A stretch of DNA of 39,289 nt, from the NCBI RefSeq assembly GCF_001659685.2, contig NZ_LXYE02000064.1, positions 1 through 39,289 on the forward strand, written 5' to 3'. This document shows positions 1 to 39,289 of this stretch, piece by piece. The stretch comes from Labilibacter marinus (GTDB lineage: Bacteria > Bacteroidota > Bacteroidia > Bacteroidales > Marinilabiliaceae). The notes under the pieces were generated by a model. It was not told the DNA's origin. It did no database searches and saw only the letters and a program-made list of their open reading frames with translations. Numbering within the stretch: position 1 is the stretch's first letter; each line of letters starts with the position of its first letter. A program made the translations under genes and the position numbers.

Positions 1-27
1 AGAATGTGTAAGAGGTAAATCTAGGAG

Positions 28-49
28 GTAGCTTAGGCTACTATTTTTT
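28..49 (+). terminator. Possible terminator of a gene left of the window
   Basis: GTAGC and GCTAC form a 5-bp stem with a 4-base loop (28-41), followed by a run of six T at 44-49. The stem is short, so this is a weak candidate. The rest of 1-317 shows no convincing gene, RNA or repeat. Confidence 0.4.
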
Positions 50-317
50 AGTTATAGGCAACTAGAGCTTACTTAACTTTTTTAAATCTTTAATATTAAT
101 AAGGTTAAATGGGAGTGATACGCAATTCTAAATAATCAAATTTTAATAGCTCCACAGTGAGAAAAGATTAATAGGAACTGATTTTTATAAACCCTTTCTA
201 ATGAAGAAGAGAGTCGTTTATAGGTTTAAGTGGCTTTATATTATTCAGGTATAGTAAACCATACATCCTTTAAGTGGAAAAGTGATGAAGATACTTTGTA
301 GTATTAAATGATAGATA

Positions 318-2129
318 TTATTTCTTTACCACGCTAAGTAACCAAGCATTATGAAATTCAAATTGATTCTGAGTTCTATACTCATTTCTTATTTTGCGGG
401 CTGTATCTGTATCTCCATCGTTTTCGTATACATACACGTAATAATATTCCTTTTCTGTTAAAAAACCGTAGTTATTTTCAAATCCTGCTTTTGTTAACTT
501 ACGACTATAATTATTTGCGTTAGTCTTGGATAAAAATGCGCCTACCACAATGTAGTGTCCTAATGGAATTTCATCTTTATGGTTTCCTTGGGAAACAATG
601 ATAGGAGCTTCATCTATAACTGGATTAGATAGAGGCTTAGGAGAAACAATAGGAATAACCGTTTTTTGAATTGATGCGTCAACAATTTCCAATTCATTAT
701 CAGCTACTTCTTCAACCTGTGGTTCTTGATATGGAATAGCTTGAGCACGTGTGGGTATTACTAATTTTTTATTTTTTTTGGCTTTATTTTTACCAAATAC
801 AAGGTTAATTCCTACACGTGCACTTACTAGAGAAGCTGCATCTGGCTGAATTAATGAGGTAAGTGATTCTGTAGTTCCATATATCTGAAAAGCTCCTAAT
901 TCTACAGATGCTCCTACTCCAATCAAACCAACTTGTCCGTTACGCATGGCCACATTCATTGTAGCATTAAATATTCGTTGCGGTTGAAAGTTATAATATG
1001 CACCAATAGCGTATTGTGTTTTACCATCAAATAAGGCAACATTACCCACTGTTCCGACATGATGTTTAGGATGAAAGGCATAATCGAATCCCGCATTAAC
1101 TTTAGCGGTTAATGTTGACCTATACTTGATACCTTCTTCTTCAAAAGATTCAAATAGATTTTCAAGCGAGTCCAATTCATTTTGAATATAATCATCAGAG
1201 TCTCTGTTGTCAATAACCTTTAGAATTTCAAAACCTTTAAATGAATAATCTACAGGGTTGTATTTAATTTCTTTCGTATCATTATTCCAATTAATATACC
1301 CTAAATCTACAATAGAAGCAGAAACCTTAATTTTCTCGTTTATTTTATAATTAGCACCAAAATCAAATGCAAAGCCATTGTTTTTGTTTTTTCCTGGTAA
1401 GGTATTCGTTAATAGGGTAGAAATATTCTCATCTTCATTATTCTCTATTAAGTTAAAACCTGCAGTGCGGGCAGAAAATCCTTGATGTTTGATACGGATT
1501 TCTTCTTCATTTGTTTTTACATAGCCGTCAATATCCTTTAATTCAATATTGGTTAATCCAGCTAAATACTTCAGCTTAACTCCAACCGTAAGTTTATCAT
1601 TAATATCTCTAGCATACCCCAGTGCAATTTCATGGTACGAGAGTTGACTCCCTCCTAATGAATTCAGCTCTATCTTTTTGCCTATAATATCTGGATGGGC
1701 ATTACCGTAGATTGCCATTTTTATAAAATCATCAGAATAAGCTAAAGTAGAACGTACTCTATCATTAAAATTTAAAGAAAAGTGATTTTTCTTTAAATTA
1801 AGAGCCAAGTGAAAAAGCTGTACATCAGCATTTAGATTCAAAAAGTTTTGCTTATTTAAATTACTCGCTATTTTATCAAAGTCGAGATTATATGAATTAT
1901 TCTGCTTTGAGAAGATATTATTAAAAGAAAGCTGATCGGCATTAAAGCTAGCTCTTGTTGATGCTAGTACAGGAAAACCAAAAACTACCTTATGATTGGA
2001 GTAGAAAGAAGGGTTGAGCTCTTGCGATTGTGAAACGCTATAATTAAGGTTGTATAGTGATATTTCACCTTGTCCCCAAAGTGCCACTGAGCTATATATA
2101 AGTGCTATGACGAGTAATAATTTTCGCAT
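318..2129 (-). CDS. DUF5723/PorP-like outer-membrane protein with C-terminal SPOR-like domain
   Basis: A 603-residue protein with a signal peptide ending near residue 20 (VALWGQG). Residues about 25-450 look like an outer-membrane barrel of the DUF5723 type: repeated GxxYxxN-like strands and phrases such as LGYARDINDKLTVGVKLKYL and FDFGANYKINEKIKVSASI. A low-complexity linker (about 450-520) leads to a last 80 residues that resemble a SPOR domain (GHYIVVGAF, then AGFENNYGF, YYYVYVYEN); SPOR domains bind denuded peptidoglycan. It lies 31 bases downstream of the lipoprotein gene on the same strand, so the two are probably one transcript. A barrel joined to a peptidoglycan-binding end would tether the outer membrane to the wall; that role is inference. 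The family name rests on general resemblance. Confidence 0.75.
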   Translation of the reverse strand: MRKLLLVIALIYSSVALWGQGEISLYNLNYSVSQSQELNPSFYSNHKVVFGFPVLASTRASFNADQLSFNNIFSKQNNSYNLDFDKIASNLNKQNFLNLNADVQLFHLALNLKKNHFSLNFNDRVRSTLAYSDDFIKMAIYGNAHPDIIGKKIELNSLGGSQLSYHEIALGYARDINDKLTVGVKLKYLAGLTNIELKDIDGYVKTNEEEIRIKHQGFSARTAGFNLIENNEDENISTLLTNTLPGKNKNNGFAFDFGANYKINEKIKVSASIVDLGYINWNNDTKEIKYNPVDYSFKGFEILKVIDNRDSDDYIQNELDSLENLFESFEEEGIKYRSTLTAKVNAGFDYAFHPKHHVGTVGNVALFDGKTQYAIGAYYNFQPQRIFNATMNVAMRNGQVGLIGVGASVELGAFQIYGTTESLTSLIQPDAASLVSARVGINLVFGKNKAKKNKKLVIPTRAQAIPYQEPQVEEVADNELEIVDASIQKTVIPIVSPKPLSNPVIDEAPIIVSQGNHKDEIPLGHYIVVGAFLSKTNANNYSRKLTKAGFENNYGFLTEKEYYYVYVYENDGDTDTARKIRNEYRTQNQFEFHNAWLLSVVKK

Positions 2130-2160
2130 AAGTGATTTTTCTTAAAGTAAAAAGGCTTGG

Positions 2161-3756
2161 TTATTCAATAACTCCAAAAGTAGTTTGTCCGAAAATATTT
2201 ATTTTCAGTTTATCTTCCTCTTTAAATCGTACCGATTTGGATAATGCTTCAGGTGTGTTGAAAATTATTAATATTGCAAGCTTATGTGAAGGAGTAATTT
2301 TATGAAGTTTTTCCTTGCTTAAATTAATGATGAACGAATTTTCGGCACTTCCTATTACATTACCTTCGGAATCTATTTGAGCCGGAAGTATAACATGTTT
2401 ATTTCCTGCAATCAGGCTGTCTAATACTGTTTGTGACTCATCAATAAAGTAGCCTTGCAAGTATGCATCAAGAGGCAGGCTATTCGTTGTTGTTATTTTA
2501 AGTAGCGCATTTTCAACATCGTCAAAACTTTCTCCATCAAAATCGTAAGTTTCCCTTATCGAAATATTTTTAATAGCTCCATGCAAAGGTACTTCTAATA
2601 AAACATTAGCAGCCAGTTTTGAAGTATCTAATACAAATTGTTCATCTGATAGATTATCAGGGTTTACTTTACCTACGATGGAATACAAAATACTATCAGG
2701 TTGGTAATTTAATAATTCAGGTATGTTAGAGTTGCTTTTATCAATATCTATCTGAGTTAGTATAGATTGTCCCTCTATAGTTGGGTGGTTAATAGTAATT
2801 GGATCATCGATAATTTCACCTGTCATAGATAATGGTAATTTGTCATCTGATAAGGAAACAATTCTATCGAAAAGAATATTCATAGGAGCTCCGATTGAGT
2901 TTCTAATTTTAAAGTGAAATTTTGGATCCTCAAGTTGATATATTCCTTTCTTAATTTCGTCGGTATAATTTAATCTAAAGTATTTAGCTTCAGGGGCTAT
3001 GTCTCGTTGAGCAAATGAAGCAGTAAGTTTTGCAAAATTAAGATCTACTAATTCAATACCTAATTGAAAGCCATCGGTACTTGACATTGCCGAGCCATCA
3101 TAATTTAAAGTAATATGTGTGGTGATTTTAAATTTATTGTTTTCTGTGTTAGTTGATGGTCGAAGATTAACTACCGCTTCTTCAAGGCTAGTAGTTTCTG
3201 AATGTGTTTGGGTGCCCGCAGAACTCCAAGCATAATTTAAAGTAACTGGACTATTATTGACTAGTAAAGAATGAAAAACGACCTCTATTTCTCCTGTAAC
3301 CGGAATATTTCCATCTAAAGTGAAATTCATATTACCATCATGTAGTAATATTTCATAAATTCTATCACCGTCGGGACTATCTAGATCAAACGTAAATTCT
3401 TCGGTAGTTTCTAATGTAGCACTTATTCCTGTTGCAGGTATAGTTTCAGATGCTTTAATAAATGTTCCAAAGGTTTGGTTAGGAACAGTAAATATTTCAC
3501 TAGCTGTTTGTGAAAATATGGAAGGTTGTTTATATACAAATATTGTAGTGCCATCATCTGCATAGGTAACATCTAAGTTTTTTTGAGATAGCTCTTTACC
3601 TAAATCACTAATGGTAAAGTCTCCATTAATTAGTGGTAAGGCCCAACTCGAATTCCAGCTATCGCTTTCTATTGAATCTATTTTATTGCTTAGTTCTTTT
3701 ACACACGAGCATAAAAACAAAGGTACAATAACGGCTATTGATGCTATTTTTTTCAT
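2161..3756 (-). CDS. Large lipoprotein of unknown function
   Basis: I place the start at 3756 rather than 3807. From there the protein opens MKKIASIAVIVPLFLCSC, a lipoprotein signal with the likely lipidated cysteine in the FLCSC stretch; the longer reading would bury this signal behind 17 unlikely residues. The mature part (about 513 residues) is rich in beta-strand-like alternation and asparagine/threonine, with no motif I recognise. The opening SDSWNSSWALPLINGDFTISDL resembles the start of several Bacteroidota surface lipoproteins that travel with barrel proteins. It is the first gene of a probable two-gene transcript with the DUF5723-like barrel. A role as a surface or periplasmic partner of that barrel is inference. 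Confidence 0.75.
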   Translation of the reverse strand: MKKIASIAVIVPLFLCSCVKELSNKIDSIESDSWNSSWALPLINGDFTISDLGKELSQKNLDVTYADDGTTIFVYKQPSIFSQTASEIFTVPNQTFGTFIKASETIPATGISATLETTEEFTFDLDSPDGDRIYEILLHDGNMNFTLDGNIPVTGEIEVVFHSLLVNNSPVTLNYAWSSAGTQTHSETTSLEEAVVNLRPSTNTENNKFKITTHITLNYDGSAMSSTDGFQLGIELVDLNFAKLTASFAQRDIAPEAKYFRLNYTDEIKKGIYQLEDPKFHFKIRNSIGAPMNILFDRIVSLSDDKLPLSMTGEIIDDPITINHPTIEGQSILTQIDIDKSNSNIPELLNYQPDSILYSIVGKVNPDNLSDEQFVLDTSKLAANVLLEVPLHGAIKNISIRETYDFDGESFDDVENALLKITTTNSLPLDAYLQGYFIDESQTVLDSLIAGNKHVILPAQIDSEGNVIGSAENSFIINLSKEKLHKITPSHKLAILIIFNTPEALSKSVRFKEEDKLKINIFGQTTFGVIE

Positions 3757-4192
3757 AAAACTTAAACTCATTAAACAATAAATAGAATTCCACATAACAA
3801 TAGGCATATAATCATAGTTGGTGAAATCATCTACTAGTACAGGTCTACGCTTTGATAATAAAAGGGTTTCGATACAAATAAGTAATGTGATACCTTTTTT
3901 GTTTTTTTACTTTTCTAAAGAAAAGATCGAAATATTTTATTGATTTCTATTACCGGAGTAAATTATTAGGAAAACTCCTATTCGAACCTTACAATAGAAG
4001 TTAATTTAAGCAAGATATTTGTTGATTGAAGTGTTGTTAATGACGTGCAGTGAAATGTACTATCTAATTGATTGTGTAGACGAATTCTAAATAACTGATA
4101 GTAGGTGTAAAAACATACTTTTTTATCCGATTTAATTTTAATTTTGGGGACTATAGAAGTGTAGAATATATAATAAATAAAAATATACGATT
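3757..4192. other. Divergent intergenic region
   Basis: This gap of about 436 bases separates the minus-strand lipoprotein from ferritin. The right end holds the ferritin promoter. No clear -7 element was found for the lipoprotein gene, and no repeat or RNA was seen. Confidence 0.5.
4139..4146 (+). promoter_or_regulatory. Ferritin promoter, -7 element TAATTTTG
   Basis: TAATTTTG matches the Bacteroidota TAnnTTTG -7 element, 46 bases before the ferritin start. No TTG is visible at the -33 position. The leader would be about 40 bases. Confidence 0.5.
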
Positions 4193-4699
4193 ATGTTGAA
4201 AAAAACTGTAGAGGAAATCTTGGTAAGACAAATTGAAAGAGAAGCATATTCTTCAAACTTATATTTGTCAATGGCTTCTTGGGCTGAAACTAACGGACTT
4301 GGTGGTGTTTCTGAGTGGATGTATTCACAAGCAGAAGAGGAAAAAATGCATCTTTTAAAGTTCATGAAATATGTGAATGAGCGTGGCGGAAAAGCGGTTA
4401 TTCCTGCTGTTGCTCAACCACCTGCAGAGTTTAAAAATGTACAAGATATCTTTGAGCAAACATTAGAGCATGAGCGATTTGTTACTGAAAGTATTAACGA
4501 AATTGTTGGTGTATGTTTAGAGGAGAAAGATTTTACTACACACAATTGGATTCAGTGGTTTGTAACTGAGCAAATTGAGGAGGAAGCTTCAGTCTCTGGT
4601 ATTATTGACAAACTTAAATTATTAGACGGACATAACTTATACATGTTCGATCGTGATGTTGTTGGAATGCGTGGAGCAATTCCAGGAAGTCAGCAATAA
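4193..4699 (+). CDS. ftnA: Non-heme ferritin
   Basis: Ferritin of 168 residues, the usual length for bacterial FtnA. It oxidises Fe(II) and stores iron as a mineral core inside a 24-subunit cage in the cytoplasm. The four-helix bundle is readable: helix A with QIEREAYSSNLYLSMASWAE (ferroxidase Glu), helix B with EEEKMHLLKFMKYVNERGG (Glu and His ligands), then a helix with LEHERFVTESINEI and the WFVTEQIEEEASV segment carrying the third ferroxidase glutamate. It is a single gene with its own promoter and terminator. With the rubrerythrin at 28355-28930 it points to management of iron and peroxide in low oxygen. Confidence 0.95.
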   Translation: MLKKTVEEILVRQIEREAYSSNLYLSMASWAETNGLGGVSEWMYSQAEEEKMHLLKFMKYVNERGGKAVIPAVAQPPAEFKNVQDIFEQTLEHERFVTESINEIVGVCLEEKDFTTHNWIQWFVTEQIEEEASVSGIIDKLKLLDGHNLYMFDRDVVGMRGAIPGSQQ

Positions 4700-4743
4700 A
4701 CGCAATGTAGTAACCATTAAGTGGTAAACTATTAAATATATAG

Positions 4744-4778
4744 TGCCGGTGAGTTAAATGCTTTCCGGCATTTTTATT
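4744..4778 (+). terminator. Ferritin terminator
   Basis: TGCCGG (4744-4749) pairs with CCGGCA (4765-4770) and is followed by TTTTTATTTT. A smaller hairpin, ACCA-TTAAG-TGGT inside TAGT/ACTA, lies just upstream near 4709-4731. Confidence 0.8.
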
Positions 4779-4799
4779 TTCTGTACAATAAAAAACATC

Positions 4800-4807
4800 T
4801 ACTTTTG
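4800..4807 (+). promoter_or_regulatory. Promoter -7 element TACTTTTG for the thioesterase-ClC pair
   Basis: TACTTTTG fits TAnnTTTG and sits 45 bases before the thioesterase start, just after the ferritin terminator. No good TTG at -33. Confidence 0.5.
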
Positions 4808-4851
4808 ATGAGTAGTAAACCAAATGAGTATAGAAAGTAAGATTTAATCAT

Positions 4852-5334
4852 ATGAAAAAAATAATTAACCCATTTGTACATAGCGACAAACATGATTATA
4901 AGTGTTTTGGATGTTCTCCGTTAAATGATATAGGTTTAAAACTAGAATTTTGGGATGCAGGTGAGGAGATTATTTGTAAATGGTTGCCTAAAAAACAATT
5001 CGAAGGTTATTTAAATGTTGTTCACGGTGGGATTCAAGCGACTATACACGATGAAATTGCTAGCTGGACAGTTTATACCAAGTGCAAAACTGCTGGAGTT
5101 ACTTCAAATTTAGATGTTCGTTATAAAAGCCCTTTGATGATTACCGATAAAGAAATGACTTTTAAAGCCAATGTTGAATCGGTTAATAAACGACTTGCTA
5201 TCATTAAGACAACAATTGAGGATGGTGATGGGAAGATTTGTTCCATAGGAAAAGTAACTTACTTTTTATTTCCTCAAGATATGGCCAAGGAAAAATACCA
5301 ATATCCAGGAGTGGAGGCATTTTACGAAAACTAA
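4852..5334 (+). CDS. PaaI-like hotdog-fold thioesterase
   Basis: A 160-residue protein of the PaaI/acyl-CoA thioesterase hotdog family, which hydrolyses acyl-CoA thioesters. The core signature is clear: CFGCSPLNDIGLKL near the start (residues about 18-31), the catalytic-loop motif VVHGGIQATIHDEIASW at about 58-74, and the strand LDVRYKSPL at about 86-94, where PaaI proteins pack against the helix. The preferred substrate cannot be told from sequence. Its stop codon is 5 bases before the ClC gene, so the two are almost certainly translated from one message, although no functional link is obvious. Confidence 0.85.
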   Translation: MKKIINPFVHSDKHDYKCFGCSPLNDIGLKLEFWDAGEEIICKWLPKKQFEGYLNVVHGGIQATIHDEIASWTVYTKCKTAGVTSNLDVRYKSPLMITDKEMTFKANVESVNKRLAIIKTTIEDGDGKICSIGKVTYFLFPQDMAKEKYQYPGVEAFYEN

Positions 5335-5339
5335 CATTC

Positions 5340-6641
5340 ATGAGTCTTAAGAAAAAACTAAAACAAAATATACCTCAGGGATTTATTCCTTCGTTACTAT
5401 ATTTAGGAAAGTGGATTTTACTATGTGCGATAGTAGGCTTGTTAGCTGGGTCAGCTTCTGCTATTTTTTTAATATCATTGGAATGGGCTACTCAATTACG
5501 TGAGGCTAATTTATGGATTATTGCACTTTTACCGTTGGGAGGATTGGTCATTGGTTTGGTGTATCATTATTATGGTCAGAGTGTAGTTAAAGGGAATAAC
5601 CAAATACTGCAGGAGTTTCATAGTCCTAAAAAAATAATTCCTTTAAAGATGGCTCCCTTGGTGTTGTTAAGTACTGTGGTTACGCATCTTTTTGGAGGGT
5701 CTGCTGGTCGAGAGGGAACGGCCATCCAAATGGGAGGGGCTATTGCCGATCAGTTTACTAAAATATTTAAGCTCAAAGCTGAGGATAGAAGAATATTGTT
5801 GGTTACTGGCGTTAGTGCTGGTTTTGCTTCTATTTTTGGAACGCCTTTGGCTGGGGCCGTATTTGCCTTGGAAGTGTTTGTAGTTGGAAGGATGCGTTAT
5901 GATGCTATTATTCCTAGCTTTTTAGCGGCAGTTTTTGCCAACGAAGCTGCACATTTATGGCCTGTTCATCATACACATTATGCTATCCCTTTTGTACCTG
6001 ATTTATGGGCGCCACAGTTATTATGGGCTTTGCTGGCGGGAGTTTGTTTTGGGTTGGCAGGTATGCTGTTCTCAAATGCTACCCACTATTGGGGAGAGTT
6101 TTTTAAGAAGACTATTAAATATCCTCCATTGCGACCAGTTATTGGAGGTGTAGTGATCGCATTATCTGTTGGCGCTATTTATTATTTTTCGAGAGAAAAT
6201 ACCACACGTTGGATAGGTTTAGGTGTACCTGTTATAGTTGAATCGTTTGAGCAACAATTACCATTTTCAGATTTCCTATTAAAAATACTCTTTACCTCGT
6301 TTACCTTGGGAGCAGGGTTTAAAGGTGGTGAAGTAACACCTTTGTTTTTTACTGGAGCGGCTTTAGGAAGCGCACTTTCTATTTTTATTCCTTTACCAGT
6401 AGCATTGTTGGCAGGTATGGGTTTTGTAGCTGTTTTTTCAGGAGCTACCAATACACCTATTGCTTGTACTTTAATGGGCATAGAGCTGTTTGGTTCGGAA
6501 GCAGGCGTTTTTATTGGAATTGCCTGTGCTACAGCTTACTTATTTTCGGGTCATACAGGAATTTATGGAGAGCAGATTATTGGAAGTCCAAAGAACTTTT
6601 TGTTTGGATCTGATAAAGGCAAAAAGCTAAATCAATTATAG
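5340..6641 (+). CDS. ClC-family chloride channel or H+/anion exchanger
   Basis: I start at 5340 (MSLKKKLKQN), 5 bases after the thioesterase stop. The longer reading from 5238 would overlap that gene by about 100 bases. The resulting 433-residue membrane protein has about ten hydrophobic segments and the three ClC hallmarks: GGSAGREGTAIQMGG (about 119-133, with the gating glutamate in GREG), GVSAGFASIFGTPLAG (the GxFxxP-like second motif) and GAGFKGGEVTPLFFTGA (third motif). GREGT replaces the more common GREGP, and no C-terminal CBS domains are present. It moves Cl- or a related anion across the inner membrane. Channel versus exchanger, and anion preference, cannot be settled here. Confidence 0.9.
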   Translation: MSLKKKLKQNIPQGFIPSLLYLGKWILLCAIVGLLAGSASAIFLISLEWATQLREANLWIIALLPLGGLVIGLVYHYYGQSVVKGNNQILQEFHSPKKIIPLKMAPLVLLSTVVTHLFGGSAGREGTAIQMGGAIADQFTKIFKLKAEDRRILLVTGVSAGFASIFGTPLAGAVFALEVFVVGRMRYDAIIPSFLAAVFANEAAHLWPVHHTHYAIPFVPDLWAPQLLWALLAGVCFGLAGMLFSNATHYWGEFFKKTIKYPPLRPVIGGVVIALSVGAIYYFSRENTTRWIGLGVPVIVESFEQQLPFSDFLLKILFTSFTLGAGFKGGEVTPLFFTGAALGSALSIFIPLPVALLAGMGFVAVFSGATNTPIACTLMGIELFGSEAGVFIGIACATAYLFSGHTGIYGEQIIGSPKNFLFGSDKGKKLNQL

Positions 6642-6646
6642 GGCAT

Positions 6647-6685
6647 AAAAAAAGCAGTAATTGAGTTTCGTTTCAATTACTGCTT
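6647..6685 (-). terminator. Strong terminator of the WMT-repeat gene, possibly bidirectional
   Basis: A perfect 13-bp stem, AAGCAGTAATTGA (6652-6664) with TCAATTACTGCTT (6673-6685), and an 8-base loop. Read on the minus strand it is followed by seven T (6647-6653), so it ends the gene at 6758-7402. On the plus strand it starts only 11 bases after the ClC stop and may also stop that message. Confidence 0.85.
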
Positions 6686-6757
6686 GGGGACAATATATTG
6701 CATATATGTAAAATTAAATGTTATCCATGTGTTTCTTTAATTAGTTCGAGTCAACCT

Positions 6758-7402
6758 CTATTTAAAAGCAAGCACTTGGTCCTGAACAATTACAAAAGAA
6801 TTAACATCCATCATCCAATTTTCTAAAGCTAGCGTAGGTTCGTTTTCTTCAGGAATAAAAGCATGAATATCTGTCATCCATTCTTCTAAAGCCAATTCAG
6901 GAAAGTTAACTTCATTTACAAATTCGTTAACATCAGTCATCCAGTTCTCTACAACTAATGTTGGTAGCTCTGTTTCAGGGATAAAAGCTTGTAAATCTGT
7001 CATCCACTCTTCTAAAGCTAATTCTGTATTTTCTACATCAGTTACAAAATCATTTACATTAGTCATCCAGTTTTCAAGAGCCAATTCAGGTTCCATATTT
7101 TCTTCAACAAAAGAATCTACATCAGTCATCCAATCTTCTAATGCCATTAATTCATCTTCATTTTCAACCTCAACAAAAGCAGTTGGGTTCAACATCCATT
7201 CTTCCATCACTAAAGTTTCTTCCATTTCCTCTTCGTTTAACGAAGTAAGTAATACATCAAAATTAGATGAAACAACAGGTTTAATTGGCATTGGTTCCAT
7301 TTTTGAAAAGCCAGCAGCAAATGTACTTGTTGATAAAACTACGGTTGATAAAACTAGAGTGAAAATGTTTCTGAAGCGAGTGTTAAGATTTAAAGTTTTC
7401 AT
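6758..7402 (-). CDS. Secreted acidic protein with seven 21-residue WMT repeats
   Basis: A 214-residue protein with a signal peptide (MKTLNLNTRF, then hydrophobic VLSTVVLSTSTFAAG, cut near 30). After a 40-residue lead-in, the rest is seven tandem units of consensus L-A-L-E-x-W-M-T-D-V-x-x-F-V plus a variable acidic linker. On the DNA the conserved CATCCA core (WM codons, minus strand) recurs at 6812, 6875, 6938, 7001, 7064, 7127 and 7193: five steps of exactly 63 bases and one of 66. Units alternate between an ENWMTDVN-FV type and an EEWMTD-AFIPE type, giving a 42-residue higher-order period. It is very acidic, with no cysteine and no known catalytic motif. It is monocistronic with a strong terminator. 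Function unknown; an exported structural or binding protein is only a guess. Confidence 0.85.
   Translation of the reverse strand: MKTLNLNTRFRNIFTLVLSTVVLSTSTFAAGFSKMEPMPIKPVVSSNFDVLLTSLNEEEMEETLVMEEWMLNPTAFVEVENEDELMALEDWMTDVDSFVEENMEPELALENWMTNVNDFVTDVENTELALEEWMTDLQAFIPETELPTLVVENWMTDVNEFVNEVNFPELALEEWMTDIHAFIPEENEPTLALENWMMDVNSFVIVQDQVLAFK
6812..7198 (-). repeat. Tandem 63-bp coding repeat, seven units
   Basis: In-frame direct repeats inside the WMT-repeat gene. The span given runs from the first to the last conserved CATCCA core. Constant phase with many substitutions between units indicates an old expansion kept in frame rather than a recent slippage. Confidence 0.9.
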
Positions 7403-7714
7403 GGCGTTTATATTTTATCGTTATTATTTTTTAAATGTTTTATAATCAATCACGACAAGGATATTTCAATTGATGTGCCATAAAGTGTAAGTGTCAATTA
7501 TAGAGATTGTTAAAATAAGTATTTCAAATTCTTTAATAATTTTTGTTGTATTACAATGACACACTATGGTGTACGAAAATGAACATGGAAACAGAATAAC
7601 GCGTTAAAAGCGATATATGGTCTAATCTGCGAGCAAATATTTCTTTTACTAGTGTATATAATTATCTTTAAGCAGTATTTTTTATTTAAACTAAGGTTAT
7701 TAATCTCAGCTATC
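7403..7714. other. Divergent intergenic region
   Basis: About 312 bases between the WMT-repeat gene (minus) and the lactonase (plus). It contains only near-matches to the -7 element: TATCCTTG on the minus strand about 60 bases before the repeat gene, and TATCTTTA at 7673-7680 before the lactonase. No RNA or repeat is apparent. Confidence 0.4.
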
Positions 7715-8827
7715 ATGTACAGAGTCTTTATTTTACTTTTATTCATCACAAGTTTATTCTCTTGTGTATCGCAAACAGAAAACTCCAAGATGTTAATGTA
7801 CATCGGAACAACCAATAATGATTCGTTAAAAGGAATTGAGTATTGTTATTTTGATATAAATACAGGAGAAGTAACTGCTGCCAAGGTGGCCAATAGAATA
7901 ATAAACCCTAATTTTTTAGCTGTTGATAAAGAGAACAAAATGCTTTTTGCTGTTGGAGCTAAAATGAATAATGAAGGTAAGCAAAGCGCTGTAGTTCGTT
8001 CATTTTCGGTGAATGAAACCTCTGGAGAACTGACTCAAGTATCAGAAGAAGTAGTTCCTGGAAGAGGACCTTGTTATGTTGCTCAAGATAAAACTAAAGA
8101 CCATGTAATGGTGGCTTATTATGGTTCGGGTGAATTTTCAGCTTTTAATAATGACGCAGGCAAACTCTCTCATAAAAATATAGTGAAACATGACGGGAAT
8201 GGGCCTACTAAAAGACAAAAAGGTCCACATGGTCATTCTATCGATGTTGACCCCAACAGTGATTTTATTTATGCGGCTGATTTAGGTATAGACCAGTTAA
8301 AGGTATATGAGATGAAAGAAGAAGGTTTGGTTCTGGCAGATTCAGTTGTTTGTCATCCTGGTGCTGGCCCTCGTCATTTTGATTTTTCACCTGATGGTAA
8401 AATTCTTGCTGTTTTAAATGAGTTGGACTGTTCGGTAAGCACTTTTCAAAAAGATAAAAAAGGCATATTTAATAAGGCCATGCAAACACTAACCCTATTA
8501 CCTGATACTTTTACAGGAAATGCAAAAGCTGCCGATATTCACTTTTCGGCCGATGGTAAGTTTTTGTACGCTTCCAATAGAGGATTCAACTGTATAGCAG
8601 TTTTTAAGGTGTTAGATAATAAATTAGAGTTTGTAGAGTTTGAAACGGAAGGTGTTAATTGGCCAAGGAATTTTGCCATTGATCCAAGTGGAAAGTTTTT
8701 ATTGGTGGCTAATCGCGATTCGAACAACATTACCATATATAATAGAAATACGGAAACAGGAGAACTTACCATACTGCCACAAAAAGTAGAAGTGGAACGA
8801 CCTATTTGCATCAAGTTTTATAACTAG
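7715..8827 (+). CDS. Lactonase-family seven-bladed propeller lipoprotein (6-phosphogluconolactonase-like)
   Basis: I use the start at 7715, giving MYRVFILLLFITSLFSC, a lipoprotein signal; the upstream start at 7652 would hide it, and a near -7 element (TATCTTTA, 7673-7680) lies between the two. The 370-residue product belongs to the YbhE/Pgl lactonase family (PF10282): it opens MLMYIGTTNNDSLKGIEYC, and propeller repeats carry family phrases such as GRGPCYVAQD, GPHGHSIDVDPNS, GAGPRHFDFSPDGK, ADIHFSADGKFLYASNRG and NWPRNFAIDPSGKFLLVANRDSNNI. Cytoplasmic Pgl hydrolyses 6-phosphogluconolactone. A lipidated, exported copy is unlikely to act in the pentose pathway, so the real substrate is unknown, perhaps an extracytoplasmic sugar lactone. 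Confidence 0.9.
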   Translation: MYRVFILLLFITSLFSCVSQTENSKMLMYIGTTNNDSLKGIEYCYFDINTGEVTAAKVANRIINPNFLAVDKENKMLFAVGAKMNNEGKQSAVVRSFSVNETSGELTQVSEEVVPGRGPCYVAQDKTKDHVMVAYYGSGEFSAFNNDAGKLSHKNIVKHDGNGPTKRQKGPHGHSIDVDPNSDFIYAADLGIDQLKVYEMKEEGLVLADSVVCHPGAGPRHFDFSPDGKILAVLNELDCSVSTFQKDKKGIFNKAMQTLTLLPDTFTGNAKAADIHFSADGKFLYASNRGFNCIAVFKVLDNKLEFVEFETEGVNWPRNFAIDPSGKFLLVANRDSNNITIYNRNTETGELTILPQKVEVERPICIKFYN

Positions 8828-8886
8828 TCTTGAATAAGGTATTAATCATACATAGTCAAAGAGCATTTTAAATAATTATCCATACA

Positions 8887-11064
8887 ATGAAGCAGATTTT
8901 TAAGTTTCTTGGCATATTAATACTAGCAGTAATACTGGTAGCTATAGGTGTAATAAGCTATTTTCATTTTGGAGGAAATGCCAATCGTTCACCTATTTCA
9001 CTTATTGGAGATGATGCCATTATTATTGCCGAAACAGATAACTTATCGGAACTGATGGTTGAGTTCACCCAATCAGATTATTGGAACTCCATATTAGCCA
9101 GTGAAATGTTCTCTGAATTTAAAGAAGGTATGGTTTCTTTTAATTCAACCGTTGAAGAAAATAAGTGGATACCTGCTGTTCTTACAAATCAAAAAGTAGC
9201 TATTTCAATGCATCCGCTTTCCACTTTTAAAAGTGATTTTTTAATGGTAATGGATGTTAAAAAGTACGGTAGCTTAAATTTGGTTCCTAAAATAGCCAAT
9301 GCACTGGAGTGGCCCATACAAAGGAATGAAGTGGATAGTATTGGTTTATATTCTGTAGCTATGGAAGATGCAGATTTAACAGTTCATTTAGCTACTATCG
9401 ATAATTTATTGATTGGTAGTTTGTCGTATCAGTTGGTAGAGAAAACCATTAAAAACAGAAATGCGCATAAACTCCAAAACTCTATTAAAAATAACACTAT
9501 TGTTTCGGTATATGAAAAACGTCAACTGAATGTATATGTAGATATAAATAAGGTGTTTGAGGTATTTAAGAAAGATGCTAGCAAAAGCTTTTTTAATGGT
9601 ATCGACTTTTCAATACTAGGTGGGGATTTTTATCAATCATCGTTTGTGTTAGATGGTTTTTCTAGTTATAATGATTCTATTTCATCCCTGTTTAATCCTC
9701 TGATGAAATCTACTCCAGGAGAACGAAAAGCGGATAAAGTATTGCCATCAGGAGTCGTATTTTATTCCAATTTTAACGTTTCTAATACTGTCGATTTTTA
9801 TGAAGATTTTCTATCTCAATATGAATCTATAGACCCCGAAGGTTATGAATCTTACTTAAGTGGTATTAAACTTACTGAATCATATTTAGGAATTAACCTT
9901 AAAGAGGATTTGTTTTCATGGATGGACGGTGAAATAGCTCTGGCTAAATTAAGGCCATCCAACAATGCTAGAGAATTAGATTTTGTACTTGCCATGAGTA
10001 CCAATGATATTGATTTGGCTGAGGAAAAATTAAGTAATATCTCTAAGAAAATAAAAAATAGAACGGCGGTTAGATTTAAACAGCAACACTATAAAAATCA
10101 TGAAATTAACTTTTTAAACGTAAGTGGATTTTTCAAGCTTTTTTTAGGTGATTTCTTTCAAAATAAAGAGAAGCCGTATTATACCGTGGTGAATAATTTT
10201 GTATTATTTAGTAATTCTTCCGATAGGTTAATGGAGGTTATTGATAGCTACTTTGTAGGGAATACGTTAGAGCGTAATACTTCGTTTGCCAAGTTTAATG
10301 AGGAGCTGAAAGAAGAGAGTAGTGTAACAGCTTACGTTAATATGCTTAGATTATATGAGCACCTTTATTATTATTCTAATAGAAAAGATAGAGCTGATAT
10401 AAAGCCATACAAGGAGTTAATGGAAAAAGTAGGATTGGTTGGTCTGCAAATGTTTCCAGAAAATGGTTTTTTAAGAACTCAATTGATTGCAAAACAAGAT
10501 ACAAGCGAAAAACTAAATATTGAACTTGAGCAAATGAATGTTTCTGCTGAGGAGCTAATAATAGATGAGTTTGATAGTTTACAGTTTAAAATTGATTTGG
10601 GAGAAGAGTATGTTGAATATGATGGCGACCTGAGCTATTATTTAACGCATCCAGAAAGAGTTCAGGATAGTGTGTTAGTGCACGAAGGTAAATTGGATGA
10701 TGGTGCGTTGGATGGTTTATGGAAGACTTACTTTTTATCAGGTAATATTGAATCGGTGGTTCCGTATGATGACGGTGCTGTGGATGGTACAGCTATATTT
10801 TATTACGATAACGAAAGACATATAATTAGGGCAGAGTTAGAAGTAGATGATGATATTTTAGATGGTGAGTATAAGGAGTTTTATACGGATGGAAATATAA
10901 AAGCAAGGCTGTATTTTAAAGATCATAAGCGTTGGGGAGATGCCTTTTTTTATTATAAAAATGGAGCTGTTAAAATAAAAGGGCAGTTTAAAAGAGGTGA
11001 GCGCTCTGGTAATTGGAAGTATTATTCCAAAACAGGTGAATTATTAAAAAAGGAAAATTGGTAA
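8887..11064 (+). CDS. DUF3352-like membrane-anchored protein with C-terminal MORN-type repeats
   Basis: A 725-residue protein with one N-terminal membrane anchor (residues about 8-28) and a large outer domain. Residues about 35-560 resemble DUF3352 proteins (start PISLIGDDAIIIAETDNLSELM; duplicated halves with repeated LDGF/FVLAMSTND strands), but this assignment is tentative. Residues about 600-725 hold at least four MORN-variant repeats of the YwqK kind: LDGLWKTYFLSGNIE, VDGTAIFYYDNE, LDGEYKEFYTDGNIKARLYF, WGDAFFYYKNGAVKIKGQF and RSGNWKYYSKTGEL. Repeats of this kind also occur in proteins annotated as YwqK antitoxins. The gene ends one base before the Imm17-like gene, so both are on one message. 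No enzyme motif is visible. Confidence 0.7.
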   Translation: MKQIFKFLGILILAVILVAIGVISYFHFGGNANRSPISLIGDDAIIIAETDNLSELMVEFTQSDYWNSILASEMFSEFKEGMVSFNSTVEENKWIPAVLTNQKVAISMHPLSTFKSDFLMVMDVKKYGSLNLVPKIANALEWPIQRNEVDSIGLYSVAMEDADLTVHLATIDNLLIGSLSYQLVEKTIKNRNAHKLQNSIKNNTIVSVYEKRQLNVYVDINKVFEVFKKDASKSFFNGIDFSILGGDFYQSSFVLDGFSSYNDSISSLFNPLMKSTPGERKADKVLPSGVVFYSNFNVSNTVDFYEDFLSQYESIDPEGYESYLSGIKLTESYLGINLKEDLFSWMDGEIALAKLRPSNNARELDFVLAMSTNDIDLAEEKLSNISKKIKNRTAVRFKQQHYKNHEINFLNVSGFFKLFLGDFFQNKEKPYYTVVNNFVLFSNSSDRLMEVIDSYFVGNTLERNTSFAKFNEELKEESSVTAYVNMLRLYEHLYYYSNRKDRADIKPYKELMEKVGLVGLQMFPENGFLRTQLIAKQDTSEKLNIELEQMNVSAEELIIDEFDSLQFKIDLGEEYVEYDGDLSYYLTHPERVQDSVLVHEGKLDDGALDGLWKTYFLSGNIESVVPYDDGAVDGTAIFYYDNERHIIRAELEVDDDILDGEYKEFYTDGNIKARLYFKDHKRWGDAFFYYKNGAVKIKGQFKRGERSGNWKYYSKTGELLKKENW

Positions 11065-11065
11065 A

Positions 11066-11290
11066 ATGGAGAATAGTTTAGTATTAAATGTGTTATTGTT
11101 ATTTTTTGGAATAGTTATATTTGCCGCAGCAGTTTTTAAGTGGGATTATTTTTTTAATCAACGTAAAGCACAAATGTTGACCAAGGCCATTGGTCTTGTT
11201 GGAGCTAGAATATTTTATGCGGTATTAGGTGCTTTATTTACCCTGTTAGGAGCCAATCAACTTTTTAATTTGGGAATACTAAATTTTTAA
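11066..11290 (+). CDS. Imm17-like small membrane protein
   Basis: A 74-residue protein with two transmembrane helices (about 6-24 and 50-68) joined by a basic loop. The pattern FGIVIFAAAVFKWDYFFNQRKAQ, then GLVGARIFYAVLGALFTLLGANQLF, matches my recollection of Immunity protein 17 (PF15562): a WDWFF-like motif after helix one and GARIFY at the head of helix two. Imm17 members are predicted immunity proteins of polymorphic toxin systems, but many occur without an adjacent toxin. Here no toxin is adjacent; the only linked gene is the MORN-repeat protein one base upstream. A protective role is therefore unproven. Confidence 0.65.
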   Translation: MENSLVLNVLLLFFGIVIFAAAVFKWDYFFNQRKAQMLTKAIGLVGARIFYAVLGALFTLLGANQLFNLGILNF

Positions 11291-11299
11291 AAAGTATAA

Positions 11300-11350
11300 A
11301 ATGGAAACTTTGGGACATTTAAATTATGACCAAGTTTCCATTAGTTTTAT
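11300..11350 (+). terminator. Terminator after the Imm17-like gene
   Basis: AATGGAAACTT plus GG pairs with CCAAGTTTCCATT (11330-11342) with one bulged T, then AGTTTTATT. It lies between two converging genes. Confidence 0.75.
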
Positions 11351-11365
11351 TGTTGTTACTAAAAT

Positions 11366-12082
11366 CTACTTGGTTTCTTCTTCTCCGAAGTAATCTTCAG
11401 TAAGCCAGGTTTTATAAAATTCTGGGTTCTTAAAAAGTTTAACCATAAACTCTTCAATGGTTAGTTCTTCCATTTTTCTGCCTTTCCCTTTTAAATAGCC
11501 AACAAAACCTTCGTTCATATATTTCCCTGCTTTCAAGAGAAAATCAAATAACTCAGGAAATATTTCTTTATTGCCAGCATTGTCGTATTTCTTTTTGCAC
11601 GAATCTTTACTAGCCGATAAGTAAATTCGACAAGCCATTGGTCGTACCGAATAAATAGAGCATGAACCATCTGATAAAAACGGGCATGCATGAAGTATCT
11701 TTTGCTTGTTTTCTTCTGGAAGGTTCTTAGTCTTTTTAAGTTTCTTTTCTGTTTTGCTTCGTAAGGTCTTTAATTGGTTTTCATCAAATGCTTGCAATAT
11801 AAATTCATAAATAAGCAATGCCTCCTGTGAGGTCATGTATACAGGTTGATAGCAACAATAAGCGCATCCTTTATGGCAGGCAATAGGTTTATTTTGCTGA
11901 TGAGTGCGCATTGCAAAGGATTGTGTAAGCTGGCTAATGGCTGCATATTGACTTTGCATGCCTTTAAACAATGGAGTTAAGCTATTAAAGTCCGTAACCT
12001 CTCTACTTGCAATTGTATAGCCATCCTTGTAAAAAGTTAAATTAGTTTCTCCTTTACTTTGCATTTTTTCGTTTTCAGCCAT
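11366..12082 (-). CDS. YkgJ-family cysteine-cluster protein
   Basis: A 238-residue protein of the CxxCxxCC/YkgJ family (PF03692), thought to bind zinc or iron, possibly as an iron-sulfur protein; its molecular role is not settled. Visible ligands are CHKGCAYCC (about residues 69-77), HACPFLSDGSCSIYSVRP (about 130-147), then MACRIY and CKKKY. The family signature (SCSIYSVRPMACR) is complete. The last 60 residues are a charged helical tail (GKGRKMEELTIEEFMVKLF). It is convergent with the Imm17-like gene and divergent from the histidine kinase, so probably transcribed alone. Confidence 0.85.
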   Translation of the reverse strand: MAENEKMQSKGETNLTFYKDGYTIASREVTDFNSLTPLFKGMQSQYAAISQLTQSFAMRTHQQNKPIACHKGCAYCCYQPVYMTSQEALLIYEFILQAFDENQLKTLRSKTEKKLKKTKNLPEENKQKILHACPFLSDGSCSIYSVRPMACRIYLSASKDSCKKKYDNAGNKEIFPELFDFLLKAGKYMNEGFVGYLKGKGRKMEELTIEEFMVKLFKNPEFYKTWLTEDYFGEEETK

Positions 12083-12230
12083 TGCTTATAAATAGTTGTA
12101 TGAATTCGGTCGCAAGTTACTTTTTTTTTACGAGCGAAAAAGATGTTATTAGAATAGGAGCATTAGATCATTGTTTTTTATAGGTATTTGATTATTTTGG
12201 GGGTTCTTTAAAAATAACCTATATCATTGT

Positions 12231-13676
12231 ATGAGATACCACTCCTTTTTATCTTCTGAAGATGCTGCTTGGGGCGAGAAGCAAGTTATCCGTTTTAGAT
12301 GGATATTAATTGCTGCAATCCTTGTTTTAATAGGTTATATATTTCTTTCAGGAGAAACCGAGAGAGCTTTAATTTCGCTCAGTATTGCTGGAGTTTATAT
12401 TTTTTATAACTCAGTACTCAACCTTTTATTACGAAAATTTAATGGAGCTTCATGGATTAGATATGCATCTTCAACCTTTGATGTAACCTTCCTTTCTTTG
12501 CACATTTTTAATTACAGTTATTTTTTCTCGCCTATAGCGGTTTCAACAGCTGCATCCGTTTTTATATATGCTTTATTAATCATGTTATCTGTATTAAGGT
12601 ATGATGGTAAATTGGTTATTTTTACAACTGCTTATGTGATATTGTGTTATAATGTTGTTTACTTTGTCAGATACCCTCAAATAGATCCGGAGCTTATTCC
12701 GCAGGTCGCATCGTCAGGTCCTGAAGGCGTTATTTATAAGAGCGTTTATTTTATATTGATGGGATTCTTCATGTTTAGTATTCCAAAAATGATAAACCGT
12801 TTGGTAGAAAAGCAGAATGCCGTAAATAATGAACGACGAGAAATTGAAATTAAACTAGCACTGGAGACGCAACGTAAGGAAATTGCGATGCAAAACTTGA
12901 TGTTAGAGCAAGAATTAAGTAAGCAATTAAACGAGCAGAAGGAAGTCATCTTAAAACAAAATCAGGATTTAGAAAAGTTGGTGGCAACAAAGGATAAGTT
13001 GTTTTCTATCATTGGTCATGATTTACGATCGCCTTTCTGTATTCAGAGTTCACTATCGGAGTATCTGTTGGTAGATTTTGAAAATGTGGAAAAGAAGATA
13101 CTTTACGAAAACATTAACGCCATACATAAAACGGCTAATAGTGGCTTGGATATGTTAGCAAATTTGATGGACTGGAGCATGTCGCAAAACAGTGCATTTA
13201 ATCCCAAACCCGTTGATGTTAATATTAAGGAATTTGTTGAGAAAGTAGTCGATCAACAATCTGAAGCCTGGGGTGTAAAAGATATCACTATTAATAAGAA
13301 TATCAGCGATTGCGTTTGCGCTCATATAGATGAAAAAATGTTTGAGAGTATCTTGCGTAATTTACTTTCAAATGCCATTAAGTTTACTCCAACCAATGGA
13401 GAGGTAAGTATTAAAGCCAATAACGAAAATCAGAAATGTATTATTGAAGTTGTAGATAGTGGTGTTGGAATGAGTAAAACGCAATTAGATAGCCTATTTA
13501 GCGTAAACAATACCATATCATCATTAGGTACAAATAATGAAAAAGGAACTGGTTTAGGATTAGTTCTTTGTAAAGAAATGGTGGATAAAAATAACGGAAT
13601 TATTCAAGTAAAAAGCATATTAGGAGAAGGAACTCAATTTGAGATTGCCTTGCCACAACGTGCTTCATATAATTAG
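12231..13676 (+). CDS. Membrane sensor histidine kinase
   Basis: A 481-residue sensor kinase. Residues about 22-195 carry six hydrophobic segments. A long charged coiled coil (about 195-255, rich in E, K and Q) leads to the dimerisation box FSIIGHDLRSPF with phospho-accepting His263. The ATPase domain has the N box NLLSNAIKFTP, G1 box DSGVGM, an SLGTNNEKGTGLGL G2 box and ending GTQFEIALP. There is no PAS, HAMP or large periplasmic domain, so the signal is probably sensed in or near the membrane. No response regulator is adjacent (orphan). Its stop is 6 bases from the end of the converging small gene. Confidence 0.9.
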   Translation: MRYHSFLSSEDAAWGEKQVIRFRWILIAAILVLIGYIFLSGETERALISLSIAGVYIFYNSVLNLLLRKFNGASWIRYASSTFDVTFLSLHIFNYSYFFSPIAVSTAASVFIYALLIMLSVLRYDGKLVIFTTAYVILCYNVVYFVRYPQIDPELIPQVASSGPEGVIYKSVYFILMGFFMFSIPKMINRLVEKQNAVNNERREIEIKLALETQRKEIAMQNLMLEQELSKQLNEQKEVILKQNQDLEKLVATKDKLFSIIGHDLRSPFCIQSSLSEYLLVDFENVEKKILYENINAIHKTANSGLDMLANLMDWSMSQNSAFNPKPVDVNIKEFVEKVVDQQSEAWGVKDITINKNISDCVCAHIDEKMFESILRNLLSNAIKFTPTNGEVSIKANNENQKCIIEVVDSGVGMSKTQLDSLFSVNNTISSLGTNNEKGTGLGLVLCKEMVDKNNGIIQVKSILGEGTQFEIALPQRASYN

Positions 13677-13682
13677 TGTGCT

Positions 13683-13982
13683 CTAGTATTTATAGGCACA
13701 CCAATTTCTACTCTCTTTGGTAGGTGTTTTTTCATGTATAAGGCTATCTAAAAACTTACCAAACATCAATTCGTCACGCTCTCTTAAGGCGTCATTGTAT
13801 TCTCTAATAGCATTTTGAAGTTGCGAAAACACAATTTTAACATTGGCTTCCTTAAAACTATTAATAGTTAGGTTATTTAACGAAAGGTATGAATAGTTGT
13901 TATCGGTCAATTTATTTAACTGATCTAAAAGTGCATCTCTTTTATTTATTATTAATTGAAAATTTCTTGCCCACTTTTCCAT
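13683..13982 (-). CDS. Small hypothetical protein
   Basis: A 99-residue, mostly helical, charged protein (KRDALLDQLNKLTDN, then VFSQLQNAIREYNDALRERDELMFGKFLDSLI). It has no signal peptide, membrane segment or recognised domain. The coding frame is clean and fills the space between two genes, which supports it being real. It converges on the histidine kinase with 6 bases between stops, so the 3' ends of the two messages should overlap. Function unknown. Confidence 0.6.
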   Translation of the reverse strand: MEKWARNFQLIINKRDALLDQLNKLTDNNYSYLSLNNLTINSFKEANVKIVFSQLQNAIREYNDALRERDELMFGKFLDSLIHEKTPTKESRNWCAYKY

Positions 13983-14224
13983 CGTATTTTATTTTAGTTT
14001 CAAAAGATAATTTACAAATAACTTAAGTGATTAAAAAGGGTATTGGTAAAAAAAAACTATCATTCTACATTTTTAACATTTAGGTAATGTAAGGCCAATT
14101 AAATCAAACAATTAAAATTGATTAAGGTTTTGGTATGCTATCAATTTAAACATTTCGACGGGTTTCTTTAAAGTGTGTATGATTCTAAAGTTATATAGGT
14201 CTTTTTTTAGGATTTAATTAAAAG

Positions 14225-14232
14225 TATCTTTG
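14225..14232 (+). promoter_or_regulatory. DEAD-box helicase promoter, -7 element TATCTTTG
   Basis: TATCTTTG followed by CAGCC matches the Bacteroidota -7 element, 22 bases before the start codon, giving a leader of about 15 bases. A T-rich tract lies at the -33 distance but no exact TTG. Confidence 0.6.
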
Positions 14233-14254
14233 CAGCCTAATTGTAATATGCGTT

Positions 14255-15490
14255 ATGAAGTTTGAGGATTATTCCATTGCATCTGAAATAAAAACTAGTT
14301 TGGCGAAATTAAATTATCGTCGACCAACTGATATACAGTTTAAATCTATCCCACCTATATTAAAAGGGGAGGATGTACTAGCGATTGCGCAAACAGGTAC
14401 GGGTAAAACGGCAGCGTTTGCCATTCCAATTATTCATCAGTTACATGTTCGTAAGATAAAAGGACGAGGCGATGGTATTAAATGTTTGGTGATGGTTCCT
14501 ACCCGCGAATTAGCCATTCAAATACATCAGGTTTTCGAAACTTTGGCTAAGCATACCAAAGTAAAAAGTTATTGTGTGTTTGGAGGAGTTGAGGAAGAAC
14601 CTCAAATTGCTAAACTTGAAAAAGGAATTGATATACTTATAGCAACCCCTGGACGAATGTTTGATTTAGCCAGTAGAGGTTTTATCCGCTTGCAGCGTAC
14701 TGAAATTTTAGTGTTAGATGAAGCGGATCATATGTTAGATCTTGGTTTTATCAAGGATATTAGGGATTTAATGACTTATTTGCCTAAAAAGAAACAGACC
14801 TTATTCTTTTCTGCCACTATCAATGAAGTAATTAAGAAGTTAGCTTATTCATTGGTTAGTAATGCGATTAGAATTCAGATATCACCTAAAAATCCTGTAG
14901 CCAGAAATATTGATCACTCGGTTACTTTTATTGAAATGGATGATAAGCGATTCTTTTTAGAGCGTTTAATTAAGGAGAATCCAGAAAGAAAGATATTGGT
15001 ATTTGTTCGTACTCAGGTAAGATGTGAGCGAGTGGAGAAAGCTATGGCAAGAGTGGATATTGAATCTAAATCATTGCATGGCGGTATGGAACAGGATGAA
15101 CGCAAAAAGGTGCTTGATTTGTTCCGCCAAGGTGAAATAAAAGTTTTAATTGCCACTGATGTTAGTGCCCGTGGTATTGATATTCCTAAGGTAGAGTTTG
15201 TGGTTAATTATGATTTGCCAGAGCTTTCAGAGAATTATGTACATAGAGTAGGACGTACAGGTAGAGGAAAAGAAAAAGGACAAGCCGTTACTTTTTGTAG
15301 CACAGAGGAAAAAGATATTCTAACAGAGATTGAAGGGTTTTTAGGTCAGCCAATTAAGCGTTTGGAAGTGGATCGAGAAGATTACTCAACAACCATAGAT
15401 TTTTCTGCGGAGAGTCATGCTGATTGGAAAACCTTGATGACTGAGCACGAAAAGGAAACCACTAAAAGCAAAAGAAAGAAAAAGAAATAG
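14255..15490 (+). CDS. DEAD-box ATP-dependent RNA helicase, RhlE-like
   Basis: A 411-residue RNA helicase that unwinds short RNA duplexes using ATP, likely in ribosome assembly or RNA decay. All core motifs are present: Q motif (RRPTDIQ, 22-28), motif I AQTGTGKT (45-52), Ia PTRELAIQ (82-89), Ib TPGR (131-134), II DEAD (155-158), III SAT (186-188), IV FVRT, V ATDVSARGIDIP and VI HRVGRTGR. The C-terminus is short and basic (KSKRKKKK), as in RhlE-type enzymes, rather than a DbpA RNA-binding domain. It is a single gene with its own promoter and terminator. The subfamily within DEAD-box proteins is not certain. Confidence 0.93.
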   Translation: MKFEDYSIASEIKTSLAKLNYRRPTDIQFKSIPPILKGEDVLAIAQTGTGKTAAFAIPIIHQLHVRKIKGRGDGIKCLVMVPTRELAIQIHQVFETLAKHTKVKSYCVFGGVEEEPQIAKLEKGIDILIATPGRMFDLASRGFIRLQRTEILVLDEADHMLDLGFIKDIRDLMTYLPKKKQTLFFSATINEVIKKLAYSLVSNAIRIQISPKNPVARNIDHSVTFIEMDDKRFFLERLIKENPERKILVFVRTQVRCERVEKAMARVDIESKSLHGGMEQDERKKVLDLFRQGEIKVLIATDVSARGIDIPKVEFVVNYDLPELSENYVHRVGRTGRGKEKGQAVTFCSTEEKDILTEIEGFLGQPIKRLEVDREDYSTTIDFSAESHADWKTLMTEHEKETTKSKRKKKK

Positions 15491-15511
15491 TAATTTCTAT
15501 ATATAATATTG

Positions 15512-15545
15512 AGCCTCGGTTGCATTGCAGTCGGGGCTTTTTGGT
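15512..15545 (+). terminator. Terminator of the helicase gene
   Basis: AGCCTCG (15512-15518) pairs with CGGGGCT (15532-15538), with one T-G pair and a 13-base loop, followed by TTTTTGGTTTT. Confidence 0.8.
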
Positions 15546-15581
15546 TTTAAAACGCTGTTTTATGAACGATATCGCATACCA

Positions 15582-15605
15582 TTCTGCTGTCTGTTCTGGT
15601 CGATA
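15582..15605 (-). promoter_or_regulatory. Upstream copy of candidate xyl operator
   Basis: Read on the minus strand: CCAGAACAGAC, then AG, then CAGAATGG. It is an inverted, near-identical copy of the motif just before xylB (15755-15772). It lies about 165 bases from that copy. Confidence 0.45.
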
Positions 15606-15720
15606 AATGCTTATTTATCATCAATCTAAATTTATTTTTTTAGATGGGCTATAGCTCCTGTTATTACTGCAAAATAGAAGAGTTCACTTCTCTGAAGAAT
15701 GAAAAAAAACGTAAAAAAAC

Positions 15721-15750
15721 TTGCACAAATTACCAAAGCATGTAAATTTG
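15721..15750 (+). promoter_or_regulatory. xylB promoter: TTG-N19-TAAATTTG
   Basis: TTG at 15721-15723, 19 bases, then TAAATTTG at 15743-15750. This is the best full match in the window to the Bacteroidota -33/-7 promoter. Transcription should begin near 15757, inside the downstream candidate operator. Confidence 0.75.
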
Positions 15751-15754
15751 CAAA

Positions 15755-15772
15755 CAGAACAGACCAGAACGG
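15755..15772 (+). promoter_or_regulatory. Downstream copy of candidate xyl operator
   Basis: CAGAACAGACCAGAACGG sits at the predicted transcription start, where a bound repressor would block initiation. AGAAC repeats every 10 bases within it. An inverted copy lies at 15582-15605. Confidence 0.5.
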
Positions 15773-15787
15773 ATTAAAAATACAGTC

Positions 15788-17266
15788 ATGCAACTATTAG
15801 GATTTGATATTGGAAGTTCATCGGTGAAGGTATCGGTGTTAGATGTTGAAAGCGGAGAAACTGTTTCTTCAGCGCAATATCCAGAAAGAGAAATGGAAAT
15901 TACTGCCATTAAGCCAGGTTGGGCAGAGCAGGATCCAGAATTATGGTACCAAAACTTGAAAAAGGCTTGTCAAAAAGCAATGGCGCATGCCGATGTTAAA
16001 AAAGACGAGATTAAAGCCATTGGTATTTCGTATCAAATGCATGGATTAGTAGTTGTAGATAAAAACGGAAAGGTTCTAAGGCCATCTATTATTTGGTGCG
16101 ATAGCCGTGCAGCTCAATACGGAAACAAAGCATTTGAAGATTTAGGTGAAGAGTGGTGCTTACAAAATCTATTAAATTCTCCAGGTAACTTTACGGCTTC
16201 TAAATTGAAGTGGGTAAAAGAAAACGAGCCTGAGTTATATAGTCAGATTGATAAAATTATGCTACCGGGTGATTACATTGCCTTCCGCATGACGGGAGAA
16301 ACGGTTACTACCATGTCAGGCCTATCAGAAGGTATGTTTTGGGAATTCCCTAAAGATGCAGTTTCTGATAAATTGATGGAATATTATGGATTGGATAAAT
16401 CATTTATTCCAGAAGCATTGACTTCTTTCTGTGACCAAGGAACAATTACAGATGCTATTGCAGAGGAGTTTGGACTACCGACAGGTATTAAAGTAACTTA
16501 TCGTGCAGGTGACCAGCCTAACAATGCATTTTCTTTAAATGTATTAAATCCTGGCGAAGTAGCTGCTACTGGAGGAACCTCAGGTGTAGTTTACGGTGTA
16601 ACAGATAAGAATGTATATGATGATGATTCAAGAGTAAATGCTTTTGCCCATGTGAATCACCAAATGCCAACGCCAAGTTTAGGTGTGCTCTTATGTATTA
16701 ATGGTACGGGTATCTTAAACTCTTGGATGAATAAAAATGTGGGCAGTGAAGTAAGCTATCCACAAATGAATGATATGGCTGCAGGTGTGCCAATTGGTTC
16801 CGATGGTTTAACTATTTTACCTTTCGGTAACGGAGCTGAACGTATCCTTAAAAATGTTGATTACGGTTCGCAAATCAATCACTTAAACTTTAATGTTCAT
16901 ACTCCAGCGCACATGTATCGTGCGGCTCAGGAAGGTATTGCATTCTCCTTTAAATATGGAATGGATATTATGAATGAAATGGGCATCAAAAGTGAATTGA
17001 TTCGTGCAGGACAGGCAAATATGTTCTTAAGCCCAATCTTCAAACAAACAGTTTCTAATATTTCAGGTGCAACTATCGAGTTGTATAATACAGATGGTTC
17101 TGCAGGAGCAGCTCGTGGAGCTGGAGTAGGAGCAGGTGTTTATAAAACATTTGAAGAAGCTTTTGGCGGTTTGAAGAAAGTAGATACTATTGAACCAAAT
17201 ACTGCTGAAGTTGATGCAACCAAGGAAGCTTACGAAAAGTGGAAATCAGCCCTAGGTAAACTATAA
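15788..17266 (+). CDS. xylB: Xylulokinase
   Basis: A 492-residue FGGY carbohydrate kinase that phosphorylates D-xylulose to D-xylulose 5-phosphate with ATP. The N-terminal phosphate-binding loop LGFDIGSSSVKVSVLD (4-19), YQMHGLVVVD, and substrate-side WCDSRAAQYG fit xylulokinases. The C-terminal ATPase half has ATGGTSGVVYG and the FGGY-family segment GSAGAARGAGVGAG near residue 440. It is the first gene of a xylose cluster and carries its promoter and candidate operators. Two small hairpins separate it from xylA. Assignment to xylulokinase rather than another FGGY kinase is well supported by the adjacent xylose isomerase. Confidence 0.95.
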   Translation: MQLLGFDIGSSSVKVSVLDVESGETVSSAQYPEREMEITAIKPGWAEQDPELWYQNLKKACQKAMAHADVKKDEIKAIGISYQMHGLVVVDKNGKVLRPSIIWCDSRAAQYGNKAFEDLGEEWCLQNLLNSPGNFTASKLKWVKENEPELYSQIDKIMLPGDYIAFRMTGETVTTMSGLSEGMFWEFPKDAVSDKLMEYYGLDKSFIPEALTSFCDQGTITDAIAEEFGLPTGIKVTYRAGDQPNNAFSLNVLNPGEVAATGGTSGVVYGVTDKNVYDDDSRVNAFAHVNHQMPTPSLGVLLCINGTGILNSWMNKNVGSEVSYPQMNDMAAGVPIGSDGLTILPFGNGAERILKNVDYGSQINHLNFNVHTPAHMYRAAQEGIAFSFKYGMDIMNEMGIKSELIRAGQANMFLSPIFKQTVSNISGATIELYNTDGSAGAARGAGVGAGVYKTFEEAFGGLKKVDTIEPNTAEVDATKEAYEKWKSALGKL

Positions 17267-17323
17267 TCCGCACGGCGGAAGCGAATATGAAAATGGTAAC
17301 TAGCTCTGGGTTTTAACCTAGAG
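17267..17323 (+). other. Two hairpins between xylB and xylA
   Basis: TCCGC-ACG-GCGGA (17267-17279) begins at the base after the xylB stop. CTCTGGGTT pairs with AACCTAGAG (17304-17323) with one mismatch and is followed by AAAAAAT, not T. Without a T-run these are more likely message-processing or stabilising structures than terminators. Confidence 0.5.
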
Positions 17324-17362
17324 AAAAAATATAAATAATTTTAATTTCTAAATTCAGAAACG

Positions 17363-18688
17363 ATGGACGTTTTAATTGGTAATAAGGAATACTTTAAAGG
17401 TATTGACAAAATTAAATTTGAAGGACCAGAATCTAAAAATCCTTTAGCATTTAAATGGTACGATGAGAACCGTGTAGTTGCAGGAAAAACTATGAAAGAG
17501 CACTTGCGTTTTGCAATTGCATATTGGCATACATTCTGCGGAGACGGTGGAGATCCATTTGGACCAGGTACTCAGGTTTTTGAGTGGGACAAAGCTTCAA
17601 GCCCAATGGATGCTGCAAAGCAAAAAATGGATGCTGCCTTTGAGTTTATTACTAAAATGGGCGTTCCTCATTACTGTTTCCATGATACTGATTTAGTAGG
17701 TGGGGGTTCTGTATTAGATATTGAGAAAAAAATGGCTCAGATTGTAGATGTTGCTAAAGAAAAGCAAGCTGCTTCTGGTGTTAAATTACTTTGGGGTACG
17801 GCTAACGTATTCTCTGACCCTCGTTATATGAACGGTGCTGCTACCAACCCAGATTTTAATGTGGTGGCTAACGCAGGTGTTCAAATTAAAAATGCTATCG
17901 ATGCTACTATCGCTTTAGGTGGTACTGGATATGTATTTTGGGGAGGACGTGAAGGTTATATGAGCTTACACAATACTAACATGAAACAAGAGTTAGATAA
18001 CCTTGGACGTATGTTAGGAATGGCTCGTGACTATGCACGTAAGCAAGGATTTACTGGTACTTTCTTTATTGAGCCTAAGCCAATGGAGCCAACTAAACAC
18101 CAGTACGATCAAGATGCGCATACTGTAATCGGTTTCTTGAAAAACTACGGTTTAGATAAAGACTTTAAATTAAATATTGAAGTGAACCATGCTACTTTAG
18201 CAAGTCACACAATGGAGCACGAATTAAGAGTAGCAGCTGACAATAACATGTTAGGTTCTATTGACGCTAACAAAGGTGATTACCAAAATGGATGGGATAC
18301 AGATGAATTCCCAACTAACATTACTGAGTCTACTTGCGCAATGCTTGAAGTATTACAAGGTGGTGGTTTAATTGATGGTGGTATCAACTTTGATGCTAAA
18401 GTTCGTCGTAATTCAACTGACCAAGAAGATGCATTTATTGCACATATTGGAGGTATGGATGTATATGCAAGAGCTTTAGTTATTGCTGATAAAATCATGC
18501 AAGAGTCAGATTACCTTAAAATGAGAGCAGAGCGTTACGCTTCATTTAATGGTGGTAAAGGAGCTGAATTTGCAGCAGGTGGATTAACACTTGAGGATTT
18601 AGCTAAAATTGGTAAAGAAGTAGGTGAACCGAAAATGTTAAGCGGTAAGCAAGAGCTTTACGAGCAAATGTTAAATTGGTATATGTAG
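17363..18688 (+). CDS. xylA: Xylose isomerase
   Basis: A 441-residue class II xylose isomerase interconverting D-xylose and D-xylulose; the long N-terminus is typical of the class. Catalytic and metal-binding elements are intact: HYCFHDTDL (H107 and D110), VFWGGREGY near 193, [15 protein letters not shown] (metal-binding Glu, and Lys), [17 protein letters not shown] (metal Glu and His) and [10 protein letters not shown] (Asp ligands). It lies 96 bases after xylB, with a strong terminator 13 bases downstream. It probably shares the xylB promoter, since no TAnnTTTG is seen in the gap. Isomerases of this Bacteroidota type are known to work well in yeast. Confidence 0.97.
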
Positions 18689-18701
18689 ATTAATATCAAT
18701 A

Positions 18702-18738
18702 TCCGGGGCGATTTGATCACCGCCTCGGTATTTTTATT
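18702..18738 (+). terminator. Terminator after xylA
   Basis: CCGGGGCG (18703-18710) pairs with CGCCTCGG (18721-18728), one G-T pair, 10-base loop, followed by TATTTTTATT. It should separate the xylBA message from the transporter. Confidence 0.85.
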
Positions 18739-18749
18739 CCTCACACATC

Positions 18750-18779
18750 AGTTTTGTATTTATAAAAATCACAAAAACT
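18750..18779. promoter_or_regulatory. Imperfect inverted repeat before the transporter
   Basis: AGTTTTGT (18750-18757) is mirrored by ACAAAAACT (18771-18779) with one extra base. It lies 15 bases before the transporter start and could be a regulator site. AT-rich, so low confidence. Confidence 0.25.
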
Positions 18780-18793
18780 AAATTAATCTACAT

Positions 18794-20209
18794 ATGGAAA
18801 CAGGAAAAAAACCATCGTATATCATATTATTAACCGCTGTAGCAACGCTGGGTGGTTTATTATTTGGTTACGATACTGCTGTTATTTCAGGCACAACGTC
18901 ATCATTGGGTAATTTCTTTGTTGAGCCTTTGGGTTTGGAAGAAACAGCTGCTAACTCATTAAAAGGTTTTATTATATCAAGTGCGCTAATTGGATGTATT
19001 ATTGGTGGTATTCTGGGAGGATTACTAAGTTCTAAATATGGACGAAGAAATACCTTATTAGTAGCTGCATTTTTATTCTTTATTTCTGCATTAGGATCAG
19101 CATTTCCTGAAATAGGAATTCGTTCTTTTGGTGAAGCCGATCATACTTTTGTTTGGCATTTTATTGTTTATAGAATTATTGGAGGAATTGGTGTTGGTTT
19201 AGCATCTATGATTTCTCCTATGTATATATCAGAGATAGCACCTGCAGAGAAAAGAGGTACGCTCGTATCTTTTAATCAGTTTGCTATCATCTTTGGTATG
19301 TTAGTGGTGTATTTCGTAAACTACGGAATTGCAAGCTCTGGAGACGACCAGTGGTTAAATGATATTGGTTGGAGGTATATGTTTGCTTCGGAAATGATTC
19401 CTGCAGGACTGTTCTTAGTGGCCTTGTTTTTTGTGCCTGAAACACCTCGATTTATGGCGCTTCGTGGACAAGACGAGAATGCCTTGAGGGTATTAGGTAA
19501 AATTAATGGTGCCGAAAAAGCGAAAGCTATTCTTGCCGACATTAAAAATACAGTAGAAAGCCATTCTGGTAAATTATTTTCTTACGGTATTGGAGTTATT
19601 GTTATTGGGATATTATTATCTGCATTCCAGCAATTTGTTGGAATCAACGTGGTCTTGTATTACGCTCCAGAGATTTTCAAAAAGATGGGTTCTGGAACAG
19701 ATGTGGCCTTGATGCAAACCATAATTGTTGGAGCGATCAACTTAACATTTACTGTAGTAGCTATTTTAACGGTTGATAAGTTTGGTCGTAAACCATTGAT
19801 GATTATTGGAGCTGTCGGTATGGCTATTTCTATGATTTTCTTAGGTACTACATTCTATATGCAAAGCGTGGGAATGACTGCCTTAATATGTATGTTAGTT
19901 TATACGGCATCATTTGCCATGAGTTGGGGGCCGGTCTGTTGGGTGTTACTTGCTGAAATTTTCCCAAACAAAATTCGAAGCAAAGCGCTAGCAATTGCAG
20001 TAGCTTGTCAATGGGTTTCCAACTGGTTAGTATCGGTGACGTTCCCTATGATGAATGATAGTACTTGGCTTACCGATAAATTCCATAATGGTTTTGCATT
20101 TTGGATTTATGGAGTAATGGGTGTCTTAGCTGCCATTTTTGTATGGAAATGGGTTCCAGAAACGAAAGGAAAAACTTTAGAAGAAATGGAAGGTGTATGG
20201 GAGAAATAG
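18794..20209 (+). CDS. xylE: MFS sugar porter, probable D-xylose/H+ symporter
   Basis: A 471-residue transporter with 12 predicted membrane helices, of the sugar porter family (XylE/GLUT type). Signatures present: GGLLFGYDTAVISG in helix 1, SSKYGRRNTLL between helices 2 and 3, VPETPRFMALRG at the end of the first half, FQQFVGINVVLYYAPEIF in helix 7 (the sugar-binding QQxxGxN motif), DKFGRKPLM, and PETKGKTLEEME at the end. It imports the pentose with a proton across the inner membrane. Position after xylBA supports xylose as substrate; glucose or another sugar is possible, given the sugar kinase that follows. Confidence 0.88.
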   Translation: METGKKPSYIILLTAVATLGGLLFGYDTAVISGTTSSLGNFFVEPLGLEETAANSLKGFIISSALIGCIIGGILGGLLSSKYGRRNTLLVAAFLFFISALGSAFPEIGIRSFGEADHTFVWHFIVYRIIGGIGVGLASMISPMYISEIAPAEKRGTLVSFNQFAIIFGMLVVYFVNYGIASSGDDQWLNDIGWRYMFASEMIPAGLFLVALFFVPETPRFMALRGQDENALRVLGKINGAEKAKAILADIKNTVESHSGKLFSYGIGVIVIGILLSAFQQFVGINVVLYYAPEIFKKMGSGTDVALMQTIIVGAINLTFTVVAILTVDKFGRKPLMIIGAVGMAISMIFLGTTFYMQSVGMTALICMLVYTASFAMSWGPVCWVLLAEIFPNKIRSKALAIAVACQWVSNWLVSVTFPMMNDSTWLTDKFHNGFAFWIYGVMGVLAAIFVWKWVPETKGKTLEEMEGVWEK

Positions 20210-20250
20210 TCCTATAACCCGATAAAAATATAGTTGTTTTTTACCCCTAA

Positions 20251-20293
20251 AGGTAAGTTGATCGAAACGTTCGGTTAGCTTACCTTTTTTTTT
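20251..20293 (+). terminator. Terminator after the sugar transporter
   Basis: A 14-bp stem: AGGTAAGTTGATCG (20251-20264) pairs with CGGTTAGCTTACCT (20272-20285). The three non-Watson-Crick positions are all G-T pairs. A run of nine T follows. Confidence 0.9.
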
Positions 20294-20300
20294 GTTTCAT

Positions 20301-20349
20301 ACTTTTGGTCAAGCCAAAAATATGAAGTTGGGTTTGGGCTGAAAGCCCA
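20301..20349 (+). repeat. Short palindromes of a Bacteroidota intergenic type
   Basis: TTTTGG-TCAAG-CCAAAA is followed by TTGGGCT-GAA-AGCCCAA, a perfect 7-bp stem with a 3-base loop. The same style (5-9 bp stem, 2-3 base loop) recurs in other gaps of this window. Confidence 0.45.
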
Positions 20350-20408
20350 ATCAAATAAAGTATTAGGACAAAATTAGTTTTATATCATTAACTTCTGCTT
20401 TTTATTTT

Positions 20409-20416
20409 TATTTTTG
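20409..20416 (+). promoter_or_regulatory. Promoter -7 element TATTTTTG before the ROK kinase
   Basis: TATTTTTG fits TAnnTTTG, 53 bases before the start. The surroundings are T-rich, so a chance match is possible. Confidence 0.4.
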
Positions 20417-20469
20417 GGCTACCTGTGCTAAAATTATAAAACATTAAATTCCAAAAAATTATTAAAACG

Positions 20470-21438
20470 ATGAAAAAAGTATCTGTAGGAGTAGATATAG
20501 GAGGAACAAATACAGCCATTGGTGTTGTTGATGAAGCTGGTAAAGTAATTGTAAAAGGTGGTATTGAAACCCCAAGTCATGGAGATATTGAAAAATATAT
20601 GGACGATTTAGCGAAAGCTATTCGTGATATGTTAAATTCTACGGGTGAAATACTAACCGTATTAGGTATTGGAGTTGGTGCTCCTAATGGAAACTATTAT
20701 AGTGGAACCATTGAATATGCACCCAATTTATCTTTTCAAGGCGTTATTCCGTTTGTAGAGTTATTAAAAAAGCGTTTCCCAGAATTAGATCATGTGGCTT
20801 TAACCAATGATGCTAATGCAGCTACCATTGGAGAAATGATATACGGCGGAGCAAAAGGAATGAAAAACTTTGTGATGTTTACCTTAGGTACTGGAGTAGG
20901 TTCTGGTATTGTGGTAAATGGAGATTTAGTTTATGGAGCGGATGGATTTGCTGGGGAATGTGGTCACACCACATTAGTACCAGACGGAAGATTATGTGGA
21001 TGTGGTGCTAAAGGTCATTTAGAGGCTTATTGTTCTGCACCAGGTATGAAACGTACAGCGTTTGAATTAATGGCAAAATATAATGCTACAGACTCAAAAA
21101 TGGCAGATAAGTCATTCAATGAGTTAGATTCAAAAATGATTTACGATGCTGCAGAAGCTGGCGATAAAGTGGCTTTAGAGGTATTTGAATTGACGGGTAA
21201 ATACCTTGGTCAAGGATTAGCTGATACAGTTCACCATTTGAGCCCAGAAGCCGTATTTTTATTTGGAGGTCCGACTGCTGCTGGAGAGTATATTTTTAAG
21301 CCTACTAAAGAAAGTATGGAAGAGCATTTACTTCCTATCTTCAAGGATAAAATTCAAATTCTTCCTTCTAAGTTAGATAGTGGTGATGCTGCTATTGTTG
21401 GAGCAAGTGCCCTTGTATATAAAGAAATGGAGAAATAA
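20470..21438 (+). CDS. ROK-family sugar kinase, probable glucokinase
   Basis: A 322-residue ROK protein that starts directly with the ATP-binding segment VGVDIGGTNTAIGVVD. With no N-terminal helix-turn-helix it is a kinase, not a XylR-type ROK repressor. TNDANAATIGE (about 118-128) holds the catalytic Asp, then TLGTGVGSGIVVNG and the zinc-binding motif GECGHTTLVPDGRLCGCGAKGHLEAY. The third usual zinc-site cysteine (CxCGxxGCxE) is His here (GHLE). Likely reaction: ATP-dependent phosphorylation of glucose or a similar hexose at C6. It sits behind the xylose transporter but has its own promoter; the two may cooperate in general sugar uptake. Confidence 0.87.
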   Translation: MKKVSVGVDIGGTNTAIGVVDEAGKVIVKGGIETPSHGDIEKYMDDLAKAIRDMLNSTGEILTVLGIGVGAPNGNYYSGTIEYAPNLSFQGVIPFVELLKKRFPELDHVALTNDANAATIGEMIYGGAKGMKNFVMFTLGTGVGSGIVVNGDLVYGADGFAGECGHTTLVPDGRLCGCGAKGHLEAYCSAPGMKRTAFELMAKYNATDSKMADKSFNELDSKMIYDAAEAGDKVALEVFELTGKYLGQGLADTVHHLSPEAVFLFGGPTAAGEYIFKPTKESMEEHLLPIFKDKIQILPSKLDSGDAAIVGASALVYKEMEK

Positions 21439-21445
21439 TTAAGAC

Positions 21446-21509
21446 GACAGTTCTCAGTCGGCAGTTGGCAGTTTAAAAATAGACTGAAGACTGCCTACTG
21501 AAGACTGTC
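21446..21509. repeat. Imperfect inverted repeat of the CAGT/GGCAGT type
   Basis: Left arm GACAGTTCTCAGTCGGCAGT (21446-21465) against right arm ACTGCCTACTGAAGACTGTC (21490-21509): 17 of 20 positions are complementary, with a 24-base spacer. It lies between the converging ROK kinase and uvrB genes and may act as a two-way terminator. A lone right-arm-like copy is at 34914-34934. Confidence 0.65.
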
Positions 21510-23509
21510 TACTTATTATCAAGTAATTTCTGCAGTTTAAACATCTCATCTCTATACTGGGCGGCTGTAATAAAGTCTAATTCTTTTGAAGCCTTTTGCA
21601 TTGTTTTCTTTGCCTTTTCAATTGCTTTTTCTAGCCCTTCTTTGTTCATGTATCCTACTACTGGATCCGCAGCTACATCAATGCCCTCTGGTTCTACATA
21701 AGCATTTTCTTCTATGCCTTTGGCTAGTACACCAGTATGTTTCTTATTAATCTGTTGAGGGGTAATACCATGTTCCTCATTATATTTTAATTGCTTTATT
21801 CTTCTATTGTCGGTTGAATCTATGGTTTTTTGCATGGATTTAGTAACGACATCGGCGTACATAATAACCAGTCCATTCACATTACGAGCAGCACGACCAG
21901 CGGTCTGTGTAAGCGATCGTTCAGAGCGAAGAAAGCCTTCCTTATCCGCATCTAATATCGCTACTAGAGAGACTTCTGGTAAATCTAGTCCTTCTCTCAG
22001 TAGGTTAACGCCGACCAAAACATCAAACACGCCTTTTCGCAGATTTGCCATAATTTCTACTCTATCTAAAGTATCCACATCAGAGTGTATGTATTCGCAT
22101 TTAATATCCAGCTTCTGCAAATAAGTAGTGAGCTCTTCAGCCATTCGTTTGGTCAGTGTGGTTACTAAAGTCCTTTCATTAACTTCAATTCGTTTCCTAA
22201 TTTCTTCCAATAAATTGTCAATCTGATTTAAACTAGGCCTAACCTCAATAATGGGATCAAGCAGTCCTGTTGGTCGAATCACCTGCTCAACAATTACACC
22301 CTCGCTTTTCTCAATTTCATAATCAGCAGGAGTAGCAGATACATAGATAGTGGTACCTACAATATCTTCAAACTCTTCAAATTTAAGCGGTCTATTGTCC
22401 ATTGCGGCAGGTAATCTAAAGCCATGCTCCACTAAGGTTTCTTTTCTTGATTTATCCCCACCATACATGGCTCTAATTTGAGGAAGCGTTACGTGACTTT
22501 CGTCTATCACCATCATAAAGTCATCAGGAAAATAATCCAATAAACAGAAAGGGCGAGTCCCTTCATTTCTGCCATCAAAATAGCGCGAGTAATTTTCTAC
22601 ACCAGGACAATACCCTAATTCTCGCATCATTTCTAAATCATATGTTACACGTTCTTCGATACGTTTTGCCTCTATGTGTTTGCCTATGTCTTTAAGATAA
22701 GTAACATGTTCCATCATATCATCCTGAATCATTCTGATGGCCATTTGGGTTCTTTCCTTGGTAGTAACAAATAAGTTAGCAGGGTATATTAGAATTTCTT
22801 CTCGTTTTGATTTCGAAGTTCCGTTAATAGGATCAAAAATGGTGATTTCTTCTATTTCATCACCCCAAAATCCAATTCGGTAGGCATCATCAGCGTAAGC
22901 GGGGTAAATCTCTACGGTATCTCCTTTTACTCGGAAATTACCTCTGTTAAACTCTACTTCATTTCTAGAATATAAACTATCAACTAATTGGCGCAGAAGT
23001 TGATTTCTTCCAATATCTTGTCCAACTTCAAGTTTAGTAACATTGGCATGAAAATCTTCAGGGTTACCAATTCCATATATGCATGAGACAGATGAAACAA
23101 CAATAACATCTTTTCTGCCAGATAGGAGAGAGGAGCTCGTGCTTAAACGTAGTTTCTCAATTTCATCATTAATAGAAAGGTCTTTTTCTATGTATGTGTC
23201 GGTAACAGGAAGGTATGCTTCAGGTTGATAGTAATCGTAATACGATACAAAATACTCCACTGCATTGTCAGGAAAAAAGTTTTTAAACTCCCCATAAAGC
23301 TGTGCGGCTAATGTTTTATTATGGCTAAGTATCAAGGTTGGTTTTTGAACCTGTTCAATAACATTGGCCACAGTAAAGGTTTTTCCCGATCCCGTTACCC
23401 CCAATAGCGTTTGATGAGGAATATCTTCATTTATACCTTGGGTAAGTTGCTTGATGGCTTCAGGCTGATCGCCTGTTGGCTTAAAATCCGATACTATTTT
23501 TAATTCCAT
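21509..23509 (-). CDS. uvrB: Excinuclease ABC subunit B
   Basis: A 666-residue UvrB, normal length. It receives damaged DNA from UvrA, verifies the lesion by strand separation and recruits UvrC. Walker A is LGVTGSGKTFTVANV (about 36-50). The damage-probing beta hairpin YYDYYQPEAYLP is near 91-102. The signature DESHVTLPQIRAMYGGD (about 338-354) is followed by helicase motifs, DVLVGVNLLREGLDLPEV and QTAGRAARN. The C-terminal UVR motif (KKTMQKASKELDFITAAQYRDEMFKL) contacts UvrC. Nothing is missing. uvrA is not in the window. Confidence 0.98.
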   Translation of the reverse strand: MELKIVSDFKPTGDQPEAIKQLTQGINEDIPHQTLLGVTGSGKTFTVANVIEQVQKPTLILSHNKTLAAQLYGEFKNFFPDNAVEYFVSYYDYYQPEAYLPVTDTYIEKDLSINDEIEKLRLSTSSSLLSGRKDVIVVSSVSCIYGIGNPEDFHANVTKLEVGQDIGRNQLLRQLVDSLYSRNEVEFNRGNFRVKGDTVEIYPAYADDAYRIGFWGDEIEEITIFDPINGTSKSKREEILIYPANLFVTTKERTQMAIRMIQDDMMEHVTYLKDIGKHIEAKRIEERVTYDLEMMRELGYCPGVENYSRYFDGRNEGTRPFCLLDYFPDDFMMVIDESHVTLPQIRAMYGGDKSRKETLVEHGFRLPAAMDNRPLKFEEFEDIVGTTIYVSATPADYEIEKSEGVIVEQVIRPTGLLDPIIEVRPSLNQIDNLLEEIRKRIEVNERTLVTTLTKRMAEELTTYLQKLDIKCEYIHSDVDTLDRVEIMANLRKGVFDVLVGVNLLREGLDLPEVSLVAILDADKEGFLRSERSLTQTAGRAARNVNGLVIMYADVVTKSMQKTIDSTDNRRIKQLKYNEEHGITPQQINKKHTGVLAKGIEENAYVEPEGIDVAADPVVGYMNKEGLEKAIEKAKKTMQKASKELDFITAAQYRDEMFKLQKLLDNK

Positions 23510-23539
23510 ACTTCAAAAGACATTCTAAAATTGAGTCTT

Positions 23540-23547
23540 CAAAAGTA
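23540..23547 (-). promoter_or_regulatory. uvrB promoter, -7 element TACTTTTG
   Basis: CAAAAGTA on the plus strand reads TACTTTTG on the minus strand, 31 bases before the uvrB start. No TTG at -33. No SOS box was recognised. Confidence 0.5.
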
Positions 23548-23589
23548 ACGAATAATATTGTGTTTAGTTTACTGTTGATAATAAGGCAT

Positions 23590-23614
23590 AAAAAAAGCTC
23601 CCATAAGGAGCTTT
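23590..23614 (-). terminator. Terminator of the beta-barrel gene
   Basis: AAAGCTCC (23594-23601) pairs with GGAGCTTT (23607-23614) around a 5-base loop. On the minus strand it continues into seven T. It begins 4 bases after the stop codon. Confidence 0.85.
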
Positions 23615-23618
23615 AAGT

Positions 23619-24455
23619 TTATCGTTTATATCGTTTAGATTTTCGTTTGCTTGGTCGTTTGTATTTCTTCACGTTACTCTTATACAAACTTCGTGTTCTT
23701 AAGTACGCCTTTCTGTTATACTTTGGAGAGTTTTTCCATTGACTATCATCAAATAAGTAGGTTATACCAATAGTAGCCGTATAAAAGAAATCTCCAGCAT
23801 CCGTAGGGTATATATTACCATCTGCATCATTCCATTCTTCATGTGCATCTAATAGATCTGTAAATGGTTTGTTAGCAATAAACTCTGCTGTTAGGCTATA
23901 GTGGGAATTGATATAATAATTAAGTCCACCTCCCAAAGAAATATTGGGCGATATGCCTGTTTTATTTCTCCAAAATTGACCATCGCCCTCACGGCCATAT
24001 AGTCCTTCTGGTCCATACCATTCGTCCGCATTATAGCTGACAATACCAAATTGACCAATTACATAAGGGTTAAACAATCTTTGCTTAAAAAGTCCGTAAA
24101 ATAAATCTAGTGGTCTAAAACTAGCACCTATACTAGCATCAATATAGGAGTTTTTGAAATAAGCATACGGCTCAGTAACACCAGGGTTTATTTGTTGACC
24201 TTTCATTGAACCATAATTCAGGTCAATTCTAGCATTTAAATAGGGTAATAATTCTTTTTCACCAGCAACACCAAAAGTGTAATTCGTTCTGCCTTGGCTT
24301 ACAAGGTCACCATAAAACATGTTAACACCTGCTTTGGGTTGAATCTTCAAACCTTCCAGAAACTTATTCCTTTTCTTTCTGTACTGTCCGGATACAGAAC
24401 ATGAAATGAGTAATATTATGCAGACTATAAGTGTCTTATCTAGGTTTCTAAACAT
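23619..24455 (-). CDS. Outer-membrane beta-barrel protein with basic tail
   Basis: A 278-residue exported protein. Signal peptide MFRNLDKTLIVCIILLISCSVSGQ; a Cys at residue 19 precedes SVSGQ, but the Q cut favours signal peptidase I. Residues about 30-240 alternate as a small barrel (KIQPKAGVNMFYGDLV, YLNARIDLNYGSM, ISLGGGLNYYINSHYSLTAEF, TATIGITYLFDD), like the Bacteroidota OmpA-barrel/PorT-like group. The last 35 residues are strongly basic (RSLYKSNVKKYKRPSKRKSK), which is unusual for a barrel end and may bind peptidoglycan, lipopolysaccharide or a partner. Single gene with a long leader and its own terminator. Function unknown. Confidence 0.75.
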   Translation of the reverse strand: MFRNLDKTLIVCIILLISCSVSGQYRKKRNKFLEGLKIQPKAGVNMFYGDLVSQGRTNYTFGVAGEKELLPYLNARIDLNYGSMKGQQINPGVTEPYAYFKNSYIDASIGASFRPLDLFYGLFKQRLFNPYVIGQFGIVSYNADEWYGPEGLYGREGDGQFWRNKTGISPNISLGGGLNYYINSHYSLTAEFIANKPFTDLLDAHEEWNDADGNIYPTDAGDFFYTATIGITYLFDDSQWKNSPKYNRKAYLRTRSLYKSNVKKYKRPSKRKSKRYKR

Positions 24456-24690
24456 TTAGAATAATTTATCAATCAGGTTTATTACGTGTAAAAATGACAA
24501 AAAGTTTAATAATATTAAAATCTTTTCTCGTTTAATATTACGCATCAATCAAATAATCATATCAAATTGATGTTTTTTTGTACATAACATATCAGAAAAA
24601 ACCCCTTATTCACAATAAAACTAGTAATAAAATCCTTTATTATAACCAATCTACCACTAGAAAATAAAATCTAATGGGTGCAAAAGTAAA
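24456..24690 (-). ncRNA. Long structured 5' leader of the beta-barrel gene (candidate)
   Basis: The only good -7 element (TACTTTTG, minus strand, 24681-24688) lies about 230 bases before the start, implying a leader of about 220 bases. On the minus strand this leader has CATCAAT pairing with ATTGATG, then TAATATTAAA pairing perfectly with TTTAATATTA nearer the gene. I do not recognise a known riboswitch. The region is AT-rich, so the stems could arise by chance. The rest of the gap to 24785 shows nothing further. Confidence 0.35.
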
Positions 24691-24785
24691 ATATAATCTT
24701 ATTACCAGCGAATAAACAGCCATTTTTTGTCAATTTTTAGTTGAGTTGCTTTTTTTTAATGAGGAATGAAGTTAAATAAAGGCAA

Positions 24786-26675
24786 TTATTTTTGAATAAG
24801 TTGTTTTATGTTTTTAATATTCATGTCATTTTTAAGGTTCTTCCCTTGGGGAGAATAACATAGATTTATTTCTTCCTTATAGAAGGAGGCTACTTTGTCT
24901 CTTACCATCTTCATTGTACTATTTATAAGTTTATTCTGTTCCGAGAAACTTTCAAAAGCAATAGCAAAGGTAGAAGGGAGCCAACGTTGAGGAAATAAAT
25001 TCGCATGTTTTCCACCTGTTTTAAATTGGTTGAGTTCCGAAGATAACTGATCTATAATTTCTTCAACTGAAACTCCCTGCGCTGTTAAGGCAGTAACTTT
25101 TTCAATGTTTGGAACAACAATAGCAGAAGTATAAGGGTTTTGGTTGTTATAAATCATCACTTGATCAATGAGTGAGCAATGGTCTATAATGGCCTCTTCA
25201 ATGCCTTCGGGGCTATATTTCTCTCCATCCGAACCAATCAGCAAGCTTTTAAAACGTCCTTTAACGTACAGATAGTTTTCGTTATCCAAGTATCCTAAAT
25301 CACCTGTATATAACCAATCGTCTTTAATAGTTGCAGCAGTGTCTTCTTCATTTCTCCAATAACCCTTCATTACGTTTTCACCTTTCACAACAATTTCGCC
25401 AGACAGTCCAATAGGTAATGCATTCCCTTCATCATCACATATTTTAATTTCCAGATTATTAACCACTTTACCTGACGAACCAAGTTTATGATATTTAGGT
25501 GTGTTGGCAGAAATAATGGGAGAGGCTTCGCTAAGTCCGTAACCTTGATACATCGGTATACCAATGGCATAAAAAAACTGTTGTAAATCAAAATCCAGCA
25601 GGGCACCACCGCCAATAAAGAATGCCAGGTTACCACCAAAACCTTCTTTTATTTTGCTAAAAATGATTTTGTCAAAAAGACTCAGTAATGGTTTTGCTAT
25701 CCATTTTAAGCCTGCTCCTTTGTTATTTCCCGTTCCGTTATACCAATAAGAAAGCTTTAGGGCGAACAAAAACAGGCTATTTATAGTATTTCCTTTTTGT
25801 GCAATGCCTTTCTCTATATTCTTTTTGAAGTTTTTGGCCATGGCAGGAACGCTCATAAGCACATGAGGTTTTATTTCCTTAATATTATTGGTGAAGTTTT
25901 TTAGCGTTTCTAACTGATTTTTACCTGCTTCAACCGAGGCTATACTTGCCCCAGTAAGCATAAAAGAATAAAGTGCTGCAGTGTGGGCAAAGGCATGATC
26001 CCAAGGCAGAACCACCAACGTTCTGTAATCAGATGGAATATCAATATAACTAAAAGCCTGTTCGATATTGGCCGTATAATTACGTTGCGAAAGCATGATA
26101 CCCTTGGGCTGCGCTGTTGTGCCTGAAGTATATGTGATGGTAGCGATATCGTCAGGTTCCACCTTATTAGCTAATTTATCATAGGCATCATTGGCTTGTT
26201 TTAACGATTCTATACCTAAACTAAATAACTCCTGAATATCCATTTCATCCTCTTCTAGAGGCATATCTGGAGTGAAAACAATCACCTTTTTTAAATGCCT
26301 TAACTCTTTTTTGACTAGCCTGATTTTAGCTAGCTGCTTTTCTGATGTTATAATGTAGGCACTCTCCGAATGTTGTAAACGAAATATAAGATCATTATCT
26401 GCCTCTAGCTTTGTAGATAATGGAACAGTAATGGCTTTATTACTAAGAACCGCTATTTCGCTAATTAACCATAAATTTCTTCCCTCCGATAAAAGAGCAA
26501 TTTTATCTAACTCTTGAATTCCAAACTCATTTAAGCCTACAGCTAATTGTGTAACCATACTGTAAGCCTCCATATAGCTTGTTGGGGCAAAGCTTTTATT
26601 ACGTTTTTCCCATAAAAGTGGATTGTTGGAATATTGCTGAACTTTTTGGGTGAAGAAACTAATGATAGACTCCAT
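24786..26675 (-). CDS. Long-chain acyl-CoA synthetase (AMP-forming)
   Basis: An adenylate-forming enzyme of 629 residues that activates fatty acids to acyl-CoA with ATP. I prefer the start at 26675 (MESIISFFTQKV); one at 26684 adds only MFY. Core motifs: TITYTSGTTAQPKGIMLSQRN (P-loop-like A3), YQGYGLSEASPIISANT (A5), then GLSGEIVVKGENVMKGYW and DDWLYTGDLGYLDNENYLYVKGRFKSLLIGSDGEKYSPEGIEEAI (A7-A8 hinge). The FAA1-type layout with an extra mid-region points to long-chain substrates. It carries its own promoter and does not pair with neighbours. An exact chain-length preference cannot be read. Confidence 0.9.
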   Translation of the reverse strand: MESIISFFTQKVQQYSNNPLLWEKRNKSFAPTSYMEAYSMVTQLAVGLNEFGIQELDKIALLSEGRNLWLISEIAVLSNKAITVPLSTKLEADNDLIFRLQHSESAYIITSEKQLAKIRLVKKELRHLKKVIVFTPDMPLEEDEMDIQELFSLGIESLKQANDAYDKLANKVEPDDIATITYTSGTTAQPKGIMLSQRNYTANIEQAFSYIDIPSDYRTLVVLPWDHAFAHTAALYSFMLTGASIASVEAGKNQLETLKNFTNNIKEIKPHVLMSVPAMAKNFKKNIEKGIAQKGNTINSLFLFALKLSYWYNGTGNNKGAGLKWIAKPLLSLFDKIIFSKIKEGFGGNLAFFIGGGALLDFDLQQFFYAIGIPMYQGYGLSEASPIISANTPKYHKLGSSGKVVNNLEIKICDDEGNALPIGLSGEIVVKGENVMKGYWRNEEDTAATIKDDWLYTGDLGYLDNENYLYVKGRFKSLLIGSDGEKYSPEGIEEAIIDHCSLIDQVMIYNNQNPYTSAIVVPNIEKVTALTAQGVSVEEIIDQLSSELNQFKTGGKHANLFPQRWLPSTFAIAFESFSEQNKLINSTMKMVRDKVASFYKEEINLCYSPQGKNLKNDMNIKNIKQLIQK

Positions 26676-26699
26676 ATAAAACATGTTAGTGATTTAATA

Positions 26700-26707
26700 C
26701 AAATATA
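26700..26707 (-). promoter_or_regulatory. Acyl-CoA synthetase promoter, -7 element TATATTTG
   Basis: Minus-strand TATATTTG lies 25 bases upstream of the chosen start, leaving a leader under 20 bases. Confidence 0.5.
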
Positions 26708-26852
26708 AGTAATCAAGTTAGCTAACTGTTCATTTTCGAACAAACAATTATAAAAACCGTGCAGTTTTAGATATTGTACAAGTTGGGAATGGGGTGTGTA
26801 AGTTGCAGTAAGATAGTTGGATGTGTTGTGTTGGCATAGTTGTTGGATAAGT

Positions 26853-26866
26853 GTTAATCGATTAAC
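26853..26866. promoter_or_regulatory. Perfect 14-bp palindrome, candidate operator
   Basis: GTTAATCGATTAAC is its own reverse complement. It ends 16 bases before the TAGATTTG -7 element of the TPR gene, so it occupies the -33 region, where a dimeric regulator would contact polymerase. Confidence 0.5.
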
Positions 26867-26882
26867 CTAAGTTAAGTACATA

Positions 26883-26890
26883 TAGATTTG
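26883..26890 (+). promoter_or_regulatory. TPR-protein promoter, -7 element TAGATTTG
   Basis: TAGATTTG fits the -7 consensus, 23 bases before the start codon. No TTG at -33; that position holds the palindrome. Confidence 0.55.
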
Positions 26891-26913
26891 AATCTTATTA
26901 AAAATAATAAAAA

Positions 26914-28254
26914 ATGAGAAGGTATATAGCATTATTGAGTCTTGTTGTTTTGTTTTCGAATGCTTTTGCAGGAAATAGAAGTGTTTACAAGAGTGAAGCG
27001 GATAGTATGGAGTGTTTGAAGAATTTTTCATTGTATTCCTTAAACCTAAAGAAGAAGATGTATGATTATTCTGTGGATTCATGGAAATACATGTTCAATA
27101 ACTGCCCAGAGGCTAGCGTAAAAGTTTATTCGGACGGAGTTAAGTTGTACAACCACTATTATAAGGTGGCCAAAACAAAAGAGCGAAAAACGGAAGTGGT
27201 AGATACTATTATGATGATTTACGACCAACGTTTAAAATATTATAGTGCACATCCTAAATATCCTGAAGGATGGATTTTAGGAAGAAAAGCACTGGACTTA
27301 ATGAAGTATAAAAGGGGTAATGCGGAAGCGATGAAAGATGCCTATGCCTGGTTTGGTAAATCATTTGAATTACAGGGTGACCGTTCGGAAGATGTAGTAT
27401 TATTTAATTGGCTAAAAACTTCGGAGAGTTTATTACAGCATGGAGATATTGGTAGTCAGCAGTTTTTAAATGACTTTTTAACTATTTCTACAGTATTGGA
27501 CGTACAGTTAAGTAAGGTGAGCGAAAAGGCTAAGCCTAGAGTGCTTAAAGTTAGAAAAGGATGCGAGGAACTGTTGGTGAAGAGTGGAGCGGGAGAATGT
27601 GGCGTGGTAGAGCCTTTATTAGCCGATCAGTTTAACGCAGATAGTGAAAACCCTGAGAATATTGCTAGAATATTAAGTTTAGTATTGAAGTTAGACTGTA
27701 AAGAATCGGCTTTGTATTCTACCATTGTTGAAAAGAACTATGAATTGAATCCAACTCATGCAGCGGCATACCAGTTGGCTAAAATGTTTGTAAAGAAAGG
27801 TGATTTCTCCAAGGCATCAGATTATTATGCTAAAGCGATTGAATCGTGCGATATTGATTCTGCGAAATCAACTTATTATTATGAGTTAGCCGTATTGGAG
27901 TTTGCGCAAAATAATAACTATCCTAAAGCTCGTGAGTATGCATTGAAGTCGGTTGCTTTAAAAGGCTCATGGGGCAAACCATATTTATTAATTGGAAATA
28001 TTTATGCAGCAGGCAGCAAAAATTACGGTAAGGATGCCTTTGAACATTCTACAATATACTGGTTAGCTATCGATCATTTTTCAAAAGCCAAAAGGGTAGA
28101 CCCAACTTGTGCGGTAGAAGCTGAGAAACAGATAGCACTGTACTCAAAATACTTTCCGGATAGAGAGACTGGCTTTTTTCATGGTCTTCAGGAAGGAGAA
28201 ACCTATTCCATTGGTTCTTGGATAAATGAGAATACGAAAGTAAGGTTTAGGTAA
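26914..28254 (+). CDS. Exported TPR-repeat protein
   Basis: A 446-residue protein with a signal peptide (MRRYIALLSLVVLFSNAFAG). The body is helical with tetratricopeptide-like units: clear ones near 290-330 (AAAYQLAKMFVKKGDFSKASDYYAKAIE) and 330-360 (YYELAVLEFAQNNNYPKAREYALKSVALKG), and a degenerate run earlier (SLYSLNLKKKMYDYSVDSWKYMF). The family with the N-terminal MYDYSVDSWKYMFNNCP pattern is common in Bacteroidota periplasms. TPR proteins scaffold complexes; the partner is unknown. The end (FPDRETGFFHGLQEGETYSIGSWINENTKVR) is not TPR and looks like a small beta domain. It converges with rubrerythrin. Confidence 0.8.
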   Translation: MRRYIALLSLVVLFSNAFAGNRSVYKSEADSMECLKNFSLYSLNLKKKMYDYSVDSWKYMFNNCPEASVKVYSDGVKLYNHYYKVAKTKERKTEVVDTIMMIYDQRLKYYSAHPKYPEGWILGRKALDLMKYKRGNAEAMKDAYAWFGKSFELQGDRSEDVVLFNWLKTSESLLQHGDIGSQQFLNDFLTISTVLDVQLSKVSEKAKPRVLKVRKGCEELLVKSGAGECGVVEPLLADQFNADSENPENIARILSLVLKLDCKESALYSTIVEKNYELNPTHAAAYQLAKMFVKKGDFSKASDYYAKAIESCDIDSAKSTYYYELAVLEFAQNNNYPKAREYALKSVALKGSWGKPYLLIGNIYAAGSKNYGKDAFEHSTIYWLAIDHFSKAKRVDPTCAVEAEKQIALYSKYFPDRETGFFHGLQEGETYSIGSWINENTKVRFR

Positions 28255-28295
28255 AACCGAAGGTGTGATTTTCAATTATAATTAGATTTGTATTA

Positions 28296-28331
28296 AAAAG
28301 GGAGTTTCTCATGATTGAGAAACTCCCTTTT
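28296..28331. terminator. Bidirectional terminator
   Basis: A perfect 16-bp stem (28296-28311 with 28316-28331) and a 4-base loop TGAT. A-rich on the left and T-rich on the right, so it works for both the TPR gene and rubrerythrin. Confidence 0.92.
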
Positions 28332-28354
28332 GATGTTTAATTATTTACTAACTA

Positions 28355-28930
28355 CTAGTAGTTAGTATCTTTTACTTCAAAGTACGCTTGATCGTGTAAA
28401 CAAGCTGGACATTTTTTAGGAGCTTTAGTTCCTTCATGTAGGAAACCACAATTTCTACATTTCCAAACTACTTTTCCATCCTTTTCAAATACTAAACCAG
28501 CATCTAAATTATTGTAAAGTGTACGATATCTTTCTTCGTGAAATGCTTCTACTTTAGCAATCATTTTAAAGGCAACAGCTACTTCTTTAAAACCTTCTTC
28601 TTCTGCAATTTTAGCAAACTCAGGATATAACTCAGTCCACTCTTCGTTCTCACCATCGGCAGCAGCCTTCAAGTTATCTAAAGTTGTACCAATAATCCCA
28701 GCAGGATACGTTGCAGTAATTTCAACCATACCTCCTTCAAGAAATTTAAAGAAACGCTTAGCGTGCTCTTTTTCTTGCTCTGCAGTCTCCATAAAAATGG
28801 CGGAAATTTGCTCCAGCCCTTCTTTTTTGGCTTGTTTCGCAAAATAAGTATATCTCATTCTGGCTTGAGACTCTCCAGCAAAAGCTTTTAATAAGTTTTG
28901 CTCCGTTTTTGTACCTTTTAAGCTGTTCAT
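28355..28930 (-). CDS. rbr: Rubrerythrin
   Basis: A 191-residue rubrerythrin that reduces hydrogen peroxide in the cytoplasm of anaerobes and microaerophiles. I start at 28930 ([20 protein letters not shown]), the family's usual beginning; the 26 extra residues from 29008 are not typical. The di-iron domain has [12 protein letters not shown] and [15 protein letters not shown], then later [25 protein letters not shown]. The C-terminal rubredoxin-type site is CRNCG and CPAC (residues about 158-177). All iron ligands are visible. It converges on the strong bidirectional hairpin shared with the TPR gene. Confidence 0.97.
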
Positions 28931-29103
28931 TTTAATATGTTTATTTAATTTGTCTAATACTTTTGGGGTAGTGAAGGTACGAAATATAGGTTTAGGCTTT
29001 TGTATCATTCATTTAATTTAGAATCTTTCTGCATTTTGTTTGAATGTTGAATGAGGATGGCGAGGTGACTTCTTTTTAGTTAGGTAAATGCTTATAAAAC
29101 AAT

Positions 29104-29138
29104 AAACCCTAAGTTTTTATAAAAAAAACTTAGGGTTT
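29104..29138 (-). terminator. Terminator of the phosphate porin gene
   Basis: AAACCCTAAGTTTTT (29104-29118) pairs with AAAAACTTAGGGTTT (29124-29138), 31 bases after the porin stop. The stem ends in T-runs rather than being followed by a separate one. Confidence 0.8.
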
Positions 29139-29168
29139 AAAAGTATAATTGTATTTTCTAACAGAGGC

Positions 29169-30344
29169 TTAAAACTGGAATTCCATTTGTAAGCGACTCA
29201 TAAATTGATCTTGGCTTCCTACTTTATCTCTAAAAGTAAAATCGGCTTGTAATTTAAAATTATGGCCAATAATATATCTGCTTAATCCTAAAGTGTAATC
29301 TGTCGTTTCTGTATGAAAATCAGTGTTGTTAGGTTTGGTAAATGAATATCTTCCGGTTAGTTCCAAATTGTTTTTAAATAAATAACCTGTCTGAAAATTA
29401 GCACCATATCCCGTATAGAAAGCATCAATTGCATTTCCTTCTTCGTCCAAAACAATCTCGTTATCATCGGTAACAGATCTTGTTCCTGCTTCAACCATTA
29501 AAGAGTATCCTCGGTATTTAAGAAGGAAGTCACCACCAATATTTAATAAATCCGCTTCGCTATCCATTACATTACCAACTTGGCCTCTATCCTTGTATGA
29601 CTTGGCATTGTAGTTAACATATCCTGCAAATGCAATTTTTGCCGTTTCTTCTCTGGCTAAATCTGCCGACTTATAAAGGCCTTTAGAAGTGAATTCTCCC
29701 AATGGTAGAACTTCTAATTTTCCGGTTAAACTTACTCCAGGCGCTTCTACATTGTTTTTAATACCGTTTCCTGAAGTTACTGCCCAACGATCGTAAACGA
29801 TCATATTACCAATTTTAAAATTGTGGTGAAGTTGAGCTCCAGCATCACGATCTAAAGTGTAATATTTATTAAAGATCGAACGATCTACCATTTGCATATT
29901 ACTAGATGATACTACACGCTCTCTGTTACCAGGTAATTTGCCTTGTCCAAACCAAACCTGAACGTTATTCATCTTGTACTTTACCAAGGCATCACGCACG
30001 TATCCTCCAGCTAAATCGTATTCAATTTTGTAGCTAAGGTTTTTGTTTAAGAAGTACCCATCAAATTTTAAGCGGGCACGTTTAACCCATGCTTTGTTTT
30101 CGGAGTAGGCTTCAGGATCTGGATGATACATACCATCATTATCCGTATAAGCAGAACTCAGGTAGTTATTAAAATCCCATCTGGTTTGGATTCTAGTTCT
30201 TAGTTTAAGATAAAATAAATCATCTCCTGTTTTTAACTGAATTCCTTTCCCAACTTTTGCAGAAACATCGGTCTGCGTTTGAGCCATAATAGGGCTAATG
30301 CATAGCAATCCCATTAAGGCACTTAATAATACAATTCGTTTCAT
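29169..30344 (-). CDS. Phosphate-selective porin (OprO/OprP type)
   Basis: A 391-residue outer-membrane barrel with signal peptide MKRIVLLSALMGLLCISPIMAQ. It fits the phosphate-selective porin O and P family (PF07396): KTGDDLFYLKLRTRIQTRWDFN at the start, RARLKFDGYFLNKNLSYKIEYDLAG, VWFGQGKLPGNRERVVSSSNMQMVDRSIFN in the middle, and the final strand FMSRLQMEFQF ending in aromatic F for barrel assembly. It lets phosphate or other anions cross the outer membrane. Three 11-bp-spaced TTAACA-like boxes upstream match those of the PiT gene, so phosphate control is likely. Family members vary in selectivity. Confidence 0.9.
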   Translation of the reverse strand: MKRIVLLSALMGLLCISPIMAQTQTDVSAKVGKGIQLKTGDDLFYLKLRTRIQTRWDFNNYLSSAYTDNDGMYHPDPEAYSENKAWVKRARLKFDGYFLNKNLSYKIEYDLAGGYVRDALVKYKMNNVQVWFGQGKLPGNRERVVSSSNMQMVDRSIFNKYYTLDRDAGAQLHHNFKIGNMIVYDRWAVTSGNGIKNNVEAPGVSLTGKLEVLPLGEFTSKGLYKSADLAREETAKIAFAGYVNYNAKSYKDRGQVGNVMDSEADLLNIGGDFLLKYRGYSLMVEAGTRSVTDDNEIVLDEEGNAIDAFYTGYGANFQTGYLFKNNLELTGRYSFTKPNNTDFHTETTDYTLGLSRYIIGHNFKLQADFTFRDKVGSQDQFMSRLQMEFQF

Positions 30345-30370
30345 TTATATTTTTCCTGTGTATGCGGTCG

Positions 30371-30378
30371 CAAAGGTA
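30371..30378 (-). promoter_or_regulatory. Porin promoter, -7 element TACCTTTG
   Basis: Minus-strand TACCTTTG is 27 bases before the porin start. It has no TTG at -33; the Pho-like boxes begin 20 bases upstream of it. Confidence 0.6.
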
Positions 30379-30397
30379 TAGCTTCTGATTTTAATAA

Positions 30398-30425
30398 GGT
30401 TAATTCAATGTTAAGACAAAATTAA
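30398..30425 (-). promoter_or_regulatory. Pho-box-like triple repeat before the porin
   Basis: On the minus strand: TTAATT-N5-TTAACA-N5-TTAACC. On the plus strand the hexamers start at 30398, 30409 and 30420, exactly 11 bases apart. PhoB/PhoP sites are direct repeats with this 11-base phase, and Bacillus PhoP uses TTAACA. Confidence 0.6.
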
Positions 30426-30754
30426 AAAATCGCGAAGTGGTCTGTTTTTGTATTCATAAGTTGATAAAGCTCTTATTTAATGAGGGTTTTGAGGCTTTGG
30501 TGTTTAAGTGATAAAATATAAAAAAGTGTACCAATCGGTCGATAATTAGTTTAAGATATTTTAATCTTAAATTAAGAATTAGTTTATGTTAAGGAAGAAG
30601 TTACAAAGCGAGGTTATTATCTAAATATATCATAATTAATGTACTGTATATTGATTGGCGCCGCCAAAAGGTTTAATACCTCGAGGCTTGCCTCGTTAAT
30701 ACAGTTAGTATTCCGGTTTATGCCTCTGGGCTTGCCCCGAGGTGGTTCACTTAA
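30426..30754. other. Gene-free stretch with small palindromes
   Basis: No gene seen. It holds CGAGGC-TT-GCCTCG (30682-30695), CCTCTGGGC-TT-GCCCCGAGG (30723-30742, one mismatch) and an AT-rich stem TTTAAGAT/ATCTTAAA (30550-30571). Confidence 0.5.
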
Positions 30755-30765
30755 TAGATAACACC
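30755..30765 (+). repeat. 11-bp direct repeat, left target-site duplication
   Basis: TAGATAACACC, identical to 31104-31114. It ends exactly where similarity between the two element copies begins. Confidence 0.6.
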
Positions 30766-31103
30766 AAGGAAATTGCATTTAAAGATTGAATCCCTTCAGG
30801 GTTAAACAAACGAATAGTTTTAAAAATCCCTCGGATTGCACCCTGAGCTATTCAAATTGAACATTCGTGGTTTTTAATGTAATAATTCTGAAAGGATTAA
30901 ATCTAAATAGCCATGTACAAAGTGCAGGGTTATGATTCCTATACTATTAACAACCACAAAGTGGTTGAATTTTAAAACCACCTCCCCACTCATACTTCGC
31001 GGTACTCCTCCTTAAAAAAAGGAGGAGAACTCCGCAGCACTTTCCCCTCCTGAATTTTAGGCGGGGTGGTATATTAGATATTTGTATAAATACGATTGCC
31101 GTG
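30766..31103 (+). mobile_element. MITE-like non-coding element, copy 1
   Basis: A 338-bp non-coding element flanked by an 11-bp perfect direct repeat. Its ends are imperfect inverted repeats: 30766-30780 against the reverse complement of 31088-31102, 11 of 15 matching. Copy 2's left end matches that same right end at 12 of 15. The interior is a chain of hairpins: TAATTCT-GAA-AGGATTA, TGTAC-AAA-GTGCA, CAACCAC-AAA-GTGGTTG, and CTCCTCCTT/AAGGAGGAG (31005-31027), nested in ACCACCTCCCC (30977-30987) against GGCGGGGTGGT (31060-31070). It has no transposase, so movement would need one encoded elsewhere. Confidence 0.65.
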
Positions 31104-31114
31104 TAGATAACACC
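31104..31114 (+). repeat. 11-bp direct repeat, right target-site duplication
   Basis: TAGATAACACC, the second copy of the repeat at 30755-30765, one base beyond the inverted end of the element. Confidence 0.6.
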
Positions 31115-31319
31115 TATTAGGTTAATTCTTAAGACTTATTTTGGAGGATAAGAGCTAATTTAGATACTTAAAACTCTTTGTAAGTTGAAAGATGTTAGGA
31201 TGTGGGAGTGATGCAATGGGTAGCGTTAGCGGCGAAGTTAGATAGTCAGTTTGATGCGTAGAGATTCGCTAGATTAAGGGCGTATGAGACTTGGAGGTTT
31301 GCCTAAAACTGTATAAAAT

Positions 31320-31352
31320 AAAAATGGGGAATTCAGTTTATGAATTCCCCAT
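31320..31352 (-). terminator. Terminator of the phosphate transporter gene
   Basis: Perfect 12-bp stem ATGGGGAATTCA (31324-31335) with TGAATTCCCCAT (31341-31352). On the minus strand it runs into TTTTTATTTTA. The preceding 31115-31319 shows no gene or repeat. Confidence 0.88.
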
Positions 31353-31374
31353 ATAAATATATCACTAATAACAT

Positions 31375-33627
31375 TTAGTTGTTATGCTTTCCAAAATCAC
31401 GTTGGGCTTTAGCAAGGTTACCCATATGCAACATCAAGTTTTGTGTTTCGTGTAAGAAATTTAAATACAGCATGCTGTTTTGCGTATTTGATTTTTCTTT
31501 CTTAATACGTTTTAACTGAGTTTTACGTAGATTTTTTAAGTTTTCTGTAAGTTTTAAAAGCTCAGCGCTTAATTCCTCCAGCTCTTCATAAGTACCTTTG
31601 TTAATCATTTTAATGATCTTACTAATGAGTACTTTAACTTCAGCTTGAAGAACACTAACTTCTTTAAATTGATCATCAGTAAAAGGCGTGTGGTTATTAT
31701 CTAAATGCTCATAAAGTGGCTTCGCAATAAAGGTTAGCGAATGTGCCGATTCTCTTAAGTAATCGATTACCTGAACATAGTGTAAGCTTGAATCTATATC
31801 AGATTCTTGCAACTTTTTAACCGTTTTAAAGATGTTATCCTTGTTCTTTTTAATTTTCTTATTCAGCTGGCTTATATCTTTAATCTTAATTTTTATCTCT
31901 TTTCTGTTTTCAGCTTGAAACGAAGTAAGCGATGATGCAAATAATTCAGAAATCTCATTCAGATTTTTAGTTACTTTCTCCGTACAAGAATTAAATAGAG
32001 CAGTAGCTAAAGTGTTATTCTCAACTTCTTCCAGATCAATATCGTCCGCGTTAACATCTTTAGCACTTCGTTTTTTACTAATGATTTGAGTTCGATAAAT
32101 TAAGAATAAAGCAACAGCTATCAGCACAAATACTGCATATACACCTCCGTAAGAAATAATATTAGCAATAATAAATGAAACCGTAAATGCCGAGAATGCC
32201 GTTAAGAACCATCCTCCAATAACCGAAAGAACACCAGTTACACGGTATACTGCACTTTCTCTACCCCAAGCTCTATCTGTTAAAGAACTTCCCATAGCTA
32301 CCATAAATGTAACATAGGTAGTTGAAAGTGGTAACTTATACGATGTGGCCATTGAAATAAGAATACTTGCGACAACAAGGTTAACAGATGCTCTTAACAT
32401 ATCAAATGCTGGTGCATCATTACCTAAAGCTTTTCTCTTTTCATCGTAGGTGGTGGAGTCAAATTGTTTATCGATAGATTTTTTAATTCTTGCTGGTAAA
32501 ACGCCGTTAACGGCGTTAGACATATTTACAGCTCCATGCACAATGGCTCTGGAAAGATATGAAGAACCAAATCTTTCTTCACCTTCTTGCTGTCTGGCTA
32601 AATCCAACGAAGTTTTAACTACGTTATGTGCTTTTTTAGAAGTCCATAGTGTGATAACCATGATAAGACCGGCAATAACCAACATAAATGTATCAGTTTT
32701 CACTTTACCAGCTAAGTCTTCCATTAATAGTTGATCCGCACCCACGCCAGCTCCTTGAAATATTTTAAAGGATTCAAAACCAGCTAACGGTACTCCAATA
32801 AAGTTAACCAGGTCATTACCTGCAAAGGCCATAGCCAAAGCAAAGGTTCCTACCAATACAGTTAGTTTTAATATGTCCGTTTTAAATATCAATTGCATTA
32901 ATTGCAGTAAAACTGTCCATCCTACAAAACAAATAGCAATAATCTGAACGGTATTTGTTTTAATAAGCTCTTTGGTTTCGCTATTCATAAACGATGCTCC
33001 TTTTGCCCCTTTAATTAGGATAAAGTAGGTAATGGCAGTAATAGCGATACCTCCCCAAAGTGCACCTAAATATTTTAATCTTTTGTCGTAATTAAACGAA
33101 AATACCAAACGCGTTAAATATTGAACAATTGCTCCTGAGGTAAATGCAACTACCACCGAAAGTAATATACCAGCGATTATAAGTAAGGCTGTGGCCGAGT
33201 TAATGTATTGACTTAAAGGTATTGAAGGATTGTTAGAAACCTTAATTAAAGATACCGCTATGGCACCTCCTAGTAATTCAAATACAATAGAAACCGTGGT
33301 TGATGTTGGCATTCCAAAAGTGTTGAACAAATCCAGTAACAGCACATCGGTTATCATCACGGCCAAGAATATGATCATGATTTCGGAGAAGTAGAAGTAT
33401 TGCGGGTTAAAGATTCCCTTCCGTGCAACTTCCATCATTCCACTTGAAAAAGTAGCCCCAACAAAGATACCTGCTGCGGCAATAATCATAATTACTTTAA
33501 AAGGTGCAGCTTTCGATCCTAAGGCTGAATTAAGAAAGTTAACAGCGTCATTACTAACACCTACCACTAAATCTGAAATAGCTAGTGCAAATAGCACAAC
33601 TACCAGAACTACATAAATATTTTCCAT
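31375..33627 (-). CDS. PiT-family inorganic phosphate transporter fused to a PhoU-like domain
   Basis: A 750-residue inner-membrane protein. Residues about 1-510 form a PiT (PF01384) transporter with two homologous halves; the first has VVGVSNDAVNFLNSALGSKAAPFKVI (the GxxNDxxN signature) and the second FALAMAFAGNDLVNFIGVPLAG. About 12 hydrophobic segments are seen. Residues about 530-750 are soluble, helical and charged (KIKIKDISQLNKKIKKNKDNIF; LEELSAELLKLTENLKNLRKTQ), as in PhoU/DUF47 proteins that usually sit in a separate gene beside PiT. It imports phosphate with a cation. The upstream Pho-like box fits control by phosphate starvation. The fused domain may gate or report on transport. Confidence 0.88.
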   Translation of the reverse strand: MENIYVVLVVVLFALAISDLVVGVSNDAVNFLNSALGSKAAPFKVIMIIAAAGIFVGATFSSGMMEVARKGIFNPQYFYFSEIMIIFLAVMITDVLLLDLFNTFGMPTSTTVSIVFELLGGAIAVSLIKVSNNPSIPLSQYINSATALLIIAGILLSVVVAFTSGAIVQYLTRLVFSFNYDKRLKYLGALWGGIAITAITYFILIKGAKGASFMNSETKELIKTNTVQIIAICFVGWTVLLQLMQLIFKTDILKLTVLVGTFALAMAFAGNDLVNFIGVPLAGFESFKIFQGAGVGADQLLMEDLAGKVKTDTFMLVIAGLIMVITLWTSKKAHNVVKTSLDLARQQEGEERFGSSYLSRAIVHGAVNMSNAVNGVLPARIKKSIDKQFDSTTYDEKRKALGNDAPAFDMLRASVNLVVASILISMATSYKLPLSTTYVTFMVAMGSSLTDRAWGRESAVYRVTGVLSVIGGWFLTAFSAFTVSFIIANIISYGGVYAVFVLIAVALFLIYRTQIISKKRSAKDVNADDIDLEEVENNTLATALFNSCTEKVTKNLNEISELFASSLTSFQAENRKEIKIKIKDISQLNKKIKKNKDNIFKTVKKLQESDIDSSLHYVQVIDYLRESAHSLTFIAKPLYEHLDNNHTPFTDDQFKEVSVLQAEVKVLISKIIKMINKGTYEELEELSAELLKLTENLKNLRKTQLKRIKKEKSNTQNSMLYLNFLHETQNLMLHMGNLAKAQRDFGKHNN

Positions 33628-33682
33628 CCTAACATTAATTTATTTGTCTTAGAAACTTTAACAGTTTCTTATTTTGGCGACG

Positions 33683-33690
33683 CAAACATA
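33683..33690 (-). promoter_or_regulatory. PiT promoter, -7 element TATGTTTG
   Basis: Minus-strand TATGTTTG is 56 bases before the PiT start. There is no TTG at -33, as expected for an activator-dependent promoter. Confidence 0.55.
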
Positions 33691-33721
33691 AACAGTATTC
33701 AGGCAGTAATTATTGGCTTAT

Positions 33722-33749
33722 TATTAATTAAATGTTAACAGAATGTTAA
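33722..33749 (-). promoter_or_regulatory. Pho-box-like triple repeat before PiT
   Basis: On the minus strand: TTAACA-N5-TTAACA-N5-TTAATA. Plus-strand hexamers start at 33722, 33733 and 33744, exactly 11 bases apart. It lies about 45-72 bases before the predicted transcription start. Confidence 0.65.
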
Positions 33750-33957
33750 TCGGTCGGTTTTTAAACAATAAGGGATTGCTGCTGAATATAATATATTTAA
33801 TAAGTATGAATTTAGCGTTTTGAAATACTCTTTTTTAGATGTAGTCCTAAATTAGGAATAAAGTTTTTAAAAAGATATAGTTTAGTCATAAATACTTCAA
33901 GCAAATTTTAATTACTATAGAATAAGGATAGAAGTTTTAATTGCTTGATTTTTCTTT

Positions 33958-33965
33958 TAATTTTG
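33958..33965 (+). promoter_or_regulatory. Promoter -7 element TAATTTTG before the LysE-type gene
   Basis: TAATTTTG followed by CAGCC, the same context as the helicase promoter. It is 182 bases before the start, implying a leader of about 175 bases. Confidence 0.45.
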
Positions 33966-34147
33966 CAGCCCCTAAGAATACGCATATTACCATTTTGTAG
34001 AATGGTCGTCGTAGTATATGATAAGAGGAGAAGTAAAGGTATTAGAACCAGAATGGATGTTTTTGGTTTCTATTGTAAAGTTCCTTAAATTATATCATTA
34101 CGCATGCTTAAAAAGTATAAATACATAGTGCTTGACATAAACCTAAT

Positions 34148-34786
34148 ATGGTATTACAGTATTATATAGATGGAATAATTATTGGTTTTTCAGCCTCGGT
34201 TCCTTTGGGGCCAATAGGTGTGCTATGTATTCAGCGTACGCTGAATAAGGGTAGGCTGTCTGGCTTTATTTCTGGTATGGGTGCTGCCGTAAGCGATATG
34301 ATATATGCTATTATAGCGGGCTTTAGTCTATCGTTTATCATCAGCTTTATTGAAAAGCAACTGTTGTATATTCAAATTTTTGGCGCTGTATTATTAATCG
34401 TATTAGGCATCAATATCTTTTTAAGTAATCCTGCTGTTCAGTTAAGAAAGCAACGCAAAGGAAAGGGGAGTTTATTACAAGATTTCTTTTCTACTTTTTT
34501 AATCACCATCTCCAATCCATTAGCCATCTTCCTGTTTCTAGCCTTTTTTGCCAGTTTTGGAGCGGTTAAGCCAGGTGATGATTCTTCTAATCATTTTGTT
34601 TTAATAGCTGGTGTGCTGACAGGCGCTTCTTTGTGGTGGTTTATACTATCGTCTCTGATCAATTTATTTCGTTCAAAAATTAATCTTCGCCGTTTATGGT
34701 GGCTTAATAAAATAACAGGAGCGGCTATTGTTATTCTTGTAATTATTGGGTTTATCTATTTTTTGGTTAATAATCCGTTGGGATAG
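34148..34786 (+). CDS. LysE-family exporter
   Basis: A 212-residue inner-membrane protein with about six transmembrane helices, of the LysE/RhtB exporter family. It starts DGIIIGFSASVPLGPIGVLCIQRTLNKGRLSGFISGMGAAVSDMIYA, the family's helix-1 motif (xPLGPIGxLCIQRxLxxG) and helix-2 GxGxAxxDxxYA. The middle carries ISNPLAIFLFLAFFASFG, the conserved NP in helix 4. Such exporters expel amino acids or small metabolites; the substrate is not readable. The gene stands alone behind a promoter and a long leader with a hairpin. Confidence 0.88.
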   Translation: MVLQYYIDGIIIGFSASVPLGPIGVLCIQRTLNKGRLSGFISGMGAAVSDMIYAIIAGFSLSFIISFIEKQLLYIQIFGAVLLIVLGINIFLSNPAVQLRKQRKGKGSLLQDFFSTFLITISNPLAIFLFLAFFASFGAVKPGDDSSNHFVLIAGVLTGASLWWFILSSLINLFRSKINLRRLWWLNKITGAAIVILVIIGFIYFLVNNPLG

Positions 34787-34913
34787 ATAAAAGGTATATT
34801 GGTTTATGAGTGCAGGGTTGTAAGGAGCACTGGTGCATACGCGTACTGCTTTATGTATAGGGCATAGAGCAATAAACCCAGCGCAGTTATATTGTGGACG
34901 ATATGTAGTGAAT

Positions 34914-34934
34914 ACTGTCTACTGAGGACTATCT
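34914..34934. repeat. Solo arm of the CAGT/GGCAGT repeat
   Basis: ACTGTCTACTGAGGACTATCT closely resembles the right arm at 21490-21510 (about 18 of 21). It lies between the LysE-type gene and the converging dehydrogenase. No matching left arm is nearby. Confidence 0.5.
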
Positions 34935-34942
34935 TAAAATCT

Positions 34943-35755
34943 CTACTCCTTAAGCGGAGAGTCCGGCTCTTTAGCCATATGATTGTAGGTTAATTTCTCT
35001 AATGAACGAGGCATCCACTTTTTAAGCCATACTGAAAGCTTACCTTCAACGAAAGTAAGAATTAATGTCCTTTTTCGTTTTTTAATCGCTTTAGCAATAT
35101 GCAAGGCCACTTCTTCGGCACTCATCATTTTATCCTCATTACGTGGTGTTTCTCCTTGTTGACTGCCGTGGTCAGTAAGTGCAGTCTGGCGAATGTTGGA
35201 TGCCGTAAAACCAGGGGCAGCAATAAGCACATGTAAACCCGTTTTTAAATTTTCTACCCTCAAAGTTTCTAAAAATCCATGCATGGCAAATTTACTGGCT
35301 GAATAACCTGTGCGCGCAGGAAGACCAATAAAACTTGCAATAGAGGAGATGCCTGTAACAGAGCCTTTAGATTCTAATAAATAAGGCAGTGCATATTTGG
35401 TGCAATAAACGGTTCCCCAGAAATTAACATCCATCAATTGTTTTAAAACAGAAAGTTCAACATCTTTAAACAAAGCCCGCATAGATAAACCCGCATTATT
35501 AATTAGAATGTCAATACGACCAAACTTTTCAACAGCTTTTGCTACTAGGTTCTTGCAGTCTTCTTCTTTGCTCACATCGGTAGTCACACTAATTACTTCG
35601 GTACCTTGCTGACTTAATTCATCCTCCACTGATTTAAGTTTATCAGTAGATCGTGCAGCTAAAACAACTTTAGATCCCTGTCGCGCAAACTCCTTAGCTA
35701 ATGCTAAACCAATTCCAGATGAAGCACCAGTAATAATGACTACTTTGTTTTTCAT
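34943..35755 (-). CDS. Short-chain dehydrogenase/reductase
   Basis: A 270-residue classical SDR, an NAD(P)(H)-dependent oxidoreductase. The Rossmann motif VVIITGASSGIGLALAKEFA (4-23) is followed by LAARS, whose Arg suggests NADPH, and NNAGLSMRALF (about 86-96), catalytic Ser in GSVTGISSIAS and the YSASK active site (Tyr/Lys, about 151-155). The long C-terminal extension (KKRKRTLILTFVEGKLSVWLKKWMPRSLEKL) resembles members that associate with membranes and act on lipids or ketoacyl compounds. Substrate unknown. Converges on LysE. Confidence 0.88.
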   Translation of the reverse strand: MKNKVVIITGASSGIGLALAKEFARQGSKVVLAARSTDKLKSVEDELSQQGTEVISVTTDVSKEEDCKNLVAKAVEKFGRIDILINNAGLSMRALFKDVELSVLKQLMDVNFWGTVYCTKYALPYLLESKGSVTGISSIASFIGLPARTGYSASKFAMHGFLETLRVENLKTGLHVLIAAPGFTASNIRQTALTDHGSQQGETPRNEDKMMSAEEVALHIAKAIKKRKRTLILTFVEGKLSVWLKKWMPRSLEKLTYNHMAKEPDSPLKE

Positions 35756-35876
35756 GTGTTTATATCTCTTTCAGCTTTATCATGTAACTCATCAGAAATC
35801 CTAAAAACTACTCTAAACATACTTTTTAAGATCAACAAATTACACGGTGGTTACATTTTAAATAAATATTCAGAGC

Positions 35877-35884
35877 AAAAGTAA
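35877..35884 (-). promoter_or_regulatory. Promoter -7 element TACTTTTG of the dehydrogenase
   Basis: Minus-strand TACTTTTG lies 122 bases before the start, implying a leader of about 115 bases. Confidence 0.4.
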
Positions 35885-35973
35885 AAAATATGCTTTACGC
35901 TTTTAAGTATATTGGAAGTAATTATTCAAAATTAATACGAATAAAGTATTAAACAGCTGCAGTATTTATATAT

Positions 35974-36060
35974 GTAGTTTATAATCCATGGGTTACATCA
36001 AGGTTGGCTCAGGTTTGAACGGATGTGTAGTTCTAAACTACAGCTTAATCACGCCAATCA
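35974..36060. repeat. Multi-stem palindromic intergenic sequence
   Basis: GGTTGGC (36002-36008) pairs with GCCAATC (36053-36059), enclosing the perfect hairpin TGTAGTT-CTA-AACTACA (36026-36042). Just before it is the near-palindrome TAATCCATGGGTTA (35982-35995). GTAGTTTA (35974-35981) can alternatively pair with TAAACTAC (36034-36041). It could be a repeat element or a small RNA. Confidence 0.45.
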
Positions 36061-36273
36061 AGGGTTGAGAGTTCGATAAGAAAAAAAATGCATAAATAGC
36101 TTATTCCCATGATATACTGTGGTACTCAATAAAAAACTTCTTTCTCATTTTTATCTTTTGCCTTAAAAATGTTTGTAATTGAGGGTTATTCTAAGCACTC
36201 GTTTAATGGAATTGGCTTATTTCAGGTATTTTATTTTTTATCATGGATTGGAATATTTATCTATTTTTGAGCT

Positions 36274-37377
36274 ATGACAAAAGCATCCATTTCAGTAGAG
36301 CATGTAAAAGCATTGATTTCAATATGTCGCTTGCAGCCGCTTTCTTCAGATGAGCTCCCTTCCTTATCGGCGGGTGTGGTTAATTTGGGAGTGTTACATG
36401 GGGTAGGTGGATTTTGTTATAAAAAGATAAAGGAATCATCAGAAGTGTGCGTGGATGAGGCTAGTTTGACAAAATGGAAACAGTTCTATTTTCAGACCAG
36501 TATTAAATATCAGCAGAAGCTTAAGCTTTATAAACTCATCAAAAAACTATTGGAGCAAGAGCATATTCCTGTGATGGCTTTAAAAGGTATGGCTTTATCT
36601 TCAGGTTTGTATTCTGATGAAGGAACACGTCCCATGGGAGATATGGATATTTTGGTTCCTGAAGGACAAGGTATGCGAGCCTTGGAAATATTATTGGGAG
36701 CGGGGGCTGTATCATCTGGAGTGCCTCGATCAAAGCTCCATGAGCAGGTGCATTCTCATGTGCGCGCCATTACCATGCAAGGGGTTATGGTGGAAATACA
36801 TCAGCGTTTATTTTCTTTAGGTAGTTCTTTTAATGAGGGGGCCAAGGACTATTTTAGTCAGGCCAATGAGTTGATAAAACAAGATGTTGATATATCGATA
36901 TTGAATACTATTTATATGGGTTATCATTTGGTGGCGCATGCGGCGGTGGGCATTGAGATGGGCGGCTTACGATTAGGATGGCTCTTGGATATTGCTATAT
37001 TGTGGAGTAGGGAGCAGGATAAATTGGCATTTATGCATGCTGTAATTGCTTTTAAAAAGAATCGCGAAAAAGCGTTAGGACAGGTTTTTCAGATGGCTTC
37101 TCTTTTTCTACCTCAGCAAGACCAAAATATGCATTGGGATATTTCAGCGGATCAGATCATTCAAGATATCACATCGGTAATGAAGAGCTCTAATATAGAA
37201 GAGAAACATCGATGGGTTAATTTAAAAGAGGTTCTGCGTACACCTGGATTGAATAATAAATTACAATTACTGTATCGTGAGTTTGTTCCTGATGCTGACT
37301 ATATGAGATATAAATATCATCTTACCGCCAATGATTCAATGACCCGATTGTATTTAAAACGTTTTTTTAGGGTATAA
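36274..37377 (+). CDS. Nucleotidyltransferase-fold protein (PF14907-like)
   Basis: A 367-residue protein of the NTP_transf_5 group. The diagnostic stretch is HIPVMALKGMALSSGLY, then GTRPMGDMDILVPEGQG (about 95-130): a helix-turn GMALS followed by the hG-DxD active-site motif (GDMDILV), which would hold the two metal-binding aspartates. A second acidic strand follows in VEIHQRLF (about 172-179). These proteins are common in polysaccharide and lasso-peptide-like clusters and their natural reaction is not well known. The start is the first ATG after a T-rich stretch. The glycosyltransferase gene begins about 205 bases later. Confidence 0.75.
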   Translation: MTKASISVEHVKALISICRLQPLSSDELPSLSAGVVNLGVLHGVGGFCYKKIKESSEVCVDEASLTKWKQFYFQTSIKYQQKLKLYKLIKKLLEQEHIPVMALKGMALSSGLYSDEGTRPMGDMDILVPEGQGMRALEILLGAGAVSSGVPRSKLHEQVHSHVRAITMQGVMVEIHQRLFSLGSSFNEGAKDYFSQANELIKQDVDISILNTIYMGYHLVAHAAVGIEMGGLRLGWLLDIAILWSREQDKLAFMHAVIAFKKNREKALGQVFQMASLFLPQQDQNMHWDISADQIIQDITSVMKSSNIEEKHRWVNLKEVLRTPGLNNKLQLLYREFVPDADYMRYKYHLTANDSMTRLYLKRFFRV

Positions 37378-37490
37378 ATGGTTTTCAAAGCCAATCCTCT
37401 ACCTATTATTTATGGTGAAATAAATATTCAATCTACCCCCTTTTCAATGAGGAAAAATCTTTGATGAGCTTGTATGAGCCAATTCAAAAA

Positions 37491-37572
37491 GACCTGTGCA
37501 ACTTTGTACCTTTTTTTGAACTTTGCTCTCTTTTTGTACCTTTAAACCCTTGCACCTTTATCCCTTTGAACC
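37491..37572 (+). repeat. 10-bp-periodic CTTTG/ACC-type sequence
   Basis: A run of degenerate units such as TTTGTACCTT (37503 and again 30 bases on, at 37533), TTTGAACTTTG, CCTTGCACC and CCTTTGAACC, phased near 10 bases. It ends 9 bases before the glycosyltransferase start. Confidence 0.55.
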
Positions 37573-37581
37573 GCATAAAAT

Positions 37582-38853
37582 ATGATCATACTCTCACACG
37601 CTGGCAAACAACACAGCTATCAAACAGCCAAGGCGCTAAATAACCTGGGATTGTTGGATACTTTTTATACCAGTAGTTATCTGACCAATGAAAGATTTCA
37701 GGATTATTTTAAGAAAAACGGGAATACCTATTGGGTGCGTAGATTTATTGATGGATTACCAGGAGATAAGGTGAATGCAAATTGGCGTTTTGAGGTCAAA
37801 GAGATGTTATTGCGTAAGTTGCAAGGAAAAAGTCCTGCTGCACAAAAAGCGGTGTATGCCCGAGATGTGAATTTTGATGAATATGTGGGAAGAGAGCTAA
37901 GAGCCAAGAGTGAGAAGTGGAAACGGGAAACAGGAGCAGAGAAATCGAATAGTGCCAAGCGCACACTACCCACTGCATTTTGGGGTTTTCAAGGTAGCAG
38001 TTATGCATCGCTACAAGCAGCCAACGAAATAGGACTTACCTCAATATGTGAGTTAGCTACGGCTCATGTGGTGGCGGCTAAACGAATATTAGGCGAAGAG
38101 GCAGCCTTACATCCTGAATGGTCGGATAGCATCGATAACCTGGTTTTTCCTGCTGATTATGAGAAACGATTGGTGGAGGAGCCTCAAATAGCACAAAAGG
38201 TGGTTGCTGCTTCATCATTTACCAAAAGCACATTGTTAGAGGTTGACATACCTGAGAATAACATCATTTACTTGCCATTGGGGTGCGATATTAAGCATGT
38301 GCCTTATCAGGAGAGAAAAGAAGATAACATAGAAGATAGACCGCTCAAACTGCTTTATGCGGGAACAGTTACCCAGCGTAAAGGAATTAAATATTTATTA
38401 GAATCTTTAAAATCATTACAGTCATTAAATATTGAGCTGCATATCATTGGAGGAATTCAAGGTAGTGGGCAGGCGCTAAAAGAATATGCGCATTTGATTC
38501 ATTATCATGCACCCGTTTCACAACAAGAAATGTTTGAAGCCTATGCTGACTATGATGCTTTGGTATTACCCACTATCTTTGAGGGATTCGGTTTGGTAAT
38601 TGTAGAAGCTATGGCTGCAGGATTACCCGTTATTACGACCCCACACTCCATTGGGCCAGAGTTAATAAAAGAAGATCAAAACGGCTATGTCATACCTATA
38701 CGCGATGTAGATGCCATTTCTTCCGCCATCGAAAAATTAAGAAATAAAAGCTCGGAGCAATATTTACAGATGAGAAAAAAGGCTAGAGAAGCTGCGTTAG
38801 AGTACTCGTGGAAGGCTTTTGAGAGAAGACTAAATGAAGTAATAATATTATAA
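37582..38853 (+). CDS. Family-4 glycosyltransferase
   Basis: A 423-residue GT-B fold glycosyltransferase (GT4). The N-terminal acceptor domain begins IILSHAGKQHSYQTAKAL. The C-terminal donor domain has LLYAGTVTQRKGIKYLLESL (about 271-290), then IIGGIQGSG, and the GT4 signature FEGFGLVIVEAMAAGLPVIT (about 333-352) with the nucleotide-sugar-binding E-x7-E pair. It adds a sugar from a nucleotide donor during polysaccharide, glycolipid or protein glycosylation. With the nucleotidyltransferase before it, it may open a surface polysaccharide locus lying to the right, but no flippase or polymerase is in view. Confidence 0.92.
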   Translation: MIILSHAGKQHSYQTAKALNNLGLLDTFYTSSYLTNERFQDYFKKNGNTYWVRRFIDGLPGDKVNANWRFEVKEMLLRKLQGKSPAAQKAVYARDVNFDEYVGRELRAKSEKWKRETGAEKSNSAKRTLPTAFWGFQGSSYASLQAANEIGLTSICELATAHVVAAKRILGEEAALHPEWSDSIDNLVFPADYEKRLVEEPQIAQKVVAASSFTKSTLLEVDIPENNIIYLPLGCDIKHVPYQERKEDNIEDRPLKLLYAGTVTQRKGIKYLLESLKSLQSLNIELHIIGGIQGSGQALKEYAHLIHYHAPVSQQEMFEAYADYDALVLPTIFEGFGLVIVEAMAAGLPVITTPHSIGPELIKEDQNGYVIPIRDVDAISSAIEKLRNKSSEQYLQMRKKAREAALEYSWKAFERRLNEVIIL

Positions 38854-38890
38854 CCGCAGAGGTCGCGAAGTTAACGCAAAGGACGCTAAA
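38854..38890 (+). repeat. Short CGCAGAGG/CGCAAAGG tandem motif
   Basis: Starting at the base after the glycosyltransferase stop: two units of about 19 bases, CGCAGAGGTCGCGAAGTTAA and CGCAAAGGACGCTAAATG. Similar sequences are, from memory, common between genes in Bacteroidota. Confidence 0.45.
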
Positions 38891-39036
38891 TGTTTATCAA
38901 ACTATAAAATATTAAATTATGTCCGAAAACAATGTTGTCCTAAATAAATTGGTGCTTCGCCCAAACCTGACTTCATCCTGAAACAATCAAGAATACTCAA
39001 TTATTAACCGTTCCGATGTCTTGTTACAAAAAATAG
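38891..39036. other. Gene-free spacer
   Basis: No gene. One small hairpin, TTGG-T-GC/GC-CCAA (about 38949-38965). Nothing else supportable. Confidence 0.4.
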
Positions 39037-39289
39037 CAAGGCAATTGCATTTAAAGATTGAATCCCTTCAGGGTTCAACAAACGAATCGTTCAAAAAATC
39101 CCTCGGATTGCATCCTGGGCATTCAAATTGAACATTCGTGGTTTTTATGCAATAATCCTGAGAGGATTAAATCTAAATAGCCCTGTACAAAGTGCAGGCT
39201 TATGATTCTAATACTATTAACAACCACAAAGTGGTTGAATTTTAAAACCACCTCCCCACTCATTCTTCGCGGTACTCCTCCTTAAAAAT
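39037..39289 (+). mobile_element. MITE-like non-coding element, copy 2 (cut by window end)
   Basis: About 93% identical by eye to 30765-31018 (some 17 differences in 253 bases), same orientation. Similarity starts at CAAGG and continues to the last base but one of the window; the right half (GGAGGAG arm and right inverted end) lies outside. Hairpins are preserved: here TAATCCT-GAG-AGGATTA is perfect, whereas copy 1 has a T-G pair at the differing position. Confidence 0.7.

Follow-up and report, generated by a model that had tools for sequence, protein, structure and literature searches.

The window, the 39,289-nucleotide stretch of Labilibacter marinus DNA analysed here, contains a non-autonomous transposon (MITE) of 339 bp that is short and gene-less, with inverted ends, a fixed 10-bp duplication and copies at unrelated sites; the MITE-like nature proposed in the initial annotation is thereby borne out. 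The best explanation, to which we give a probability of roughly 0.86, is that this MITE is moved in trans by a transposase of the ISAs1 family that leaves a 10-bp duplication, and that its passenger consists of two interiors, A and B, fused at ATTTTAAA. The window is contig C61 of a draft genome of 6.03 Mb in 81 contigs, and the features of the locus are as follows.

30755..30764, no strand: left target-site duplication TAGATAACAC, identical to 31104-31113
30765..31103, plus strand: MITE, non-coding, 339 bp, read as a chimera of interiors A and B (BLAST in own genome; full-length C4 copy)
30765..30781, plus strand: left terminal inverted repeat (CAAGGAAATTGCATTTA), one mismatch to CANGGYAAHYGCATTTA
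30782..30968, plus strand: interior A, a chain of short hairpins, assigned by likeness to A-only elements
30969..30976, plus strand: ATTTTAAA, the A/B seam (compared in L062, L006 and the window)
30977..31070, plus strand: interior B, ACCACCTCCCC...GGCGGGGTGGT palindrome with an inner CTCCTCC/GGAGGAG hairpin, assigned by likeness to the B-only element C29:186477-186643
31087..31103, minus strand: right terminal inverted repeat (CACGGCAATCGTATTTA when read inward), one mismatch to CANGGYAAHYGCATTTA
31104..31113, no strand: right target-site duplication TAGATAACAC, identical to 30755-30764
39037..39289, plus strand: second A+B copy, cut by the contig end, 93% identity over 254 aligned positions

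Boundaries, ends and coding capacity

In the window, TAGATAACAC reads identically on both sides of the element, and since a C stands after both copies the repeat appears to be 11 bp long, which is the length given in the initial annotation together with an element of 338 bp starting at 30766. The only other full-length A+B copy, at C4:157086-157434, has a duplication of its own, CGGGTCTAGT (10/10), followed by C at the left and by a different base at the right. Because the C4 flanks differ after CGGGTCTAGT, and because the length across the family peaks at 10, the C is the first base of the element, which leaves a duplication of 10 bp; the element span is real, with its limits corrected to 30765-31103. 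Outside the element and its duplication the window and C4 flanks are unlike, with 6/30 bases agreeing at the left and 11/30 at the right, and no similarity runs past the element ends between these two copies.

The ends are imperfect inverted repeats, as had been described, with 13/17 or 14/20 positions matching, and both fit the end pattern of the MITE family, CANGGYAAHYGCATTTA. The earlier reading that the element lacks a coding frame also stands: its longest stop-free run is 51 codons against a shuffled mean of 56, no frame stands out from the shuffles, and an ORF scan of the element found no long ORF that could encode an ISAs1 transposase. The strand 30765-31104 (the element plus one extra base) folds better than 100/100 shuffles, with z-scores of -5.1 as RNA and -4.2 as DNA, which is expected because the interior is made of nested palindromes.

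Two interiors joined at a seam

On the query 30766-31103, module A extends from 1 to about 211 and module B from about 204 to 338. Interior A is 69-82% alike (by BLAST piece) to A-only elements in Carboxylicivirga marina N1Y132 (L062 in genome G019), G007 (L069), G016 (L128) and Carboxylicivirga sp. M1479 (L124 in genome G068), the two named genomes both belonging to the Marinilabiliaceae according to NCBI. Over 149 positions, interior B is 87% alike to C29:186477-186643, a B-only element within the own genome whose ends and 9/10 duplication are its own. Among the units read, A-only elements with both ends carry duplications of 10/10 in C. marina, 9/10 in G007, 9/10 and 8/10 in G016, 9/10 in G068 and 8/10 in G002. 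B-only elements, besides the one on C29, include C4:20052-20314 (9/10, with an insert within the loop) and two in C. marina (10/10 and 9/10).

The window copy joins the left part of A to the right part of B. The seam sequence ATTTTAAA occurs towards the right-hand end of A-only elements (GAATTTTAAATGC) and towards the left-hand end of B-only ones (ACATTTTAAAACC), and the fusion has neither A's right end nor B's left end. A search for the element in 61 genomes gave matches in 10, the own genome included; among the matches listed in the nine others none covers a substantial part of both A and B, and one (G016) crosses the seam by 14 bases. For each genome, part of the first-look candidates was scored. 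From these comparisons, the window copy combines two interiors into a chimera, and either interior is found by itself elsewhere, in elements with ends and a duplication of their own.

Copies in the own genome

BLAST of 30766-31103 against the own genome returned 27 matches including itself, many of them partial. Seven copies have two recognisable ends, and five of these, two of them A+B, carry a duplication of 9/10 or 10/10, so the expectation of a direct repeat at every copy holds for 5/7 and fails for the other two: the C34 copy (L020) has only a 5/10 duplication, and the C44 copy (L009) has no in-register duplication, although 7/9 bases agree when nine are compared at an offset of one. Other copies are one-ended or truncated (L004, L005, L007, L017, L023, L085), lie at contig ends (e.g. 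39037, C26, C68) or are fragments without ends (e.g. L012).

A+B copies, namely those in the window, on C4 and at the contig end and the truncated ones on C22 and C28, were found only in the own genome. Their pairwise identity is 78-94%, and hence the spread of A+B does not look recent. About 56 bp of B recurs elsewhere in this genome without ends. A half-hairpin, CCACCTCCCC/CTCCTCC, which resembles part of B, is likewise scattered without ends (L011, L014, L018, L019, L022, L024-L027).

The contig ends of C6/C7, C10/C11 and C22/C24 stop within these termini and their 10-bp flanks are identical (L031, L035, L050, L036, L038, L033); these contigs can probably be ordered across their gaps. A collapsed full-length IS was considered for C6/C7 and C10/C11; the visible end matches a third copy, C29:183876, with an interior like the third MITE type described below, so that these contig-end copies may be MITEs too. 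Genes of the GxxExxY family were also considered as cargo or as the mobilising enzyme, and set aside: there are four genomic copies, two of them with stops, and only the one on C68 adjoins an element in the stretches read. At that contig end (L016/L088) the GxxExxY-family remnant has a B-type fragment as its neighbour; to the eye, the stretch separating the two is similar to what flanks the second window copy on the left.

A family of elements with the same ends

A pattern scan found CANGGYAAHYGCATTTAA in 13/71 family genomes, while the reversed-pattern control over the family genomes gave one match in total. Both ends together with a duplication of at least 8/10 are present at 24 distinct loci of 142-351 bp in seven genomes, five in the own genome and 19 in six relatives. 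Four further loci (L098, L100, L103, L123) have a 9/10 or 10/10 duplication and a right end that is shifted or damaged; other loci with one good end yielded no partner end.

Duplications of 4-15 bp were tested at 76 distinct end pairs, and exact ones were concentrated at 10 bp (20 pairs), with two at 9, one at 11, one at 4 and none elsewhere. At least 8/10 flank bases are equal in 35/76 end pairs, compared with a mean of 0.47 and a maximum of 4 when the right flanks were shuffled. The remaining 41/76 fall below 8/10 and may include chance end-like sites and damaged copies.

The interiors differ. Besides A and B, those told apart by eye include a third type (GGGACCCA...GTGGGTAA), a fourth type (TTCGGATATATTATC...) and that of a 142-bp element. 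At E 0.01, BLAST did not match examples of the third and fourth types with the window element; the 142-bp element matches it over 30 bases, at its end. In G034 two A copies are adjacent (L068/L076), and at L112 (G070:C114:34764-34808) two ends stand back to back around a short spacer, forming a 45-bp near-perfect palindrome with no 10-bp duplication. Another repeat (GGGTGTCC..., accompanied in L095 by a matching GGACACCC) lies within or beside L095 (inside 2999-3349), L122, L126 and L381.

Similar end pairs were also found more widely. In the named genomes (117 stretches), 44 end pairs in 33 loci were scored and at least 11 have a 10/10 duplication: eight from Bacteroidota (the C. marina element counted above among them), two from Thermodesulfobacteriota and one from Pseudomonadota. 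The inserts between such cross-phylum ends with exact 10-bp duplications measure 134-582 bp. Viral contigs gave 90 end-pattern matches, and no end pair was found in the 80 of these that were scanned. Plasmid records contained no match to the element at E 1e-5, and Rfam gave two matches, both below the family cut-offs and neither within the element.

Presence, absence and genomic neighbourhood

The A-only element of C. marina (L062, G019:C143) has GGGTTTTAGT on either side and lies shortly downstream of a histidine-kinase gene (HisKA, HATPase_c). In G068, a close relative at 98% protein identity, the allele (L381, G068:C63) has the same left flank, one GGGTTTTAGT and no MITE, and holds a different 426-bp stretch with inverted ends between the aligned flanks. 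The G068 allele thus shows the absence of the MITE together with a single target copy, and not an untouched site. At this one spot, then, the sister species hold insertions with inverted repeats that are unrelated to each other and only a few bases apart. A second presence/absence comparison, with the L120 flank, reached orthologues of only 72-76% identity.

The duplicated site in the window lies 410 bp upstream of a gene whose 391-aa product matches no Pfam family at E 0.001; on its other side, a PHO4-type phosphate transporter has the site 261 bp downstream of it. The transporter gene is present in 9/9 genus genomes. The intergenic DNA of the window locus aligns in 0/8 congeners, and no MITE match was seen in those eight loci.

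ISAs1 as the likely parent family

The initial annotation advised a search for a full IS with the same ends. A 1229-bp element of Aquimarina sp. RZ0 (L208) has a 9/10 duplication and ends with 0 and 1 mismatch to CANGGYAAHYGCATTTA. It carries a broken ISAs1 transposase, whose three ORF pieces each match NF033564 transpos_ISAs1 (7e-32 to 7e-38). The ISAs1 N-terminal domain PF13808 has matches in 10/71 family genomes, at 23 loci. Ten of these loci were examined (L342-L351), and five show inverted ends with an exact 10-bp duplication, four of the CAGGG type and one of the TAGGG type; among these five is an ISAs1 copy in the congener G008 (379-aa ORF, NF033564, 385 bits). No end pair was seen in the remaining five, which include three loci with one end-like site (L346, L349, L350). 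ISAs1 duplications are accordingly 10/10 in five copies and 9/10 in one.

The likeness between the window element and ISAs1 is confined to the ends. Over 17 bp the window ends are on average 70-71% identical to ISAs1 ends (best 82% and 88%), compared with 74% for ISAs1 ends among themselves and 59-76% for the best 17-mers within IS bodies. Since the window match is modest when set against these IS-body 17-mers, it is the pattern of the family, together with the 10-bp duplication, that links this single copy to ISAs1. At positions 18-50, ISAs1 elements are 37% identical to each other and 29-35% identical to the window element; because the likeness stops after about 17-18 bp, the window element is no simple deletion derivative of ISAs1.

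PF13808 has no match in the own draft assembly. PF01609, a model that picks up ISAs1 proteins by their catalytic part, has one match there (DDE_Tnp_1, on C48), and this is a 432-aa IS1380-family transposase whose locus contains no end-pattern site under 4 mismatches. As neither search gave an ISAs1 protein, the local enzyme is missing unless it is hidden in an assembly gap, and the MITEs of this genome look orphaned. An ISAs1 element with CACGGCAAT-type ends, if found in the own genome, would be the local parent.

Proposed mechanism and alternative explanations

A DDE transposase of the ISAs1 family, supplied in trans, would bind the ends of about 17 bp and cut out or copy the element, which would then be joined to a target cut with a 10-bp stagger, repair giving rise to the 10-bp duplication. 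Older A and B elements with the same ends probably recombined at their common ATTTTAAA, and the fusion would subsequently have moved as one unit at least twice, because the exact duplication of the window copy differs from that of the C4 copy.

The initial annotation had instead suggested an element of the IS4 group as the source of the transposase. IS4-group elements make duplications of about 9-13 bp, and in this general respect the length observed would fit. No IS4-group element with these ends was found among the loci reached through the end pattern, however; the only coding element reached in this way, among the matches listed, is the ISAs1 element L208, the ISAs1 copies of relatives show such ends with exactly 10 bp, and the lone DDE_Tnp_1 match of the own genome belongs to the IS1380 family. 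The IS4 proposal thus finds no support among the loci reached through the end pattern and we consider it very improbable, and the ends and duplications of relatives point to ISAs1 as the likely parent family. It is scarcely credible, too, that the element is a structured repeat (REP-like or a regulatory hairpin) that does not transpose, its duplication being due to chance or a by-product. The wealth of hairpins in the interior and the end-less 56-bp pieces of B would agree with such a repeat, but the excess of duplications over the shuffled expectation, the occurrence of the same ends and duplication around unrelated interiors, and the lack of an Rfam family at cut-off all argue against it. 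REP-like repeats are linked to a Y1 (RAYT) transposase and are not known to make a target duplication, whereas the window element has one of 10 bp.

How A and B came together is a separate matter. A nested insertion, or the use of the outer ends of two neighbouring elements, would also give a MITE with a composite interior, and the adjacent A copies in G034 speak for it. The fusion lacks inner ends and its seam falls within an 8-bp sequence common to A and B, which argues against such joining, but a later deletion could have removed inner ends; we regard joining by nesting or from neighbours as unlikely, although worth keeping in mind. Movement in trans by an ISAs1-family transposase, with A and B fused at the seam, is the reading adopted below.

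Comparison with known systems

Draft assemblies of these bacteria are broken up by a group of repeats to which a probable parent family can now be assigned, along with an end pattern and the length of the duplication; three contig gaps in this genome appear to sit in such elements. The group also offers a natural case of one transposase end with several interchangeable interiors and no transposase found in the assembly. Since the same ends with exact 10-bp duplications occur in three phyla, and since unrelated-looking interiors occur within one family, a broader and tentative idea is that the ISAs1-type end of about 17 bp serves as a cross-phylum chassis, in which pairs of ends enclosing nothing of ISAs1 might acquire hairpin repeats time and again, exchange interiors by recombination at A/T-rich sub-terminal seams and survive as orphans until an ISAs1 element, arriving by gene transfer, mobilises them anew; we hold this to be possible but doubtful.

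The closest known system is that of the ISAs1-family IS elements (NCBIfam NF033564), with which the window element shares CAGGGYAAHYGCATTTA-like termini of about 17 bp and the 10-bp duplication, and from which it differs in having no transposase gene and no similarity beyond about 17-18 bp. Among MITEs, MITECca01 of Cardinium is described as short and gene-less, with ends that match an IS (PMC9769881), and MITEPye1 of Paracoccus yeei as short, gene-less and mostly intergenic, with IS-matching ends, direct repeats and stem-loop folding (PMC11578231). These two are tied to IS982 and IS1182 elements (PMC9769881, PMC11578231), while here the family is ISAs1, several unrelated interiors occur and no parent gene was found in the assembly. 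Bacteroidota MITEs with long predicted stem-loops are also known from Porphyromonas gingivalis (BrickBuilt and MITE239/700); they differ from the window element in their IS5-family-like ends and, for BrickBuilt, in the reported 4-bp duplications (PMC4596501).

Orphan MITEs are not new, because the type II MITEs of Anabaena sp. 90 are described as having no matching IS in the genome (PMC3542288). Their ends are tied to no IS, whereas those of the window family match the ISAs1 elements of relatives. TIMEs are described as mosaic non-autonomous elements as well, but their ends are derived from Tn3 (PMC4133298). No report of an ISAs1-linked MITE was found in the open-access literature searched. 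To conclude, the kind of element is known; what is new in detail is the family of its parent, the occurrence of several interiors with one type of end, and the fusion of two of them.
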